The notes under the pieces are model-generated. The model was not told where the DNA came from, searched no databases, and worked only from the letters and a program-made list of their open reading frames with translations. This document shows positions 1-64,000 of a stretch of DNA of 64,000 nucleotides, one piece after another. Position 1 is the first letter of the stretch, and each line of letters opens with the position of its first letter. Made by a program: the position numbers and the translations under genes. Source of the DNA: Aquirufa beregesia (GTDB taxonomy: Bacteria > Bacteroidota > Bacteroidia > Cytophagales > Spirosomataceae); NCBI RefSeq assembly GCF_011090385.1, contig NZ_SEWW01000001.1:496001-560000 (forward strand), given 5' to 3'.

Positions 1-783
1 GTCATGAATTTCCTCATGAACATGGTTTAAATCCCAATAGCGAGGAAGTGTTAAATGGCAGTCGATATGTAAATCACCCCCATATTGCTGAACCCGTAAA
101 TTGTGTAAATCAATCCATTCATCCTGTTGATTTTTAGTAATCCAATCAATCACCAATCGAAATACTTTGGGATTAGTTTCATCCATTAAAGCTGCTACTG
201 AAGTACGAATCAAACGGATACCTTGCCAAAACATGAAAAATGCAAATAGGAGAGAAGCCGCAGAGTCTACCCATAACCAATTAGTAAAATACGTAATAGC
301 TAAGGCTAAAACGACCAACAAACTATTATAAGCATCTAAACGCAAATGTTTACCATCTGCCACCATGGTGGGAGAATGTTCTTTTTTACCCATTTGAATC
401 AAGAAATAACCCATAATACCATTCAAGGCAGAGGATCCCAAAGAAATGGCCATACCCATATCTAAACTCTTGAGTTGTTGATTCGTCCACAAATGCTGAG
501 AGGCGTGTAAAAAGATATAAGCGGCAGCCAACAAAATCAATACTCCTTCTAATCCCGAGGCAAAGAATTCAATTTTACCGTGCCCATAAGGGTGATTTAG
601 GTCTTTGGGCAAAGAGGCTAAATAAACAGAATAAAAGGCAAAAGCTCCTGCCACCACATTGATGATGGATTCTAAAGCGTCTGTCAATAAGGTCGTGGAA
701 CCACTTAAATAATAGGCATAAAACTTCCCAATTAAAATCAAGACACTGGCTGAGAAAGTAATAAGCAGCAAACGCTGTTTCAT
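1..783 (-). CDS. Cation diffusion facilitator (CDF) metal efflux transporter, 3' end cut by window edge
   Basis: The reverse strand reads open from an ATG at 783 to the window start, giving 261 residues without the C-terminal end. Family landmarks are the TDALES motif in an early helix, HPYGHGK after the second or third helix, and a DGKHLRLDAYNS stretch that supplies the HxxxD metal-site pattern. Hydrophobic segments alternate as in the six-helix CDF fold, and the cytoplasmic domain begins near residue 200. CDF proteins export Zn, Fe, Co or Mn by proton antiport at the inner membrane. The metal cannot be decided from this fragment. The gene is divergent from the NUDIX gene, with about 49 bp between them. 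Confidence 0.88.
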   Translation of the reverse strand, partial: MKQRLLLITFSASVLILIGKFYAYYLSGSTTLLTDALESIINVVAGAFAFYSVYLASLPKDLNHPYGHGKIEFFASGLEGVLILLAAAYIFLHASQHLWTNQQLKSLDMGMAISLGSSALNGIMGYFLIQMGKKEHSPTMVADGKHLRLDAYNSLLVVLALAITYFTNWLWVDSAASLLFAFFMFWQGIRLIRTSVAALMDETNPKVFRLVIDWITKNQQDEWIDLHNLRVQQYGGDLHIDCHLTLPRYWDLNHVHEEIHD

Positions 784-832
784 AGAGAAAAATTATGCAC
801 AAAGATACAGCAATTCCTTATATTTTTACGGG

Positions 833-1384
833 ATGGAACTACATGATAAACCTTGGAAAACTCTTTCCAAAAATACCGTATATGAAAACCCTTGGATACG
901 AATTGAGCATCATGAGGTCATTAACCCCAATCAAAAAGAGGGGATTTATGGATTGGTACACTTTAAAAATACGGCTGTTTCCATCTTTCCTTTGGATGAA
1001 GAGGGAAATACCTATTTAGTAGGTCAATATCGCTATACCTTGGATGCGTATTCTTGGGAATTACCGGAGGGTGGATGCTTGATTCAAGATGAGGAAATTC
1101 CCTTGGAAGCAGCAAAAAGGGAATTGGAAGAAGAAACGGGTTTGCACGCCCAGGAATGGATTGCATTAGGAACCTGCTATTTATCCAATTCGGTAACGGA
1201 TGAAAAAGCCTATATGTTTTTAGCCAAAAATCTTCAACAAGGAATAGCTGCCCCCGAAGAAACAGAGTCTCTAATTGTCAGGAAGCTGCCTATTCAGGAA
1301 GTGTTTACCATGGCAGAAACTGGGGAAATTCAAGATGCATTAAGCTTATTGACCATTTTAAAAGTCAAATCACTTATATCGTGA
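833..1384 (+). CDS. NUDIX hydrolase, ADP-ribose pyrophosphatase-like
   Basis: 183 residues from the ATG at 833. The Nudix catalytic core lies near residues 80-104 and ends in RELEEETGL, the expected REUXEEXGU pattern, after a WELPEGG lead-in typical of NudF/ADP-ribose pyrophosphatase-like enzymes. The stretch between the Gly pair and the Glu that precedes the RE pair is about two residues longer than the textbook GX5E spacing. Such enzymes hydrolyse nucleoside diphosphates linked to another group. ADP-ribose or a nucleotide sugar is likely here, but the substrate is inference. The 3' end overlaps surE by 11 bp in convergent orientation. Confidence 0.85.
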   Translation: MELHDKPWKTLSKNTVYENPWIRIEHHEVINPNQKEGIYGLVHFKNTAVSIFPLDEEGNTYLVGQYRYTLDAYSWELPEGGCLIQDEEIPLEAAKRELEEETGLHAQEWIALGTCYLSNSVTDEKAYMFLAKNLQQGIAAPEETESLIVRKLPIQEVFTMAETGEIQDALSLLTILKVKSLIS

Positions 1385-2156
1385 AATCCCAATGCTTCAT
1401 CTCTTCTAAAGCCTGATAATCCGTTAAATCGTATTTAACAGGAACCACCGTGGCGTAATTCTCTGCTAACCAATCTAAATCAGTTCCATTATTTAGATCT
1501 TCATTATGTAAAAAGCCATCCATCCAAAAATAGGGTTGGCCATAAGGATCTTTTCTTTCTTCAAAAAACTCTCGATAGACGGCCTTGGCTTGTCGGGCTA
1601 CGCGAATTCCTTGAATGGGAGCTTCCGTTTTGGCAGGAAAATTCACATTGAGAGTTAAACCTTCATGCAAACCATGCTCCAAGACTTGCTGGGCTATTTT
1701 GACGATTAAATCATGACAATGACTAAAATCCGCATCACTGGCATACTCACATAAGGAAAATCCTACGGCAGGAATCCCCTCCATGGCAGCTTCAATAGCC
1801 GCAGACATGGTACCCGAATATAAAACAGAAATAGAGGCATTGGAACCATGATTAATACCAGAAACCATTAGGTCAATCTTACGGCCTTTTAAAATATAGT
1901 GCTTACCAAACTTCACACAGTCAGCAGGAGTACCTGAACATTTATAAGAAAGTATATTAGGTCCAAAAGTTTCTGTTTTGGTAACCCGAATAGGAGTTCC
2001 CATGGTTATGGCATGTCCCATACCAGATTGATGGCTATCTGGGGCGACAACAACGACCTCACCAATTTCAGCCATGATTTCGGTTAATACCCTAATTCCT
2101 TTAGAATGTATAGAATCATCATTAGCAATTAAAATAAGCGGTTTCTCTTGACTCAT
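1374..2156 (-). CDS. surE: 5'/3'-nucleotidase SurE
   Basis: 260 residues, the usual SurE length. The N-terminus has the SurE signature ILIANDDSIHSKGI. The expected metal ligands are visible as D13, D14, S44 (in DSHQSGMGH) and N102 (in VSGINHGSN). SurE dephosphorylates nucleoside monophosphates and is linked to stationary-phase survival. The ATG at 2156 fits the family N-terminus. Its 3' end overlaps the NUDIX gene, and it is divergent from a GNAT gene. Confidence 0.95.
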   Translation of the reverse strand: MSQEKPLILIANDDSIHSKGIRVLTEIMAEIGEVVVVAPDSHQSGMGHAITMGTPIRVTKTETFGPNILSYKCSGTPADCVKFGKHYILKGRKIDLMVSGINHGSNASISVLYSGTMSAAIEAAMEGIPAVGFSLCEYASDADFSHCHDLIVKIAQQVLEHGLHEGLTLNVNFPAKTEAPIQGIRVARQAKAVYREFFEERKDPYGQPYFWMDGFLHNEDLNNGTDLDWLAENYATVVPVKYDLTDYQALEEMKHWDFTI

Positions 2157-2207
2157 ATTTTCTTAATTTTACTCAAATTTACAAATTTGCTCTCTTAATT
2201 TTGCACG

Positions 2208-2693
2208 ATGCAAATCCGAAAAGCTGAAATAAATGATATTCCTACCATACAAGCGATAGCTGAGCAAGCTTGGCGGCCTACCTATGGTACTATCTTAAGT
2301 GAAGAACAGTGTGTTTATATGCTGGACATGATGTACCGAAGGGATGTATTGGAAAAACAATTCCATAGAAATGTGCATTTTTTCATGTTGGAATCAGAAG
2401 AGGGAGCCATTGGTTTTGCTGCCTATGAGGCCATCGATGCATTGCAAGGTAAACTGCATAAAATTTATTTAAGACCACAACAAAAAAGTCGGGGAGCTGG
2501 AACATTTTTATTGGAGCATGTGGCCCAATTTGCTAGAGAAAATGGTCAAAAAGCGATCTTTTTAAACGTCAACCGACTTAATTCTGCCGTACAATTTTAT
2601 TTGAAAAAAGGATTTCAAATCGATCAAGAATTGGATTTACACGTAGGAAACGGCTATTACATGAATGATTACATCATGAAAAAAGAGCTATAA
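2208..2693 (+). CDS. GNAT family N-acetyltransferase
   Basis: 161 residues. The GNAT fold is recognisable from IYLRPQQKSRGAG near residues 87-98 (acetyl-CoA pyrophosphate loop, R/QxxGxG/A type), then an LNVNRLNSAVQFYLKKGF segment matching the conserved C-terminal motif. The acceptor is unknown. A TAATTTTG hexamer-like element at 2196-2203 resembles a Bacteroidota -7 box but sits so close to the ATG that it would give a nearly leaderless transcript, and no -33 element is evident. The 3' end overlaps the nucleoside phosphorylase gene by 20 bp. Confidence 0.85.
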   Translation: MQIRKAEINDIPTIQAIAEQAWRPTYGTILSEEQCVYMLDMMYRRDVLEKQFHRNVHFFMLESEEGAIGFAAYEAIDALQGKLHKIYLRPQQKSRGAGTFLLEHVAQFARENGQKAIFLNVNRLNSAVQFYLKKGFQIDQELDLHVGNGYYMNDYIMKKEL

Positions 2694-3552
2694 CCTTTTC
2701 GATCAATTGACTAATTTGTTTTTCGGGATTAGACGAAAACTGATGGGTTTTCCGATTGGCCAAAATGGCATTCAATGAAATCATTTCATGGCCTAAAACT
2801 CCAGAAAAAGCATAGTAAGCAGAGGTCTCCATCTCAATATTCGTAATTTTTGATTTCCCCACAAGAGTTTCAGAGCAGTCATTTAAAAAATTAGGTAAAA
2901 TAGATTCCATTCTCACCGTTCGTCCTTGTGGAGCATAAAAACCAGGTGCAGTTAGGGTTGTACCCAGAAAAGCATCTTGAAAATAGGCATCTTGAGAGAA
3001 TAGATGTACTAATTGACTAGAAGCTTTAGCCCCATAGATAGGTAAAGGATAACCAATTTGTTGGCAAAATTGATCTAAATCTATTTGAGGTAGGCTTTTA
3101 TCAGAAGAAAAAGCATAAAACTGAGCTAAATTATCGAATCCGATAGCGGCCTCTGAAATTAATACCGAATCTACAGGAATATCTTCTTGAATGGACCCTG
3201 AGGTACCAATTCGAATGAGATTCAAGGAACGCTTTTGACTTTTTTCCTCTCGAGTTTCAAAATCAATATTGGCTAAGGCATCCAACTCATTCATGACTAT
3301 TTCCACATTATCTGCTCCAATGCCACTTGAAAGTACACCAATAGGCTTTCCTGCAAGTTCTCCAAAATGGCTGACAAACTCCCTTTTATGGATTTTGGTA
3401 TGAATACGGTCAAAATGACAGGATACTTTTTCTACTCGTTCGGGGTCCCCAACCATAAAAATAATATCACTTAGCTGCTCAGGACGAATGTTCAAATGAT
3501 ATGAACTTCCATCAGGGTTTATAATCAAGTCGGTCGGTGAGAAATAGGTCAT
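2674..3552 (-). CDS. Nucleoside phosphorylase (uridine phosphorylase-like)
   Basis: 292 residues from the ATG at 3552; a TTG two codons upstream is possible but less likely. Family features are VGDPERVEKVS near the N-terminus (phosphate/ribose site), GIGADNVEIVMNEL, and the C-terminal NIEMETSAYYAF carrying the Met-Glu pair that binds ribose in the PNP/UDP superfamily. It should cleave a nucleoside with phosphate in salvage. Uridine is the best guess. The start is only about 26 bp from that of the divergent Gre-like gene. Confidence 0.88.
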   Translation of the reverse strand: MTYFSPTDLIINPDGSSYHLNIRPEQLSDIIFMVGDPERVEKVSCHFDRIHTKIHKREFVSHFGELAGKPIGVLSSGIGADNVEIVMNELDALANIDFETREEKSQKRSLNLIRIGTSGSIQEDIPVDSVLISEAAIGFDNLAQFYAFSSDKSLPQIDLDQFCQQIGYPLPIYGAKASSQLVHLFSQDAYFQDAFLGTTLTAPGFYAPQGRTVRMESILPNFLNDCSETLVGKSKITNIEMETSAYYAFSGVLGHEMISLNAILANRKTHQFSSNPEKQISQLIEKVIALFS

Positions 3553-3578
3553 GAACAAATTTATTGATAATTTCCCAA

Positions 3579-4064
3579 ATGAATCATTTCAACTTGTCGG
3601 ATATGCGCGATTGGACCATTATTAAATCTCAAATTTATCAGGAAATTTTACAGCGCTTGGAACAAAACATTCAAGAGGCCCAAATAGCATATGTTCAGGC
3701 AAAAGAATCGAGAGATTCAGATACCAAGAGCTCCGCAGGAGATAAATACGAAACAGGCCGAGAAATGATGCAAAGAGAAATGGATAAATGCTCTGCTTTG
3801 ATGGATCAAAACAAGCATTCCTTGCAAATAATCCAGCACGTACCCATCCATAGAACCTATGAGAGCGTCGAAAAAGGGGCCCTGATTATCACAGACAAAG
3901 GAATGTATTATATGTTGGTAGGATTAGGGAAAATCAGCTTAGATCAAAAAGACTATTTTGCTATTTCACCTGAATCACCCATTGGGAGCTTATTTTGGGG
4001 AAAGAAAGTGGGAGAGTACATACTATTGAGAGATCAGAAAATTCAGATACAAGGCATTTATTAA
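3579..4064 (+). CDS. GreA/GreB-like protein (C-terminal Gre domain)
   Basis: About 161 residues from the ATG at 3579; an ATG at 3603 is an alternative, and a TTG at 3564 is unlikely. The N-terminal half is charged and helical, with coiled-coil character and an SSAGDKYETGREMM segment. The C-terminal half ends in SPIGSLFWGKKVGEYILL, close to the SPLGxAxxGKKxGD turn of transcription factors GreA/GreB. Related Bacteroidota proteins are often labelled 3-oxoacyl-ACP synthase, which this sequence does not support. A role on RNA polymerase is inference, because the acidic tip of a true GreA coiled coil is not obvious. Confidence 0.65.
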   Translation: MNHFNLSDMRDWTIIKSQIYQEILQRLEQNIQEAQIAYVQAKESRDSDTKSSAGDKYETGREMMQREMDKCSALMDQNKHSLQIIQHVPIHRTYESVEKGALIITDKGMYYMLVGLGKISLDQKDYFAISPESPIGSLFWGKKVGEYILLRDQKIQIQGIY

Positions 4065-4073
4065 TCCATCATC

Positions 4074-5582
4074 ATGAAAAAAATATTCCACATTATCCTA
4101 CTGGTTATTTGTGTTCAAACAGCATTTGGACAAAGTGCTGAAGAGAAAATCAAGGCATTTATACCGCAAATAGATCAACTTTTTAAACAATATGTTGAGA
4201 AAGAAAAACTCCCTAGTGCTGTCTATGGATTGGTATATCAAGGTAAATTGGTACACTCACAATCCATTGGTTTGGCAAATATCAAACAACAAATTCCTGC
4301 AAGTTCGCAAATGGATTATCGAATTGCTTCCATGACCAAAAGCTTCACTACCATGGCTATTTTAAAGTTACGAGATGAAGGGAAATTGCATTTGGATGAA
4401 CCGGCGCACCTTTATATTCCAGAATTAAAAAATCAACGATATGTCACGAAAGATGCTCCTGAAATTACCATTAGGCATTTAATGACCCATGCAGCGGGTT
4501 TTCCAGAGGATAATCCTTGGGGCGATCGACAATTGGGTATTTCAGAAAAGGCCTTTTCTGACATGCTACATCAGGGAATTTCATTTTCGAATAACCCTGG
4601 CGGAAATTATGAGTATAGTAATATGGGTTTTGCATTATTGGGAAGTATCATTAAGAAAGTGAGTGGACAGCCTTACCAAACTTACATTACAGAGAAAATT
4701 TTACAGCCCTTAGGGATGACACATACTTATTGGGAATACATGGATGTTCCTAATAACCAATTAGCTCTGGGTTATCGCTGGATCAATCAAACTTGGGTGG
4801 AGCAGCCTTTGGAACATGATGGGGCCTATGGTGCCATGGGTGGTTTGATCACTACCATGGAAGATTTCAGTCATTATGTCGCTTTTCATTTAACTGCTTG
4901 GCCAGAAAGAGATGATCCAGAATCTGGCCCAATTAAGCGATCCTCTGTCAGAGAAATGCAATTCCCTTGGAATTTCATTAGCGTCAATGCTCATCAAAAA
5001 TATCCCAACGGTCAGGTGGGTCAAAACTTCAATGCTTATGCCTATGGCTTAAGTTTTACGAAGGATTATGCCAACAGAACTTCCATTTCTCATTCAGGAG
5101 GTTTACCTGGATTTGGGAGTAATTGGCGGATATTTCCGGATTATAACATGGGGATTATATCTTTTAGTAATTTAACCTATGCCAATATGGGAAGCATCAA
5201 TATGAAGGTCATCGATTCCTTGATTAATTCTACAGGTTTGCAAAAACGGATCACTCCTGTATCTGCGATTTTAAAGAAAAGACAACAAGAATTGATGAAG
5301 ATATTACCACATTGGAACCAAGCAGAATCCAGTGGCATATTTGCCATCAATTTTTTCTCGGATTATTTTACTGCTGTATTGAAAAAAGAAGCGGAAGCAT
5401 TATTCGAGAAAGTGGGTTCTATAAAGAAAGTCCATGATATGATTCCTGAAAACCAGTTACGTGGTAAATTTAGGATAGAAGGAGAAAAAGGCGATTTGGA
5501 AGTGAGTTTCACTTTGAGCCCAGAAAATCCAGCCTTGATTCAGGAATTCCATTTATATGAAATTAAAAAGGCTCAAGAATGA
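4074..5582 (+). CDS. Exported serine hydrolase, class C beta-lactamase/esterase family
   Basis: 502 residues with a signal peptide (MKKIFHIILLVICV, likely cleaved after TAFGQ near residue 20). The beta-lactamase-fold triad motifs are all present: S86-M-T-K89, Y181-S-N183 and a late HSGG near residue 340. A C-terminal extension of about 120 residues follows. Such proteins act in the periplasm or outside the cell as esterases, D-aminopeptidases or carboxypeptidases. The substrate is unknown. It follows the Gre-like gene by 9 bp, so the two may be cotranscribed. Its stop codon lies inside a bidirectional terminator shared with trhO. Confidence 0.88.
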   Translation: MKKIFHIILLVICVQTAFGQSAEEKIKAFIPQIDQLFKQYVEKEKLPSAVYGLVYQGKLVHSQSIGLANIKQQIPASSQMDYRIASMTKSFTTMAILKLRDEGKLHLDEPAHLYIPELKNQRYVTKDAPEITIRHLMTHAAGFPEDNPWGDRQLGISEKAFSDMLHQGISFSNNPGGNYEYSNMGFALLGSIIKKVSGQPYQTYITEKILQPLGMTHTYWEYMDVPNNQLALGYRWINQTWVEQPLEHDGAYGAMGGLITTMEDFSHYVAFHLTAWPERDDPESGPIKRSSVREMQFPWNFISVNAHQKYPNGQVGQNFNAYAYGLSFTKDYANRTSISHSGGLPGFGSNWRIFPDYNMGIISFSNLTYANMGSINMKVIDSLINSTGLQKRITPVSAILKKRQQELMKILPHWNQAESSGIFAINFFSDYFTAVLKKEAEALFEKVGSIKKVHDMIPENQLRGKFRIEGEKGDLEVSFTLSPENPALIQEFHLYEIKKAQE

Positions 5583-5590
5583 GCCTTTTT
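5565..5590. terminator. Bidirectional intrinsic terminator inside overlapping gene ends
   Basis: A perfect 10-bp stem, AAAAAGGCTC at 5565-5574 and GAGCCTTTTT at 5581-5590, with a 6-nt loop. A T-run follows on the plus strand, and the leading A-run gives a T-run on the minus strand. The stem and loop contain the stop codons of both convergent genes (plus-strand TGA at 5580-5582, minus-strand stop at 5573-5575). Confidence 0.8.
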
Positions 5591-6574
5591 TTGTTTTTCT
5601 TCAATCTTCGCATTTCTGCTGAAGGACTTAAATCCTAAAATAGGAGAGTAGCCAACCGATTGTTTGGAATAATATCCATTTTCGTTATAAGGGCGCTTTC
5701 TTGGGTGATCCTTGCAGGCTGGAGAACAAGCTCCATCCATTTCTTTTAAACAGCTTGGGCAAATTGCCAAGTGCTCATTACATTCTGGATTGGCACAGTT
5801 TACCATGTGGTCCGAAGGTTCCTGACAAATATAACATTTGGAAATAACGATAGGGTTAACGCTATTAACAGAAGTAGCTACACGACTGTCAAACACATAA
5901 CAAGAGCCATCAAAATCTTCTCCACCTTCTTCCAATCCGTATTTAATGATCCCTCCGTGCAATTGATAGACATCTTTAAAGCCCTTTTCAATTAAATAAG
6001 CGGATGCCTTTTCGCATTTGATACCACCTGTACAGTAAGTAATGACCTTCTTATTTTTCAAATGTTCTATTTCATGCACATGGTCTGGTAAATCACGTAG
6101 ATTTTCCATATCAAACGTATAAGCCCCTTTGAAACGTCCTAATTCATGTTCATAATTGGAACGCATATCCACCAAGACTACATCTGGATCATTTTTCAAT
6201 AATTCTTTGAATTCCTTGGACTTCAAATGTTTCCCCGTTCTCTCCAAAGGATTCACGGACAAGTCAGAATGAACTATTTCATTTTTGACACGTACATGCA
6301 ATTTATTAAACGTATGTTGGTCAAATTCCTCTATTTTAAAATCAAAATCAGTCCCTTGAAAGATAGGGTCATTTTCCAGCCATTTCATGTATTTATCACA
6401 ATCTTCCTTGAGCCCAGAAACGGCTCCATTCAATCCTTCAGAAGCCACAATGATGCGACCTAGGATATTGTTTTCAATACAAAAAAGGTGATGTTTTTCC
6501 CGATAAGCCTCAGGATCAGGCACAGAGGTGTAGTTATAGTAAAGCAACACACTGTAAGGTTTCATCTTCAACAT
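5573..6574 (-). CDS. trhO: tRNA uridine(34) hydroxylase, rhodanese family (TrhO/YceA)
   Basis: 333 residues. The N-terminal acylphosphatase-like domain (VLLYYNYTSV, GRIIVASEGLNGAVSG) is followed by a rhodanese domain with VDMRSNYEHELGRFKGA and the active loop starting at C181 (CTGGIKCEK). A C-terminal tail has paired cysteines (CYIC, CANPEC, CPSC) and a YSPILGF end. TrhO makes 5-hydroxyuridine at the wobble position of some tRNAs using prephenate-dependent or O2-dependent chemistry. The ATG at 6574 was chosen, and 6565 is an alternative. It lies just downstream of tRNA-Leu on the same strand and may be read through from the tRNA promoter. Confidence 0.9.
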   Translation of the reverse strand: MLKMKPYSVLLYYNYTSVPDPEAYREKHHLFCIENNILGRIIVASEGLNGAVSGLKEDCDKYMKWLENDPIFQGTDFDFKIEEFDQHTFNKLHVRVKNEIVHSDLSVNPLERTGKHLKSKEFKELLKNDPDVVLVDMRSNYEHELGRFKGAYTFDMENLRDLPDHVHEIEHLKNKKVITYCTGGIKCEKASAYLIEKGFKDVYQLHGGIIKYGLEEGGEDFDGSCYVFDSRVATSVNSVNPIVISKCYICQEPSDHMVNCANPECNEHLAICPSCLKEMDGACSPACKDHPRKRPYNENGYYSKQSVGYSPILGFKSFSRNAKIEEKQKKAHS

Positions 6575-6602
6575 GATTTACAGATTAATAATAAAAAATA
6601 AG

Positions 6603-6686
6603 TGACGATGGGGAGATTCGAACTCCCATACCTAAAACGGCACTACCACCTCAAGGTAGCGTGTCTACCAATTTCACCACATCGCC
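6603..6686 (-). tRNA. tRNA-Leu (anticodon GAG)
   Basis: Read on the minus strand, the acceptor arm GGCGATG pairs with CATCGTC (one G-T wobble), followed by discriminator A. The anticodon arm CTACC-TTGAGGT-GGTAG gives anticodon GAG. The T arm contains GTTCGAATC, and a variable arm (TGCCGTTTTAGGTA) of class II size fits leucine. CCA is not encoded. Length is 84 nt. Confidence 0.95.
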
Positions 6687-6697
6687 AAAATGGTTAG

Positions 6698-6727
6698 CAA
6701 AATTACCAAATATTTGCTTACTTGCAA
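6698..6727 (-). promoter_or_regulatory. Bacteroidota-type promoter for tRNA-Leu
   Basis: On the minus strand, TTG (6727-6725) is followed after 19 nt by TAATTTTG (6705-6698), matching the TTG-N17-23-TAnnTTTG consensus of the primary sigma factor in Bacteroidota. The tRNA 5' end lies 11 nt further on, as expected for a start just before a stable RNA. Confidence 0.6.
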
Positions 6728-6762
6728 GGAAATCAAGTTTTCATCAAATCTGAATAAACAGA

Positions 6763-7137
6763 ATGGCTTTAGAAATCAGCGGAAAATTAATTAAAAAACT
6801 TCCGGAAGTTACAGGTACCGGACGTAATGGAACCAATTGGATCAAGCAAGAATTTGTGATTGAAACCCAAGATCAATACCCTAAAAAAGTGTGTATGTCG
6901 GTCTGGGGTGACAAGACTCAAGATTTAGCTCCTGTTCAAGAAGGTGAAATGGTGAAAGTACAATTCAATGTCGAATCAAGAGAATATAATGATCGCTGGT
7001 ATACTGAAATTAGAGCTTATAAATTAGATCGTTCAGGCGCAGCTCCATCTGTTCCTCCTAATGTGGCTCCCACAGCTAGTGGTGGATATCAATTCCCTCC
7101 ATTGGAAGCTGAATCGGGTGATGATCTTCCCTTTTAA
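6763..7137 (+). CDS. DUF3127 protein with SSB-like acidic tip
   Basis: 124 residues. The body resembles an OB-fold DUF3127 domain (residues ~3-90: LEISGKLIKKLPE, NWIKQEFVIET, KVCMSVWGDK, VKVQFNVESREYNDRWYTE). A Pro/Ala/Gly-rich linker then leads to a C-terminal acidic tip, SGDDLPF, very like the DDDIPF partner-binding tail of single-stranded DNA-binding proteins. It may bind DNA or dock to SSB partners, but this is inference. It is a single gene followed by a strong terminator. Confidence 0.75.
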   Translation: MALEISGKLIKKLPEVTGTGRNGTNWIKQEFVIETQDQYPKKVCMSVWGDKTQDLAPVQEGEMVKVQFNVESREYNDRWYTEIRAYKLDRSGAAPSVPPNVAPTASGGYQFPPLEAESGDDLPF

Positions 7138-7161
7138 GGATAAGGTATGAGTCCAAAGATT

Positions 7162-7190
7162 AGCCCTTGCATTGCAAGGGCTTTTTTTTT
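7162..7190 (+). terminator. Intrinsic terminator after the DUF3127 gene
   Basis: AGCCCTTGC at 7162-7170 pairs perfectly with GCAAGGGCT at 7174-7182 around the loop ATT, followed by T8 to 7190. The core CCCTTGCATTGCAAGG recurs about 48 bp downstream. Confidence 0.85.
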
Positions 7191-7208
7191 GTGAGATTCT
7201 GTGATTCT

Positions 7209-7253
7209 AGATCCCTTGCATTGCAAGGACTCTTCGTGCCATGCAAGGGATCT
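7209..7253 (-). terminator. 12-bp inverted repeat at the pirin gene 3' end, with an alternative hairpin
   Basis: AGATCCCTTGCA at 7209-7220 pairs perfectly with TGCAAGGGATCT at 7242-7253. Inside it, CCTTGCATTGCAAGG at 7214-7228 can form a competing shorter hairpin that repeats the core of the terminator at 7162. The right arm overlaps the pirin stop codon. There is no clear T-run on the minus strand, so terminator function is only likely. Confidence 0.5.
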
Positions 7254-8121
7254 ATGATAGATGACCGAATTTCCCAGCATTAAAATCTTCAAAAGCTTGC
7301 ATGATTTCTTGACGAGTATTCATCACAAAAGGACCATGAGCCGCTATGGGCTCATTAATAGGCTCCCCACTCAGAATTAAGACAACACTATCTTCTTTAG
7401 CCTCTATTGAAAATTCCTCACCTTCATTTTCCATCAAAGCCAAATTATCCAATTCAACTTCCTCCGTTCCATTCACTTTAACACTTCCTTCTATTACCAA
7501 TAAACAGGTATTGTAAGAAGCTGGAAAAGAAAAACTAGCTTGAGCTCCGCTTTTCAATTTGGCATTCAGCATATTCACGGGAGTGAAAGTAGAAGCAGGG
7601 CCTTTTTGTCCTTGATATTCTCCTGCAATCACTTCTATAAAACCTGAATCTCCAAGATCAACTTGCGTGATTTGTTGGTTTGATATGGCTTGATACTTAG
7701 GTGTCGACATTTTATCTTTAGCAGGTAAATTGACCCATAATTGGACCATTTGAAAATCACCTCCCTCAGCACTGAAACTTTCTTCATGGTATTCTTTATG
7801 TAAGACTCCAGAGGCAGCCGTCATCCATTGCACATCTCCCTCACCAATAATTCCACCACCACCACTACTATCATGATGAGCTACTCGACCTTTATAAGCA
7901 ATGGTAACCGTCTCAAAACCCCGGTGGGGGTGAACACCTACACCTCTGGCATGTGTAGAAGGGGAGAAGTAATGCTTTGAACCGTAATCCAACATAATGA
8001 ATGGACTCATGCGCTGCATGTCTAAACCATGTCGACTAGGAATAAAATTATGTACTCTAAACCCATCACCAACAAAATGTACCTCACCGGGAGGATATAC
8101 TAACTCGACTTTCTTTGTCAT
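7252..8121 (-). CDS. Pirin family protein
   Basis: 289 residues, a bicupin pirin. The metal-binding set appears as VHPHRGFETVT near residues 61-71, then HHDSSGGGG and HKEYHEE, giving the 3-His/1-Glu Fe site of the N-terminal cupin. Known pirins act as quercetin 2,3-dioxygenases or as redox-responsive cofactors, and the role here is not shown. It is a single gene on its strand, 38 bp downstream of a lipoprotein gene. Confidence 0.92.
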   Translation of the reverse strand: MTKKVELVYPPGEVHFVGDGFRVHNFIPSRHGLDMQRMSPFIMLDYGSKHYFSPSTHARGVGVHPHRGFETVTIAYKGRVAHHDSSGGGGIIGEGDVQWMTAASGVLHKEYHEESFSAEGGDFQMVQLWVNLPAKDKMSTPKYQAISNQQITQVDLGDSGFIEVIAGEYQGQKGPASTFTPVNMLNAKLKSGAQASFSFPASYNTCLLVIEGSVKVNGTEEVELDNLALMENEGEEFSIEAKEDSVVLILSGEPINEPIAAHGPFVMNTRQEIMQAFEDFNAGKFGHLS

Positions 8122-8159
8122 ATTTATCTTAAACGTTACTAATAGTAATAAGTTGATGA

Positions 8160-8798
8160 CTATTCAACAAATACTCCCTTTTCAGTAATTTGACCTAAAT
8201 ATCCATTTTTAAATGCATTTGGATGAGCTTTTGAAAATGATTCTGAACTATTTGCTTTATATGCATCTTCAGTTGAATAAAGTACTGCTGACACAAACCC
8301 TTCCTTCTTAATTATTTTTCTCAATGTTCTTTCTCTTTCCACTTTTGGAATCTTTTTAGAATAACTGCTTATTAATATCTCGCCAAATCTACCTTCTCCA
8401 GAATTTAGATCTACTTGAAAAAGTATCTTATAATCAGGAATATCTTTATCTTTTGACTTGTCAATTGTAGCAGTAGTACTACTTATTTCTTTATGATAAA
8501 TTCTCAACCTTTGACCATCATCTAAATATTTATAAACACTTACAACTTCTTTATTATGGAGATAAACAAGATATTCACCTTTATCTGTTCTAATTTGAAC
8601 CCTCTTTCCTTTTTCCCAATCAGGCATTTCAGAACTTGAATTTATGCTCCCAATTTCAGAATGTTGCTTTGCAAATTCTTTGACGATCGTTAGTGTTGGA
8701 TTACCTGAATTGCAGGAAATAATACCAATTACTAAAGTTGAAAGTATAAGAAATACCTTTGGGGTAAATACAAAATATTCAAATGTTTTCATTTTCAT
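8160..8798 (-). CDS. Hypothetical lipoprotein
   Basis: 212 residues, not recognised. The N-terminus has a hydrophobic segment (FLILSTLVIG) ending in IISC, a lipobox-like signal for lipid attachment at Cys 29. The remainder is hydrophilic, Lys/Ser-rich and beta-prone, with a RIYHKEIS segment near the middle and many aromatic residues near the end. It could be an inner- or outer-membrane-anchored periplasmic protein. The gene is more AT-rich than its neighbours by eye. Its upstream side carries a duplicated 17-bp repeat. Confidence 0.6.
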   Translation of the reverse strand: MKMKTFEYFVFTPKVFLILSTLVIGIISCNSGNPTLTIVKEFAKQHSEIGSINSSSEMPDWEKGKRVQIRTDKGEYLVYLHNKEVVSVYKYLDDGQRLRIYHKEISSTTATIDKSKDKDIPDYKILFQVDLNSGEGRFGEILISSYSKKIPKVERERTLRKIIKKEGFVSAVLYSTEDAYKANSSESFSKAHPNAFKNGYLGQITEKGVFVE

Positions 8799-8862
8799 TA
8801 TAAATAAGGTTTGAGATAAAATATATACAACTACAAAACTTTCAATTTAGAAATGCAAAACT

Positions 8863-8909
8863 CTAATCACTAAACCCTACTAACTAATCACTAAACCCTA
8901 ATCACTAAT
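8863..8909. repeat. Duplicated 17-bp intergenic word running into a GNAT stop codon
   Basis: CTAATCACTAAACCCTA occurs at 8863-8879 and again at 8884-8900, followed by a further CTAATCACTAATT-like partial copy. On the minus strand this reads TAGGGTTTAGTGATTAG. The last copies supply the final residues (IISD) and stop codon of the GNAT gene. Similar words occur at 50.4 kb and 56.8-57.3 kb. Confidence 0.75.
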
Positions 8910-9335
8910 TATGAGTGACATTGCTTGATGAACAATATCAGCCTCTATAAAAGTTTCACCATAAGGTATAAATCCTAAACTGGCATAGAGTGGCATGACT
9001 GTTTGCTGAGAATGTAAATAGAAGTAAGTAGCATCTGGATAAGCTATCCGAGCTGCTTGAATCATATGACGTACGATTTGACTGGCATACCCCTTTCCTC
9101 TGGCAGCTGCCAGTGTCGCGATGCGCTCCACCTTAATCCCTTTTTCTGTTTTTCGATAGCGACCTGTAGCTACAGGCTTTCCATCTTCCAATAGTAAATA
9201 ATGCTTGGCTTGCGCATCCAATTCATCAAACTCTTCAGAGGGTAAGCAGGCTTGCTCCACCACAAATACCTCAATTCGGATAGCGAAAACCTCATGTATT
9301 TCCTCCAAAGATTTGGCTTGAATGATTTCTACCAT
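8898..9335 (-). CDS. GNAT family N-acetyltransferase (ElaA-like)
   Basis: 145 residues from the ATG at 9335, chosen because it falls one base after the phoH stop and removes a Lys/Asn-rich N-terminal extension that starts at TTG. The pattern RIEVFVVEQ, then FDELDAQAKHYLL, RIATLAAARGKGYASQIV (acetyl-CoA loop) and YASLGF matches the ElaA-like GNAT group. The substrate is unknown. It is translationally coupled to phoH, so the two form an operon. The C-terminal residues are encoded by an intergenic repeat. Confidence 0.82.
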   Translation of the reverse strand: MVEIIQAKSLEEIHEVFAIRIEVFVVEQACLPSEEFDELDAQAKHYLLLEDGKPVATGRYRKTEKGIKVERIATLAAARGKGYASQIVRHMIQAARIAYPDATYFYLHSQQTVMPLYASLGFIPYGETFIEADIVHQAMSLIISD

Positions 9336-9336
9336 C

Positions 9337-10296
9337 TTATTTTTCTTGTTTTCCGTAAGCCTCAATGATTTCACGTACTAATCGGTGACGAACCACATCA
9401 GATCCATCCAATTCTACAAAAGAAATCCCAGTGATGCCTTTTAATATGTGGGCTGCTTCTCCTAAACCTGAAACTTGGTTTTTAGGCAAATCTACTTGAG
9501 ACTTATCCCCCGTGATAATGGTTTTAGATTGAATACCCATCCGCGTCAAAAACATCTTCATTTGCATGGAGGTAGTATTTTGAGCCTCATCCAACAAGAT
9601 AAACGCCTTATTTAAGGTCCGACCGCGCATGTAGGCCAAAGGAGCAATTTCGATGGTCCGATTCTCGAGATAGAATTTCAGTTTTTCCGCTGGAATCATA
9701 TCATCCAAAGCATCGTAAATTGGACGTAGGTAAGGATCTATTTTCTCTTTTAAATCTCCTGGTAAAAAACCCAAGTTTTCACCAGCCTCTACCGCTGGAC
9801 GAGTGATAATAATCTTCTTGACTTCCTTATTTTTGAGTGCTTTAACGGCTAAAGCTACTGCCGTATAAGTCTTACCAGTACCGGCGGGCCCAATGGCAAA
9901 AACTATGTCGTTTTTACTAGCTGCTTCGACTAATTTTCGTTGATTGGGTGTTTTCACTTTGATCACCAAACCTTTGGTTCCAAAAAGTAAAATGTCCTTA
10001 TCTTCCACCCAAGGAGTTTCATTTTCTTCTCCTGTTGGGTTTAAGATCAAATCGATGTAGGCCTTCATGTGATTGGCCGACAAAGAACTATGTTTTTCTA
10101 AATGCTTGATACATTGATTGACAATGGCTTCTACTAAAGAAATTTGATCATCTGAACCTCGAACTGTAATTTGATCACCACGAGCAATGATTTTTGTCTG
10201 AGGAAAGGCTTCCGTCAATAGTGTTAAGTTGGAATTTGAGACTCCGAGAAAATCAACCAGAGACACATCCGTTAAGGCAATAATTTTTTCTAACAA
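9337..10296 (-). CDS. phoH: PhoH family ATPase
   Basis: 319 residues. An N-terminal KH-like region (~20-110) precedes the P-loop ATPase domain with GPAGTGKTYTAVALA (Walker A) near residue 135, FLPGDLKEKIDPYLRPIYD, and ILLDEAQNTT (Walker B). PhoH-like proteins are RNA-associated ATPases linked to RNA metabolism and phosphate stress. No in-frame ATG precedes the aligned N-terminus, so a TTG at 10296 is the likely start. It is upstream of, and coupled to, a GNAT gene and divergent from dnaB. Confidence 0.93.
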   Translation of the reverse strand: MLEKIIALTDVSLVDFLGVSNSNLTLLTEAFPQTKIIARGDQITVRGSDDQISLVEAIVNQCIKHLEKHSSLSANHMKAYIDLILNPTGEENETPWVEDKDILLFGTKGLVIKVKTPNQRKLVEAASKNDIVFAIGPAGTGKTYTAVALAVKALKNKEVKKIIITRPAVEAGENLGFLPGDLKEKIDPYLRPIYDALDDMIPAEKLKFYLENRTIEIAPLAYMRGRTLNKAFILLDEAQNTTSMQMKMFLTRMGIQSKTIITGDKSQVDLPKNQVSGLGEAAHILKGITGISFVELDGSDVVRHRLVREIIEAYGKQEK

Positions 10297-10403
10297 GTAT
10301 GAAAAAGTTAAGGTGAAAAATATTTACTAAAATAGAGAATAATTGAAATTTAATCGGATGATTAGAATGATATTTTTATCAAAATATTGTAAAATTGTAG
10401 TCT

Positions 10404-11993
10404 ATGGAATCAAACAATCCCTCATCAATTTCTAAAAAAGCAAATTCTGGCTATAATCGTTCCAATCAACCAGCACGATTAAGTGATTTAGGCTTAGGAA
10501 AGCTTCCTCCGCAAGCGCCTGAGTTAGAAGAAGCATTATTGGGGGCTTTGATGTTGGAAAAGGAACCCTTAGCTAATGTCATTGAATTATTAAAACCTGA
10601 GACTTTTTACAAAGAAGCTCATCAAAAAATATTTCTGGCCATTCAGGGTTTATTCCAAGCCTCACAACCTGTGGATTTATTAACCGTTAACAATTATTTA
10701 AAAGTTAACGGGGATTTAGAAAAAGCAGGAGGGACTAGTTATTTAGCTCAATTGACTTCTCGCGTAAGTTCTACTTCTAACGTTGAATTTCACGCCAGGA
10801 TTATCATTGAGCAATTCATCAAACGCCAATTGATTCACGTTTCCTCAGAAATCCAGCGCTTGGCTTATGAAGATACAACCGATGTATTCCAAATTTTGGA
10901 TCGCATGGAGCAAGAATTATTTTCCATTGCTGAATCCAACATTCGAAAGAATTACGAGAGTATGTCGGACATTTTGAAAAAGGCCATTGATGAATTAGAA
11001 AAGAAACAAAAGCAAAAAAGTGGCCTTACGGGTATTCCTTCGGGCTTTACTGAATTAGACCGCCATACTTCTGGCTGGCAAAAACAAGAACTCATCATCA
11101 TTGCGGCTCGTCCAGGTATGGGTAAAACAGCCTTCGTCGTTTCCGCGTGTCGAAACGCAGCTTTGGACTTTGGACATGCAGTAGCCTTGTTCTCCCTAGA
11201 AATGAGTTCGATTCAGTTGGTCAATCGTATTGTTTCTGCCGAAGCCGAAATTGAAGCCGAAAAAATACGAAAAGGAAAATTAGAGCCGCACGAATGGCAA
11301 CAATTGCATACCAAAATTGATAAACTTTTTCAAGCACCTATCTATATAGATGATACTCCTGCTTTATCCATTTTGGAATTAAGGGCGAAATGTCGTCGAT
11401 TAAAGGCTCAAAAGAACATTGAACTCATTGTGATTGACTACTTGCAATTAATGACAGGTGATACATCTGGAAAAGGAGCAAGTGGAAACCGTGAACAAGA
11501 AATCGCTCAGATTTCCCGTGCTTTAAAGCAATTAGCGAAGGAATTGGATGTACCCGTAATTGCGCTATCTCAATTAAATCGTTCGACAGAAACTCGGGGT
11601 GGAAATAAAAAACCTCAATTATCCGACTTACGTGAATCGGGAGCCATTGAGCAAGATGCAGACCAAGTAATGTTTATCTATCGTCCTGAATACTATGGCA
11701 TTACTACGGATGAACAAGGTAATTCCATAGCGGGAATGGGAGAGATCATTATGGCTAAAAACCGTTCTGGTTCATTAGAAAATGTGTGGTTGAAATTCAT
11801 CGGTAAGTTCACCAAATATTGTGATTTAGATTTCCAACCCTTTGCGGATGGCAATGGAAATGGGGTATTTAACCTCAGTGAACTAGGGGATACTGCATCT
11901 CAATTTGAGCAAGGAAACAGCGATTCTGTCTTTAAAGGAAGTAAAATGAATTTACCTCCTGCAGATTTTGACCCTTTGAACGAACCTTTCTAG
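10404..11993 (+). CDS. dnaB: Replicative DNA helicase DnaB
   Basis: 529 residues. The N-terminal DnaB domain (PPQAPELEEALLGALM, ~37-145) and the RecA-like C-terminal domain with AARPGMGKT (Walker A, ~235-242), LFSLEMSS, VIDYLQLM (Walker B) and SDLRESGAIEQDAD (near the arginine-finger region) are all present. It unwinds DNA at the replication fork as a hexamer. Length is normal and no intein is present. The N-terminal 35 residues are Ser/Asn/Lys-rich and probably disordered. The 3' end overlaps rlmD by 4 bp. Confidence 0.97.
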   Translation: MESNNPSSISKKANSGYNRSNQPARLSDLGLGKLPPQAPELEEALLGALMLEKEPLANVIELLKPETFYKEAHQKIFLAIQGLFQASQPVDLLTVNNYLKVNGDLEKAGGTSYLAQLTSRVSSTSNVEFHARIIIEQFIKRQLIHVSSEIQRLAYEDTTDVFQILDRMEQELFSIAESNIRKNYESMSDILKKAIDELEKKQKQKSGLTGIPSGFTELDRHTSGWQKQELIIIAARPGMGKTAFVVSACRNAALDFGHAVALFSLEMSSIQLVNRIVSAEAEIEAEKIRKGKLEPHEWQQLHTKIDKLFQAPIYIDDTPALSILELRAKCRRLKAQKNIELIVIDYLQLMTGDTSGKGASGNREQEIAQISRALKQLAKELDVPVIALSQLNRSTETRGGNKKPQLSDLRESGAIEQDADQVMFIYRPEYYGITTDEQGNSIAGMGEIIMAKNRSGSLENVWLKFIGKFTKYCDLDFQPFADGNGNGVFNLSELGDTASQFEQGNSDSVFKGSKMNLPPADFDPLNEPF

Positions 11994-13411
11994 TTTTTTC
12001 TTAATCGTAGCCGTACGATATTTTCCACATGATGCGTTTGCGGAAACATATCTACTGGATGCACTACGTCCACCTCATATGCTTCATCCAACCAAGCCAA
12101 ATCACGGGCTTGCGTAGCTGGATTACAACTTACATACACTATTTTTTCGGGACGAACTTGCAGTAATTGTCGAACCACATCTTCATCCATACCAGCTCTA
12201 GGAGGGTCAGTGATGACCACTTGGGGTTTTCCATGCAAGGCTATAAAATCTTCGGTCAAAAGTTTTTTCATATCCCCTGCAAAGAAGGAAGCTGTATCAA
12301 TTTTATTATGAATGGCATTCATTTTGGCATCTTCTACAGCCATTTCCACATATTCTAATCCTACTACCTTGGCAGCATATTTAGCCAAAAATAAAGCGAT
12401 AGTTCCTGTACCTGTATACAAATCATACACCAACTCATCTCCTTGTAAATCAGCGTATTCCCTCACTAATTGATATAAACGTAAAGCTTGTTTGGCATTG
12501 GTTTGGAAAAAGGATTTCGGGCCAATCTGAAAACGCAAATCTTCCATTTGCTCTTCGATAAATGGTTTACCATGAAAACAAATGACATCCAAATCGTGGA
12601 AAGTATCATTGCCTTTTTGATTGACCACATAATTCAAAGAGCTTATCATAGGGAAATTACTTTTAAGGTAATTCATCAGCAAAGAGATTTCTTCCTCAGT
12701 GGCATAAGCAAACTGTACCACAACCATCCATTCACCAGAACTCGCATTTCGAATTATTAGGTTTCGTAAAGCGCCTTCTTGCTGATTTTTTAATTCATAA
12801 AATGAAATTCCGTTTGCTTCAGCAAAATCGCGAACACCATTTCGGATGGCATTGGAAGGATCTGGTTGTAAATAACAGTGATCAACGGGTAATATTTTAT
12901 CAAAACGGCCAGGTACGTGAAAACCCAAGGCATTCATGGAACCTAAATCTTCTTTTCCAATCTCTTCGTTAGTTAACCAGCGAGCAGAGGAAAAAGTGAA
13001 TTCCAATTTATTTCGGTAATAATAAGCCTCTTCTGAACCTAAAATAGGTTGAAATTCAGGTAATTTAACTTTAGCGATTCGCTCTAAATTATCTTTCACC
13101 TGTCGCTGTTTAAATGTCAATTGAGCATCATAAGATACGTGCTGCCACTTACATCCACCACAAACACCAAAATGATCACAAGGAGCATCTGTTCTAAAAG
13201 GGGAGAGCGCTTGGATGTTAATTGCCTGGGCTTGTTTGAATTTCTTTTTAGACTTTAGAATGCGTAAATCTGCGATATCGCCTGGGGCAACCGCACCTTG
13301 TACGAAAATAACTTCATCATTTACCTTCGCAATGCATTTGGCTTCTGCTGCGAAATCAAGGATGGTAATTTGTTCTAAGACTTGGGGGATTTTATATTTT
13401 ATGGCGCTCAT
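11990..13411 (-). CDS. rlmD: 23S rRNA (uracil-5-)-methyltransferase RlmD/RumA family
   Basis: 473 residues. A TRAM/OB domain at ~12-65 is followed by the Fe-S cysteine set C78, C84 and C87 plus a later VDHC, as in E. coli RumA. The SAM-dependent domain has YDLYTGTGTIALFLA, DPPRAGMDE and YVSCNPATQARDL with the catalytic Cys. It should methylate a uridine of 23S rRNA (or a related RNA; RlmCD and TrmA-like specificities cannot be separated by eye). It converges on dnaB with a 4-bp overlap. Confidence 0.92.
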   Translation of the reverse strand: MSAIKYKIPQVLEQITILDFAAEAKCIAKVNDEVIFVQGAVAPGDIADLRILKSKKKFKQAQAINIQALSPFRTDAPCDHFGVCGGCKWQHVSYDAQLTFKQRQVKDNLERIAKVKLPEFQPILGSEEAYYYRNKLEFTFSSARWLTNEEIGKEDLGSMNALGFHVPGRFDKILPVDHCYLQPDPSNAIRNGVRDFAEANGISFYELKNQQEGALRNLIIRNASSGEWMVVVQFAYATEEEISLLMNYLKSNFPMISSLNYVVNQKGNDTFHDLDVICFHGKPFIEEQMEDLRFQIGPKSFFQTNAKQALRLYQLVREYADLQGDELVYDLYTGTGTIALFLAKYAAKVVGLEYVEMAVEDAKMNAIHNKIDTASFFAGDMKKLLTEDFIALHGKPQVVITDPPRAGMDEDVVRQLLQVRPEKIVYVSCNPATQARDLAWLDEAYEVDVVHPVDMFPQTHHVENIVRLRLRKN

Positions 13412-13501
13412 AAGGTAAATTCTGGCACAAAAATACGGCTTTCATTTGGCTAGTCAATCAATTATGGGATAAAAGCTTAACTTTGAGATCAAATTTTGCA
13501 T

Positions 13502-14308
13502 ATGAAAAACAAAGTCGTCATCATCACAGGAGCCTCTTCAGGAATAGGAAAAGCATTAGCATTTGAATACGGAAATAAAGGAGCCCAAGTCATTATTACA
13601 GGTCGAAACGAAGCTAAGCTTGTAGAAGCTCAGGCGGAATTAGTCACATCTCAAATTGCTTGCCAAGCCATTGTTTGTGATAGTAGTTCAGAAGAACAAA
13701 CTAGAGCTATGATTGCTCAGGTAGTTCAAGAATTTGGAAGGATTGACATTTTGATTAATAATGCGGGGATTTCCATGCGTGCCATGTTTGAAAATGTAGA
13801 CCTGAAGGTTTTAAAGCAACTTATGGATATTAATTTCTGGGGAACAGTTTATGCGACTCATGCGGCTTTACCATATTTAAAGCAAAGTAAAGGAGGTATT
13901 ATTGGCATTTCATCCATCGCTGGGTACCGAGGATTACCTGTAAGAACAGGGTATTCAGCATCCAAATTCGCTATGAATGGCTTTTTAGAGGCGTTGAGAA
14001 CAGAATTATTGGAAACAGGGGTACATGTCTTAACGGCTTGTCCTGGATTTACGGCTTCCAATATCCGAAATGCCTCTTTAAACTCTGAAGGAAAAATTAC
14101 AGGAGATTCCATGCGTGATGAGGAGAAAATGATGTCGGCAGAAGAAGTAGCTCAACGAATTTATCAGGCTTTTGAACAAAAGAAAAAAACCTTGGTATTG
14201 ACATTCCAAGGAAAGCTAACTGTCTTTTTAAACAAATGGATGAATGGTTTGATGGATAGACTGGTGTATAATACCTTGAAGAAGGAGAAGGATAGCCCGC
14301 TGAAATAA
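13502..14308 (+). CDS. Short-chain dehydrogenase/reductase
   Basis: 268 residues from the ATG at 13502 (a TTG at 13496 would add two residues). Classical SDR motifs are TGASSGIGKALA (NADP-binding), NNAG, a GISSIAGYRG serine and the catalytic YSASK. The C-terminus has a KLTVFLNKWM tail that may associate with membrane. The substrate is unknown. The gene stands alone, and an inverted repeat begins at its stop codon. Confidence 0.9.
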   Translation: MKNKVVIITGASSGIGKALAFEYGNKGAQVIITGRNEAKLVEAQAELVTSQIACQAIVCDSSSEEQTRAMIAQVVQEFGRIDILINNAGISMRAMFENVDLKVLKQLMDINFWGTVYATHAALPYLKQSKGGIIGISSIAGYRGLPVRTGYSASKFAMNGFLEALRTELLETGVHVLTACPGFTASNIRNASLNSEGKITGDSMRDEEKMMSAEEVAQRIYQAFEQKKKTLVLTFQGKLTVFLNKWMNGLMDRLVYNTLKKEKDSPLK

Positions 14309-14421
14309 TGTAGAATGAAGAATGAAATTTGACCAATTTCTGTTAAATTTTAAATTTATTTAGTATTTCAATATTCTAGAAAAAGAAGCATACTAATCAT
14401 ATCAATTCTTCATTTTACATT
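14307..14421. repeat. Intergenic inverted-repeat pair beginning at the SDR stop codon
   Basis: AATGTAGAATGAAGAAT at 14307-14323 is the inverse of ATTCTTCATTTTACATT at 14405-14421 with a single mismatch over 17 bp and 81 nt between. The same vocabulary recurs at 45.4, 56.8 and 57.4 kb. The rest of the interval to 14518 holds a terminator and AT-rich sequence with no gene. Confidence 0.6.
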
Positions 14422-14426
14422 TAAAA

Positions 14427-14453
14427 GCCCTGCCCGACAATGTCAAGCAGGGC
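14427..14453 (-). terminator. Terminator hairpin for the cNMP-domain gene
   Basis: GCCCTGC (14427-14433) pairs with GCAGGGC (14447-14453), with a small inner GACA/TGTC stem. On the minus strand it is followed by TTTT, which fits the end of the transcript of the gene at 14519-14899. Confidence 0.55.
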
Positions 14454-14518
14454 AGTATAACCCTTTTAACTTACCACTCTATTTTTTTTAGAGGTTACCC
14501 TCTTAATTAAAATCACAA

Positions 14519-14899
14519 TTAATGCGGAACTAACTCCGTAAATACTGCATCAAATTCTTTACTTTTTTGTTCAAAATAAGATGAAGCAAAATCAAACTCT
14601 TGCATTAACATCAAGAAATAATTTTTTTCAAAAACTAAAAATTTAGAAGTTTGAAGAGTCTCGGCAGAAAAGGTATGTTTTTGTCCTTCCAGCACTTCTT
14701 TGATGCCTAAAAAAACAGGATTTGCATGATAAATAATACCTTCAGGAGAATTGAAAGACTTTAAAGAAATCTCACCTCCTTGAAAATAAAATACAAACTC
14801 CGCTTTCTGACCTTGACGGAACAAAAATTCGTTAGCTAAATAGTTGATTTCTATTCCGCTAGCTAGTACTTTACGTTCGGTCTCGATCATTTGATCCAT
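14519..14899 (-). CDS. Stand-alone cyclic-nucleotide-binding-domain protein
   Basis: 126 residues resembling the beta-roll sensor domain of Crp/Fnr proteins: NEFLFRQGQKAEFVFYFQGGEISL followed by a beta-strand-rich body and a C-terminal helix (YFLMLMQEFDFASSYFEQ). No helix-turn-helix domain follows, since the gene stops there. It lies divergently upstream of the cbb3 locus with about 132 bp between the starts, which suggests a link to respiratory regulation. Whether it binds a nucleotide, a metal or a partner protein is not visible. The canonical phosphate-binding Arg of CRP is not evident. Confidence 0.7.
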   Translation of the reverse strand: MDQMIETERKVLASGIEINYLANEFLFRQGQKAEFVFYFQGGEISLKSFNSPEGIIYHANPVFLGIKEVLEGQKHTFSAETLQTSKFLVFEKNYFLMLMQEFDFASSYFEQKSKEFDAVFTELVPH

Positions 14900-14948
14900 A
14901 CTTTTTAAAAATTTGTTTACGAAAGTAGATTTACTCTGGAATTAATTT

Positions 14949-14964
14949 CATGACAATGCTCATG
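14949..14964. promoter_or_regulatory. Candidate regulator palindrome upstream of the cbb3 locus
   Basis: The 16-mer with outer arms CATGA and TCATG and symmetric AT centre (CATGA-N2-AT-N2-TCATG) lies between ccoI and the divergent cNMP-domain gene. Dyads of this size are typical of Crp/Fnr-type sites. Its relation to the receiver-Crp hybrid at 23.7 kb is inference. Confidence 0.3.
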
Positions 14965-15031
14965 TTTTGTCCTGCTTTTTATCATTAACAGAGCAGCATT
15001 TTCATGGGAACTTTGAGAAAAGATTGAGTTT

Positions 15032-17563
15032 ATGATGGAACAGCCAGTCCATACCACCCTAACAAAAACAAGCTGCTTTCACTGCGGAGAGCCTTTTGTT
15101 GATGAAATCATTCAATTTCAGGAAAAGGAATTTTGCTGCCAAGGATGTAAAAATGTTTATGAACTCCTTAATGATCATGAATTAGGTACCTACTATACTT
15201 GTGATGTTAATCCAGGTATTTCTCCAAGCCATCAAAACTTTGATTATTTAAATAAGCCTGCTTTTCGAGATAAATTAATACAATTTTCAAACCAAGAAAT
15301 TTCCAAAGTCAGTTTCAACCTACCCAGTATACATTGTAGGTCATGTTTATATTTATTAGAAAATCTACATAAACTTCATGCTGGAATCATCAAAAGTCAA
15401 TTGAATTTTGGCAAAAAGGATTTAAGCATTTGGTTCAAAGAGAATGAAATTAGTTTAGGAGAACTAGCCTCCTTATTGGCTAAAATTGGTTATGAACCAC
15501 TATTATCAGAGGAATCTGAAGGAAAAGAAAAGAAAAAAAGACTTTCTCAACAAACACAACTCTTCATCAAACTAGGGGTTGCTGGCTTTTGTGCCGGCAA
15601 CATCATGCTTTTTAGTTTCCCTGAATATTTAGGCATTGAAGATGGTAGTTTAAAGAACTTATTTGGCTATTTAAATCTAGTTTTAGGCTCGGTGGCTTTA
15701 TTTTATTCTGGTTCTGATTACTTTAAAAATATTTGGGCTCACCTGAAATTGAAAAAAATCACCATCGAAATGCCCATACTTTTAGGCGTTATGGTGGGTT
15801 ATTCTCGAAGTGTTTATGAAATTTTAAGTCATACTGGAGCTGGATACATGGATTCCGTATCTGGCCTTTTATTTTTCTTATTGGTAGGTAAATGGTTTCA
15901 ACAAAAATCCTTTGATTTTTTATCCTTTGAAAGAAAATATACCTCGTACTTCCCATTGGTTATCACCAAAATCATTGAAGGAATTGAAGAAACGGCACCT
16001 TTAAGTGAAATTAAAGTAGGTGACCGTTTGCGTATTCGCAATGAAGAGATCATTCCTGCCGATGCGATTTTGATGAAGGGAAAAAGTAACATGGATTATA
16101 GTTTTGTTACGGGAGAAAGCGAGTGGGTTCCCATCCAATCAGGGAATTTAATTTATGCTGGAGGGAAGCATCATGGGGAAATGATTGAAATTGAAGTCAA
16201 AAAAGACCTTCAACAGAGTCATTTAACCCAGTTATGGGAACAGCAAGCATTTAAAGATCCTAGTTTAAAAATGGAAAACTGGGAGAATTTTGCCAATCAA
16301 GTAGGTATCTATTTTACGATTGGATTAATTACTCTAGCTAGTATAGTTGCCGCTTATTGGATACAAGTTGACCCTAGTAAATGGCAGAATTCGGTGGTCA
16401 GTATTTTGGTCATTGCTTGTCCTTGTGCCTTGGCTATTTCCTATCCATTTGCCCTAGGTCATGGCGTAAGATGGCTTTCTAAATTCCAATTATATGTTAA
16501 GGATATTCAGGCCTTAGAACGCATGGGGCAGGTTGATACTTTAGTATTTGATAAAACGGGTACGTTAACCTTGGCAAAATCGGAAGCACCTAAAAGTCAT
16601 TTAAATCGACATATCAGCGAACAAGAATTAGATCTCTTGTATTCATTGTCAGTACAGTCTACGCATCCACTTTCTCGTCGACTTTGTGCCTATACACAGA
16701 GCTTGGGTCCAAGGAATTTGGTGAAATTATCTGAATTCAAAGAAATACCTGGTAAAGGATTAGAAGCGAAGTGGGGAAAGATTATCCTAAAACTGGGATC
16801 TGCAACATTTTTAGGCATCGCCTTTAACTCGCCTCAGGATTTCTATTCTTCTGAATCTCAATTATTTATACAAATAGGTGAGGAGCCTTTAGGATATTGG
16901 GATTTCCCTTGGGAAAATAGAGAAGGGGTAGAGTTCATGTTAAGAAAATTACAGCATCATTATGATGTGTATTTGGTCTCAGGAGATAAATCCAATCATG
17001 CTACTAGTTTAAAAGATTGGTTTTCAGAGGAAGGCCACATGAAGTTTGAGTGTAGTCCTATGGAAAAAATGGAATTCATACGGGAATTACAAGCCAAGGG
17101 AAAGAAAGTTATGATGGTAGGAGATGGATTAAATGATGCGGGAGCATTGCAACAGGCTCATGTAGGGATAGCCGTTTCTGATGACCATTTGCATTTTACA
17201 CCTGCGAGTGATGCTATTTTACAAGGCCGTTCGCTAAGTCGTTTACCTGAATTTTTGCAATTTTCAAAAAAGGCTATTACTTTGATAAAAATGAGTTTCT
17301 TAGTATCATTGGTATATAATGCCATAGGGTTAAGTTTTGCGGTACAGGGTAATTTATCTCCATTAGTGGCAGCTATCTTAATGCCTGTTAATTCAATCAG
17401 TATGTTGATTATAGCTACTTGGGGAATGAATATCTATGGAAAGCAAATTAAAAACAAATTGAAATCATATACAGTCCAGTATATAGCTGAGGAAAATCAT
17501 ATTTTAGGCAAGGATATAAAAAGATCTTTACGGAGTATTTGTTCCATTCCTGTGTTCTTTTAA
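15032..17563 (+). CDS. ccoI: Copper-transporting P-type ATPase of cbb3 oxidase biogenesis (CcoI/FixI)
   Basis: 843 residues. An N-terminal Cys cluster (C15xxC18, then FCCQGC) precedes an HMA-like domain with C102-R-S-C105. Membrane helices, the TGES-like actuator motif (VTGESEWVP), the copper-site C463-P-C465, the phosphorylation loop D507KTGT, HPLSR and VGDGLNDAGAL follow. CcoI supplies copper to CcoN during cbb3 assembly at the inner membrane. It starts the cco operon. The last codons (PVFF) and the stop lie in the first unit of a tandem repeat. Confidence 0.93.
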   Translation: MMEQPVHTTLTKTSCFHCGEPFVDEIIQFQEKEFCCQGCKNVYELLNDHELGTYYTCDVNPGISPSHQNFDYLNKPAFRDKLIQFSNQEISKVSFNLPSIHCRSCLYLLENLHKLHAGIIKSQLNFGKKDLSIWFKENEISLGELASLLAKIGYEPLLSEESEGKEKKKRLSQQTQLFIKLGVAGFCAGNIMLFSFPEYLGIEDGSLKNLFGYLNLVLGSVALFYSGSDYFKNIWAHLKLKKITIEMPILLGVMVGYSRSVYEILSHTGAGYMDSVSGLLFFLLVGKWFQQKSFDFLSFERKYTSYFPLVITKIIEGIEETAPLSEIKVGDRLRIRNEEIIPADAILMKGKSNMDYSFVTGESEWVPIQSGNLIYAGGKHHGEMIEIEVKKDLQQSHLTQLWEQQAFKDPSLKMENWENFANQVGIYFTIGLITLASIVAAYWIQVDPSKWQNSVVSILVIACPCALAISYPFALGHGVRWLSKFQLYVKDIQALERMGQVDTLVFDKTGTLTLAKSEAPKSHLNRHISEQELDLLYSLSVQSTHPLSRRLCAYTQSLGPRNLVKLSEFKEIPGKGLEAKWGKIILKLGSATFLGIAFNSPQDFYSSESQLFIQIGEEPLGYWDFPWENREGVEFMLRKLQHHYDVYLVSGDKSNHATSLKDWFSEEGHMKFECSPMEKMEFIRELQAKGKKVMMVGDGLNDAGALQQAHVGIAVSDDHLHFTPASDAILQGRSLSRLPEFLQFSKKAITLIKMSFLVSLVYNAIGLSFAVQGNLSPLVAAILMPVNSISMLIIATWGMNIYGKQIKNKLKSYTVQYIAEENHILGKDIKRSLRSICSIPVFF

Positions 17564-17680
17564 TAATTTTTCGCTCCGTGTTCTTTTAATAGTTTTTTAC
17601 TCCGTGTTCTTTTAATAATTTTTATTTCTTTTTTTATTATTGAATAATTTCTCATTCCGTGTTATTTTAATAAAATGAAA
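17545..17680. repeat. 26-bp tandem repeat from the ccoI stop codon toward ccoS
   Basis: Units containing TGTTCTTTTAATA recur with cores at about 17551, 17577 and 17603 (26-bp period), and a diverged copy (CGTGTTATTTTAATAA) lies near 17658. The first unit encodes the last residues and TAA of ccoI. The T-rich units each carry TAA/TAG, and the region has no stable hairpin by eye. Confidence 0.8.
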
Positions 17681-17691
17681 ATGTGCATACC

Positions 17692-17844
17692 ATGGAAATA
17701 ATGTACTTAATGATTTTTTTGAGTTTACTCATGGCCATCGGTTTCCTCGTTGCGTTTATCTGGTTTGTACGCTCAGGGCAGCAAGATGACCTCATTACTC
17801 CAGGTATGCGCATTCTTAATGAAGATAAAAAGACAATCAATTAA
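17692..17844 (+). CDS. ccoS: cbb3-type oxidase assembly protein CcoS
   Basis: 50 residues: MEIMYLMIFLSLLMA begins a single N-terminal membrane helix, followed by FIWFVRSGQQDDL and a PGMRIL segment. The length, the helix and the Ser-Gly-Gln-Gln-Asp-Asp stretch fit CcoS, which helps insert cofactors into CcoN. An ATG at 17701 is an alternative start. It lies between ccoI and ccoNO in the usual order and is separated from ccoN by 17 bp. Confidence 0.88.
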   Translation: MEIMYLMIFLSLLMAIGFLVAFIWFVRSGQQDDLITPGMRILNEDKKTIN

Positions 17845-17861
17845 TCTCAATTTAAACGCTT

Positions 17862-19991
17862 ATGAAGTCACAAACGACTACTTTGGATCAATTCTCGTAC
17901 GACAATAAAACCGTTCGGAATTTCGCCATTGCAACCATTATCTGGGGTATTGTTGGAATGCTCGTTGGGGTCATTATTGCCTCACAGTTGTTCGAACCTG
18001 CAATGAACGTCACTCAATATGGAACATTTGGTCGTATACGTCCGCTGCATACCAATGCAGTGATTTTTGCTTTTGTAGGTAATGCCATCTTTGCCGGTGT
18101 GTATTATTCACTCCAAAGGCTTTTAAAAGCACGTATGTTCAGTGATTTTCTTTCGTCGTTCCACTTTTGGGGTTGGCAATTAATCATTGTAGCTGCAGTC
18201 ATCACGTTACCCTTAGGTATTACTACATCACACGAATATGCGGAGTTGGAGTGGCCAATAGATATTGCGATTACCTTAGTTTGGGTAGCATTCGGTATCA
18301 ATATGTTTGGTACTATCATCAAACGTAGAGAGCGTCACTTATATGTGGCTATTTGGTTTTACATTGCCACTTTCGTTACTGTTGCGGTATTGCACTTAAC
18401 CAACTCCGTACAATTACCAATCTCATTCTTAAAAAGTTATTATGTATATGCTGGGGTACAAGATGCCTTGATTCAGTGGTGGTATGGACATAATGCGGTA
18501 GCATTTTTCTTAACCACTCCTTTCTTAGGTTTGATGTATTATTTCCTGCCTAAAATGGCAAATCGCCCGGTATATTCGTATCGCTTATCCATTTTACACT
18601 TCTGGGCTTTGATATTTATCTATATCTGGGCAGGACCTCACCACTTATTGTATTCTAGCTTACCCGATTGGGCACAATCCTTAGGTGTGGTTTTCTCTAT
18701 TATGTTGATTGCTCCATCATGGGGTGGAATGATTAATGGCTTGTTAACCTTACGTGGTGCTTGGGATCAAGTACGTGAAAATACCATTTTGAAATTTATG
18801 GTAGTGGGTATCACGACTTACGGTATGGCTACTTTTGAAGGCCCCATGTTAAGTTTAAAGAACGTTAATGCGATTGCCCACTTTACTGACTGGATCGTAG
18901 CTCACGTTCACGTAGGTGCATTAGGATGGAATGGTTTCTTGACATTCGCCATATTGTATTGGATGGTACCGCGTATTTTCCAAACAACTTTATTCTCAGA
19001 AAAATTAGTGAAGACTCACTTCTGGATTGGTACATTAGGTATTGCCTTTTATGCTATTCCGATGTATATCTCTGGTTTCACTCAGGGTATGATGTGGAAA
19101 CAGTTTACCCCAGAAGGAACTTTACAATACGGTAACTTCTTAGATACTACTTTACAAATTATCCCAATGCACCAAATGCGTGCTTTAGGAGGTACATTGT
19201 ACTTAGTGGGTGCTATTTTAATGGCATATAACTTATTCAAGACGATGGCTCAAGGTTCTCTTTTAGCCAATGAACCAGCTGAAGCCGCTCCATTAGAGGT
19301 TATTGTATCTGAAAAAGAAGTAAAAGGATTACACTGGCATAGCTGGATTGAGAGAAGACCGATTCAATTATTGATAGGTTCTTTAATCATGATTCTTGTA
19401 GGTTCTATAGTGGAATTAATACCAACGTTCATGGTGAAATCCAATGTTCCTACGATTGCGGCTGTTCAACCTTATACTTCACTAGAACTAGAAGGACGTG
19501 ATATTTATATTCGTGAAGGCTGCGTAAACTGCCACTCTCAATTGGTTCGTCCATTCCGAAGTGAAACAGAACGTTATGGCGAGTTTTCTAAATCAGGTGA
19601 GTTTGTATATGACCATCCATTCTTGTGGGGATCTAAAAGAACGGGACCGGATTTACACCGTGAGGGGGGGAAATATCCAGATTCTTGGCACTACCATCAC
19701 ATGCGTGAACCGTCATCTATGTCTCCTGGATCCATTATGCCAGCTTATGATTGGTTGTATGATCAGAGTTTAAATACGTCTCAAACTCAAGCTAAATTAC
19801 AAGCGATGAAGACATTAGGCGTTCCTTATGATGATGTTCAAATCAAAAATGCGGTGAAGGACTTAGAAGCTCAATCCAAAGAGATTCAAGCACGTTTAGC
19901 GGAAGAAAAAATCAAAGTAGGTGCTGACAAAGAGATTATTGCTTTGATCGCTTATTTACAAAGATTAGGTACAGACATTTCTAAAAAATAA
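17862..19991 (+). CDS. ccoNO: Fused cbb3 cytochrome oxidase subunits I and II (CcoN-CcoO)
   Basis: 709 residues. Residues ~1-480 form the multi-helix heme-copper subunit CcoN, with conserved His-rich helices (IRPLHTNAVIFAF, WYGHNAVAFFLT, GPHHLLYS, AHVHVGALGWNG). A membrane helix near 505-525 and a CcoO domain follow, with the mono-heme motif C554-V-N-C557-H558. This fusion is standard in Bacteroidota. It reduces O2 to water at low oxygen and pumps protons. A helical tail rich in charged residues closes the protein. Confidence 0.97.
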   Translation: MKSQTTTLDQFSYDNKTVRNFAIATIIWGIVGMLVGVIIASQLFEPAMNVTQYGTFGRIRPLHTNAVIFAFVGNAIFAGVYYSLQRLLKARMFSDFLSSFHFWGWQLIIVAAVITLPLGITTSHEYAELEWPIDIAITLVWVAFGINMFGTIIKRRERHLYVAIWFYIATFVTVAVLHLTNSVQLPISFLKSYYVYAGVQDALIQWWYGHNAVAFFLTTPFLGLMYYFLPKMANRPVYSYRLSILHFWALIFIYIWAGPHHLLYSSLPDWAQSLGVVFSIMLIAPSWGGMINGLLTLRGAWDQVRENTILKFMVVGITTYGMATFEGPMLSLKNVNAIAHFTDWIVAHVHVGALGWNGFLTFAILYWMVPRIFQTTLFSEKLVKTHFWIGTLGIAFYAIPMYISGFTQGMMWKQFTPEGTLQYGNFLDTTLQIIPMHQMRALGGTLYLVGAILMAYNLFKTMAQGSLLANEPAEAAPLEVIVSEKEVKGLHWHSWIERRPIQLLIGSLIMILVGSIVELIPTFMVKSNVPTIAAVQPYTSLELEGRDIYIREGCVNCHSQLVRPFRSETERYGEFSKSGEFVYDHPFLWGSKRTGPDLHREGGKYPDSWHYHHMREPSSMSPGSIMPAYDWLYDQSLNTSQTQAKLQAMKTLGVPYDDVQIKNAVKDLEAQSKEIQARLAEEKIKVGADKEIIALIAYLQRLGTDISKK

Positions 19992-19995
19992 GACC

Positions 19996-20151
19996 ATGTT
20001 TAAGCAATTTATTTCCACCATACCAGGAGCAGACTCCTACATGATATTCTCTTTATTGGTATTCCTTGTATTCTTTGTTTTGGTAGGAATCTATTTGTTC
20101 TGGATGGATAAAAAACATCTAGACAAAATGAGAAAAATGCCCCTAGAATAG
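19996..20151 (+). CDS. ccoQ: cbb3 oxidase small subunit CcoQ
   Basis: 51 residues. A single membrane helix (MIFSLLVFLVFFVLVGIYLF) is followed by a basic WMDKKHLDKMRKMPLE tail. It sits between ccoNO and ccoP with 4 bp to the preceding stop, as in other cbb3 operons. CcoQ stabilises the complex. Confidence 0.85.
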   Translation: MFKQFISTIPGADSYMIFSLLVFLVFFVLVGIYLFWMDKKHLDKMRKMPLE

Positions 20152-20187
20152 GCTTAAAGATTTTTGACAACATTTATTCATAACAAT

Positions 20188-20928
20188 ATGTTTAATTCAT
20201 TCACAGAAATTTGGTTAATCAGCTTGATCCTTTTAACCAGCATTTTAGTATTAATCGTAACCATGCAGCTTTCTTCTGCGCTTAAGAAATTAACCTTAGA
20301 TCCTAGTAAACAGGAGGAGGAAGCATCCTTAAGCTGGTGGCAGAAATTTACTGGATTAAAACCTTTGGAGAAGGAAAAAGATCTAGAAATGGAGCATCAA
20401 TATGATGGCATTGTAGAGTTAGATAATCCTACTCCACCTTGGTTCATGTATTTGTTTTATATTACGATCTTGTTTGGTGTGGTGTATTTATTTTATTACC
20501 ACGTAGCTCAAGATGGCAATATTCAAGAAGCAGAATACAAAACAGAGGTAGCTGTTGCTGAAAAGGCGAGGGAAGAATACATGAAGAAATTCGCGAACTC
20601 AGTTAATGAGGACAATGTAAAGGCAATGAGTGCAGCAAAAGATTTAACAGAAGGATCAACTATTTATACGACAAATTGCGTAGCTTGTCATGGTGATAAG
20701 GGTCAAGGAGGCGTAGGTCCTAATTTGACAGACGTGTATTGGATACACGGAGGTACCATGAAGGATTTGTTTCATACCATCACCAATGGCGTTCCTGAAA
20801 AGGGGATGATTGCTTGGAATAAAACACTGAATCCGATTCAGATTCAACAAGTTTCTTCCTATATCCTAACTTTACAAGGAAGCAATCCTCCGGGGGCTAA
20901 GGAGCCACAAGGAACGGAGCAAAAATAG
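20188..20928 (+). CDS. ccoP: cbb3 oxidase subunit III, mono-heme CcoP
   Basis: 246 residues from the ATG at 20188; a TTG eight codons earlier is less likely. There are two membrane helices (~8-27 and ~82-102). The TPPWFMYLFYITILFG region is the CcoP signature, and one cytochrome c motif C164-V-A-C167-H168 follows, with a late PEKGMIAWN methionine ligand. Bacteroidota CcoP has one heme rather than the two of proteobacteria. It delivers electrons to CcoO/CcoN at the periplasmic side. Confidence 0.95.
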   Translation: MFNSFTEIWLISLILLTSILVLIVTMQLSSALKKLTLDPSKQEEEASLSWWQKFTGLKPLEKEKDLEMEHQYDGIVELDNPTPPWFMYLFYITILFGVVYLFYYHVAQDGNIQEAEYKTEVAVAEKAREEYMKKFANSVNEDNVKAMSAAKDLTEGSTIYTTNCVACHGDKGQGGVGPNLTDVYWIHGGTMKDLFHTITNGVPEKGMIAWNKTLNPIQIQQVSSYILTLQGSNPPGAKEPQGTEQK

Positions 20929-20946
20929 TCATCAAAATTCAACCAT

Positions 20947-21159
20947 ATGAAACAGAATGTTGGACGTACAGATCGGGTAGCTCGCTTAGCTGCGGCAGTA
21001 GCTTTGGCTATCCTTACTTATGCTGGGATAATTCCTGATAATTTATCCGTAGTTGTATATGTAGTTGCGGGCATAATTGCCTTAACGGGAATCTTTCGTT
21101 TTTGTCCCTTGTATAAACCTTTTGGTATAAGTACTTGTAGAGAAAAGGCTCCATTTTAA
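20947..21159 (+). CDS. DUF2892 (YgaP-type) membrane protein
   Basis: 70 residues: MKQNVGRTDRVARL, then two hydrophobic helices and a CPLYKPFGIST end with a Cys near residue 57. This is the DUF2892 pattern of small membrane proteins found alone or fused to rhodanese. A role in respiration is suggested only by its place in the cco operon. It is followed directly by a terminator. Confidence 0.8.
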   Translation: MKQNVGRTDRVARLAAAVALAILTYAGIIPDNLSVVVYVVAGIIALTGIFRFCPLYKPFGISTCREKAPF

Positions 21160-21165
21160 ATTAAA

Positions 21166-21192
21166 AAGGTCCGGAAACGGACCTTCTTTTTT
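21166..21192 (+). terminator. Terminator-like hairpin abutting the ccoG start codon
   Basis: AAGGTCCG (21166-21173) and CGGACCTT (21178-21185) form a perfect 8-bp stem with a GAAA tetraloop, followed by CTTTTTT. The ATG of ccoG begins at 21193. It can end transcripts from ccoNOQP and may limit or gate readthrough into ccoG-H-TauE. Confidence 0.8.
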
Positions 21193-22596
21193 ATGTCAAA
21201 TATCAGTTTAGAAAATGATGATTATCGTAATCATCTATATAATCAAAGCAAAGACGGTAAACGTCTTTGGATTTACCCAGGTAGAATCATTGGTCGTTTA
21301 TATCGCCTGAGAACCTATTTTTCTTACCTTTTAATGATATTACTTTTTGGTCTACCTTGGATAGAGAGAAAAGGCGAGCCTGTCTTTTTGTTCAATGTGA
21401 TTGAACGTAAGTTCATCTTTTTTGGGGTTCCTTTCTTTCCACAAGATTTCCATTTAGTAGCTTTGGGCTTAGTGGCCTCCTTAATCTTCATCAGCTTATT
21501 TACCGTGCTTTTTGGTCGGGTTTGGTGTGGGTGGGCTTGTCCGCAAACCATCTTTATGGAAATGCTTTTTAGGAAGATTGAATACTGGATTGATGGGGAT
21601 GATAAGGCCCAAAAAAGATTAGATGCCGCACCTTGGGATAGCCAAAAAATAGTAAAACGAGTTAGCAAGCATACCTTGTTTATTCTTTTGTCTTTCGCTA
21701 TTTCCAATACCTTTTTGATGTACATCATGGGTAAAAAGGAGTGGATCAAATTAGTGACTGAACCACCCATGGATCACTTGACAGGTTTATTTACCATTTT
21801 ATTATTCACGGGAACATTTTATTTTGTTTTTGCTCGGTTTAGAGAATTAGTCTGCATTGTGGTTTGTCCTTATGGACGCCTACAAGGTGTTTTATTAGAC
21901 AATAATTCGATTCTTGTTTCTTATGATCATAAACGAGGCGAGCCAAGAGGAAAAATACAAAAAGGCGTAGATCAAAGTCAGCAGGGTGATTGTATCGATT
22001 GTCATTGGTGCGTACGAGTTTGTCCTACAGGGATTGATATCCGAAATGGAAGTAATCAATTGGAATGTATCGGTTGTACGTCCTGTATTGATGCCTGTGA
22101 TGAAGTGATGGAAAAAATCAATAAGCCTAAAAACCTCATTCGATATGATTCTGTCAATGGGATTAATGAACAAAAGAAATTGAAGTTCAATTTGAGAATT
22201 GGTGCTTACAGTGGTGTTCTATTACTTTTAGTGGGAGCTATAGCCTTTCTTTTATTGACTAGAAGTCCTTGGGAAACCACCTTATTGAGAACCCCGGGGA
22301 TGACTTTCCAATTGGATGAAAAAAATAAGGAAGTAAGTAATTTGTACTCCATTGAGATTTTGAACAAATCGCTGGATTTACAAAATTTACAGTTCCAAAT
22401 TGAATCACCCATGCGAATTCAATGGGTAGGAACGCCACCTAAGGGTATAGAACCAGGAAAAATGGTAAAGTCTGAATTTTTCATCAAAGCTCCTATAGGT
22501 GCATGGAAAAGTAAAGACAAAATAGAAATTCATATCCAGAATAAGGATGGTGAAATAGAAACAATCAAAACTAGATTTATACAGCCTGATGAGTAA
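21193..22596 (+). CDS. ccoG: Cytochrome oxidase accessory protein CcoG (FixG)
   Basis: 467 residues with five or so membrane helices. GRVWCGWACPQTIFMEMLFRKIEYWIDG is the CcoG signature region. Two ferredoxin-like clusters follow (CIDCHWCVRVCP and CIGCTSCIDACDE), each suited to a [4Fe-4S] centre, and then a C-terminal periplasmic Ig-like domain. CcoG reduces copper for delivery to cbb3 oxidase. It overlaps ccoH by 8 bp. Confidence 0.95.
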   Translation: MSNISLENDDYRNHLYNQSKDGKRLWIYPGRIIGRLYRLRTYFSYLLMILLFGLPWIERKGEPVFLFNVIERKFIFFGVPFFPQDFHLVALGLVASLIFISLFTVLFGRVWCGWACPQTIFMEMLFRKIEYWIDGDDKAQKRLDAAPWDSQKIVKRVSKHTLFILLSFAISNTFLMYIMGKKEWIKLVTEPPMDHLTGLFTILLFTGTFYFVFARFRELVCIVVCPYGRLQGVLLDNNSILVSYDHKRGEPRGKIQKGVDQSQQGDCIDCHWCVRVCPTGIDIRNGSNQLECIGCTSCIDACDEVMEKINKPKNLIRYDSVNGINEQKKLKFNLRIGAYSGVLLLLVGAIAFLLLTRSPWETTLLRTPGMTFQLDEKNKEVSNLYSIEILNKSLDLQNLQFQIESPMRIQWVGTPPKGIEPGKMVKSEFFIKAPIGAWKSKDKIEIHIQNKDGEIETIKTRFIQPDE

Positions 22597-23044
22597 TACA
22601 GAAAAAAAATCGTTGAATTGGGGACATGCCATCATTGGCGTATTTATACTTTTTGGCGCATTTATGGCCTATTTTTATGTCAACATGACACATGAAACCA
22701 TTGAATTAGTGGGAGACCATTATTATGAAGATGGACAGAAATTTCAAAAGAAAATAGATCAAAGAAAGGAAACAGCCTTACTGGCAGAGAAGGTAGAACT
22801 TCAGTTTAACGCTTCTAGTAAGGAAGTCAAATTGAGCATTCCCCAAGGCTCACATGATGTCAAAGTGAATTTCTTTCGTCCTTCCTCTGCCGCTCAGGAC
22901 AAGTCCTTTACACTGAAAAAACCAAGTGATAGCACTTGGACTATATCGAGCGAATTCTTGTCGAAAGGTCCATGGAAAATCAATATAGAATGGATGATAG
23001 CCGATAAAACCTATATGAATGATCAGCGTATTTTAGTTCCTTAA
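22589..23044 (+). CDS. ccoH: CcoH/FixH family protein
   Basis: 151 residues. There is one N-terminal helix (IIGVFILFGAFMAYFYV), then a periplasmic beta-rich domain with NMTHETIELV and a PSSAAQDKSF stretch typical of FixH. It assists cbb3 assembly, probably with CcoI. It starts inside the end of ccoG, and its stop overlaps the ATG of the next gene (TAATG), indicating tight coupling. Confidence 0.88.
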   Translation: MSNTEKKSLNWGHAIIGVFILFGAFMAYFYVNMTHETIELVGDHYYEDGQKFQKKIDQRKETALLAEKVELQFNASSKEVKLSIPQGSHDVKVNFFRPSSAAQDKSFTLKKPSDSTWTISSEFLSKGPWKINIEWMIADKTYMNDQRILVP

Positions 23045-23739
23045 TGCAAACTTGGTATCTCAGCTTTTTAATAGGATTAGCCGGTAGTTGGCATTGTGTG
23101 GCCATGTGTGGCCCCATTATGCTTCATGTCAGGCAAAAAAACCAACAGGCTAATGTCAGTACGGTCATCTACCAAATTGGCCGTATTTTTACTTATTCCA
23201 TCCTAGGATTTTTAGTTGCCAGCATGGGCTCCATCTGGATTTTTCCTACATGGTGGCATTTTTACTACTTATTTGCGGGATTAGTCTTGCTTTTCTTATC
23301 CTCGGGCAAATTAAAAGACAGTTTGTTTGATTTTCTGTATCGTTGGATAGGAAAGCCCTTACAGCAATCGGGGAGGGGAATGGGCGTATTAGGCCATTTC
23401 TTCTTGGGTATGGGCAATGGATTACTTCCTTGTGGATTGGTCATTGGTGGACTTAGTTTGGCCCTGATTCAACCCAGTCCCACATTAGGAGCATGGACCA
23501 TGTTTATTTTTGGATTGAGTACTTTACCAGCCATCACAACGGCCATATTAGGCTTTCGATGGTTGGAAAAAAAACAAGGAAACTTGATGTACTATGTCAA
23601 GTATTTAAGCTGGGGAGTCGCTTTTTTACTCTTATTCAGAGGTGCCTGGGGAATTGGGATGAATCATTCGAATTATTTGAAAAACTCTCCACTCAGCCCC
23701 ATCATTTGTCACCCATTTAGCTCTAATAGCGCAAATTAG
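23044..23739 (+). CDS. TauE/SafE-like membrane protein of the cco cluster
   Basis: 231 residues, six or so helices. It begins LSFLIGLAGSWHCVAMCGPIM, the conserved start of the TauE/SafE-like proteins that close the ccoGHS region in Bacteroidota. The GNGLLPCGLV segment carries another conserved Cys. The H-C-x3-C pair suggests metal handling, possibly copper (inference). The C-terminus is longer than usual and overlaps the regulator gene by 17 bp. Confidence 0.85.
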   Translation: MQTWYLSFLIGLAGSWHCVAMCGPIMLHVRQKNQQANVSTVIYQIGRIFTYSILGFLVASMGSIWIFPTWWHFYYLFAGLVLLFLSSGKLKDSLFDFLYRWIGKPLQQSGRGMGVLGHFFLGMGNGLLPCGLVIGGLSLALIQPSPTLGAWTMFIFGLSTLPAITTAILGFRWLEKKQGNLMYYVKYLSWGVAFLLLFRGAWGIGMNHSNYLKNSPLSPIICHPFSSNSAN

Positions 23740-24790
23740 CCAGTTTATTGACATCCAAAAGAGTCATTTCACTTCCTCTAATTTCTAATAGACCTTCTTT
23801 TTTAAAGTCACTCAAAGTTCTGATAACAGTTTCCGTGGCGGTGCCCACTCGTGAAGCTAAATCTTCTCGAGAAAGACGGATAACAACTGGTCCATGTAAG
23901 TCATTTCCGTAAGTTTTCGCTAATTCTACCAATGCCATGGATACACGTAAACGCAAGGACTGATATGCCATAGAAACCAATATTTTCTCATTTTTCATGA
24001 GGTAGCTAGTCAAAGCTTTTCTAAAATATATTTCTAAATGGATATTTTGCTTGAGTAAATCTTTGAATTCATTAGAAGAAATACTTAAAATAATGGACTC
24101 TTCTAAGGCTTCAGCTGTTTCTCGATAGATTTGATTTTCTAAAATATCCACATAGCCAAAAAACTCTCCTTCTTTGATGAATGAGGTAATAAAATATTTT
24201 CCTTCTCGGTTGGTGTGGTAGGTTTTAATTTTACCCTTTTCTAAGAAATACAAACGTGAATGACTATCGCCCTCGGAATATATGCTCTGTTTCTTCTGTA
24301 AATGATGTGTTCTTTTTTCCCCATCGAAATGCGTAAAATCAAGAAAATCTAAGGCTTTTTGAGCAAGTGAAACCTCGGATTGTAATTCTACATCGACGTG
24401 ACCTTCCATTTGTTGAAGCGACTTCTTTTTTAAACGAGTTTCGATGGAACGCAATAATTCTACCTCTTGGAACGGCTTAGTTAAAAAATCGTCAGCGCCC
24501 ATTTCCATCCCTTTCCGCATATCTGAACGATCCGTCTTAGCAGTCAAGAAAATAAAAGGAACCTGAGACAATTGCTCATGTTTAGAAAATACCTGCAACA
24601 CACCAAAGCCATCTAAATGGGGCATCATAATATCACAAATCACCAAATCAGGGAGGTTATGTTGAGCCATACGAACTCCTTCAATGCCATCTGCAGCAGT
24701 TTCTACTACATAACCTGATAATTCCAGTAGCTCAGCCGTGTTTTCCCGGATATCATCACTGTCTTCTATAAGTAATATTTTATTCATCAT
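23723..24790 (-). CDS. Response regulator fused to a Crp/Fnr-type sensor and DNA-binding domain
   Basis: 355 residues. A receiver domain (1-~120) has ED pairs at the N-terminus, phospho-acceptor D53 in ICDIMMPHLDG, and FLTAK. A linker follows, then a cyclic-nucleotide-binding-like domain (~160-265, HHLQKKQSIYSEGD, FGYVDIL) and a C-terminal winged helix with RLSREDLASRVGTATETVIRTLSDF, the Fnr-type recognition helix. The missing phosphate-pocket Arg suggests that phosphorylation, not cAMP, may control it. It overlaps the kinase gene by 11 bp and is convergent with the cco cluster. Confidence 0.92.
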   Translation of the reverse strand: MMNKILLIEDSDDIRENTAELLELSGYVVETAADGIEGVRMAQHNLPDLVICDIMMPHLDGFGVLQVFSKHEQLSQVPFIFLTAKTDRSDMRKGMEMGADDFLTKPFQEVELLRSIETRLKKKSLQQMEGHVDVELQSEVSLAQKALDFLDFTHFDGEKRTHHLQKKQSIYSEGDSHSRLYFLEKGKIKTYHTNREGKYFITSFIKEGEFFGYVDILENQIYRETAEALEESIILSISSNEFKDLLKQNIHLEIYFRKALTSYLMKNEKILVSMAYQSLRLRVSMALVELAKTYGNDLHGPVVIRLSREDLASRVGTATETVIRTLSDFKKEGLLEIRGSEMTLLDVNKLANLRY

Positions 24791-26009
24791 GGTTTAATCT
24801 CGGTATTTCTATGGTAAGTTGGGTTCCTTGGTTCAATGCTGATTCTAATTTTAGTTCACCATTTATCAATTCCAAATATCGATCAATCAAGTGTAATCCC
24901 AAACCAGTCCCTGGAATAACAGTGGCATTACTGCCACGAAAAAATCGCTCAAATAAATGTTTTTTATCATCATCACTGATTCCTATACCTTTGTCGCTAA
25001 TCGTGATTTTTAAGATATTGTTTTCTTCCTTGACGATTAAATCTACATTCTCATTGGAAAACTTCAGGGCATTTGATAAGGCATTCAATAATATTTTCCG
25101 CAAAACTGATTCATCACTGACCCAGGTTTCCGAGGCATCAAAATCCAACATAATTTTCTGATTGGCCTTTTTATAAGGAATCAAATCCGACTTTATTTCT
25201 AAAAACAAAGGTTCTAATTCGATGGTAGAAGCATGAATCTCTACATGTCCTGACTCGAGTTTTCCTACCGATAAAAATTCTTCTAAAATCATGGTCAAAT
25301 GATTTACTGAAGCCTTGATCCGCCGGATATGCTGTTCTCTTTTTTCTTGTTCTTCGGCTTTTTGGTACTTCTCTAATAAAGTTGCGGAACTTAATATAGA
25401 GGTGAGGGGAGTCCTAAACTCATGAGATGCCATAGAAACGAAACGCGTTTTCAAATCCCCTAATTCCTTTTCCTTTTGCAAAGCACTTTCTAATTCTAGC
25501 GTATTAGCTTCTAATTTCTCCAGCGTATTCTGCAAGGCTTGCGTTCTTGCCTTTACTTCTTCTTCTAAGGTCTCATTCAATTGGTTAATCTCCTGATTTT
25601 TCAAAATCAGTTCCATTTCCACCTTACGTTTCAGAGTAACATCACTGATAAAAGCAATGTAAAACATTTGGTCATTTTCTTTAAAATGACTCAAACTGAT
25701 CTCCACAGGAAATAAGGATTCATCCTTTCTTTTGGCCTTCAAATCTAAGCCTACACCCATGGGGCGATCTTGTGGATGCTCTGCATATTTGGTTTGATGA
25801 CCATGATGCCGAGATCGCAAATGATTGGGAATTAGGATATCGATATTTTTCCCTTTTAATTCATTTCGCTCATATCCAAAAAGACTATCGGCAAAGTGAT
25901 TCGTCATAATGACATTACTGGATGAATCCGTTACCAGAATACCTATGGCCGCCTCATTGAAGATGGCTTCGTATTGAAATCTGGAAACTAAAGGTTGTGA
26001 CATATCCAT
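24780..26009 (-). CDS. PAS-domain sensor histidine kinase
   Basis: 409 residues with no membrane helix. A PAS domain spans ~10-130 (AAIGILVTDSSS, YERNELKGKNI, RKDESLFPVEISLS). A coiled coil (~130-190), HisKA with H196 in ASHEFRTPLTS, and an HATPase domain with NALKFS, ISDKGIGI and GTGLGLH follow. It is therefore a soluble kinase. It is coupled by overlap to the receiver-Crp regulator, so the two are a cognate pair. The PAS segment RSRHHGH aligns with the heme-ligand region of FixL, but heme binding is not established. Confidence 0.94.
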   Translation of the reverse strand: MDMSQPLVSRFQYEAIFNEAAIGILVTDSSSNVIMTNHFADSLFGYERNELKGKNIDILIPNHLRSRHHGHQTKYAEHPQDRPMGVGLDLKAKRKDESLFPVEISLSHFKENDQMFYIAFISDVTLKRKVEMELILKNQEINQLNETLEEEVKARTQALQNTLEKLEANTLELESALQKEKELGDLKTRFVSMASHEFRTPLTSILSSATLLEKYQKAEEQEKREQHIRRIKASVNHLTMILEEFLSVGKLESGHVEIHASTIELEPLFLEIKSDLIPYKKANQKIMLDFDASETWVSDESVLRKILLNALSNALKFSNENVDLIVKEENNILKITISDKGIGISDDDKKHLFERFFRGSNATVIPGTGLGLHLIDRYLELINGELKLESALNQGTQLTIEIPRLNHDE

Positions 26010-26056
26010 TTATTAATCCAACTAATTTACAAAAATTGCCTTCCTAAACAATGAAT

Positions 26057-28243
26057 TTAAGGATGATAAGCTGATTTCTGATGCTTTAAAACATCATCCA
26101 AATAAAAATGAACGTCCTTAAATTTTCCTTCCGCATAGTTCTGTGCTTGATCAAAAAAATGAGGAGAATGTATATCACCACTTTGTCCTCCAGCAAGAAG
26201 AGATTTTGCTTTAATTTTGGGACCAAATTCCACAGCGCAAATGAAACTATTCCCATTGACACCGTACCATTTTTTGGTATTCGGAAAGGCCTTGCTGTTA
26301 TAAGAGGGTAACATCCCCCAAGTAGATGAAGCAAAAGGAACGGCATAGCTAGCTTGGGCATCATCAAAGTAGAATTCTGACTGATTTCCAATACGTTGCA
26401 AGCGATTTAACTCTCCCCAAGCCACTTGCCAGGTTCCCCAATTTTTGTGTAAATCCTGCAAAACCACATCCAAGACTTGACACATTTCTTCTTCCTTCCC
26501 TGACGCAAGATAGGCTTCTACACTTTTAATTAGGTCAATTTCTCCTCCAAACATTAATTTCCTTGGTATTTTCAGTAGTGTTTTTTGTCCCCATTGGATG
26601 GCTAAGGTTTGAGCCACAGAACTTAATCGAGCCTGAAAATTCCATTTTTTCAATGTATCTATGGCTAATCCAAAAGTTGAATTAGCTGCTAAATTTCTTT
26701 TTTCTCCCGCCTTCACCAAAGCAGGAATCAGGTATTCAAAAGCAATTAATTTTCGATCATAACCAATCTGAATCAAGTCATCCAAATCCAATTTTCCTGA
26801 TTTAGAAAATAAGCGAAAAGCATTTTTGTCGCGAAAATTCTCTGCATCTGGAGCCATATAGACGGGGAATTGTGATTTTTTAGGACTCGACAAGCCTGAA
26901 ACGGTAAATGGAGTTGAATTACAATTTTGTATCCAGGCACTTATGGGATCAATGGATTGAACAATCTCTTTCAAAGGATGTACCCCTTTCCAGTCCAAAG
27001 ATGATTTAGTTCCATCTTGAACCAAAGACCAATCGATTTCTGGCTGTCGTTTTGGAACAAAATTCCCATGCCAATAGGCTATCCGACCATGTTGACCAGC
27101 ATACACCGTATTGTTGGAAGTATTAGCCCGCATATTCATGACCGATTGAAATTCCTCAAAACTTTTGGTTTTGGTTCTCGCCCAACTTTGTATTAAACTC
27201 TTGATAGACCGATTATAGGATTTAACTGAAATCCATTTACCCTCTCTTTCAGCCATGATGGGACCGCGGTGATTGGAGTAAACTTGGATAATATGTGGCG
27301 ACTGCCCTTTAGCCTGCAATACAATGCTTTGTTCTTTAATAGGTAGCCATTTACCATCTAATAGATATTCTTTTCCATGTTGACCATCTCGGGTCGTTTC
27401 TGCATAATTATCAGCCACATCTACCTGACTTGAAGTGTGCATCCATCCACCAAAGCGATTAAATCCCTGATAAACAAAGAATTGTCCCCAAGTAACTGCG
27501 CCATATACATTCAATCCTTCCTCACTGCTCATCTGTACTTCAGGTCTAAAATAAAATGTCACGTGAGGATTGATGTAAAACAGAGAATTCCCTGATTTAG
27601 ATTTAGCAGGACCTACTGCAAAACCATTAGAACCTGTTAAATCTGCCTCTGGGTCTACAGCATTTCTTTTTAAGTAACTTAATTTATTACCCATTAAACC
27701 ATAAAACCTAGCTACTTCAGCTTGATTAATGCTTCCCGTAGAAATGGCTCCTATACTTCCATCCGTCCATAGAAGGGGATACCAAGGTTCAAAATGACTT
27801 AACAGGGCAGGTTTAACTTCAGGATGTTTGTATAAATAATAATTAATACCATCAGCATATGCATGCAATAATTTCTTAAGCCAAAGGGGACTCGTTTTAT
27901 ATTCTTGCTTGGCTTCTTCTTGGCTAATAATCAATCGGATATACAAATCATTGGCTAATTCATTCGGACCAAAGACTTCGGCTTTTCGACCTAGCTTCTC
28001 GATATAATTCATTTCTACCCGCATAAAATCATCCTCGCATTGAGCATACAATAAACCAAATACCGCATCAGCATCAAATTTCCCATAAATATGCGGAACC
28101 CCATATTCATCTCGAATGATATTTACGCGTTTGGATTGGGCTTTCCACGCTTTTATTTGATTGGAATTGACCCCAAAGGAAAGACTATGACTGAATACAA
28201 GGAAAATTAAACAGAGAGAGGGAAGGATAAAGTAAGTTTTCAT
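26057..28243 (-). CDS. Penicillin acylase family (Ntn) hydrolase
   Basis: 728 residues with a signal peptide (~1-23). The alpha chain, linker and beta chain layout of penicillin/AHL acylases is seen: RDEYGVPHIYG near residue 44, QCEDDFMRVEM, and the autocleavage site G204|S205 in TGSNGFAVGP, which makes S205 the N-terminal nucleophile. It should deacylate an amide, perhaps an acyl-homoserine lactone, in the periplasm. The substrate is inference. It is 47 bp upstream of the kinase gene on the same strand. Confidence 0.9.
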   Translation of the reverse strand: MKTYFILPSLCLIFLVFSHSLSFGVNSNQIKAWKAQSKRVNIIRDEYGVPHIYGKFDADAVFGLLYAQCEDDFMRVEMNYIEKLGRKAEVFGPNELANDLYIRLIISQEEAKQEYKTSPLWLKKLLHAYADGINYYLYKHPEVKPALLSHFEPWYPLLWTDGSIGAISTGSINQAEVARFYGLMGNKLSYLKRNAVDPEADLTGSNGFAVGPAKSKSGNSLFYINPHVTFYFRPEVQMSSEEGLNVYGAVTWGQFFVYQGFNRFGGWMHTSSQVDVADNYAETTRDGQHGKEYLLDGKWLPIKEQSIVLQAKGQSPHIIQVYSNHRGPIMAEREGKWISVKSYNRSIKSLIQSWARTKTKSFEEFQSVMNMRANTSNNTVYAGQHGRIAYWHGNFVPKRQPEIDWSLVQDGTKSSLDWKGVHPLKEIVQSIDPISAWIQNCNSTPFTVSGLSSPKKSQFPVYMAPDAENFRDKNAFRLFSKSGKLDLDDLIQIGYDRKLIAFEYLIPALVKAGEKRNLAANSTFGLAIDTLKKWNFQARLSSVAQTLAIQWGQKTLLKIPRKLMFGGEIDLIKSVEAYLASGKEEEMCQVLDVVLQDLHKNWGTWQVAWGELNRLQRIGNQSEFYFDDAQASYAVPFASSTWGMLPSYNSKAFPNTKKWYGVNGNSFICAVEFGPKIKAKSLLAGGQSGDIHSPHFFDQAQNYAEGKFKDVHFYLDDVLKHQKSAYHP

Positions 28244-28426
28244 AGTGCTGATGGAGATAAAAACAAAAATACATTTTTTTCATTAGTAGGCTTAGAAATT
28301 CTGGGGGATAAACAATTCCTAGTTGATATTCAATTATTTAAAGATAGCTGGGTATAAATAATATGACTATGTCTTTTTATGTTTGTAGTTCTGATTGAAA
28401 ATTTTGCTTTTGAAAAACCATTTACG

Positions 28427-31400
28427 ATGAAATTAAAATTTCTTTATGCTCTTGGGCTCGTTTCCGCAATTTCCTATTCTTGTAGTAATTCCTTAGAAAA
28501 AGACACCTATCGGGTGATACTAGAAGATCAAGATAATTTGGCCGAAAAGGCTAAATTGGCCAAAGAGAAATTACCCATTAAAATTGCCCCAGGGTTACAG
28601 ATTACACGATTTGCCTCGGATTCATTAGCTCCAGATCCGGTGGCTATGGATATGGATGATCAGGGTGCCGTATACATTACTCGTACCAATCGTGGAAAAT
28701 ATTCTGAGTTCGATATTCGTGGGCATCGTGATTGGATGACAGAGTCCATTGGGTTTCAATCGGTGGCCGACAGAAAGGCCTTTTTACATAGGACCTTTGC
28801 CCCAGAAAATTCCGCCAAAAATGATTGGTTACCGGATTTAAATCAAGATGGAATTCATGATGTCAATGACTTAAAGGTTGAAAAAGAAGAAATCTGGAAA
28901 ATTGAAGATAAAAATGGAGATGGTTTCGCCGACCAAGCCACCCGCGTATACAACGGTTTTCACGAAGAATTTACCGACGTAACTGGGGGTATTTTGGTAC
29001 GTAAAAAAGATGCTTTTATCGCCGTTGGCCCTGATTTATGGCGTTTAAAAAACACGAAGAAAAACGGTCTTTTAACGGAACCTGTATCCATTTCAACGGG
29101 CTATGCGGTTCACATTGGTTTTGGTGGACATGGTATGTCGGGGGTAATCGAAGGGCCAGATGGCAAGATTTATTGGCAAATTGGAGACATTGGAGCCAAT
29201 ATTACGGCATTGGATGGAGAACAATATAAATATCCTAATTCTGGGGTAATCGTTCGTTCAAATCCAGATGGAAGTAATTTTGAGGTTTTTGCTTCTGGTT
29301 TAAGAAATACCCACGAATTTGTATTTGACCACTATGGAAATTTGATAAGTTCAGACAATGACGGTGACCATCCGGGTGAAAGTGAGCGTTTGGTACATAT
29401 TGTGGAAGGTTCAGATGCGGGTTGGAGATCCAACTGGCAATACGGAAAATATACTGACCCAGGTAATAATCTGTATAAAGTATGGATGGACGAAAAATTG
29501 TATGTGCCTCGCTGGAAAGGACAAGCTGCCTACATTATTCCTCCTATCAGAAACTATCATAATGGTCCGACAGGAATGTTGTTTAATCCAGGAACGGCCC
29601 TAGGTAAGAAATGGACAAATAAATTCTTTTTAGTGGAGTTTGTGGGTAATCCCAATGCTTCCCACATTTGGTCCTTTGACCTAAAACCTAAAGGAGCCAC
29701 GTTTGATTTCAAATCGGAAGAAGATGTTGTGAGTGGAATTTTACCTACAGGTATGCGTTTTGGCCCTGATGGAGCCTTGTACGCTGCCGACTGGGTAAAT
29801 GGCTGGGATGTGAAACATTATGGCCGAGTATGGAAGATTGATGTAGATACCCAAAACAACGATTTAGCACAAGAAAGAGCTGAAACAAAACGATTGATCC
29901 AATTGGATTATGAGAAACAGAACACGAATGCCTTGTATGATTTACTTTTCTACAACGACTTACGAGTACGTATGAAAGCTCAATTTGAGCTAGCTAAAAG
30001 AGGTAATGCTTCTGTTGCCCTATTTCAAAAAGCCATTCAACAAAAAGAAAATCAATTGGCTCGTATTCATGGAATATGGGGAATGGGACAGCTAGGAGCC
30101 ACAGATGTTACCGTAGGGGCTATGTTAGGGGAACAATTACAAGATCAAGATGAGGAAATAGTAGCTCAGGCGGCGAAAGTATTGGGAGATATTTTCAACA
30201 AAGATCATGAAGGGCGTTTAATTCAATTAATTGATTCCAAAAATCCCCGTGTTAGTTTCTTTGCATGTCAGGCTTTAGGAAGAATTAAATCAGAAAAGGC
30301 CATTCCAGGCTTATTGAAACTCATTGAAAAAAATAACGATGAGGATCATTACATCCGCCATGCGGCAGTTTTAGCTTTAGCGAGAATTGGAAAAGAAGAT
30401 CCTTTGGTTGCTTTGGCAGGTTCTTCAAATACGGCCCTAAAAACAGCAGCGGTACTAGTATTACGTCGTTTATCAAGCCCACAAATAGCTTTATTTTTAC
30501 AAGATTCAGATGAATATATTGCTACAGAAGCAGCAAGAGCCATTAATGACGATGAATCTATTCCAGCAGCTTTACCAGCTTTAGCCACAGCATTAAACAA
30601 CAAAGCGTGGAAAGGAGAAGCATTACTTCGTCGTGCGATCAATGCTTGTTTACGTGTAGGTACCAGTAAAGAGATTGATGCTTTGATTCTTTTCAGTGAA
30701 CGAAATGACATTTCGGATGTCATCCGTGCAGAGGCCATTGCTACCTTAGGATCTTGGGCTAATCCATCGGTGTTAGATCGAGTAGATGGTCGACATAGAG
30801 GTGTATTGCAAAGAAATCCAGCTGATGTGGTAGGTCGTATCTACCCTAAAATTGCCTCATTTTTAAGAAGTAATAATCCAGAAGTTTTAGTGGCAACAGC
30901 CAAATTGTTATCGGAATTAAAAATCACAGATTTCAAGAGTGAACAAACTCAAATTTTCTTAAATCATGCCAATGCCAAGGTGAGAGCGGCTCATTTGAGT
31001 TCTTTAGTAGCATTAAAAGACGCAAATCTATCCTTGATTATTCAAAAAGGCATGAATGATGCAGATCGAAGTGTTCGTGGAGCATCTTTAGGATTTTTAG
31101 ATAAGGTTGATTTGTCGAAAACTCAATTACCGAACGTGGTCAATCCGATTATGGAAAAGGGAAGTGTGATTGAACAACAACAATTATTACAAAGTATCGG
31201 AAAGATGCCAGTGGATAAAACAGACGATGTATTAGCTGATTTAATCCAAAGAATGGTGGCTAATAAATTATCCAATGATATCCGATTGGATTTAGTGGAA
31301 GCAGTGGAAGCGAGCAATTCACAAAAACTGATTGCCAAATTAGATGCATTAAAGACCAAAGGGACTTTGACCGATGAATTTAAAGATGCCATGTTTGGTG

Positions 31401-31816
31401 GAAACATTCAAGCAGGTAATGCCATTTTCTACAGAAATCAAACCGTTCAATGCGTTCGTTGTCATACTGCTGGGGGAGAAGGTGGCATTGTTGGACCATC
31501 GTTAAAAGGAATTGGTCGTCGTTTAAGCAGAGAGCAAATTTTACAAGCTTTGATTGAGCCAAGTGCGAGAATTGCTCCTGGATATGGCACCATCAATTTG
31601 AAATTAACAGATGGTCAAGAAGTAAGTGGAACCGTTATTTCTGAGACAGAAAGCATGATTCAGCTAAAAACTTCGGAAGCTGAACCTTTGAAAATTGCAA
31701 TATCTCGCATCAAGTCAAGAGAGAATTTCCCATCCAGTATGCCACCTATGGGCAGCCTGATGTCGAAGAGAGAAATTAGAGATGTTGTAGAATTTTTATC
31801 ATCTTTAAGAAATTAA
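28427..31816 (+). CDS. Membrane-anchored dehydrogenase-like protein with HEAT repeats and cytochrome c domain (PVC-type)
   Basis: 1129 residues from the ATG at 28427, chosen because it gives a lipoprotein signal (ALGLVSAISYSC). Residues ~40-470 resemble the six-bladed propeller of GDH/PQQ-like proteins. Residues ~500-960 are HEAT-like helical repeats with many Arg/Ala helices. The end (~990-1129) is a mono-heme cytochrome c domain with C1009-V-R-C1012-H1013 and KGIGRRLSREQILQALIEPS. This is the large PVC-type heme-binding CxxCH protein common in Planctomycetes and Cytophagales. Sugar or alcohol oxidation is assumed by homology. Confidence 0.9.
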   Translation: MKLKFLYALGLVSAISYSCSNSLEKDTYRVILEDQDNLAEKAKLAKEKLPIKIAPGLQITRFASDSLAPDPVAMDMDDQGAVYITRTNRGKYSEFDIRGHRDWMTESIGFQSVADRKAFLHRTFAPENSAKNDWLPDLNQDGIHDVNDLKVEKEEIWKIEDKNGDGFADQATRVYNGFHEEFTDVTGGILVRKKDAFIAVGPDLWRLKNTKKNGLLTEPVSISTGYAVHIGFGGHGMSGVIEGPDGKIYWQIGDIGANITALDGEQYKYPNSGVIVRSNPDGSNFEVFASGLRNTHEFVFDHYGNLISSDNDGDHPGESERLVHIVEGSDAGWRSNWQYGKYTDPGNNLYKVWMDEKLYVPRWKGQAAYIIPPIRNYHNGPTGMLFNPGTALGKKWTNKFFLVEFVGNPNASHIWSFDLKPKGATFDFKSEEDVVSGILPTGMRFGPDGALYAADWVNGWDVKHYGRVWKIDVDTQNNDLAQERAETKRLIQLDYEKQNTNALYDLLFYNDLRVRMKAQFELAKRGNASVALFQKAIQQKENQLARIHGIWGMGQLGATDVTVGAMLGEQLQDQDEEIVAQAAKVLGDIFNKDHEGRLIQLIDSKNPRVSFFACQALGRIKSEKAIPGLLKLIEKNNDEDHYIRHAAVLALARIGKEDPLVALAGSSNTALKTAAVLVLRRLSSPQIALFLQDSDEYIATEAARAINDDESIPAALPALATALNNKAWKGEALLRRAINACLRVGTSKEIDALILFSERNDISDVIRAEAIATLGSWANPSVLDRVDGRHRGVLQRNPADVVGRIYPKIASFLRSNNPEVLVATAKLLSELKITDFKSEQTQIFLNHANAKVRAAHLSSLVALKDANLSLIIQKGMNDADRSVRGASLGFLDKVDLSKTQLPNVVNPIMEKGSVIEQQQLLQSIGKMPVDKTDDVLADLIQRMVANKLSNDIRLDLVEAVEASNSQKLIAKLDALKTKGTLTDEFKDAMFGGNIQAGNAIFYRNQTVQCVRCHTAGGEGGIVGPSLKGIGRRLSREQILQALIEPSARIAPGYGTINLKLTDGQEVSGTVISETESMIQLKTSEAEPLKIAISRIKSRENFPSSMPPMGSLMSKREIRDVVEFLSSLRN

Positions 31817-31844
31817 ATATACATTTGTGCCGTTATAGGTTTAT

Positions 31845-32213
31845 ATGAAATTCAATCGTTATTTCTTTTTGTTTATCAGTATCTTCTTTTTCTTGGTCAC
31901 GGCCTCGATGAAGCAAATAATTGGTTTAACTCAAGAAAGTACAATTGAAAACAATTTTAAGGTTAAAAAAACAGAGCAAAAAGAGCTTGGTTTTTTTAAC
32001 CTTTTATTTGAAGAAGACCGCGATACTACGGAAGAAGACGATGATGAAACAGAATGTGTTCATTTTGACTTTTCTGATTTTGATTTATCTAGCCACTTTT
32101 CATTCAATAATCCCTATTCAGGGGCATTAAAATCTGTAGCTATTCCATCTTTGATGGCTAATAGCTTTTCAACAACCCCATTTTTCATACTTTTCAGGAA
32201 TATCAGGCTGTAG
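31845..32213 (+). CDS. Small acidic membrane-anchored or exported protein, unrecognised
   Basis: 122 residues. An N-terminal hydrophobic segment (YFFLFISIFFFLVTA) is followed by a Lys-rich stretch and then an acidic block rich in Asp, Glu and Thr (~60-80), with one Cys. The C-terminal half is Ser/Phe-rich and ends FFILFRNIRL. It lies 28 bp after the cytochrome gene and 142 bp before the SulP gene, and looks like a companion of either. No known family is apparent. The overlapping ORF of 61 codons in another frame is judged a shadow. Confidence 0.45.
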   Translation: MKFNRYFFLFISIFFFLVTASMKQIIGLTQESTIENNFKVKKTEQKELGFFNLLFEEDRDTTEEDDDETECVHFDFSDFDLSSHFSFNNPYSGALKSVAIPSLMANSFSTTPFFILFRNIRL

Positions 32214-32355
32214 GATTAATCGCATAGATTATCCTTTATTCAATTCGCCTATTGGATCCTATCCAAATTTTACCACCGCTCATTGATTTTTCTTTAAAAA
32301 TTGCTTGACAATTTTACTTTTAAAAGAGGAATGAATGCGCACATGAAAAATAAAA

Positions 32356-33954
32356 ATGAAAAATGTAACGCCTCAAATCCCCAAAGATGGAATAGCTGGA
32401 TTGAAAGAAAATTTCAGTGCCGATGCTGTTTCAGGTTTTATTGTATTTTTATTAGCCTTGCCTTTAAGTTTAGGTATTGCTAAAGCTTCTGAATTCCCAC
32501 CATTGATGGGATTATTATCCGCCATTATTGGTGGTATTATTGTCAGTCTATTTTCAGGTTCACGCTTAACGATTAAAGGGCCTGCAGCAGGACTTATTGT
32601 CATTATTGTAGGTGCTGTAGCTGATTTTGGTGGGGGAGAGCAGGGCTGGCATTATGCCCTAGGAGCTATCGTAGTGGCAGGAATCGTGCAGATCCTTTTT
32701 GGTGTTTTTAAACTCGGAAAATTAGTTGATTTCTTCCCCCTTTCTGCCGTTCATGGTATGTTGGCCGCAATTGGTTTAATTATCATATTCAAGCAAATAC
32801 CGGTTTTATTGAATGTTAATCCATTATTAGCTAAAGGGAAAAGCCCATTTGAATTGGCAGCCTCGATTCCTCAATTTGTGATGAATTTAGATAGAAATGG
32901 TGCTATTGTGGGTATGCTAAGTTTTATCATCATGATGACTTGGCAAAAGATTCCAGTAAATTTTTTACGTAAGATTCCAGCTGCCTTGATTGTATTGTGC
33001 ATTGCTATTCCTGCAGAGATTTTTTTAGATTTTAAGCATACTGAACCAGCATCCGCCTTAGTGAAAATTGGCAATCTGATTGATAATATCCATGTAAACG
33101 TTGACTTTTCGGGATTTGCCAATAAAATGGTATTTATCAAATATGTAATCATGTTTGCTTTGGTTGGTTCTTTAGAGTCATTATTGACCGTTAAGGCCAT
33201 AGACATGCAAGATCCATACAAGCGCAAATCCAATCCAAACAAAGATTTAATTGCCGTTGGTATCGGGAATACCTTGGTAGGAATTTTAGGTGGTTTACCC
33301 ATGATTTCCGAAGTGGCGCGTAGTTCGGCGAACGTCAACAATGGAGCCCAAACACGCTGGGCAAACTTCTTCCATGGTTTCTTTATTTTGGTGTTTGTGG
33401 TATTTGCGGCCCCTGTCATTGAACTTATTCCCAATGCGGCATTAGCGGCCATGTTGGTTTCAGTGGGTATCAAATTAGCTCATCCCAAGGAGTTCATCCA
33501 TATTTTCAACATCGGTAAAGGTCAATTGGCTATCTTTTTAGTCACTATTTTCTTTACCTTGTATGAAGATTTATTGATTGGTATTGCTGTAGGTATGTTG
33601 GTTAAAATACTCATTCATTTGTTAAACGGAGCACCAATATCTAGCTTCTTTAAATCCAATGTAACTGTTTCTTTCAATGATGATCAATATTTAGTTGAGG
33701 TAACTAAAGCGGCTGTATTTACGAATTATATGGGATTAAAAGCTAAATTGGATGCCATTCCTCAAGGAATGCATGTCACCATGGATTTTAGTAATACGCA
33801 TTTGGTAGATCACTCGGTCATGGAAAATTTGCATCATTTTGAGGCAGATTACATCGCTGCAGGGGGTACATTTACCATCATTGGCTTTGACGAGCATATT
33901 TTGCTTTCCGAACACAAATTGGCAGCTAGAAAAAAGAAACAAATAATTTCTTAA
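32356..33954 (+). CDS. SulP family inorganic anion transporter (bicarbonate/sulfate type)
   Basis: 532 residues. Around twelve hydrophobic segments start at DAVSGFIVFLLALPLSLGIA, and the conserved LFSGSRLTIKGPAAGLIVII and GMLAAIGLIIIFKQIP regions match SulP. A short cytoplasmic STAS-like tail (~435-532, VTMDFSNTHLVDHSVME) closes it. In this context, directly before dabA-dabB, bicarbonate uptake is likely (inference). SulP members may also carry sulfate. Confidence 0.92.
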   Translation: MKNVTPQIPKDGIAGLKENFSADAVSGFIVFLLALPLSLGIAKASEFPPLMGLLSAIIGGIIVSLFSGSRLTIKGPAAGLIVIIVGAVADFGGGEQGWHYALGAIVVAGIVQILFGVFKLGKLVDFFPLSAVHGMLAAIGLIIIFKQIPVLLNVNPLLAKGKSPFELAASIPQFVMNLDRNGAIVGMLSFIIMMTWQKIPVNFLRKIPAALIVLCIAIPAEIFLDFKHTEPASALVKIGNLIDNIHVNVDFSGFANKMVFIKYVIMFALVGSLESLLTVKAIDMQDPYKRKSNPNKDLIAVGIGNTLVGILGGLPMISEVARSSANVNNGAQTRWANFFHGFFILVFVVFAAPVIELIPNAALAAMLVSVGIKLAHPKEFIHIFNIGKGQLAIFLVTIFFTLYEDLLIGIAVGMLVKILIHLLNGAPISSFFKSNVTVSFNDDQYLVEVTKAAVFTNYMGLKAKLDAIPQGMHVTMDFSNTHLVDHSVMENLHHFEADYIAAGGTFTIIGFDEHILLSEHKLAARKKKQIIS

Positions 33955-33999
33955 TTTCATTTTGAGAATCAAATCTCATTCCGCCTACATTTTTCATAC

Positions 34000-34031
34000 A
34001 TTCCAATGAGAATTTTTCCTCTCATTGGAAT
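34000..34031 (+). promoter_or_regulatory. Perfect 12-bp hairpin in the SulP-dabA gap
   Basis: ATTCCAATGAGA (34000-34011) pairs with TCTCATTGGAAT (34020-34031) around an 8-nt loop, ending 15 nt before the dabA ATG. There is no T-run after it on the plus strand, so it may be a leader structure or processing site rather than a terminator. AGGAAG just before the ATG resembles a Shine-Dalgarno site. Confidence 0.55.
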
Positions 34032-34046
34032 AATAAATTAAGGAAG

Positions 34047-36551
34047 ATGACTACAACACATAAGGGATTTCATCTAGAGCATGTTCTGCATGAATTAAAA
34101 CATTATTTGCCTGCACAGGCTCCATTAATGGATTTTGTGCATCATAATACTTTGCATGCCTTTCAACATTTACCTTTTCATGAGGCACTAAGAAAGGCAC
34201 ATACCACCTTGGGGTATCAAGTTTATCTTAGTGTAGATCAGTTTCGTGAACTTCACCATGCTAAACGGATCAATGACGATATTTTAAATAATGTCATTGA
34301 AAAGAAAAAAGGAGCGAAAAAAACGACTCAGTGGAAATACAAATTATTACATCAAGAGTTAGAAAGTGTTCCTAGTCCTAGAATTGGAGCTTTACGCGGT
34401 CAATGGAAAAAGGTGTACAATATCGATTTGGATTCGATGGTACATCCAAATTTATTTCGTTTAATATCCAGTTATCTAGATCAAGGGATTTCAATTTGGC
34501 ATTTTCCCATCGAGAATAAAAGCTTTTTAGAAGCGATTAAAGAGCTTGAAAAAAAGAGCTGGCTTAGTTTATTTAAAGGCAAAAGAGCCAAAAATATGCT
34601 CCTAGATGAGCATACTACCCTAGAAGATTTATTGAGCATTCTGGTAGGTTCACATCCTCATCTGTATGAACAATACCTCTTTGACCAACAATTTGCCCAT
34701 CAGGGATGGTCTGGAATGGTTTCTACCGTTGAGGATTTACCACAAACCTTGTTAGATCGTAGGCAAATAAGCCTGCATGATTTGATCATGCTCGAATGCT
34801 TATTGGAAATTGATACCATTGATTATCTATTATCAAGCGGTTGGATTGGCTTAGGAAATACCTTAGAAAATCCGCTTCCTTCTTTATTGGATCCTATTGA
34901 GCATTCAGAAGTCATGGAAATTCTATCTATTTTCCAGGAAGCATTTGAATGGACATATTATGACCAAGTTTTAGCGGGAATTCAGCAAGAGTCTAAAATG
35001 CCTAAATCGACTGGCACTAAAAGCTTTCAAGGTTTATTTTGCATTGACGACCGCGAATGTTCTTTCCGAAGATACTTGGAATCTATTGATCCTCATTGTG
35101 ATACCTATGGAACGCCTGGTTTCTTTAGTGTAGAATTCTTTTATCAACCCATTGGAGGTAAATTTTATTCTAAGCTATGTCCTGCTCCCGTAACTCCCAA
35201 ATACCTGATTAAAGAAATAGGAGATGAGAAGAAATGGGAAACTGACCCACATTTTTCCAAGCATAGTCATAATTTTTATACGGGCTGGATTATATCTCAA
35301 ACCTTAGGTTTTTGGTCGGCACTCAAATTATTTGCTAATATTTTCAAACCAAGTATGAGTCCTGCTACGGCTTCCTCTTTGCGTCACATGGATAAATTTT
35401 CCCAATTGCAAGTGGATTACGATGCCTTAATCCAACAAGAAAATGGCTTGCAAATTGGCTTTAAAATCGATGAAATGGCCAATCGGGTGGAAGGGATGTT
35501 AAAAAGTATTGGCTTGGTCAAAGATTTTGCGCCAATCGTTTATGCCGTGGGGCATGGTGCAAGCTCTGTTAATAATCCACATTATGCTGCTTACGACTGT
35601 GGAGCTTGTTCGGGTAGAGCCGGTTCTGTAAATGCTCGTGTGGTGAGCCAAATGGCCAATAAACCGGAAGTGCGTGCGATTTTGAGAGAAAGAGGCATTG
35701 ATATTCCTGATGAAACCATTTTTGTAGGAGCATTGCATGATACTACCCGCGATGAGATGGTATTTTATGATGATGAAATCAAGGATGAATTTTATGTGAA
35801 ATTACATGCTCAGCATGCTAAGGTATTTGAAAGTGCACTTGATTTAAATGCGAAAGAACGTTCTAGACGTTTTGAATCCATCAATACCGAACTGAGTCCG
35901 AAGGAAATTCATGAAAAAATTCGCTTGCGTTCGGTATCTCTTTTTGAGCCTCGCCCTGAGTTAAACCATGCGACCAATGCCTTGTGTTTAGTAGGCCGCC
36001 GGGAGCTTTCCAAAGGGATTTTCTTGGATAGAAGGTCTTTCTTGAACTCCTTTGATTATCGGGTAGATCCGGAAGGAAATTATTTGTTAAACATTCTAAA
36101 AGCGGCTGCGCCCGTTTGTGGTGGTATTAATTTGGAATATTATTTCTCTCGAGTAGACAGTGAAAAATTGGGAGCAGGGACCAAATTACCTCATAATGTG
36201 ATGGGGCTATTTGGAGTAGCCAATGGTATCGATGGTGATTTGCGACCTGGTTTACCTTCCCAAATGACGGAAGTGCATGATCCCATTCGACTGATGCTCA
36301 TCGTGGAACATTTCCCGGATGTTGTATTAAAAACCATTCAAAGATCTACTGAAACCTATGAATGGTTCATCAACGATTGGGTGATCTTAGCCTCCGTCAA
36401 TCCAGAAACCAAAGAAGTGCAAATATTCGAAAATGGGCAATTCAATCCTTACAAACCTATTAATAAGCAATTGGAACATATTCGTGAAATAGAAAGCTTA
36501 TTAGAAAGTAATCAAGAGAATTTTCCCGTGTATTTAATCCAACAAGACTAA
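34047..36551 (+). CDS. dabA: DabA, catalytic subunit of the DAB inorganic-carbon accumulation complex
   Basis: 834 residues, UPF0753/DUF2309 family. The four residues that bind zinc in the Halothiobacillus protein are matched by order and spacing: C332 and D334 in FCIDDRE, H503 in VGHGASS and C518 in YDCGACSG (C-D two apart, H-C fifteen apart, exactly as there). The enzyme is a vectorial beta-carbonic-anhydrase-like subunit that traps CO2 as bicarbonate in the cytoplasm using the proton or sodium gradient. It is followed after 5 bp by dabB. Confidence 0.95.
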   Translation: MTTTHKGFHLEHVLHELKHYLPAQAPLMDFVHHNTLHAFQHLPFHEALRKAHTTLGYQVYLSVDQFRELHHAKRINDDILNNVIEKKKGAKKTTQWKYKLLHQELESVPSPRIGALRGQWKKVYNIDLDSMVHPNLFRLISSYLDQGISIWHFPIENKSFLEAIKELEKKSWLSLFKGKRAKNMLLDEHTTLEDLLSILVGSHPHLYEQYLFDQQFAHQGWSGMVSTVEDLPQTLLDRRQISLHDLIMLECLLEIDTIDYLLSSGWIGLGNTLENPLPSLLDPIEHSEVMEILSIFQEAFEWTYYDQVLAGIQQESKMPKSTGTKSFQGLFCIDDRECSFRRYLESIDPHCDTYGTPGFFSVEFFYQPIGGKFYSKLCPAPVTPKYLIKEIGDEKKWETDPHFSKHSHNFYTGWIISQTLGFWSALKLFANIFKPSMSPATASSLRHMDKFSQLQVDYDALIQQENGLQIGFKIDEMANRVEGMLKSIGLVKDFAPIVYAVGHGASSVNNPHYAAYDCGACSGRAGSVNARVVSQMANKPEVRAILRERGIDIPDETIFVGALHDTTRDEMVFYDDEIKDEFYVKLHAQHAKVFESALDLNAKERSRRFESINTELSPKEIHEKIRLRSVSLFEPRPELNHATNALCLVGRRELSKGIFLDRRSFLNSFDYRVDPEGNYLLNILKAAAPVCGGINLEYYFSRVDSEKLGAGTKLPHNVMGLFGVANGIDGDLRPGLPSQMTEVHDPIRLMLIVEHFPDVVLKTIQRSTETYEWFINDWVILASVNPETKEVQIFENGQFNPYKPINKQLEHIREIESLLESNQENFPVYLIQQD

Positions 36552-36556
36552 TTTCC

Positions 36557-38422
36557 ATGCAAAATTACCTTCCCATATTTATTTTAATTCCTCTGGCGGG
36601 TTTTTTGATAAGCTTAGTCTTACCCAAAAACGACGAGAGAAAAATATCATTTACGGCATTTGGAACCCTAGGAGTTCAATTGCTTGTGGCTGTATTGTTT
36701 GTTGCCAACTGGTTAGGCCTAGGCGCTCCAGACTGGCAAATGACAGGTTGGATTCTATTTAAAAACAGTGATTATGTATTCCAACTTGACTTTCTATTTG
36801 ATTATATCACCAGTGTATATCTATTAGTAGGAGCTATTTTAACCTTTTTGGTCACGCTGTATTCCCGTTTTTACTTACACCGAGAACCTGGATATAAACG
36901 CTTTTTTAATACCACACTTTTCTTCTATTTGGGGTATTGTATCACCATTTTAGCAGGAAATATGGAAACCCTGTTCATCGGTTGGGAAATGTTAGGAATA
37001 TCTTCCTTCCTCTTGATTTCCTTTTATCGTGAGCGGTATTTACCAGTTAAAAATGCCGTCAAAGTGTTTTCCATTTATCGGATAGGAGATGTGGGAATCA
37101 TTTTAGCCATGTGGGCCAGCCATCATTTATGGCATCAGAACATTACTTTTTCTCAATTGAAGAATGCGGAATTAGTACATGAACATTTGCAAACTCATAG
37201 CTTTATTGGGGTATTTATTTCCTTAATGATTCTCGTTTCAGCTAGTGCAAAATCGGCCCAATTACCCTTTTCATCTTGGCTTCCAAGAGCCATGGAAGGC
37301 CCAACACCTTCGAGTGCCATTTTTTATGGTTCTTTGTCGGTCCATATTGGCGTATTTTTAATGATGAGAACATTTCCGTTTTGGGAGCACCAAATTTCCA
37401 TTCGCATCCTCATTGCAGCCATGGGACTGATTACGGCGATAATTGCTACTGGAATAGCTAGGGTACAATCTTCTGTGAAAAGTCAGATAGCATATTCTTC
37501 TATAGCTCAAATTGGCTTGATTTTCATTGAAATATCCCTGGGATTTGAAAAATTAGCTCTGTTTCATTTTGCAGGAAATGCCTTTTTAAGAACCTACCAA
37601 TTGCTGGTGTCTCCATCGGTAGTTAGCTATTTGATTCGAGAACAGTTTTATCATTTTGAACCACGAGATAAGACCGTGGAAGATTCGTTTTCTGATAAAA
37701 TCCAAAACACCTTGTATTTGCTTTGTTTGAAGGAATGGAATTTAGACTCCATCATGTATCAATATCTTTGGAATCCAATGAAATGGGCAGGAAACAAGCT
37801 TAATTTCCTGACTGTCAAAAGATTAATAGGGATTTTTGTCCCCATTTTAATGGGTATTTTTATCATTAAAGAAAGTAATTACTTTAGTAATGATTGGACG
37901 CTATACATGCCCATAATTCTAGGATCTATTGGATTAATTTTTGTATTGAAATCTTTCACGCAAAGAAGAAGCCTACGTTTAAGCTGGATTCTGGTCATAA
38001 TCAATCACATTACTATAGCTTTGGCTATTTCATTTAATGAAAGTTATGACAGTAAAGAAACCTGGATATATTTAAGCGGAATACTCATGGCGGGTATCAT
38101 AGGTTATGCCTGTATCATGCGATTATTCCGTTTGGAAGGCAAAATACTCTTGAACCGCTTCCACGGTTTATCAGAAGAACATCCTAAAATTGCTTTCGTC
38201 TTTTTATTGGCTTGTTTGGGATTAACAGGTTTTCCAATAACACCTACTTTTATCGGTGAAGATGTCATTTTTTCCCATATTCATGAGGATCAATTTGCCT
38301 TAGCTGCTGTAGTTTCCTTGAGCTTCATTTTAGATGGACTTTCCATTATGCGTATTTACGCCCGTATTTTTATGGGTCCAAATTCTAAGACGCATACTGA
38401 ATTCTCCAATCGTTATTTTTAA
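36557..38422 (+). CDS. dabB: DabB, NuoL/MrpA-like ion-channel partner of DabA
   Basis: 621 residues, about fifteen hydrophobic segments. The NuoL/ND5-type core has GWEMLGISSFLLISFYRERY (conserved helix Glu) and SASAKSAQLPFSSWLPRAMEGPTPSSA (conserved Lys). It is the proton- or sodium-conducting membrane partner that energises DabA. There is no other complex I gene nearby, so a DAB role fits best. It ends the cluster, followed by a terminator. Confidence 0.93.
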   Translation: MQNYLPIFILIPLAGFLISLVLPKNDERKISFTAFGTLGVQLLVAVLFVANWLGLGAPDWQMTGWILFKNSDYVFQLDFLFDYITSVYLLVGAILTFLVTLYSRFYLHREPGYKRFFNTTLFFYLGYCITILAGNMETLFIGWEMLGISSFLLISFYRERYLPVKNAVKVFSIYRIGDVGIILAMWASHHLWHQNITFSQLKNAELVHEHLQTHSFIGVFISLMILVSASAKSAQLPFSSWLPRAMEGPTPSSAIFYGSLSVHIGVFLMMRTFPFWEHQISIRILIAAMGLITAIIATGIARVQSSVKSQIAYSSIAQIGLIFIEISLGFEKLALFHFAGNAFLRTYQLLVSPSVVSYLIREQFYHFEPRDKTVEDSFSDKIQNTLYLLCLKEWNLDSIMYQYLWNPMKWAGNKLNFLTVKRLIGIFVPILMGIFIIKESNYFSNDWTLYMPIILGSIGLIFVLKSFTQRRSLRLSWILVIINHITIALAISFNESYDSKETWIYLSGILMAGIIGYACIMRLFRLEGKILLNRFHGLSEEHPKIAFVFLLACLGLTGFPITPTFIGEDVIFSHIHEDQFALAAVVSLSFILDGLSIMRIYARIFMGPNSKTHTEFSNRYF

Positions 38423-38449
38423 CAAAACCCAAGACAATCCGTGTTTGCT

Positions 38450-38480
38450 AGCGAACTCCTGAAAAGGGTTCGCTTTTTTT
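38450..38480 (+). terminator. Intrinsic terminator after dabB
   Basis: AGCGAAC at 38450-38456 and GTTCGCT at 38468-38474 form a stem around a short Pro-like loop, followed by T7. It closes the SulP-dabA-dabB transcript. Confidence 0.8.
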
Positions 38481-38502
38481 ATTGAAAAATAGTAAGATAG
38501 AA

Positions 38503-38532
38503 TTGAACAATTTCAAAATATGAATATCTTTA
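38503..38532 (+). promoter_or_regulatory. Candidate promoter of the GH30 operon
   Basis: TTG at 38503-38505 is followed 19 nt later by TATCTTTA at 38525-38532, one base from the Bacteroidota TAnnTTTG box. The GH30 start codon is 24 nt downstream. Confidence 0.35.
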
Positions 38533-38556
38533 AGCTTGCAATCTAATACCTAGTTT

Positions 38557-39963
38557 ATGAATGTAGTAAAAGCTAATCCAAAATGCATTTGGATGCTTTT
38601 TATGCTGTTAATTCCTTTGAGCATGAAAGGACAATCCATTGAGAATTGGATTTCCCTTCCAAAGAAAAAACAGATGTTTCAAAAATACCCCAATCTGGCC
38701 TGGGACACAAGAAATATAAGCCGTCAAACCAATCCCATCAATTTAAATCCTCAAGGCTTAGATCAAACGGTGGATGGATTTGGCTATACATTAACAGGTG
38801 GCAGTGCCCATTTAATTCAAGCATTGGATTCCCAGACTAAACGAGAGCTTTTACAAGAACTATTTGGCAATAAACTGAACCAAGTAGGTATTTCTGTACT
38901 GAGAATTAGCATAGGGGCTTCAGATATGGATGAAAAGGTATTTTCATATGATGACGTCCCAATGGGAAAAGAAGATCTTACTCTTGAAAACTTTAGTTTA
39001 CATGAAGACAAAAAAGCTTTAATTCCTCTTTTAATTGAGATTTTGAGCATTAATCCCAAAATAAAAATATTCGCTACTCCTTGGAGTCCTCCGACCTGGA
39101 TGAAAGATAATCATGAAACCAAAGGAGGTAAATTACAACCAACCTATTATGAGGTATATGCCCGGTATTTCATCCGATACATCCAAGAAATGAAGAAATT
39201 GGGGATCAACATACATGCCGTAACCCCGCAAAATGAACCTTTGCATCCCGGCAATAACCCTAGTTTATCCATGTCGGCAGAGGAACAAATGGTATTTATA
39301 CGCGATTTTTTAGGTCCACAGTTTCAGAAAAATCGAATCTCCACAAAAATCATTTGTTATGATCATAATTGCGATAAACCTGAATATCCTATTACTATTC
39401 TTAATGATCCACAAGCCAGAAAGTATGTCGATGGATCGGCTTTTCATCTATACAATGGAGATATTAGCGCATTAGCACAAGTAAGGACAAAGCATCCAGA
39501 TAAAAACCTCTATTTCACAGAACAATGGACAGGAGTGAAAGGAGATTTTTATGGAGATTTCATGTGGCATATCAAAAACGTAGTCATAGGCTCTATGAAT
39601 CAAGGTGCTAAAACGGCCTTGGAATGGAATTTAGCCAATGATCAAAACCTAGGTCCCCATAGTCCAGGTGGATGTACCGAATGCTTGGGAGCCATTACCT
39701 TGAGCCAAGGAATACAGCGAAATGTTGCTTATTATATTATTGCTCAAGCTTCCTCTTTTATTCCTGCAGGTTCAAAACGAATTAAATTAAACCAATCACC
39801 TAATTTACCCATGGTGGCTTTCCTTAGACCTGATAAAAAAATCTGTTTATTGGTTCAAAATGAAGGCCCTGAAAAACAAAAAATACCCATTCAATACCTA
39901 AACAAAACGGTTGAACTGGAAATCCCAGGCTCATCTGTTTCAACTTTTATATTCAAGCTATGA
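38557..39963 (+). CDS. Glycoside hydrolase family 30 (glucosylceramidase-like)
   Basis: 468 residues with a signal peptide (~1-26). The GH30 fold shows DGFGYTLTGGSA, TPWSPPTWMK, VTPQNEPL with the acid/base Glu, and LYFTEQWTG with the nucleophile Glu, followed by a C-terminal beta-domain. Members cleave beta-glucosyl or beta-xylosyl bonds. Specificity is not evident. It is the first gene of a four-gene operon, overlapping the next by 4 bp (ATGA). Confidence 0.92.
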   Translation: MNVVKANPKCIWMLFMLLIPLSMKGQSIENWISLPKKKQMFQKYPNLAWDTRNISRQTNPINLNPQGLDQTVDGFGYTLTGGSAHLIQALDSQTKRELLQELFGNKLNQVGISVLRISIGASDMDEKVFSYDDVPMGKEDLTLENFSLHEDKKALIPLLIEILSINPKIKIFATPWSPPTWMKDNHETKGGKLQPTYYEVYARYFIRYIQEMKKLGINIHAVTPQNEPLHPGNNPSLSMSAEEQMVFIRDFLGPQFQKNRISTKIICYDHNCDKPEYPITILNDPQARKYVDGSAFHLYNGDISALAQVRTKHPDKNLYFTEQWTGVKGDFYGDFMWHIKNVVIGSMNQGAKTALEWNLANDQNLGPHSPGGCTECLGAITLSQGIQRNVAYYIIAQASSFIPAGSKRIKLNQSPNLPMVAFLRPDKKICLLVQNEGPEKQKIPIQYLNKTVELEIPGSSVSTFIFKL

Positions 39964-41330
39964 AAACATTCAACATTAATCGAAGACATTTTTTAAAAGG
40001 TGCCACCGCCAGTTTAGCCCTGTCTCAATTCGGTGCTTATGGCCTTGACTTAATTCATCCCGACAAACCTTTGCGAGTAGCCTTAATAGGAACTGGTTGG
40101 TATGGAAAAAGTGATCTATTCCGACTTATCCAAGTAGTTCCAGTAGAAGTAGTGGCGCTATGTGATGTCGATAAAAACCAGTTAAATCAAGCTGGTAAAT
40201 TGGTGAGTGAACGTCAAAAATCAGGTAAAGTACCGCGTCTATATGGAGACTACCGTAAGCTTTTGAAGGAAAACGAATTGGACATTGTGTTAATAGGCAG
40301 TCCTGATCATTGGCATCCTTTACAAATGATCGAAGCAGTAAAGGCAGGAGCTAATGTCTATGTACAAAAACCCATTTCTGTGGATGTTTTAGAAGGGGAG
40401 GCCATGGTAGCGGCCGCGAGAAAATATGGAAAAGTAGTACAAGTGGGTACTCAAAGAAAAAGTACGCCGCATTTAATTCATGCCAAAAAAGAAATCATCG
40501 ATAAAGGCCTCTTAGGAAAAGTCGCTCACGTGGAAATGTATTGTTATTACCACATGAGAAATAACGGAAATCCACCTGTTCAGGCGGTTCCAGACTATTT
40601 TGATTATGAGATGTGGACAGGGCCTGCACCTATGAGACCCTACGATGGAAGCCCGCATATCCGTTGGTGGAGAACGTTCAAGGAATATGGCAATGGTATC
40701 ATGGGTGATATGTGTATCCACATGTTTGATACGACTCGTTGGATGTTGGATTTAGGCTGGCCAAAACGTATCAGCTCTCAAGGTGGAATTTATGTACAAA
40801 AAGAAGGGAAATCCAATATTTCAGATACTCAATCCGCTGTTTTTGAATACGATGGTTTAAACTGCGTATGGCAGCACCGCACTTGGGGTACACCGAATGA
40901 CCCTGAATATCCTTGGGGATTAACCATCTATGGTGAAAAAGGTACCTTGCGTGCTAGCACCATGAAATATGATTTTACTCCGACAGATTCCAAGCAAAAA
41001 AGCCTTCACATGGATGTAATTTATGAAAAAGAAAAATATCCAGAAGATCTAACCGAGGAACGAATTGAATTAAATGCTGCCCCAGCTACACGTTTACACA
41101 TGTTGGATTTCTTGGCTGCCATTGATAAAAAATCCAAACCTATAGCCGACATCAGTGAAGGACATATTTCTACGGCAAGTTGCTTGTTAGCTAATGTTTC
41201 CATGGATTTAGGGGGAAGACCTTTAATTTATGATCCAAGTGCCCAAATTATTGTCAATGATCCCCAAGCCACTGCCTTGTTGGCAAGGCCATATCGTGGA
41301 CCATGGAATAGAAACATGTTGAAATCATAA
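39960..41330 (+). CDS. Tat-exported Gfo/Idh/MocA family oxidoreductase
   Basis: 456 residues. A Tat signal (NINRRHFLKGAT) is followed by a Rossmann domain with RVALIGTGWYGKS and the GSPDHWHP, then VQKPISVD motifs of the family. The C-terminal domain has the IRWWRTFKEYGNGIMGDM region and a late SCLLANVSMDLGRP-like end. It should oxidise or epimerise a sugar derivative using NAD, possibly as a periplasmic glycosidase-type Gfo protein. Coupled to the GH30 gene. Confidence 0.92.
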   Translation: MKTFNINRRHFLKGATASLALSQFGAYGLDLIHPDKPLRVALIGTGWYGKSDLFRLIQVVPVEVVALCDVDKNQLNQAGKLVSERQKSGKVPRLYGDYRKLLKENELDIVLIGSPDHWHPLQMIEAVKAGANVYVQKPISVDVLEGEAMVAAARKYGKVVQVGTQRKSTPHLIHAKKEIIDKGLLGKVAHVEMYCYYHMRNNGNPPVQAVPDYFDYEMWTGPAPMRPYDGSPHIRWWRTFKEYGNGIMGDMCIHMFDTTRWMLDLGWPKRISSQGGIYVQKEGKSNISDTQSAVFEYDGLNCVWQHRTWGTPNDPEYPWGLTIYGEKGTLRASTMKYDFTPTDSKQKSLHMDVIYEKEKYPEDLTEERIELNAAPATRLHMLDFLAAIDKKSKPIADISEGHISTASCLLANVSMDLGGRPLIYDPSAQIIVNDPQATALLARPYRGPWNRNMLKS

Positions 41331-41342
41331 ATTACAACAAAT

Positions 41343-42737
41343 ATGAAAAAGATATTTTATCTGCTGGTATTGCTGTGCTCCAGTTATCTAGCCAATGCCG
41401 ATGTTCAATTACCCGCAATTATTGGAGACCACATGGTCTTACAACAAAAAAGCAAAGTGACTTTGTGGGGTTGGACAACCAATCCTACGGAAACCGTAAA
41501 AATCAATGTGGATTGGGATACAACTCATTTTAAAACCAAGGCTGTTTTAGGTAAATGGAGTATTCAAATACCTACCCCAGCCGCAGGAGGAAACCATCAG
41601 ATTGAATTTCAGGGAAATAAAAACTCCATTAAAATCACCGACGTGGTGTTTGGAGAAGTTTGGGTTTTTTCGGGTCAGAGTAATATGGAATGGAGTGGAG
41701 ATCAAAACCTCCAGGAAACGCTGGATGAAATGCCCAATGCCACCAATAACCAAATTCGCTTTTTCTATATCCCTAAAGCTACCTCTTCTTATCCTCAAGA
41801 AGATGTCAGAGCACATTGGATAGTTTGTAATCCTGAAGCCATGAAATCCTTTTCGGCGATAGGTTACTTTTTTGGAAAAGAATTAAACCAAAAATTGGGT
41901 GTACCCATGGGATTAATCAATTCCAATTGGGGGGGAACTCCTGCTGAAGTTTGGACACCGGAGGATATTTTGGCCAAAAAAACTCCTTTATGGGAGGCTG
42001 CTAAAAAACTAAGACCCAATTCCTTTTGGTCCGTTTATCCTGGATTAAATTACAATGCAATGATTGCTCCCATCACTTCTTATACCATTGCAGGAGCTTT
42101 ATGGTATCAGGGTGAAAGTAATGTTGGCCAATATCAAACCTATGCGGAACTCATGGAAACCATGATCAGCTCTTGGAGAACGGCCTTCAAGAATAATTTC
42201 CCTTTCTATTTTGCTCAAATTGCACCTTACAATAAATATGGCGACAATAATTTGGGAGCCAAATTACGGGAAGCTCAAACCAAGAATTTAGCCATTGAAA
42301 AAACGGCTATGGTGGTTTTGAGTGATTTAGTCCCTGATGTAAGCAACATTCACCCCACACAAAAAATTGAAGTCGCTCATCGCTTTGCTAGTTTGGCCTT
42401 AGTAAAAAATTATGGTCAAGAAGCAGGTCCTATATTTTATCCTAAATATGATAGACATCGGGTAGAAAAGGGTAAAATCCGGATCTATTTTAGAGAATTA
42501 AATGGCAAATTAGTGGCAAAGGATGGTGATCCTTCTCATTTGATGATTGCTGGAGAAGATCAGAAATTCTATCCTGCCCAAGGGAAAATCGATGGAAATA
42601 CGCTCTTAGTTTCATCTCCAGAAGTCCCTAATCCAGTGGCTGTTCGATATTCCTTTAGCAATGATGCCCTACCTAATTTATTCAGTCGAGAGGGTTTACC
42701 TGTTAATCTTTTCCGAACCGATACGTGGGATAACTAA
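41343..42737 (+). CDS. Sialate O-acetylesterase family protein
   Basis: 464 residues, signal peptide (~1-19). SGNH-type motifs appear as VFSGQSNMEWS (nucleophile Ser near 120), ALWYQGESNVG and a late NIHPTQK His. Such esterases remove O-acetyl groups from sialic acid or other sugars. The target here is probably a plant or algal polysaccharide decoration (inference). It lies 12 bp after the Gfo gene. Confidence 0.9.
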   Translation: MKKIFYLLVLLCSSYLANADVQLPAIIGDHMVLQQKSKVTLWGWTTNPTETVKINVDWDTTHFKTKAVLGKWSIQIPTPAAGGNHQIEFQGNKNSIKITDVVFGEVWVFSGQSNMEWSGDQNLQETLDEMPNATNNQIRFFYIPKATSSYPQEDVRAHWIVCNPEAMKSFSAIGYFFGKELNQKLGVPMGLINSNWGGTPAEVWTPEDILAKKTPLWEAAKKLRPNSFWSVYPGLNYNAMIAPITSYTIAGALWYQGESNVGQYQTYAELMETMISSWRTAFKNNFPFYFAQIAPYNKYGDNNLGAKLREAQTKNLAIEKTAMVVLSDLVPDVSNIHPTQKIEVAHRFASLALVKNYGQEAGPIFYPKYDRHRVEKGKIRIYFRELNGKLVAKDGDPSHLMIAGEDQKFYPAQGKIDGNTLLVSSPEVPNPVAVRYSFSNDALPNLFSREGLPVNLFRTDTWDN

Positions 42738-42766
42738 ATCCTTTAACAAAAGCCTACCTTAAATTC

Positions 42767-45247
42767 ATGAAAAAAATCTTTCTTTACTTATTAGCCTGTA
42801 GTAGTTTTTCCAGTTTTGCTCAGCAAACTAACGCTCAATTATACGAGGATTTACAATCCATTCAAGTATTAGGTACAGTTCTACACGTAGCGGCACATCC
42901 AGACGATGAAAGTACGCACATGTTAACTTGGTTTGCCCAGGAACAACACTGGGAAGCCAACTATTTCTCCTGTACCCGAGGTGATGGAGGCCAAAACTTA
43001 ATTGGCGATGAACAGGGTGTTCCTTTGGGATTATTGAGAACCCAAGAATTATTAGCTGCTCGTAAAATAGATGGGGCCCATCAATATTTTTCTCAAGCCT
43101 TGGATTTTGGTTTTTCTAAATCGACAGATGAAGCCTTGGTTACTTGGAATCATGAGTTAATATTATCCAATTTGGTATGGGTCATAAGAAAATTACAACC
43201 CGATATTATTTTCACTAGATTTCCTCCTGACTCTAGAGCGGGGCACGGACACCATTCAGCTTCGGCAGCCTTGGCCATTGAAGCGTATGCAGCTGCAGCT
43301 GATCCTAAGCGCTTTCCTGAACAGTTAAGTAGAGGTGTTCAAACCTGGCAAGCGAAACGTTTACTTTGGAATACCTTCCGTTTTCCAGGCTCTGCCAACA
43401 ATACCATCAATGAAAACCAGTTTAAAATCCAAATTGGGAATTATTTACCGGCATTAGGTGTCAGCACGGGTGAATTGGCGGCATTAAGCCGAAGCCAACA
43501 TAAATGTCAGGGATTTGGTTTTGCTGCGGATAGAGGATTAACTACGGAATATTTTGAAACCTTAGCAGGAGAGGCCCCCAAACAACAGTTATGGGATGGT
43601 GTTTCCACCTCTTGGTCTAGAATATCAGGATCGGAATCCGTAGAAGCTCAATTGAAAGAAATCATTCGATCATATCAATGGGAAAAACCATATGCCAGCG
43701 TAAAAGCCATGATTTCCTTGAAGAAAGCCATTGAAGCCTTACCCAAATCTATCTACCAAGAAAAGAAATTGGTTCAAGTGAAAAATTGGATTTTGAAGGC
43801 TGCCGCTTTATATGTTTCTGGAACCACGCAACAAAGCACCATAGCCACAGGAGACACACTGAATTTCAAAACAGAAATTATCTTAAGAAGTCCATTGACA
43901 TTAGAAAATGTCCAAGTGAAAGTTCTTCAAAAAGACACCACTTTTGCTGGTAAAATAAACAGTTCTAAAAAACTCATTTGGAATGCTAAAATTCCTGTAA
44001 ATCAATCATATACACAACCATATTGGTTACAAAAAGCGAGAAATTTAGGAAATTTTGTGGTAGAAAATCCGATGAAAATTGGACAAGCCGATGTGGACCC
44101 TGCTGTTACGATCCAGCTTAGTTTTCAACTAGAAGGAGAAACGTTTAGTCTGGAAAAATCCGTTCAACAAATGTTTGTAGACCCTGTAAAAGGGGAGAGC
44201 TACCAGCCTATTGCCATTACGCCTAAAAGTGTATTCTCATTAAGCTCCAATGTATTGGTATTAGCCAGTGGTTCCAAAGCACAAAAAAGCACTTTGGTTA
44301 ATATTACAGCCATGTCGCAGATTAGTTCTGGTAACGTTCAAATCAAAAATGAATTAGGAGAAACTTTGGCCAATATTCCATTAGAAAAAGGACTAAAAAA
44401 AGGGGAAAAAAGATCCTTTGCCATTTCATTCCAAGAAAGTACGTTAAAAGGTACAGGCAAAATTCACCATCAATTATCCTTGGCATATTCAACTGAGCGT
44501 GGGAATTGGATAGATTCATTAGAACTCCACACTATCGAATATGCCCATATCCCCACACAACGATATTTTACTGGAGTTGGGCTAGATTTAATTCATAGCC
44601 CAATTATCAGCAAAGGGAAACGCATTGGCTACATTCGTGGAGCTGGTGACAAAGTTCCTGAGGCCTTGTTGCAAATGGGTTACCAAGTTGACTTCCTTCA
44701 AGAAAATGATTTGAAATTGGAATCATTAAAGAAATATGATGCCGTAGTGACAGGAGTGAGAGCCTACAATACGGAAGATTATCTAGGAAATGTTCATCCA
44801 GAATTGATGAAATACATCGAAAATGGTGGCAATTATGTGGTTCAATACAATACAGCCAGCTTTTTAGGTCCTATGAAAGCGCAAATGGCACCTTATCCTT
44901 TTCAAGTGGGTCGTTCTAGAATTACCCGTGAAAATGCCCAGCCAGAGTTTCTAATGGCTAATCATGCGGTATTTAATCAACCAAACAAAATCACGGCAGA
45001 AGATTTTCAAGGTTGGGTGCAAGAACGCAGTATCTATTTGGGAGAATCAAATGACCCGCACGTAGAATTTCCATTAGGTTTTACTGATCCTGGGGAAAAA
45101 CTAGAAAAAGGGAATATTGCTGTAGCTCCTTATGGAAAAGGTCGATTCATTTATACTGGACTTGTATTCTTCCGTGAATTACCTGCAGCGGTACCGGGTG
45201 CTTACCGTTTATTTGCCAATTTAATCAGTAACCCAAACAGTAAATAA
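42767..45247 (+). CDS. PIG-L family deacetylase with C-terminal extension
   Basis: 826 residues, signal peptide (~1-18). The PIG-L/LmbE zinc motif VAAHPDDES is near residue 42, followed by FTRFPPDSRAGHGHHSASA with the later His ligands. After ~300, long beta-rich regions and a final GATase-like fold (YDAVVTGVRAYN, ~660-826) follow. PIG-L enzymes remove N-acetyl groups from GlcNAc-like sugars. It is the last gene of the operon, so N-deacetylation follows glycosidic cleavage and O-deacetylation. Confidence 0.9.
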   Translation: MKKIFLYLLACSSFSSFAQQTNAQLYEDLQSIQVLGTVLHVAAHPDDESTHMLTWFAQEQHWEANYFSCTRGDGGQNLIGDEQGVPLGLLRTQELLAARKIDGAHQYFSQALDFGFSKSTDEALVTWNHELILSNLVWVIRKLQPDIIFTRFPPDSRAGHGHHSASAALAIEAYAAAADPKRFPEQLSRGVQTWQAKRLLWNTFRFPGSANNTINENQFKIQIGNYLPALGVSTGELAALSRSQHKCQGFGFAADRGLTTEYFETLAGEAPKQQLWDGVSTSWSRISGSESVEAQLKEIIRSYQWEKPYASVKAMISLKKAIEALPKSIYQEKKLVQVKNWILKAAALYVSGTTQQSTIATGDTLNFKTEIILRSPLTLENVQVKVLQKDTTFAGKINSSKKLIWNAKIPVNQSYTQPYWLQKARNLGNFVVENPMKIGQADVDPAVTIQLSFQLEGETFSLEKSVQQMFVDPVKGESYQPIAITPKSVFSLSSNVLVLASGSKAQKSTLVNITAMSQISSGNVQIKNELGETLANIPLEKGLKKGEKRSFAISFQESTLKGTGKIHHQLSLAYSTERGNWIDSLELHTIEYAHIPTQRYFTGVGLDLIHSPIISKGKRIGYIRGAGDKVPEALLQMGYQVDFLQENDLKLESLKKYDAVVTGVRAYNTEDYLGNVHPELMKYIENGGNYVVQYNTASFLGPMKAQMAPYPFQVGRSRITRENAQPEFLMANHAVFNQPNKITAEDFQGWVQERSIYLGESNDPHVEFPLGFTDPGEKLEKGNIAVAPYGKGRFIYTGLVFFRELPAAVPGAYRLFANLISNPNSK

Positions 45248-45279
45248 AATTAACCATTCGAGGGATAGGTTATCTTCTC

Positions 45280-45319
45280 ATAATCTTGATAATAAATGTC
45301 AATTTATTATCAAGATTAT
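45280..45319. terminator. 17-bp perfect hairpin after the PIG-L gene
   Basis: ATAATCTTGATAATAAA at 45280-45296 pairs with its inverse at 45303-45319 around TGTCAA. The AT-rich stem lacks a following T-run, so this is a weak terminator or a structured end signal for the glycan operon. Confidence 0.5.
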
Positions 45320-45391
45320 TCCTTTCCCATTATTAGAACAGAGAAAATTCAAATTGCGAGGGATTCCTATGTATCATCCAGAGAAATCAAA

Positions 45392-45432
45392 GAAGAATGT
45401 AAAATGTAGAAAATTATCATTTTACATTCTTC
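45392..45432. repeat. 15-bp perfect inverted repeat overlapping the 3-hydroxyacyl-CoA dehydrogenase stop codon
   Basis: GAAGAATGTAAAATG at 45392-45406 and CATTTTACATTCTTC at 45418-45432, separated by 11 nt. The right arm enters the dehydrogenase stop codon (45431-45433), and the adjacent TCATTTTTCATT encodes its last residues. Confidence 0.7.
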
Positions 45433-46285
45433 ATTTTTCATTCGGATACTCGTAAAACCCTTCGCCCGATTTTTCCCCTAATTTACCAGCATCTATATAG
45501 GTCTTTAATAAGGCAGCAAAGGCTTTCGAATTGGCATCTGGTAATTGATGAGTGACATGCCAAGCCGTGTCTAGTCCAATGGAGTCCAAAATGGCAAACG
45601 GCCCCATAGGAACGTGAAAATTGACCATCCAAGATTTATCAATGTCTTGTATCGTAGCCACTTCATTCACCAATAGTTTTCCAGCTGCTCCTAAGAAAGA
45701 AAGTAACATGGCATTAAATATATATCCGTTATTTTCTTTTTTCAGTATCACAGGTACTTGTTTCAGTTTCTGCCCAAAATCATGCAAAATTTCAATCACA
45801 TCAGCATCTGTACCTGGATGAGGCATGATATCCACAATTTTTGAATAAAAAACATCATGAAAATGAAAGGCACAAAAGCGCGTCGGGCGGCCGGTAAATG
45901 GAGCTAAAGAGGAGGGTAGTAAATAAGAAGTATTCGTGGTGAAAATGGTTTTTTCAGGAGCGATTTGCGCCATTCTTGCCCAAACTTTTTGTTTAAGTGC
46001 TGAATCTTCCGTGACCGACTCAGAAATGATATCTGCCTCTGCTACAGCCTCCACATCACTCAAGGTATAGCTTAATCGAGTTAATGCAGCATCTATGGCT
46101 TCTTTCGTATAAGTCTCCGAAGCGATTAATCCTTTGGCAATCTTGGCAATCATCTTTTTTGATGAATCAAATGATTCCTCTTTGATATCATACACTTTGA
46201 CCCAATAACCCGATAATGCAGCTTGGAAAGCAATTCGGCTTCCTAAAGTTCCTGCTCCTAAAATACACACGTGTTTGATTTCCAT
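45431..46285 (-). CDS. 3-hydroxyacyl-CoA dehydrogenase
   Basis: 284 residues. The NAD-binding Rossmann domain has ILGAGTLGSRIA, and the catalytic region TTNTSYLLPS and FCAFHFHDVFYSKIVDIMPH holds the His-Glu pair region of the FadB/HBDH family. The C-terminal helical domain ends with GEGFYEYP. It oxidises 3-hydroxyacyl-CoA to 3-ketoacyl-CoA, the usual next step after the ACAD-kinase pair. It is separated from the kinase gene by 1 bp. Confidence 0.93.
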   Translation of the reverse strand: MEIKHVCILGAGTLGSRIAFQAALSGYWVKVYDIKEESFDSSKKMIAKIAKGLIASETYTKEAIDAALTRLSYTLSDVEAVAEADIISESVTEDSALKQKVWARMAQIAPEKTIFTTNTSYLLPSSLAPFTGRPTRFCAFHFHDVFYSKIVDIMPHPGTDADVIEILHDFGQKLKQVPVILKKENNGYIFNAMLLSFLGAAGKLLVNEVATIQDIDKSWMVNFHVPMGPFAILDSIGLDTAWHVTHQLPDANSKAFAALLKTYIDAGKLGEKSGEGFYEYPNEK

Positions 46286-46286
46286 A

Positions 46287-47312
46287 TTAAATCCGATGAG
46301 TTAAAATGCTTTGAACAGCTAATTTCCCACAAGCTTTAACCACATGAATCAATGCCGCAAAGCGAGGATCAGGGGCAAAACCTTGTACATGTCTTTGGTA
46401 GATTTGTTGGGCTATCACACCCACCTTAAATAAACCAAAAGCATAGTAAAAATGTATCTTATCTAAATTCAAGGAACTTCGTTGAGCATAGTAGTCTATC
46501 ACCTCGGCGCGAGTAAAATTTCCTTCGGCATAAGATAAATTAAACATTTTTAAGATCTCAGGATCTTTTGCCTCCGCCCAATAGGCTAAAACCGTTCCTA
46601 AATCCATTAATGGATCTCCCACCGTGGCCATTTCCCAATCAAGCACTGCCTTAACTTCGGGATGCTCAAAACTGGACAAGACTAAATTATCATATTTAAA
46701 ATCATTATGGATGAATCCTACATGCTCTTCTGACGGAATATGTTGTTGTAACCAACCAGCCAGATGGTTCATATCCAAGATTTCTTCTGTCATTGCCTTA
46801 TCATATCGCTCTGACCAACCCATTACCTGTCTAGTGACAAAGCCTTCTGGTTTTCCTAATTTTCCTAAACCTGAATGCTCCAATTCCAACTGATGTAATT
46901 CCAACAAAACATCCAATGATGTAGCCGAAAGTTGCTTAAAAAAGGGAGGAGAGAGGGATCGCCCTTCCGGCATTTTATTCCGTAAAATCGGTCCTTCTAC
47001 ATGTTCCATGATGAAAAATGGTGCGTCCCATATTCGTTCATCTTCGCAACAAAGGATAGGTTTAGGTATTTTCTGATATCCTGCTCTTTCCAGAGCTTCT
47101 AAAATCTGGAATTCCCTCACCATATCATGTGCTTTGGAAATTTTCTTTCCCAAAGGTGGCCTCCGCAAAACCCATTTTTTCCCTTGGGCTTCCAATCCGT
47201 AGGTCAAATTAGAAAACCCTCCTTTAAATACTGTCAATTGAAATTCCGAAGAGGGAACGTGTAAATGATCCGACAAATATTCCAATAAAGTGGGATTCGT
47301 TAAATTAATCAT
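46287..47312 (-). CDS. APH-family kinase, ACAD10/11-type
   Basis: 341 residues. The aminoglycoside-phosphotransferase-like fold has FKGGFSNLTYGLEA (glycine loop), VLRRPPLG (Lys/Arg at the ATP site), the catalytic FIHNDFKYDNLVL (HxDxxxxN) and LDWEMATVGDPLMDLG (DxD metal site). It matches the kinase domain of ACAD10/11 and LvaA, which phosphorylates the hydroxyl of 4-hydroxyacyl-CoAs. Its start overlaps the ACAD gene by 4 bp. Confidence 0.9.
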   Translation of the reverse strand: MINLTNPTLLEYLSDHLHVPSSEFQLTVFKGGFSNLTYGLEAQGKKWVLRRPPLGKKISKAHDMVREFQILEALERAGYQKIPKPILCCEDERIWDAPFFIMEHVEGPILRNKMPEGRSLSPPFFKQLSATSLDVLLELHQLELEHSGLGKLGKPEGFVTRQVMGWSERYDKAMTEEILDMNHLAGWLQQHIPSEEHVGFIHNDFKYDNLVLSSFEHPEVKAVLDWEMATVGDPLMDLGTVLAYWAEAKDPEILKMFNLSYAEGNFTRAEVIDYYAQRSSLNLDKIHFYYAFGLFKVGVIAQQIYQRHVQGFAPDPRFAALIHVVKACGKLAVQSILTHRI

Positions 47313-48520
47313 CTAGCACCATAGGATTGAATGATTCGCTTCGCTAAAACCGTTTTATGTACTTCATCTGGTCCATCATAAATTTTGGCTCCTCGCTCAT
47401 GTCGATACCAAAAAGACAATAAGGTATCATCCGTAATACCTAAAGCTCCATGCACTTGAATGGCCTTATCGATCACGCGCATTAATACATTGGAAACATA
47501 AAATTTGATGGTAGAAATATCTTCTTTGGCAGCCTTTGCTCCGTATTTTTCAATCAAATAAGCCGTTTGCAAAACCATTAATCGAGAGGCTTTTATTTCT
47601 GCGGCACTTTCCGCTATACCATGCTGTATGCTTTGTTGATCTGCCAACACATGATGGGGATTTAACTCCCTAGCAATTGCCCTTTTACAAGTCAATTCCA
47701 ACACCCGTTCACAAATACCAATCCAGCGCATGCAATGATGAATTCTTCCTGGACCTAGTCGTTCTTGAGCCAAAGCAAAACCCGATCCTGCTTCACCAAT
47801 TAAATTCGTCTTAGGAACCCGACAATCCTTAAATTCAACTTCCCCATGGGATAAATAATCTTCACCTACATCGCCCATGATGGGGATATTTCGAATCAGG
47901 CGATAGCCAGGATTATCTAATGGAACTAAAATCATACTGGCCCGCTGATAAGGATTCAAATTGTCAGGATCTGTCACGGCCATCACAATGGTAAAATACG
48001 CCCCATCGGCAGAAGACGTAAACCATTTATGTCCATTGATGACATATTCATCACCATCCAATACGGCTCGAGTAGAAAGATGAATGGGATTACTTCCCGC
48101 ATGTTCAGGTTCAGTCATGGCAAAACAAGAACGGATTTCTCCTTTTTGTAATGGATGAAGGTATTGTGCTTTCAAATCCTCAGAAGCAAATCGATGCATC
48201 AGTTCCATATTGCCAATATCGGGAGCTTGGCAGTTAAACACATAATGCCCTAATGGGCTTTGTCCCAAAACTTCCGAAATAGAAGCAAACTCCAATAGGC
48301 TTAATCCTAATCCACCTTCCTCTACAGCGAGATGCGGGGCAAATAAGCCTTCCGACTTAGCCTTTTGTCTCAACTCAACTAAAGCAGGCAAATGGGCCTT
48401 AAATGAACCATAAATGGCACCTTGTTCCAATGGTTTGAGATGCTCTTGAACAAATTGCTGATATCGGGGCAAAAGGCTTGATACTCGTTCAGAAATAAAA
48501 AAATGTGGCAAAGCTTCCAT
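47309..48520 (-). CDS. Acyl-CoA dehydrogenase, ACAD10/11-type
   Basis: 403 residues. Standard ACAD motifs are CFAMTEPEHAGSNPIH (FAD/substrate loop), WFTSSADGAYF, and a C-terminal VHGALGITDDTLLSFWYR with RIIQSYG. The N-terminal segment (EHLKPLEQGAI) is long. The pairing with an APH kinase is the ACAD11/Lva signature, where the ACAD eliminates phosphate to make an enoyl- or rearranged product instead of simple alpha-beta oxidation. Confidence 0.93.
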   Translation of the reverse strand: MEALPHFFISERVSSLLPRYQQFVQEHLKPLEQGAIYGSFKAHLPALVELRQKAKSEGLFAPHLAVEEGGLGLSLLEFASISEVLGQSPLGHYVFNCQAPDIGNMELMHRFASEDLKAQYLHPLQKGEIRSCFAMTEPEHAGSNPIHLSTRAVLDGDEYVINGHKWFTSSADGAYFTIVMAVTDPDNLNPYQRASMILVPLDNPGYRLIRNIPIMGDVGEDYLSHGEVEFKDCRVPKTNLIGEAGSGFALAQERLGPGRIHHCMRWIGICERVLELTCKRAIARELNPHHVLADQQSIQHGIAESAAEIKASRLMVLQTAYLIEKYGAKAAKEDISTIKFYVSNVLMRVIDKAIQVHGALGITDDTLLSFWYRHERGAKIYDGPDEVHKTVLAKRIIQSYGAR

Positions 48521-48525
48521 ATTAA

Positions 48526-49293
48526 TTAAATAGTAAAACCGCCATCGGCAGTCAAAACGGTACCTGTCGTATACGAAGAAGCCCCAGAAGCCAAATAAAG
48601 GGCAGCGGCGGCTATTTCATCTGGCTTACCCACCCGTTTGATAGGCAAGTTTTTCATCATGTGCTTAAGTATATGTTCATTATCCCAAAGGGCTTCTGAG
48701 AATTTAGTCTTGATTAAACCTGGACAAATGGCATTCACACGGATTCCATGTTCTCCCCATTCCTTCGCAAAAACTTCCGTCATGGAAATCAAGGCAGCTT
48801 TACTGACACTGTAAATTCCTAATCCTGGCTCAGGAGATAATCCCCCAATGGAGGAAATATTGATAACCGAAGCTCCATCTGATTTTTTTAAATAAGGAAA
48901 ACAAATCTTCATCAATTGAAAGGGAGCTTTCAGGTTCACTTCTATGATTTTATCAAAAGCATCTAAGCTGGTTTCTTCTACGGGGCCAAAAACGGGATTC
49001 GTAGCGGCATTATTGACCACAATATCCAATTGTCCATAAAACTCGATGGTTTGATCTACCAGAGATTGTAATTCGTCCATGTGGCCTACATGGCAGGCAA
49101 TTGCCTCCACTGACAATCCTTTTTCTCGGAGTTCTAGAGCCATCTCATCCAGTGACTCTTGTTTTCTACTACTTATGACCACTTTAGCTCCTGCTTGGGC
49201 AAAAGCCTCCGCTATACTTAAACCGATGCCCTTGCTGGCTCCAGTAATCAAAGCCACTTTTCCTTCAAGGGAAAATAAGGTAAATGGATGCAT
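48526..49293 (-). CDS. Short-chain dehydrogenase/reductase, acyl-CoA operon
   Basis: 255 residues from the ATG at 49293; a longer in-frame extension runs into the divergent gene and was rejected. SDR motifs TGASKGIGLS, NNAA, SSIGG and YSVSKAAL are seen, ending GTVLTADGGF. It lies 5 bp before the ACAD gene, so it is probably the first gene of the operon. Its substrate may be a hydroxyacyl or ketoacyl intermediate. Confidence 0.9.
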   Translation of the reverse strand: MHPFTLFSLEGKVALITGASKGIGLSIAEAFAQAGAKVVISSRKQESLDEMALELREKGLSVEAIACHVGHMDELQSLVDQTIEFYGQLDIVVNNAATNPVFGPVEETSLDAFDKIIEVNLKAPFQLMKICFPYLKKSDGASVINISSIGGLSPEPGLGIYSVSKAALISMTEVFAKEWGEHGIRVNAICPGLIKTKFSEALWDNEHILKHMMKNLPIKRVGKPDEIAAAALYLASGASSYTTGTVLTADGGFTI

Positions 49294-49396
49294 AAAATAT
49301 TCATTTGTTAAGAAACAATTTAAGCATTCTAAGCTAGATTTAGATGGGCTATCAGCGATTTTTTTTATATTCCTTTTTATTTCCGCTTTTAAAATC

Positions 49397-50374
49397 ATGA
49401 ACATGAAACAAGTCATTTTTGAACAAACTGGATTACCCAAAGATGTACTACAATGGGTTGATGCACCCATGCCAGAACCCAAAGCCCATGAAGTCAGAAT
49501 TCAGGTGCTAGCACGAAACATCAATCCTTCCGACATCATGTTTATTCAAGGTTTATATGGTATTCAGCCAAAATTGCCCTGCAGTGCTGGCTTTGAGGCA
49601 GTGGGTATTATAGAAACCACAGATAGTACATCAGTATTTCCTGTAGGTACTCGGGTCATATTTACGGCTATAGGTACTTGGAAGGAATATGTATGTGTTC
49701 CTGTAAATTCTGTCATTCCCATACCAGCCAATATGAGCAATGAAATGGCTTGTCAGGCATTTGTTAATCCATTAACGGCCTATGCCATGCTGGAAGAAAG
49801 TGGATTGAAGGAAGGAGATAAATTACTGATTACTGCAGGAGCCTCAGCTTGGGGTAAATTAGTCATACAAATGGCTAAGCAAAAAGGTATCTGGGTGGGA
49901 GCTACGGTACGTCAAGCCTCACAGAAGAAACACTTATACGATTTAGGAGCAGATTTAGTGATTGATACAGAAAATGAGAAAGTCACCAAGCTAATAAAAG
50001 AACAAGCCCCCAATGGGGTTCAAGCCGTATTTGATGCAGTAGGAGGTATATTAGCTGCTCAGGCTTTATCCTGCTTAGAAATAGGAGGGACCATGTATGT
50101 ATTTGGTCTGTTAAGCTTGGAAAACATTCCTTTAAATTCCGGCCTTTTGATTTTCAAAAACCTGACGGTCAAAGGCTTCTGGCTAAGTAGCTGGATGGAA
50201 AATGCCAGTCATGAAACACGAAAAACAGCCATTAAGACTGTTTTTGAGCACTTGAGTAAAGAAAGTATCCAAGTAGATATAGCAAGTACCTTTCCATTAG
50301 AAAAATTCCAAGAAGCAATATGCGCTTATGAAACTCCAGGTAGGAATGGGAAGGTTTTGATAGTTAGTTATTAG
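49397..50374 (+). CDS. Zinc-independent quinone oxidoreductase (MDR family)
   Basis: 325 residues from the ATG at 49397. The N-terminal GroES-like domain and the Rossmann fold with AGASAWGKLVIQMAK, GADLVIDTENEK and FDAVGG are typical of QOR/MDR proteins using NADPH. No structural-zinc cysteines are present. It is divergent from the SDR by about 103 bp. The C-terminal VSY and stop codon are encoded within repeat sequence. Confidence 0.9.
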   Translation: MNMKQVIFEQTGLPKDVLQWVDAPMPEPKAHEVRIQVLARNINPSDIMFIQGLYGIQPKLPCSAGFEAVGIIETTDSTSVFPVGTRVIFTAIGTWKEYVCVPVNSVIPIPANMSNEMACQAFVNPLTAYAMLEESGLKEGDKLLITAGASAWGKLVIQMAKQKGIWVGATVRQASQKKHLYDLGADLVIDTENEKVTKLIKEQAPNGVQAVFDAVGGILAAQALSCLEIGGTMYVFGLLSLENIPLNSGLLIFKNLTVKGFWLSSWMENASHETRKTAIKTVFEHLSKESIQVDIASTFPLEKFQEAICAYETPGRNGKVLIVSY

Positions 50375-50463
50375 GTATTAGTTATTAGGTATTAGTTATT
50401 AGGTATTAGGTGTTTACAATCAATATTAACTTCTAATCCCTAATAACTAATACCTAACAACTA
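50364..50463. repeat. 14-bp tandem repeat with an inverted partner spanning two gene ends
   Basis: TTAGTTATTAGGTA occurs three times in exact tandem (50364-50405), and a partial fourth copy follows. A 17-bp perfect inverse, TAATAACTAATACCTAA, lies at 50441-50457. The first copy contains the QOR stop codon, and the inverted arm reaches the stop of the hydrolase at 50461. A large hairpin is possible. Confidence 0.8.
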
Positions 50464-51648
50464 AATCTGTGCCATCACTGCCTCATCCCCTTGTAGAGCA
50501 TTGGATGGAATAGGATGCTGTGCATTGAATACACGTAATTCTTGATTCGTTAGAATAACCGATTTGTTTTCATCTACTTCCCCTTTTTTGTTTAAAATTA
50601 GGTTCATATCCATTCCTAAGTGTTTGGCTAAAAATGGATACAAGGCTAGTCGTTTATTCACTCCATAATCATGCACATCTTTGGCGAGATGCACATTTTC
50701 AACCAAAGCATCTTTTTGAAACAACGTATAAATATGTTTGATGAATGGATACTCTACATTCGGTGTATTCTTAGTCCAATCCGCTCCATCAGAAATCAAA
50801 AGCATCGGTCGGGGAGCAGTTAATGCCGCAATTTCAACGTTATTGGTTTGATAATCACCTTTTTTATGAATAGGCATCCCACTTTCACAGTTACAACCAC
50901 CAAAGAAATGGGCAGAAACCATCACGCACGGTACAGCTACTTTGATTCTTTTATCCAAGGCCGCTAATAAAAAAGTTTGAGTGCCTCCTCCTGATTCACC
51001 TGTCATGGCTATACGTTCAGCATCCACCTGAGCTCTGCTCAAAAGGAAATCCAAGGCCCTAGATCCATTGATCGTCTGTAATTTTAATGACTTCTTGATC
51101 GTATGCGTGCACTGTTGAGAATCTCCATATCCCAGCATATCATAGGCAAAAACAATAGCTCCCATACGGGCTAGTGTAGCGCATCGCCTTTGGGTTTGCT
51201 CCCTAAATCTTCCTTCCGCTGCACCATCATGGCCATGAGTACATAAAATACCTGGATAAGATTTTCCAGCAGTCAATTCGGCTGGACAATACAAGTTGCC
51301 AGTCACATAAAAACCTGGCAAACTTTCAAAGGCTACATTTTCAATGGTATAGCCATTATATTCCTTCTTACTATGCATAATGGGAGCCAATGTAGGAGCA
51401 GCGGGCATTTTGTTTAATTCCATGCCCGTTTTGATTTGCTTGATGATTTGCTCCGAGCGTTTATTCCAAGCTTTTAAGTTAGTAGGAGTATGTTGCTCTA
51501 AAAATGCCTTTCCTTCCGCTTCAGTAAAATAGCCTCCCCGACAAAGTTCAGGTTCATCGCCTGCTATAGCCCAAGTGGATGAAGGAAGACAGAATGCCCC
51601 TAAAGTAAGGCTAGCGGATTGTAAAAAATGTCGACGTTTGATGATCAT
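50461..51648 (-). CDS. Tat-exported alpha/beta hydrolase (acetyl-xylan-esterase-like)
   Basis: 395 residues. A Tat signal (KRRHFLQSAS) leads into an alpha/beta hydrolase with ILCTHGHDGA, YDMLGYGDS, the nucleophile elbow GESGGG and a late DVHDYG His. The length and GGCNCESG region match large secreted hydrolases of carbohydrate-active gene clusters. Ester substrates are unknown. It is followed by a repeat at its 3' end. Confidence 0.85.
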   Translation of the reverse strand: MIIKRRHFLQSASLTLGAFCLPSSTWAIAGDEPELCRGGYFTEAEGKAFLEQHTPTNLKAWNKRSEQIIKQIKTGMELNKMPAAPTLAPIMHSKKEYNGYTIENVAFESLPGFYVTGNLYCPAELTAGKSYPGILCTHGHDGAAEGRFREQTQRRCATLARMGAIVFAYDMLGYGDSQQCTHTIKKSLKLQTINGSRALDFLLSRAQVDAERIAMTGESGGGTQTFLLAALDKRIKVAVPCVMVSAHFFGGCNCESGMPIHKKGDYQTNNVEIAALTAPRPMLLISDGADWTKNTPNVEYPFIKHIYTLFQKDALVENVHLAKDVHDYGVNKRLALYPFLAKHLGMDMNLILNKKGEVDENKSVILTNQELRVFNAQHPIPSNALQGDEAVMAQI

Positions 51649-51667
51649 AAAAAATAGGTTTAAAATT

Positions 51668-52048
51668 TCATTTTGATTTTTTCACTTTGATTTGAAAATC
51701 CATTTCCTGAATTCGATACTGGATCATTTCTCGAATAAGCTCCTTGGGAAATGCTTTATTCATGGGAAATTGAATGGTGCCTTTTGACATGGCATATTCC
51801 TTGGATTGATCTTGAAAGGCTTCGATGCAGCTAGCATGAGGAAATAGACTGATATGCTCTTTAAATGCACCAAAATAAGCCAAAATTTTACCTTTCCATT
51901 TAAATGCAGGCATATGATACGAGATTACTTCTACTGCATCAGGAAGTAATTGCTTCACGATCTTCCGAATCTCCTGTAAGCGACCTTGTTTATCAAAATC
52001 TTGAGATTCAATATATTGGTCAATGGATTGATAAGCGATTTTATCCAT
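51668..52048 (-). CDS. DUF1801 (YdhG-like) protein
   Basis: 126 residues from the ATG at 52048. IDQYIESQDFDKQGRL, SYHMPAFKWKGKILAYFGAFKEHISLFP and KGTIQFPMNKAFP are the DUF1801 signature. Homologues are described as iron-chaperone- or frataxin-like, without firm function. It is 20 bp upstream of the alpha/beta hydrolase on the same strand, so an operon is possible. Confidence 0.82.
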   Translation of the reverse strand: MDKIAYQSIDQYIESQDFDKQGRLQEIRKIVKQLLPDAVEVISYHMPAFKWKGKILAYFGAFKEHISLFPHASCIEAFQDQSKEYAMSKGTIQFPMNKAFPKELIREMIQYRIQEMDFQIKVKKSK

Positions 52049-52235
52049 GTTCAAATTTTTCCAAAATGTAAAGAAAAAATAAAATAAATCTATCTCTCTA
52101 AGAGAATTATATAAATGAGATAGAAGCTAATTGAGTTGGGATATTTATATTTACTCTTAACAAAAGTGTAATATTCAATTCTACTGAATTCCCCTTGTAA
52201 TCTAGAATGAATCATTCCTAAGCAATTATTTCCTT

Positions 52236-54281
52236 ATGAGTTCCTTGTTCCAGAAAATAAAAAGTCAAAAATCGAATATTGGCACATTTAGTATTTCCTT
52301 CAGCCGTTTAATGCTCGTCTGGTTGGGAACCCTATTTTTCCTTAGTCTATTCGAAATCCTGATAAACGGTTTTAGTAGGCAGTTTCCGGAAAATACATTT
52401 CAAATCCTATTATATGCACTTTGGAATAATTTCAACTATTGGATTTCTTGTCTATTCTATTTGTACGTGGTATTTATTGGTTTATCCTACCTATCCCTCA
52501 GGCTGACTACAATAACTAGTCAATGCCTCATTGGGCTATTTTTTGTAATGCACTTGGTATTAATAGGCTATTTCAACACGGCTCTTGTCCCATTAGGAGC
52601 TGATTTGTATAGCTATTCCATATCGGATATCCAGCAAACAGTGGGTGCTTCTTCGGGTACTGGATTACCCGTAATCATTGCCTTCGTCTTTTTAACAGGT
52701 ATATTCATTAGCTGTATCAAATACCTACCAGTTAAAGTTAAAATAGGGCCTAAATGGAGTCTATTTTTCCCCATTTTATCCCTATTTCAATACATTACTC
52801 CATTCAATTCATTTACGATTAATTTCCCAACTGAATATGAAAATAACCTGACTATAAATAAGCCCGCCTTCTTTTTATCAGCAAGTAGCGATTATTTTTT
52901 TCACTCCAATGCCGAAGTGGATATTTATGCGGATGGTTATATTGGTGACTTTGAAGGATTTACAACCCAAGGTATCAAATTTGAATATCCTTACGAAACA
53001 CAATATCCATTTTACCATAGTAACCAATCTCCAGATGTCTTATCTCCCTACTTTCAAGCACTGAAAACTCAACCCAACTTGGTGATTATTTTAGTAGAGG
53101 GACTTGGAAGGGCATTTAGTAACGAAGGCGCCTATTTAGGAAATTTCACGCCTTTTATTGATTCTTTAGCAGATAAAAGCCTCTATTGGAAAAACATGCT
53201 AAGTGCAGGAGGAAGAACTTTTGCTGTGCTACCTGCTTTATTGAGCTCTTTGCCTTTCGGAGAAAATGGTATTTTGGAAATGGGACCAGCCATTCCCAAG
53301 CATTTATCCTTATACACTATCTTAAAAAGAAATGGTTATCGAACTTCTTTTTACTATGGTGGTGAAACTGAATTTGATGGAATGAAAACCTATTTGGTCA
53401 ATAATCATGTCGATGAAATCATAGAAGAAAAGTCTTTTCCAACAGGATACATCAAACTACCTCCCTCCACTAATAACTTCACCTGGGGCTATTCTGATGA
53501 CGAATTATTTCGATATTATTTAAAAAAAAGAAATGGTGCACTGTCAAAGAAACCAGAATTAAATGTCATTTTGACAGTAAGCACTCACAATCCATTTTTA
53601 ATTCCAAATCAAGGAAAATACATCCAAATGGTCAAGAATAGAATGGGTAAATTAGGCTTTAACGCCAATAAACAGGCAGAATACAGCAATTTCATGAACC
53701 AATATTCTAGTATCATGTACACAGATGAATCTCTGAAAAAATTCTTTCAAGAATATCAAAAACGTCCTGATTATACAAATACCATTTTTGTAATTACAGG
53801 AGATCACCGTTTGCCTGAAATTCCTATAAGTACTAAAATTGACCGTTACCATGTGCCCTTATTGATTTATTCGCCTATGCTAAAGCGTACCGCCCAATTT
53901 GCTTCTATCTCCACTCACTTTGATATAACACCTAGTTTGTTAGCCATGCTACAAAATCAGTTGAACTTCAACCTCCCTAAAACAGGAGCTAGTTGGATGG
54001 GAGATGGCTTAGATACCGCTAGAAATTTCAGAAATATTCATCAGTATCCTTTGATGCAAAATAAATCAACGTTAATTGATTTTATATTGGAAGACTACCA
54101 CATAAACGGTAATACCTTATTCAAAATCACAGATAACATGGAAGAAACTGCTATTAAGGATGAAGTGAAATTAAGTCAATTACAAGCTGCATTTAGCATT
54201 TTTAAGAAAAAGAATGCGAAGTTAATTCTAGGTTTCAAAATGGTTCCAGACTCCTTAATCAGCCGTTATGGTATTAACTGA
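52236..54281 (+). CDS. LTA-synthase-like membrane phosphatase/transferase (alkaline phosphatase superfamily)
   Basis: 681 residues. Five membrane helices occupy ~20-195. A periplasmic domain begins around 280 with NLVIILVEGLGRAF (metal Glu), GGRTFAVLPALL (probable Thr nucleophile) and TGDHRLPEIP (late metal Asp-His). This is the LtaS/OpgB/EptA layout. Bacteroidota lack lipoteichoic acid, so it may move phosphoethanolamine, phosphoglycerol or another headgroup onto a glycan. It overlaps the convergent gene by 27 bp. Confidence 0.85.
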   Translation: MSSLFQKIKSQKSNIGTFSISFSRLMLVWLGTLFFLSLFEILINGFSRQFPENTFQILLYALWNNFNYWISCLFYLYVVFIGLSYLSLRLTTITSQCLIGLFFVMHLVLIGYFNTALVPLGADLYSYSISDIQQTVGASSGTGLPVIIAFVFLTGIFISCIKYLPVKVKIGPKWSLFFPILSLFQYITPFNSFTINFPTEYENNLTINKPAFFLSASSDYFFHSNAEVDIYADGYIGDFEGFTTQGIKFEYPYETQYPFYHSNQSPDVLSPYFQALKTQPNLVIILVEGLGRAFSNEGAYLGNFTPFIDSLADKSLYWKNMLSAGGRTFAVLPALLSSLPFGENGILEMGPAIPKHLSLYTILKRNGYRTSFYYGGETEFDGMKTYLVNNHVDEIIEEKSFPTGYIKLPPSTNNFTWGYSDDELFRYYLKKRNGALSKKPELNVILTVSTHNPFLIPNQGKYIQMVKNRMGKLGFNANKQAEYSNFMNQYSSIMYTDESLKKFFQEYQKRPDYTNTIFVITGDHRLPEIPISTKIDRYHVPLLIYSPMLKRTAQFASISTHFDITPSLLAMLQNQLNFNLPKTGASWMGDGLDTARNFRNIHQYPLMQNKSTLIDFILEDYHINGNTLFKITDNMEETAIKDEVKLSQLQAAFSIFKKKNAKLILGFKMVPDSLISRYGIN

Positions 54282-55460
54282 TGTATTAAGTTTTGATTTT
54301 TTCACCGCATCGTCTAAAATATGGCTCATCATAGGACGATAAAACTTCCAGAAGAAGCTTTTGCGTTTCATAGGATCATTGTAAGTATAAAATAACGATA
54401 GAAAGGAGTCAATGCCTTTAAAGTAAGAGGCGTATTCGTGAATGGGATTATCGCAAAAGTCTCCCGAAAAATAATAAAATGGCGCCTTACTATTCTTAGC
54501 CATAATAACAGCGGGGAAGGTCGTAGGTATTCCATATTTCTTTAGTTCTGCCAAGCCTTGAACATTGTATTTTAAAGAAAATAAAGATACCACTTCATTC
54601 ATGCGTGTATCAGGAACAATGATATCAAACCAAAAAGGATATTTCATTTCTTCTGGCAACCCAAATTTACTTTGTCCTAATTCACCACTATTAATGTAGG
54701 GAATAGGATCTTTTAAATGAGTTTTATCCTCTAAAATAACGACCTGCCCACCTTCCTCATGAACAAATGCAATTCCCGCATTTTTGAATTTCCATGGAGA
54801 TTGATGAGTGGCTGTGTAGTTTTTTACCATCCAATGAGGAAGTGCCAAATTAACAGTGGTATCTAAATTATCAAAAAAACGTGCTGTCCAACCTGTCCAG
54901 CGCATGCCAAACATCTCCTCAAATTTTCCACGATTTTCGGCTGTGGTGGGAGATCCAATTGTATTAAACTCCGCAATAATTAGTTTTTTCTTGTCCTTCA
55001 TGTGTTGAAGGAATTCAATGTCTTGATTACTTAAACCTCCATATAACATGCCATAACCCACTGACTGACTGACACTTTTATGATACCATTCTTGTTTATA
55101 AACACCATAAGTATCTGTGAAATATGCCATGTCGGAATCTTCACTTAATTGCTTTAATTGATCAGAAGAAAACCGTTCAAGTCCTTTGATTCGAAATTTT
55201 TCGTTCTCCTTTGGGAAAAAACCAAAGTAGTCATAATTAGTTTTGTAACGATCTGAACTCGTTTTAGTCAATCGTTTTTGATTCAACAACCAAGTGAAAG
55301 AAATGTGTTTGTCGCCCGCAGGAGTGAGTACTGATTTATCAATGATCGCGGCCACCCATTTGGTTGAAGGTGTGAAAAACCAAAAGAGAAACATCAGCAG
55401 AGGTCCTAGCCAAAAGAGGCTTAAAAACCAAAAGAGCTTATTGTTAAATGATTTTTGCAT
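54255..55460 (-). CDS. Unrecognised membrane-anchored protein next to YaiO
   Basis: 401 residues. An N-terminal anchor (FLSLFWLGPLLMFLFWFFT) precedes a large periplasmic domain. The segment KKKLIIAEFNTIG with TTAENRGKFEEMFGMRWTGW recalls a glutamine-amidotransferase-like fold, but no triad is evident. I do not recognise the family. The gene starts 5 bp after the YaiO-type gene, so they form an operon, probably in envelope polysaccharide export or modification. Confidence 0.55.
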   Translation of the reverse strand: MQKSFNNKLFWFLSLFWLGPLLMFLFWFFTPSTKWVAAIIDKSVLTPAGDKHISFTWLLNQKRLTKTSSDRYKTNYDYFGFFPKENEKFRIKGLERFSSDQLKQLSEDSDMAYFTDTYGVYKQEWYHKSVSQSVGYGMLYGGLSNQDIEFLQHMKDKKKLIIAEFNTIGSPTTAENRGKFEEMFGMRWTGWTARFFDNLDTTVNLALPHWMVKNYTATHQSPWKFKNAGIAFVHEEGGQVVILEDKTHLKDPIPYINSGELGQSKFGLPEEMKYPFWFDIIVPDTRMNEVVSLFSLKYNVQGLAELKKYGIPTTFPAVIMAKNSKAPFYYFSGDFCDNPIHEYASYFKGIDSFLSLFYTYNDPMKRKSFFWKFYRPMMSHILDDAVKKSKLNTSVNTITAD

Positions 55461-55465
55461 GAATG

Positions 55466-56704
55466 CTAAAATCTGCGGATGTAACCAACTCCTAATTCAA
55501 AGGCATTCCCACGAGTATCTTTTCTGTATTCCTGATTAGTCCAACTCGCTTTAAAATTGATGATATGAAAAGAATTAATCGAACGTCTATATCCCAAGGT
55601 TAAACCAGTAGATTGTAATTTATAAGCAGAAGCATTGATTAGAACTATATTTCTTTGATCATCAGGAGAAAGTCCTGTACTCAATACTAAACTTAAAAAA
55701 TCATCGGTTCCACCTACATAATATCGAGTAGTGAAGGCAAACGATTGACTTAATTGACCAGAAGATGGCGTCAAATAAGTCCGTAAATTAAACCAATACG
55801 ACTTATAATATTTACCCAAAGAGGCAGTATAAATCCACGTATTATCGCTGAATTGCAAGTAGCGAAACCCAGCCTCGGCCTCCATGCTTTTAGGGAGATT
55901 GGCATACAGAGAGAAGCCTGCCCTAGATTGAGGAAAAACACCTAAATTGGGAGAATATCCACCACTGACATATGCCATAAAAGTATTCGATAAGCGGGGA
56001 TAAGCATCCACTTCAAATTGAATACCATTTTCATTAAAGCGATTCGCATAGTTGACTCTTCCTATAAGAGAACCTAGAGAAGTTTGCCTACTATAATCTA
56101 AACTAGTCAAATACCAAGGATCATCAAATTGTTTATCAAACGAAACAAAGGTATAATTCACTCCAATTCTATTGGAGAAGATATTTTCGCGTATTCGAAT
56201 AGCCAAAGCACGCACATCTGCTTGAGTAGGATATTTCACTAAGACATCTGAAATGACTTGATTAGCTTCTGTCCATTTTTTTAAGTCATTAAGGAATTTG
56301 GCTTTTAGGATGGCTAATTCAACAGATGAAGGAAAATAACCCAATCCTTGATTACTTAAAAGTAGTGCTCTTTCTGAATTGTCATTCCAAAATTCTAAAT
56401 TGGCATAAGCAACATAAGCATCTTCGATATCTGCTTTTTGTTGAAGGACAAGATCAAATTCCCTTCTAGCACTATCTGCTTGCTTTTCCCAAGCGTATAT
56501 TCGACCTAAAAATATACGAATATCATAGTAATTAGGAGATTTTTGTAAGGCTGCTTTGGCTAATCGTTTGGCCAATGGATACTGTTTCTGTTCAAAAGCT
56601 GCCGTTCTCGCTTGGCTGAACAATTCCTCTGCATTTTGCGCCAAGGACGAAAATGAGTTGCATAAGAATATGACAAATAAAGAAATTGATAATTTTAAAG
56701 ACAT
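55466..56704 (-). CDS. YaiO family outer-membrane beta-barrel protein with TPR repeats
   Basis: 412 residues, signal peptide (~1-22, ending SLAQ). TPR-like helices (~25-170; AKRLAKAALQKSPNYYDIRIFLGRIYAWEKQ) are followed by a beta-barrel of alternating aromatic strands that ends in VGYIRRF with the terminal Phe typical of outer-membrane proteins. The YaiO name is for a family of unknown function. It probably works with the neighbour at 54255. Confidence 0.85.
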   Translation of the reverse strand: MSLKLSISLFVIFLCNSFSSLAQNAEELFSQARTAAFEQKQYPLAKRLAKAALQKSPNYYDIRIFLGRIYAWEKQADSARREFDLVLQQKADIEDAYVAYANLEFWNDNSERALLLSNQGLGYFPSSVELAILKAKFLNDLKKWTEANQVISDVLVKYPTQADVRALAIRIRENIFSNRIGVNYTFVSFDKQFDDPWYLTSLDYSRQTSLGSLIGRVNYANRFNENGIQFEVDAYPRLSNTFMAYVSGGYSPNLGVFPQSRAGFSLYANLPKSMEAEAGFRYLQFSDNTWIYTASLGKYYKSYWFNLRTYLTPSSGQLSQSFAFTTRYYVGGTDDFLSLVLSTGLSPDDQRNIVLINASAYKLQSTGLTLGYRRSINSFHIINFKASWTNQEYRKDTRGNAFELGVGYIRRF

Positions 56705-56771
56705 ACAGGACCGAAAAACGTATTTCTATAAAATTATAAAAAAAAGTGAAAAAAAAGTGATTAGAGAGTAG

Positions 56772-57353
56772 TTATTAGGGTTTAGTCGTTAGAGGGGATG
56801 AAGAATGTAGAATTAGTCTCCTAATCCATTCATCATTTATCATGTTATTTAGCCTTTGCTGGGCGACAAAAAAAGAAGTTTTTTTGTTTCTTTTTTTTGA
56901 AAAAAAGAAAAGACCTAGGTAGTTGAAGTACCCCAAAAGTGAATCAATGATGTTTTTTCTAGGTTAGGTTATTATTGGAATTGGAATTGGAATTTGATTT
57001 AACAAAAATCACTGTACTGCTTAAATACTCTGTTAGGTATTTCTTTTTTTATAAAAAAAATACCTAACAGAAGGAATACGGTTAATCTTATACGAATTCC
57101 GCCATACGAAACCGATTGCCACTCCGCTTACGGTTTAATCTTTGACGCTTACGCACATGGCCCTTGCGCAGGGTCAAATATCCGCCTGCCGCTTCGCTCA
57201 AGCTACGTTCCAATCTTTCGCTGGGATTAACCTATTATTGTAGAATGTAGAATTGTTTCAAAAGGGAGTACTGTCGTCCAACTCCAGCGAAATGTGATGA
57301 ACGCAGCATCAAAATATTTATTAGGGTTTAGTGATAAGTCGGGATGAAGAATG
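56772..57353. repeat. Pair of 36-bp composite direct repeats bracketing the interval
   Basis: Copies at 56772-56807 and 57318-57353 share the 15-mer TTATTAGGGTTTAGT and the 13-mer GGGATGAAGAATG exactly, with eight variable bases between them. They lie 546 bp apart. Confidence 0.75.
57080..57232. repeat. GC-richer block with terminal 8-bp inverted repeat
   Basis: GGTTAATC at 57080-57087 is the inverse of GATTAACC at 57225-57232. The interior is about half G+C by hand count, well above its surroundings. Read on the minus strand, one frame is open for about 48 codons without a start codon and is very Arg/Lys-rich, which suggests a fortuitous frame rather than a gene. Words such as GCTTCGCTCAAGC and TTTCGCTGGGATT recall intergenic repeat families. 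Confidence 0.55.
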
Positions 57354-57371
57354 AGATTCCGTTTAAATTCA

Positions 57372-58220
57372 TCATTTACCATTTACAATTATCTTATCTT
57401 CTTTAGCAGTAGAAAAAGCTTTGCTAAAATCAATTCCTTGATGCTGGTTAGCGATATACTTGATGCCTTGTAAGAGATGATTTCGGTACAAGGGATTCTG
57501 GTAATCCGTTTTGGCATGTCCTAAAGTCGTGACCCAAATATGCCCTCCTTGGAAGTTCTGGTACCAAACAGCTGGAAAATAATCACCAAAGGTACCCGTA
57601 TTTTTAAGAATTAGATCCGATTGCTTCTTATTCAAGGTAGAAACATCGTGCATCATCAATACCCGAATGCCTGGATACATTTCTCTCCCAAAATAACACT
57701 CATCTTCTTTGGTCCAAACACTAGGGATTCCCTCCATCGATGGATGCTTAGGATCAATATTAATTAAAGAAAATGGCTGAAAATTAGCATGCCAAGTAAA
57801 TGTTTCACCCACCATCATTTTAAACCAGGCCCATTTGCGTTCTGTACCCGTCACCGAATGAACTCCTACAAATCCTCCACCCGCTTCTATGTAGCGCCTA
57901 AATGCGACACGCTGCTCATCTGTGGCAAATACATCATTGTTGGTGCTTGTAAAAATAAGTAAGGTGTATTTTTTTAAATTAGCCTCTGTAAAAACCATAG
58001 GATCATCGGATACATCCACACTAAACTTATTCTCAGTACCCAATTCTTGAATACAGGTTACCGCTGAAGGAATATTATCATGTACATATCCTACACCGTT
58101 TTTGGTATACACTAAAACCCGACTGTTCTTCAGTTTATTCTTTTGTGCCCATACTGGTGAAAGTATGGTGCAAAAAAAGAAAGCAAGCAATATAAGACGA
58201 CAATAGACTGACTTTTTCAT
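57372..58220 (-). CDS. ThuA domain protein, exported
   Basis: 282 residues with a signal peptide (~1-25). The ThuA fold has RVLVYTKNGVGYVHDNI near the N-terminus, FTSTNNDVFATDEQR, GGGFVGVHSVTGTE (the pseudo-catalytic elbow of the GATase-like fold) and a late TTLGHAKTDYQ. It is related to trehalose-utilisation proteins but is of unproven activity. The last residues (VNGK) and stop are encoded by an intergenic repeat. Confidence 0.88.
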   Translation of the reverse strand: MKKSVYCRLILLAFFFCTILSPVWAQKNKLKNSRVLVYTKNGVGYVHDNIPSAVTCIQELGTENKFSVDVSDDPMVFTEANLKKYTLLIFTSTNNDVFATDEQRVAFRRYIEAGGGFVGVHSVTGTERKWAWFKMMVGETFTWHANFQPFSLINIDPKHPSMEGIPSVWTKEDECYFGREMYPGIRVLMMHDVSTLNKKQSDLILKNTGTFGDYFPAVWYQNFQGGHIWVTTLGHAKTDYQNPLYRNHLLQGIKYIANQHQGIDFSKAFSTAKEDKIIVNGK

Positions 58221-58312
58221 TTTATACTATATCCTTTAAATCTACATGTGAACTACATCTAAAACCCAAATGAGCTTCATTCTTACTCATAATTAATAGC
58301 TTGACAGAATAT

Positions 58313-59686
58313 TTATGGATTTGTACCATGCTGATCTATCAAATAAATGATTGCAGCCATATTAACAGCTCCTAATAGTAATTCACGTTTATTGACATTC
58401 TCAAATACATCGGTTTTGGCATGATGTAAATCAAAATACCGTTGACTATCTGGTATTAAACCCGACAAAACAATCGAAGGATTTACTTTCACTAATGGAC
58501 CAATATCAGCACCTGTTCCTCCCAAGGTCAGTTCCCCACCAAAAGGCTTAAACAGGGGAGACCATGCTTGAAATTTCTTCCATTGCTCTTTAGAACAAGT
58601 GATTCCAATGGATCTAGGCGTAAACCCGCCTTCATCACTCTCCAAAGCAAAAATATGTTTCTCTTGATTTAATTTCGCTTGATTGGCATATTCATTACCT
58701 CCTCGCATACCGTTTTCTTCATTCGCAAATAAGACAAAACGTATAGTCCGTTTAGGACGATAGTTAATGGCTTTCATCGTTCTAAGAATCTCCATCGTTT
58801 GTACGATGCCTGCGCCATCATCATGAGCCCCTTCATTGACATCCCAACTATCCAAATGTCCACCTAGTGTAATGATCTCCTCAGGAAATTCGGAACCCTT
58901 TAATTCAGCCACTACATTGTTTTCATCGGCATCTGGCAGAAAATAGCCATAGGTCTGTAACTGTACTCGAACAGTCGATTTTTTACTTAGCTCATATAAC
59001 TCTTTGGCATCTTCTGGTCCTAAAGCCAATGCCGGAATTTTAGGATATGCCTCATCATACACCATACTTCCTGTATGGGGCTCATTGTCGGTAGCTGTAC
59101 TCAAGGAGTGAATCATGACACCTACAGCTCCGTATTTGGCTGCTCTGCTAGGACCTACCCGACGAAATACACCAGATTCTGCATAAGCTTTAAAGGTTTG
59201 GAACTTGGTTGGGTCAAAAACACTATGAAAATAAACGACCTTACCCTTAATATCATCCTTTCGTTTTTCCATTTCATCAAAACTCGCAAAAGCAATGACA
59301 TCAGCTTCTATCAATCCATTAGACCCCAATGAATTACCCAAAGCGAGTGCTTTCATAGGGCGGATTTGAGCTTTCCCATTAAGCGCTACTATCGCAGCAA
59401 AATCATTTCCTCCACGCTTCCAATTAGGCGTTTTTACTGCCTGAAAGTATACCTTATCTGCCTGAAATGCTTCTAAATTTCTTTTCCCCCAAATAGCAGC
59501 ATTTTGCTGCTGGGGCGAGCCAGCTAAACGACCTCCAATTTGTTTGGTTAATTCCCTCAATAAATCATACGCTTTCCCGTGAATCATGATTTCATCGGCC
59601 ATTTTCTTAATGGTCAAGCTATCTTGCGGAGATTGGGCAGTAGCAAAAAAAGGAACAGTGAATAGTAAAATAAGTAGTTTGCGCAT
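58313..59686 (-). CDS. Exported M28 family metallopeptidase
   Basis: 457 residues from the ATG at 59686, giving a signal peptide ending in FATAQ. Zinc ligands fit the M28 pattern: LGGHLDSWD (His, Asp), GAHDDGAG, ANEENGMRGG (Glu pair), ESDEGGF and DLHHAKTD. It is probably a periplasmic or secreted aminopeptidase or carboxypeptidase. The upstream PA-like insert (~130-290) is also present. It lies 92 bp upstream of the ThuA gene on the same strand. Confidence 0.92.
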   Translation of the reverse strand: MRKLLILLFTVPFFATAQSPQDSLTIKKMADEIMIHGKAYDLLRELTKQIGGRLAGSPQQQNAAIWGKRNLEAFQADKVYFQAVKTPNWKRGGNDFAAIVALNGKAQIRPMKALALGNSLGSNGLIEADVIAFASFDEMEKRKDDIKGKVVYFHSVFDPTKFQTFKAYAESGVFRRVGPSRAAKYGAVGVMIHSLSTATDNEPHTGSMVYDEAYPKIPALALGPEDAKELYELSKKSTVRVQLQTYGYFLPDADENNVVAELKGSEFPEEIITLGGHLDSWDVNEGAHDDGAGIVQTMEILRTMKAINYRPKRTIRFVLFANEENGMRGGNEYANQAKLNQEKHIFALESDEGGFTPRSIGITCSKEQWKKFQAWSPLFKPFGGELTLGGTGADIGPLVKVNPSIVLSGLIPDSQRYFDLHHAKTDVFENVNKRELLLGAVNMAAIIYLIDQHGTNP

Positions 59687-59902
59687 AGAAGAATTTGTTT
59701 GTTGAAATATAAATCTAAAAAACAATCAGGAATAAATTGACCTGCATCTCTTGTTCCAAATTTTGAAATTATGGGCATGGCTTTACCCCAATGACCTCAT
59801 TCGTTTATTTTTAGGAAATAGGATAGAAAAATTCGTAGGAAAAAATGGTAAATTGGTCAATCAAAAATGGACAAAAGCCCTTAAATACCTAATCTTGTTA
59901 TC

Positions 59903-61012
59903 ATGAAGTATGCTGTTTTACTTGCATTGGCCAGTTTTTCACTCTTCGGTCAAATAGAAAAAAAAGATGTTGGCCCGCTAAAAGGAGGTACTTACCAAAT
60001 CCTAATCCCAAACAACTGGAATAAAAAATTGGTCATGTATGCTCATGGATACCAGTTTCAAGGTCAAAAACCCCAAGAGGCCAATGCTGGATTAGAAAAA
60101 CGACTACAAGTTATACTTGATCGTGGCTTTGCTATTGCCGCTTCCGACTACCCCACAGTGGGTTTTGTTTTACCAGAAGGAATAGATGCTACGGAAGAAC
60201 TAAGACAAGCTTTTGTTAAAAATATGGGGAAACCTGATTCTACCTTCATGGTGGGGCATTCCATGGGAGGGGGCATTACCTTGGGAACCATGGAATACTT
60301 TGGTGAAAATTACCACGGAGCAATGCCTTTATGTCCTTTATCATCTAGGCCATATTTGCAGTGCAGAAAGGAATACGATATGTATGCTACGTTCAATGGA
60401 CTTTTCCCCGGTATCATACCCAGCTTAAAAGATATATTTGATGTTAATTCTCAGGTTGGCTATGTCAATGTATCGCAGGCTGGTTCCAAAATAGGTCAAA
60501 TGATGAAAGCGATCATGGACAAAGATTCTACTTTGGCCAAGGCGTTTGCCAAAAAATTTGATTTGAAATTAAAGGACCTAGGTGGTTCATTGTTCTTTAA
60601 TCAAAACGTGTTAAGAGATATCGCTGTCAAGTTGGGTGGCAATCCCTTTGATAACTTACAAACCGTGTATTCGGGATTCCCAGATGATTTATTGACCAAT
60701 CAAGTAGCGGAACGATTACCTGCCACGAAAAACCCGAATCTATTATTTTCCCGTTATGATCGTACTGGAAATATCAATAAGCCCATTTTATTGGTACACA
60801 CGATTTACGATCAATTAATTCCTCCTAGCTATGCAGTGGTGAATTATGAAAACATGGTACATCAGCAACAAAAAGATCAGTTTTTTACCGTAAAATATAC
60901 CCATGGACAGGCCCACTGTGCATTCACTCCCCAGCAAACAGCTACTTCATTTGATTTATTGAGGAATTGGGTAAAAAATGGAGTTAAACCACAAGGAGGA
61001 TTTTTAAATTAA
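59903..61012 (+). CDS. Exported alpha/beta hydrolase
   Basis: 369 residues with a short signal peptide (~1-16). VMYAHGYQFQG forms the oxyanion segment, MVGHSMGGG the nucleophile elbow, and GQAHCAF the late His. It is probably an esterase or lipase-like enzyme for an unidentified substrate. It is the first gene of an operon with the MFS gene (TAATG overlap). Its start follows a TAATCTTG element that is only a rough match to a -7 box. Confidence 0.85.
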   Translation: MKYAVLLALASFSLFGQIEKKDVGPLKGGTYQILIPNNWNKKLVMYAHGYQFQGQKPQEANAGLEKRLQVILDRGFAIAASDYPTVGFVLPEGIDATEELRQAFVKNMGKPDSTFMVGHSMGGGITLGTMEYFGENYHGAMPLCPLSSRPYLQCRKEYDMYATFNGLFPGIIPSLKDIFDVNSQVGYVNVSQAGSKIGQMMKAIMDKDSTLAKAFAKKFDLKLKDLGGSLFFNQNVLRDIAVKLGGNPFDNLQTVYSGFPDDLLTNQVAERLPATKNPNLLFSRYDRTGNINKPILLVHTIYDQLIPPSYAVVNYENMVHQQQKDQFFTVKYTHGQAHCAFTPQQTATSFDLLRNWVKNGVKPQGGFLN

Positions 61013-62217
61013 TGGAGAATCAAATCAAAATACAGTCGAGTGCCCCCATGTCGGGTTTTCAAATATTAATGGTAGCCTTGTGCTTTTTAATGAATTTCAA
61101 TGATGGGATAGACGTATTAATTGTGTCTTTTTCCAGCTCTGAAATCATTCGAGAATTTGGTTTATCCAAATCAGAAATGGGCTATATTTTCAGTGCAGGC
61201 TTAGCAGGTATGACCTTAGGATGCTTTTCTTTAGCGCCTTTGGCCGACAAACATGGCAGAAGAAAAATCTTTTTGATTTCTTTGATCATGATAAGCATTG
61301 GGATGTTTGGAGTAGCATCTTCTCAAGCCTATTTACCCATTTTGGCTTGGCGTTTTTTAACAGGATTGGGAATTGGAGGAATATTACCTACCATCACCAC
61401 CACTGCCGCAGAATATTCCAATGATAAATACCGAGATTTTAATGTAGGTTTAATTCAGGCTGGATGGCCCATAGGAGCCATATTAACGGGTCTTATTTGT
61501 GCCGATTTAATTCCCATAAAAGGATGGCATTATGCCTTCTTTCTAGCAGGTTGTTTTTCTGCCATGATGACAGTTTTGGTATTCTTTGTCATGAAAGATT
61601 CAGAAGAATTTCAAAGTAAAAAAATAGAAGAACAAGGGGTAAAAGTCTTATTAACCGAGGAGTTAAAACCTAATACATGGCGACTCTGGTTAGCTGCATT
61701 TTTTGGATTTATGACCTTGTATACCGTCATGAGTTGGGTTCCTACCATTGCCAAAGATTCAGGAATGCCCTTTGAATTAGCTACTTATGTGGGTATTTCC
61801 CTTAACATTGGAGCCGCTATTGGTTCTTCGTCCATCGGTGCTTTGGGATCAAAATTCGGATTAAAGAAAATACATGTTATGTATATGTTGTCTGCCTTTA
61901 CCGTCATGCAATTATACGCTTTTTTACCCTTGAACACCCTACTCATATTTGTCTTGGTGATGTTCATTGGCGTATTTGCACAAGGTGGATTTAATGGTAT
62001 CTGGCCTATATTATCCCGTATTTATCCCACGTCCATTCGTGCTACGGGAGTTGGCTACACGGTGGGTATTGGTCGACTAGGTGCCATTTTAGGGCCTGCC
62101 GTATTCGGAATTTTATCGGATAACCACGTGAGTAATACGGTGCTGTTTGTATTATTTTCTTTACCACTATTAGTGATGGGTTTGATCATTCGTACTTTAC
62201 CTTCCGATAAATTATGA
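61012..62217 (+). CDS. MFS transporter, aromatic-acid/H+ symporter (AAHS)-like
   Basis: 401 residues, twelve helices. DGIDVLIVSFSSSEI near helix 1 and PLADKHGRRKI between helices 2 and 3 match the AAHS/sugar-acid MFS group, and GIGGILPTITTTAAEY is the helix 4 signature. The substrate is likely a small organic or aromatic acid, perhaps the product of the upstream hydrolase. It overlaps the dehydrogenase gene by 4 bp. Confidence 0.9.
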   Translation: MENQIKIQSSAPMSGFQILMVALCFLMNFNDGIDVLIVSFSSSEIIREFGLSKSEMGYIFSAGLAGMTLGCFSLAPLADKHGRRKIFLISLIMISIGMFGVASSQAYLPILAWRFLTGLGIGGILPTITTTAAEYSNDKYRDFNVGLIQAGWPIGAILTGLICADLIPIKGWHYAFFLAGCFSAMMTVLVFFVMKDSEEFQSKKIEEQGVKVLLTEELKPNTWRLWLAAFFGFMTLYTVMSWVPTIAKDSGMPFELATYVGISLNIGAAIGSSSIGALGSKFGLKKIHVMYMLSAFTVMQLYAFLPLNTLLIFVLVMFIGVFAQGGFNGIWPILSRIYPTSIRATGVGYTVGIGRLGAILGPAVFGILSDNHVSNTVLFVLFSLPLLVMGLIIRTLPSDKL

Positions 62218-63206
62218 AAGCAGCCGTATTAGAAAGCCCCAAAAATATACAAGTTCAAGACCTAGAAAAACCCATTCCACAAGCGAATGAATTATTGATT
62301 CGTTTGAGGTCGACAGGGATTTGTGGTTCAGATGTGCATTTATTCTTAGGCGATCGATTGTTGCCTGTTCCCACAGTACTTGGCCACGAAGGTCTTGGGT
62401 ATGTGGAAGCCGTAGGTGCTTACGTGGAAGGGTTCCATAAAGGACAAAGAGTGGTGATTGAACCCAATATCCCATGCGGTACTTGTCGATTTTGTTTACA
62501 AGGCAAAGGAAACATCTGTCCCAATAAGCAAGTCATAGGTGTTAATTCACCTGGTTGTTTTGCTGAGTACGTCTGTTTAGACGCTGATTTTTGTTGGAAA
62601 TTACCTGATTCCATCACTGATGAAGATGCCGTTTGTATCGAACCTTTGGCGGTTGCCGTTCATGCCTTGCACGTTAGTTCTGCCCCCAAGCAAGCCCATA
62701 TAGCTATATTTGGTTTAGGGGCCATTGGATTATTGCTCTGCCAATTATCCCTAACGAAAGGCTACCAAGTTTGGGTAAAAGATTTGAATGAAGAAAAACA
62801 AGTCTTGGCAGAAGCTATGGGAGCAAGAATATTGCCTACAGAAGGATTAGAGGCATTTTTATATGATCGGGAGATAGCTGCCATTTTTGATTGTGTAGGT
62901 GTGGCCAAAGCCACCAATTTAATCTTAGAAACAGCACCTAGAGGCTCAGAAATCATCTTAGTTGGGCTAGCCAATGAATCAGCGCAGTTTGTGCCATTAA
63001 AAATCGCGAGAGAGGGGATTTCCATATTACCTTCCATCATTTATGATCACCCGAATGACTTTGCTGAAACGATTGAACTAATTGCTCAAGATAAAATCCA
63101 TCCTGGTCAAATTATTTCAGGACGTTTTCCTTTGAATAGGATAGGGGAAGCCATGGCTTTGGCTGTGAGTGGAAAAGCTACGAAGGTCGTTTTGGATATG
63201 GAATAA
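62214..63206 (+). CDS. Zinc-binding medium-chain alcohol dehydrogenase
   Basis: 330 residues. The catalytic-zinc motif TGICGSDVHLF with LGHEGLGYVEAVG, the structural-zinc cysteines PCGTCRFCLQGKGNIC and the Rossmann GLGAIGLLLCQL are all intact. It resembles sorbitol/threonine dehydrogenase-type enzymes that oxidise a polyol or sugar alcohol with NAD. Together with the hydrolase and MFS genes it may take up and oxidise an imported substrate. Confidence 0.93.
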   Translation: MKAAVLESPKNIQVQDLEKPIPQANELLIRLRSTGICGSDVHLFLGDRLLPVPTVLGHEGLGYVEAVGAYVEGFHKGQRVVIEPNIPCGTCRFCLQGKGNICPNKQVIGVNSPGCFAEYVCLDADFCWKLPDSITDEDAVCIEPLAVAVHALHVSSAPKQAHIAIFGLGAIGLLLCQLSLTKGYQVWVKDLNEEKQVLAEAMGARILPTEGLEAFLYDREIAAIFDCVGVAKATNLILETAPRGSEIILVGLANESAQFVPLKIAREGISILPSIIYDHPNDFAETIELIAQDKIHPGQIISGRFPLNRIGEAMALAVSGKATKVVLDME

Positions 63207-63253
63207 GGAGTAACCCTTTCATCAATTACTATTTCAAAGTATTTTAAAACGTG

Positions 63254-63466
63254 TTAACAGCAATCAATTCCTTGCTGCATGGGAGGGCATGGAACAGTTC
63301 CATAGCTACAAAACACACAGCAATCTCCTGGCTTGGGTTTCAACATTTCTCCACAAAAGGTACAGACATAAAAATATTGACAGGCATTTTCTGGCATGAT
63401 TTCTGTTGCCTGATGAGCGCAATGCGGACAGGTGATGATGGATGCTACAATGATGGCTTTTGACAT
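63254..63466 (-). CDS. Small Cys-rich putative metal-binding protein
   Basis: 70 residues with eleven or so cysteines: CPHC near residue 13, CTFC near 34, GDCCVFCSYG, PCPP and a final CC. The GDCCVFCSYG motif is shared by small uncharacterised proteins often near heavy-metal genes. It is a likely zinc-ribbon or metal-buffer protein. It is convergent with the alcohol dehydrogenase and divergent from a TolC-like gene. Confidence 0.75.
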   Translation of the reverse strand: MSKAIIVASIITCPHCAHQATEIMPENACQYFYVCTFCGEMLKPKPGDCCVFCSYGTVPCPPMQQGIDCC

Positions 63467-63664
63467 TTGAGAGAAACATTGCTGCTTCAGTTAAGTAAAA
63501 TCAATGGAAATATGGACAAATTATACGGCTTTTTTGACAAATGATGTACTTGTTTACTCGTTACTTGGGAAATTAGAAGGCCAGTCAAAGAATGTCACTC
63601 ACATAATCCTCAGAATAAAGGATGTCATTTACCCATTCTAAACTATTGCATTTTTGGCTTTTTC

Positions 63665-63716
63665 CGTGACTATTATCACAACTTAAGTGCGATCCTTCGC
63701 CGTAATAAAAGTCACG
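63665..63716. promoter_or_regulatory. Inverted repeat upstream of the TolC-like gene
   Basis: CGTGACTATTAT (63665-63676) and ATAAAAGTCACG (63705-63716) pair with a single mismatch and a 28-nt spacer. The right arm adjoins a candidate -33 element, so it may be an operator. Confidence 0.45.
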
Positions 63717-63745
63717 TTTAGCTATAAATAAGCCTCATACATTTG
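63717..63745 (+). promoter_or_regulatory. Candidate promoter of the TolC-like gene
   Basis: TACATTTG at 63738-63745 matches the Bacteroidota -7 box TAnnTTTG exactly. TTTA at 63717-63720, 17 bp upstream, is a weak -33 match. The start codon is 20 bp further on. Confidence 0.4.
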
Positions 63746-63764
63746 CATCATAAATTTTATATGT

Positions 63765-64000
63765 ATGCAAAAACACCATCCATTATCAAGTTCTTCAAAG
63801 GGGCACATTTTAAAAATTGTATTTTTCTTTGTTTTAGGATTTAATGTGTCCGCTCAAATAGCGGAGCGCCCATTAAGTCTGCAAAAAGCTTTGGAGCAAG
63901 CAATTCTTCAAAATAAGCAACTTGGAGTCGCCCAATTAGACGTAGATTTAGCTAAGTCTAAATTTAAACAAACAGAAGCTATATGGCTACCCCAAGTAAA
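63765..64000 (+). CDS. TolC-family outer-membrane efflux protein, 3' end cut by window edge
   Basis: 78 residues are visible from the ATG at 63765 (an ATG at 63761 is in a frame that stops after 27 codons). There is a signal peptide (IVFFFVLGFNVSAQ) and then LSLQKALEQAILQNKQLGVAQLDVDLAKSKFKQ, the helical-repeat start of TolC-type channels (OEP family). It is probably the first gene of an efflux operon that continues past the window. A Cys-rich metal protein sits upstream, so metal efflux is a possibility. Confidence 0.82.
   Translation, partial: MQKHHPLSSSSKGHILKIVFFFVLGFNVSAQIAERPLSLQKALEQAILQNKQLGVAQLDVDLAKSKFKQTEAIWLPQV

Follow-up and report, generated by a model that had tools for sequence, protein, structure and literature searches.

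The described systems closest to the locus analyzed here are DAB2 of Halothiobacillus neapolitanus (PDB 9rd0; PMC13144422), MpsAB of Staphylococcus aureus (PMC6689103), and, for the 5' end of the locus, the CutF/CruR (DUF2946) exported nascent-protein copper sensors (PMC9973294). MpsAB is a DAB homologue that supplies bicarbonate in a heterotroph; Na+ coupling has been proposed for it, and the available part of its description includes neither a SulP transporter nor a leader (PMC6689103). Neighborhoods that join genes for YbcC (COG3002), for a NuoL homologue, and for a COG0659 sulfate permease were reported in 2017 as 'Clade C' and as frequent (PMC5700660). Their function was then unassigned (DUF2309), and the parts of that account that bear on this locus describe no leader ORF, no clusters with carbonic anhydrase, and none of the DabB variant residues given below.

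The locus lies in a 64,000-nucleotide stretch of DNA of the freshwater bacterium Aquirufa beregesia (the window) and contains, all on the + strand, genes for a SulP-family anion transporter (532 aa; 32356-33954), DabA (834 aa; 34047-36551), and a long form of DabB (621 aa; 36557-38422; PF00361/PF00662, Proton_antipo_M/N). Gene calls and Pfam matches bore out this succession, which had been proposed in a reading of the sequence alone, and the terminator placed after dabB by that sequence-only reading corresponds to a terminator-like hairpin of nine pairs followed by a T-run (38450-38474, + strand). There were 9 terminator-like sites in 30000-40000 versus 7.7 in shuffled sequences, and the one after dabB has the most pairs. 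Clade C neighborhoods share this arrangement, dabA followed by dabB and a SulP gene nearby, so the joining of SulP and DAB in one cluster, which the sequence-only reading took to combine two uptake mechanisms, had already been described (PMC5700660). The start of SulP also had to be moved: position 31845, to which it had been assigned, opens a separate ORF of 122 aa (31845-32213), and this ORF, on which the sequence-only reading made no comment, is the most unusual part of the interval 31845-38422. We believe that the locus is an inorganic-carbon supply operon with a cis-acting leader in front, and we put the probability of this explanation as a whole at roughly 55%.

DabA, DabB, and the ion path

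DabA retains the zinc site and the Asp-Arg dyad of DAB2. The protein matched PF10070 with 713 bits (cut-off 25), a NuoL-like DabB is encoded next to it, and in an alignment to DabA2 (PDB 9rd0) its Cys-His-Cys zinc ligands (C332, H503, C518) and its dyad (D334, R336) matched C351, H524, C539, D353, and R355. All five residues were invariant in a 63-row alignment; loss of the zinc residues, one outcome that had been said to refute the module, was not seen. The zinc residues are thus all present as claimed, but the 'exact spacing' of Halothiobacillus was slightly off: the C-to-D (+2) and H-to-C (+15) distances equal those of DabA2, and D and H are 169 residues apart here versus 171 in DabA2. A fold search with the DabA model gave no match at E <= 0.001 in a library that may not include the solved DabA2, and we take this blank as neither favoring nor disfavoring the DAB assignment.

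Judged by its sequence, the lineage is a DAB variant: its DabB is long and has a C-terminus resembling MrpD, and positions that belong to the proton path in DAB2 carry invariant changes. As in DAB2, the N-terminal half of DabB is NuoL-like, and the window protein is longer than that of DAB2. DabB E144 and K232 occupy the positions of NuoL E144 and K229. The NuoL-type Glu and Lys noted earlier are therefore there, but the Glu is no hallmark of DAB, since DAB2 has Ile151 at that position (PMC13144422). In an alignment of 56 long DabB proteins, Y257, N341, R345, and E144 were invariant and sit at DAB2 H260, H343, K347, and I151; D178, K232, K308, H337, and the C-terminal E568-D569 were also noted. 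The substitutions H260A, H343A, and K347A impaired DAB2, and replacement of DAB2 Glu444, which aligns with Q418 of the window DabA, abolished activity (PMC13144422). The residues of the DAB2-type subgroup (DabA Glu444; DabB H260/H343/K347) are hence replaced here by Q418 and Y257/N341/R345, with no equivalent of Glu444. In a fold search the best match of the DabB model was NuoL of complex I, and DabB2 was absent among the 50 matches listed. DabB would retain its own NuoM/MrpD-like second half-channel together with the NuoL-like Glu144.

These changes raise the possibility, which we regard as rather unlikely, that the ion path is altered and the mechanism of this lineage differs from that of DAB2, for example through Na+/bicarbonate symport as proposed for MpsAB. 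Three of the four changed DabB positions matter in DAB2 mutants and Q418 stands at an essential site, as such a difference would predict. Against it, the zinc site and dyad of DabA are fully retained, as are K308, H337, K232, and D178 of DabB, and Glu444 is not universal in DAB, the position being Ser in 6 of 8 Bacteroidota DabA proteins of the dabB-dabA type. As a natural experiment, the variant could show which residues of DAB2 are indispensable for coupling.

Carbon metabolism and the SulP transporter

The proposal of an inorganic-carbon module in a heterotroph was well supported: DabA retains its active-site residues, and searches of the genome found neither RuBisCO nor PEP carboxylase, one beta-carbonic anhydrase, and a protein with a PYC_OADA domain (a 1289-aa open frame) that we read as pyruvate carboxylase. 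We rejected Calvin-cycle autotrophy for this genome because there was no RuBisCO match. Light-driven uptake linked to rhodopsin was also rejected; the genome has no match, and among Aquirufa genomes a rhodopsin is less common with DAB (10 of 19) than without it (15 of 19). Based on the presence of the pyruvate-carboxylase-type gene and the beta-carbonic anhydrase, and on the failure to find RuBisCO, PEP carboxylase, or rhodopsin in the genome, the likely role of the module is to provide bicarbonate for anaplerosis and biosynthesis. DabA would be a cytoplasmic zinc subunit resembling beta-carbonic anhydrase and DabB a NuoL/MrpD-like ion channel, the two hydrating CO2 to bicarbonate with an ion gradient as the drive; SulP would carry bicarbonate or a counter-anion over the same membrane, and the bicarbonate would be used by pyruvate carboxylase and in biosynthetic carboxylations. 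How Bacteroidota, heterotrophs widespread in aquatic habitats, acquire bicarbonate seems little studied. PF00484 was missing from 5 of 19 DAB-bearing Aquirufa genomes (these five are 72-93% complete) versus 0 of 19 DAB-lacking ones; replacement of carbonic anhydrase by DAB in some Aquirufa is only suggestive.

The description of SulP as 'bicarbonate-type' agrees with its gene context but is not backed by family membership. SulP matched the Sulfate_transp domain (PF00916) with 222 bits. It did not reach the cut-off of any subfamily model (BicA, DauA, or SulP); for the NCBIfam BicA equivalog NF050096 it scored 146 bits, the cut-off being 880. Its Glu274 aligns with Glu241 of SLC26Dg and with an Asp of BicA, which we take to be the chains of PDB 5da0 and 6ki1. 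In a tree with one BicA and one sulfate-permease reference, both fragments on very long branches, the DAB-linked SulP proteins formed their own Bacteroidota clade. Grouping with sulfate transporters only, which had been named as an outcome that would refute the module, was not what we saw, and there was no grouping with BicA either. Bicarbonate as the substrate of SulP is accordingly what its gene context would suggest.

That context is conserved. Among loci with 5 kb on both sides, a SulP gene was within 5 kb in 62 of the 88 loci of the window DabA lineage, which include close relatives, versus none of the 10 dabB-dabA loci (Fisher p = 1.8e-5). The contrast set comprised 12 dabB-dabA loci, 10 of them with full flanks; one of the initial 13 rows was dropped, its order being dabA-dabB and its DabA 32% identical. 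Ten loci combine dabAB with carbonic anhydrase and a second SulP type in one cluster; in one more, carbonic anhydrase is present and the second SulP is missing. SulP proteins of 730-748 aa carry an extra C-terminus of about 200 aa, but a fusion to carbonic anhydrase was rejected, as no carbonic-anhydrase model matched in the one that was scanned.

It is improbable, in our estimate, that SulP transports sulfate or another anion and is tied to DAB by charge balance or chance. Sulfate permeases do occur among SulP homologues, and sulfate assimilation is encoded in the genome (PAPS_reduct matched twice on contig C41, with an adjoining gene read as cysN). The two SulP genes, the only ones in the genome, both lie away from these genes. 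The conserved linkage to DAB, the occurrence of SulP in clusters with carbonic anhydrase, and the separation of its clade from the sulfate reference SULTR4;1 (on a long branch) argue against such a role.

The upstream ORF and the RNA at its stop codon

The 122-aa ORF (31845-32213, + strand) belongs to a family of fast-evolving, acidic ORFs bearing signal sequences, which were judged by eye and with a hydrophobicity filter. The window member has a signal peptide or anchor (by eye), the acidic stretch LLFEEDRDTTEEDDDE, and the C-terminus FFILFRNIRL. We found no published report of it and no match in Pfam or NCBIfam, and three other members likewise had no Pfam match. An HMM built from 53 ORFs of other genera matched the window ORF (E = 3.1e-8) and recovered 15 of 15 held-out Aquirufa ORFs, the window ORF included. 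Matches lay directly 5' of dabA, SulP, or the second SulP type in 96 of 100 cases, partly by construction, and upstream of dabA or SulP in 13 of 13 cases from class-wide genomes outside the training set (17 of 17 before removal of 4 matches in 3 loci already included). Within Aquirufa, the ORF was found in 18 of the 19 genomes that carry DAB, 12 of those 18 being training rows, and in none of the 18 that lack it. It went undetected in 47 of 127 loci of the window DAB type and, among 32 loci newly drawn from the class-wide genomes, in 20. Some family members precede a porin-like or TolC-like gene. A leader-type ORF ahead of a TonB receptor at one locus reached only E = 0.004 and was left uncounted.

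The stop codon of the ORF lies inside a predicted two-tier RNA hairpin (32205-32250, + strand), with an outer stem pairing 32205-32208 with 32247-32250 and an inner stem pairing 32212-32221 with 32227-32235. The segment 32171-32375 folded with a z-score of -3.0. In single-sequence folds of 16 Aquirufa loci compared by eye, both tiers were present in 13, only the inner in 1, and neither in 2; two loci with divergent DAB fold differently. The first ~60 nt of the region between the ORF and SulP (32214-32355, + strand) were strongly conserved in six aligned Aquirufa loci. The junctions behind members of the ORF family (n = 98, related rows and near-copies included) had a mean z-score of -2.35; the mean of 110 matched junctions was -1.15 (p = 4e-7). 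RNAalifold gave no consensus structure for 16 aligned junctions, covariation was weak (4 double-changed cells versus 2.2 in shuffles, with 68 of 500 shuffles equally high), and no known RNA family reached the gathering score in 31500-39000; the case for a structured junction is made by single-sequence folds and z-scores.

By analogy with the exported copper sensor CutF, the ORF is most likely a cis-acting leader that tunes inorganic-carbon uptake. Like CutF/CruR (PMC9973294), it is a short, putatively exported ORF directly upstream of its genes, with a conserved C-terminal segment and a predicted downstream hairpin. Unlike CutF/CruR, it has an acidic stretch rather than a Cys/His metal motif, no DUF2946 match, mostly inorganic-carbon genes after its family members, and a hairpin that surrounds the stop codon. 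A ribosome translating and exporting the ORF would meet the stop codon inside the hairpin, its progress would set expression of the genes downstream, and the acidic stretch may sense an extracytoplasmic ion or pH. More broadly, and more tentatively, inorganic-carbon uptake in Bacteroidota could be governed by a family of exported nascent-peptide sensors, with an own leader in many dabAB, SulP, and SulP-carbonic-anhydrase operons, readout at the stop-codon hairpin, and a signal from outside the cytoplasm, be it bicarbonate, pH, or a divalent cation on the acidic stretch. If the leader works as proposed, exported nascent-chain sensing, shown for copper, would also serve inorganic carbon or an ion linked to it.

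A serious rival, to which we give about a one-in-three chance, is that the product of the small ORF assists SulP or DAB in the periplasm or the membrane, as an accessory subunit or a chaperone, or serves as an anion or cation buffer, and regulates nothing. The protein is under purifying selection (dN/dS 0.15-0.25 versus five relatives), and its middle (K42, T43, E44, E56, E57) is conserved in Aquirufa like its C-terminal end, which would suit an ordinary secreted protein too. The ORF also tracks DAB in Aquirufa, and was not found in the two genomes with SulP alone at the site, and DAB1 of Halothiobacillus includes a small transmembrane protein (PMC13144422). An accessory subunit accords less well with the ORF always coming first in its gene group, whether SulP, dabA, or the second SulP type is next, with the separate copies that 8 of the 13 divergent pairs of SulP and dabA have ahead of each gene, or with the members ahead of porin-like and TolC-like genes. 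Moreover, dS of the ORF is one third to two thirds that of the neighboring genes. Together with the stop-codon hairpin seen in 13 of the 16 loci, this suggests constraint acting on the RNA.

A second member of the leader family is present in the same genome, in front of a SulP-beta-carbonic anhydrase pair on contig C11. This pair shares with the window locus a SulP-family transporter and a CO2-hydrating partner; its SulP falls in another clade and has 33-37% identity to that of the window locus.

The locus and its genome setting

SulP (32356-33954), dabA (34047-36551) and dabB (36557-38422), all from gene calls and domain matches, are consecutive on the + strand and are followed by a terminator-like hairpin found by hairpin scan (38450-38474, +), as the sequence-only reading had proposed. 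Upstream of SulP is an ORF of 122 aa, here called the leader ORF (31845-32213, +; ORF reading). A large protein with DUF7133, HEAT-repeat and cytochrome c domains (28379-31816, +) ends 28 bp 5' of the leader ORF and adjoins the same site in other Aquirufa. At this one chromosomal site, Aquirufa genomes have leader-SulP-dabA-dabB, leader-dabA-dabB-SulP, or SulP alone (G006, G012). Two Aquirufa genomes, G019 (locus L065) and G014 (L068), have a DabA that shares only 54-55% identity with the window DabA, whereas the adjoining SulP shares 75%, as though the DAB genes had been exchanged on their own, independently of SulP. The dabA gene of L066 (genome G082) is broken into two separate open frames.

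The genome containing the window is 3.23 Mb and Aquirufa-like; its best named DabA match was A. aurantiipilula (95% identity, in a comparison that may omit the genome's own record). Bicarbonate had been suggested to feed anaplerotic reactions, and after a genome-wide check for carboxylases and carbonic anhydrases this, along with biosynthesis, is its likely role. We found a PYC_OADA-domain protein within a 1289-aa frame, which we read as pyruvate carboxylase, and a single beta-carbonic anhydrase, adjoining a second SulP; PEP carboxylase and RuBisCO had no matches in this genome. Rhodopsin had none there either, and the sulfate-assimilation genes are elsewhere in the genome.

A family of small ORFs in front of dabA and SulP

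Small ORFs with a signal-like N-terminus and an acidic patch (the leader filter) were found upstream of 46/93 scorable window-type DabA genes (dabA-dabB order, long DabB), 24/70 DAB-type SulP, 6/17 other SulP and 6/88 window-type DabB. The other DAB type (dabB-dabA order) had 1/9 for DabB and 0/8 for DabA, and control genes had 11/472. Genes near contig ends were excluded (2, 2, 3, 0, 1, 0 and 81, respectively).

An HMM built from 53 ORFs outside Aquirufa, after removal of the doubtful rows L042, L045 and L059, recovered all 15 Aquirufa ORFs, including that of the window, and matched 14 of 857 other small ORFs at E <= 0.001, 10 of them upstream of dabA or SulP and 4 elsewhere. The iterated search (2.33 Mb, 3383 small ORFs) yielded 100 members, followed by DabA (60), DAB-type SulP (31), other SulP (5), a NuoL/hydrogenase-like gene (1), a TolC-like gene (1) or no gene within 500 bp (2). 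A member was present at 80 of the 127 window-type loci with 700 bp upstream. Because the training rows were chosen by position, independent evidence comes from the class sample, in which 13/13 matches precede dabA or SulP (17/17 before removal of four matches, from three duplicate loci); 12 of 32 new class-wide loci had a member.

The leader tracked DAB within Aquirufa (37 genomes), being present in 18/19 genomes with DAB, 12 of those 18 being training rows, and in 0/18 without. The exception was G031, in which the contig ends within dabA. The whole genome containing the window had two members at E <= 0.001, both training rows: the window ORF and an ORF before the carbonic-anhydrase-linked SulP. 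In three Aquirufa genomes (L243, L244, L245) a leader-family ORF precedes a porin-like gene. This gene matches ExtI weakly in L245, the one of the three that was scanned (below cut-off), and in L168. Both L168 and L169 have it beside a DAB-type SulP that stands alone.

The leader junction and its likeness to CutF

Several signals pointed to constraint at the RNA level. The dS of the leader ORF was 0.37-0.61 versus 0.65-1.77 for neighboring genes in comparisons with four relatives, falling under all 121-codon neighbor windows in 2/4 comparisons; against a fifth, more distant relative, dS was 1.64 for the leader ORF, 1.98 for SulP and 2.68 for DabA. Junctions downstream of leader members had a mean folding z of -2.35 (n=98) versus -1.15 for matched co-directional control junctions (110 of 478; p 4e-7); earlier, less matched controls gave -0.36 (n=75). 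Folds of 16 Aquirufa loci were read by eye. Thirteen of them show the final leader codons paired to a stretch ~40 nt further downstream, together with an inner stem at or just after the leader stop, whose arms vary between species while pairing is kept. L050 had the inner stem alone, and L065 and L068 folded differently. In the pair count, 81.8% of cells paired versus 29.6-63.1% when slid. RNAalifold found no structure for the 16 Aquirufa junctions, double changes were not clearly above shuffles, and formal covariation tests were weak. Among Aquirufa species, the first ~60 nt past the leader stop (32214-32275) appeared more conserved than the middle of the ORF.

The leader ORF stands at the 5' end, looks exported, evolves fast, keeps a conserved end, shows signs of constraint at the RNA level and has a hairpin around its stop codon; in these features it resembles CutF, an exported copper-sensing leader. 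Copper binding by nascent CutF is described as slowing translation, such that a hairpin before the next gene opens (PMC9973294). CutF relatives also occur upstream of OEP genes; likewise, one leader-family member precedes a TolC-like gene. Among the matches listed from open-licence papers, no leader of this kind was reported for inorganic-carbon genes.

SulP linkage and two DAB types

The Bacteroidota loci sampled fell into two types that differed in linkage to SulP, an association with DAB already reported in 2017 (PMC5700660). A DAB-type SulP was within 5 kb of DabA in 67 of 98 deduplicated window-type rows, which still include close relatives: downstream on the same strand (37), upstream on the same strand (17) or divergent upstream (13). 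Among loci flanked on each side by 5 kb or more, the proportions were 46/64 (main set) and 16/24 (class-wide sample), compared to 0/10 for dabB-dabA loci (0/12 with any flanks; Fisher p 1.8e-5 for full flanks). In the class search, 47/198 genomes had DabA; the 40 regions taken comprised 4 of dabB-dabA type, 4 duplicates of earlier loci and 32 new. Eight new full-flank loci lack a DAB-type SulP, and in five of these (L206, L207, L211, L215, L222) dabA has a carbonic anhydrase and the other type of SulP next to it. In the SulP tree (95 rows), DAB-linked SulP fell in a 73-row clade with support of 98 (65 DAB-linked rows, 7 SulP on their own and 1 lying closest to a carbonic anhydrase). Carbonic-anhydrase-linked SulP was separate from it, and two reference rows were on very long branches. 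SulP of L040, L046, L049 and L064 (730-748 aa) has an additional ~200-aa C-terminal part, with no Pfam match in L040, the single one scanned.

Gene order was dabA-dabB in 124/124 deduplicated window-type rows with both genes (six more, with DabB sequence absent, were left out); DabB is mostly ~622 aa, and DabA is at least 46% identical to the window DabA. In the 12 dabB-dabA loci, DabB is 494-561 aa long and DabA shares 26-31% identity with the window DabA. The two DabB types align by profile in the N-terminal 339 columns alone.

The predicted retention of zinc residues in DabA held, as the zinc-site and Asp-Arg positions align with solved DabA2 of Halothiobacillus neapolitanus (DAB2 complex; 9rd0). 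The NuoL alignment covers DabB residues 3-363, and the C-terminus is similar to MrpD (E 1e-4). Within this MrpD-like part, D569 is invariant and E568 at least 90% conserved (56 sequences), and from sequence we read this segment as a putative counterpart of NuoL TM12 with Lys399-Asp400. The corresponding role in DAB2 is assigned to DabA Glu444 (PMC13144422); window DabA has Q418 at that position, and inspection of the DabA alignment revealed no conserved acidic residue nearby. DabB E144, Y257, N341 and R345, invariant in the 56 sequences, are at DAB2 positions I151, H260, H343 and K347, according to our mapping through the NuoL and DabB profile alignments; residue effects in DAB2 are taken from PMC13144422.

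A MAG labelled Planctomycetota (L122) has two back-to-back DAB pairs, both dabA-dabB, one with DabA only 32% identical to the window DabA and a 676-aa DabB, and further NuoL-like genes. L084 and L117 have an additional NuoL/Mrp-like gene (660-675 aa) near dabA; that of L084 is closest to hydrogenase-4 subunit B models and has its own leader-family ORF in front.
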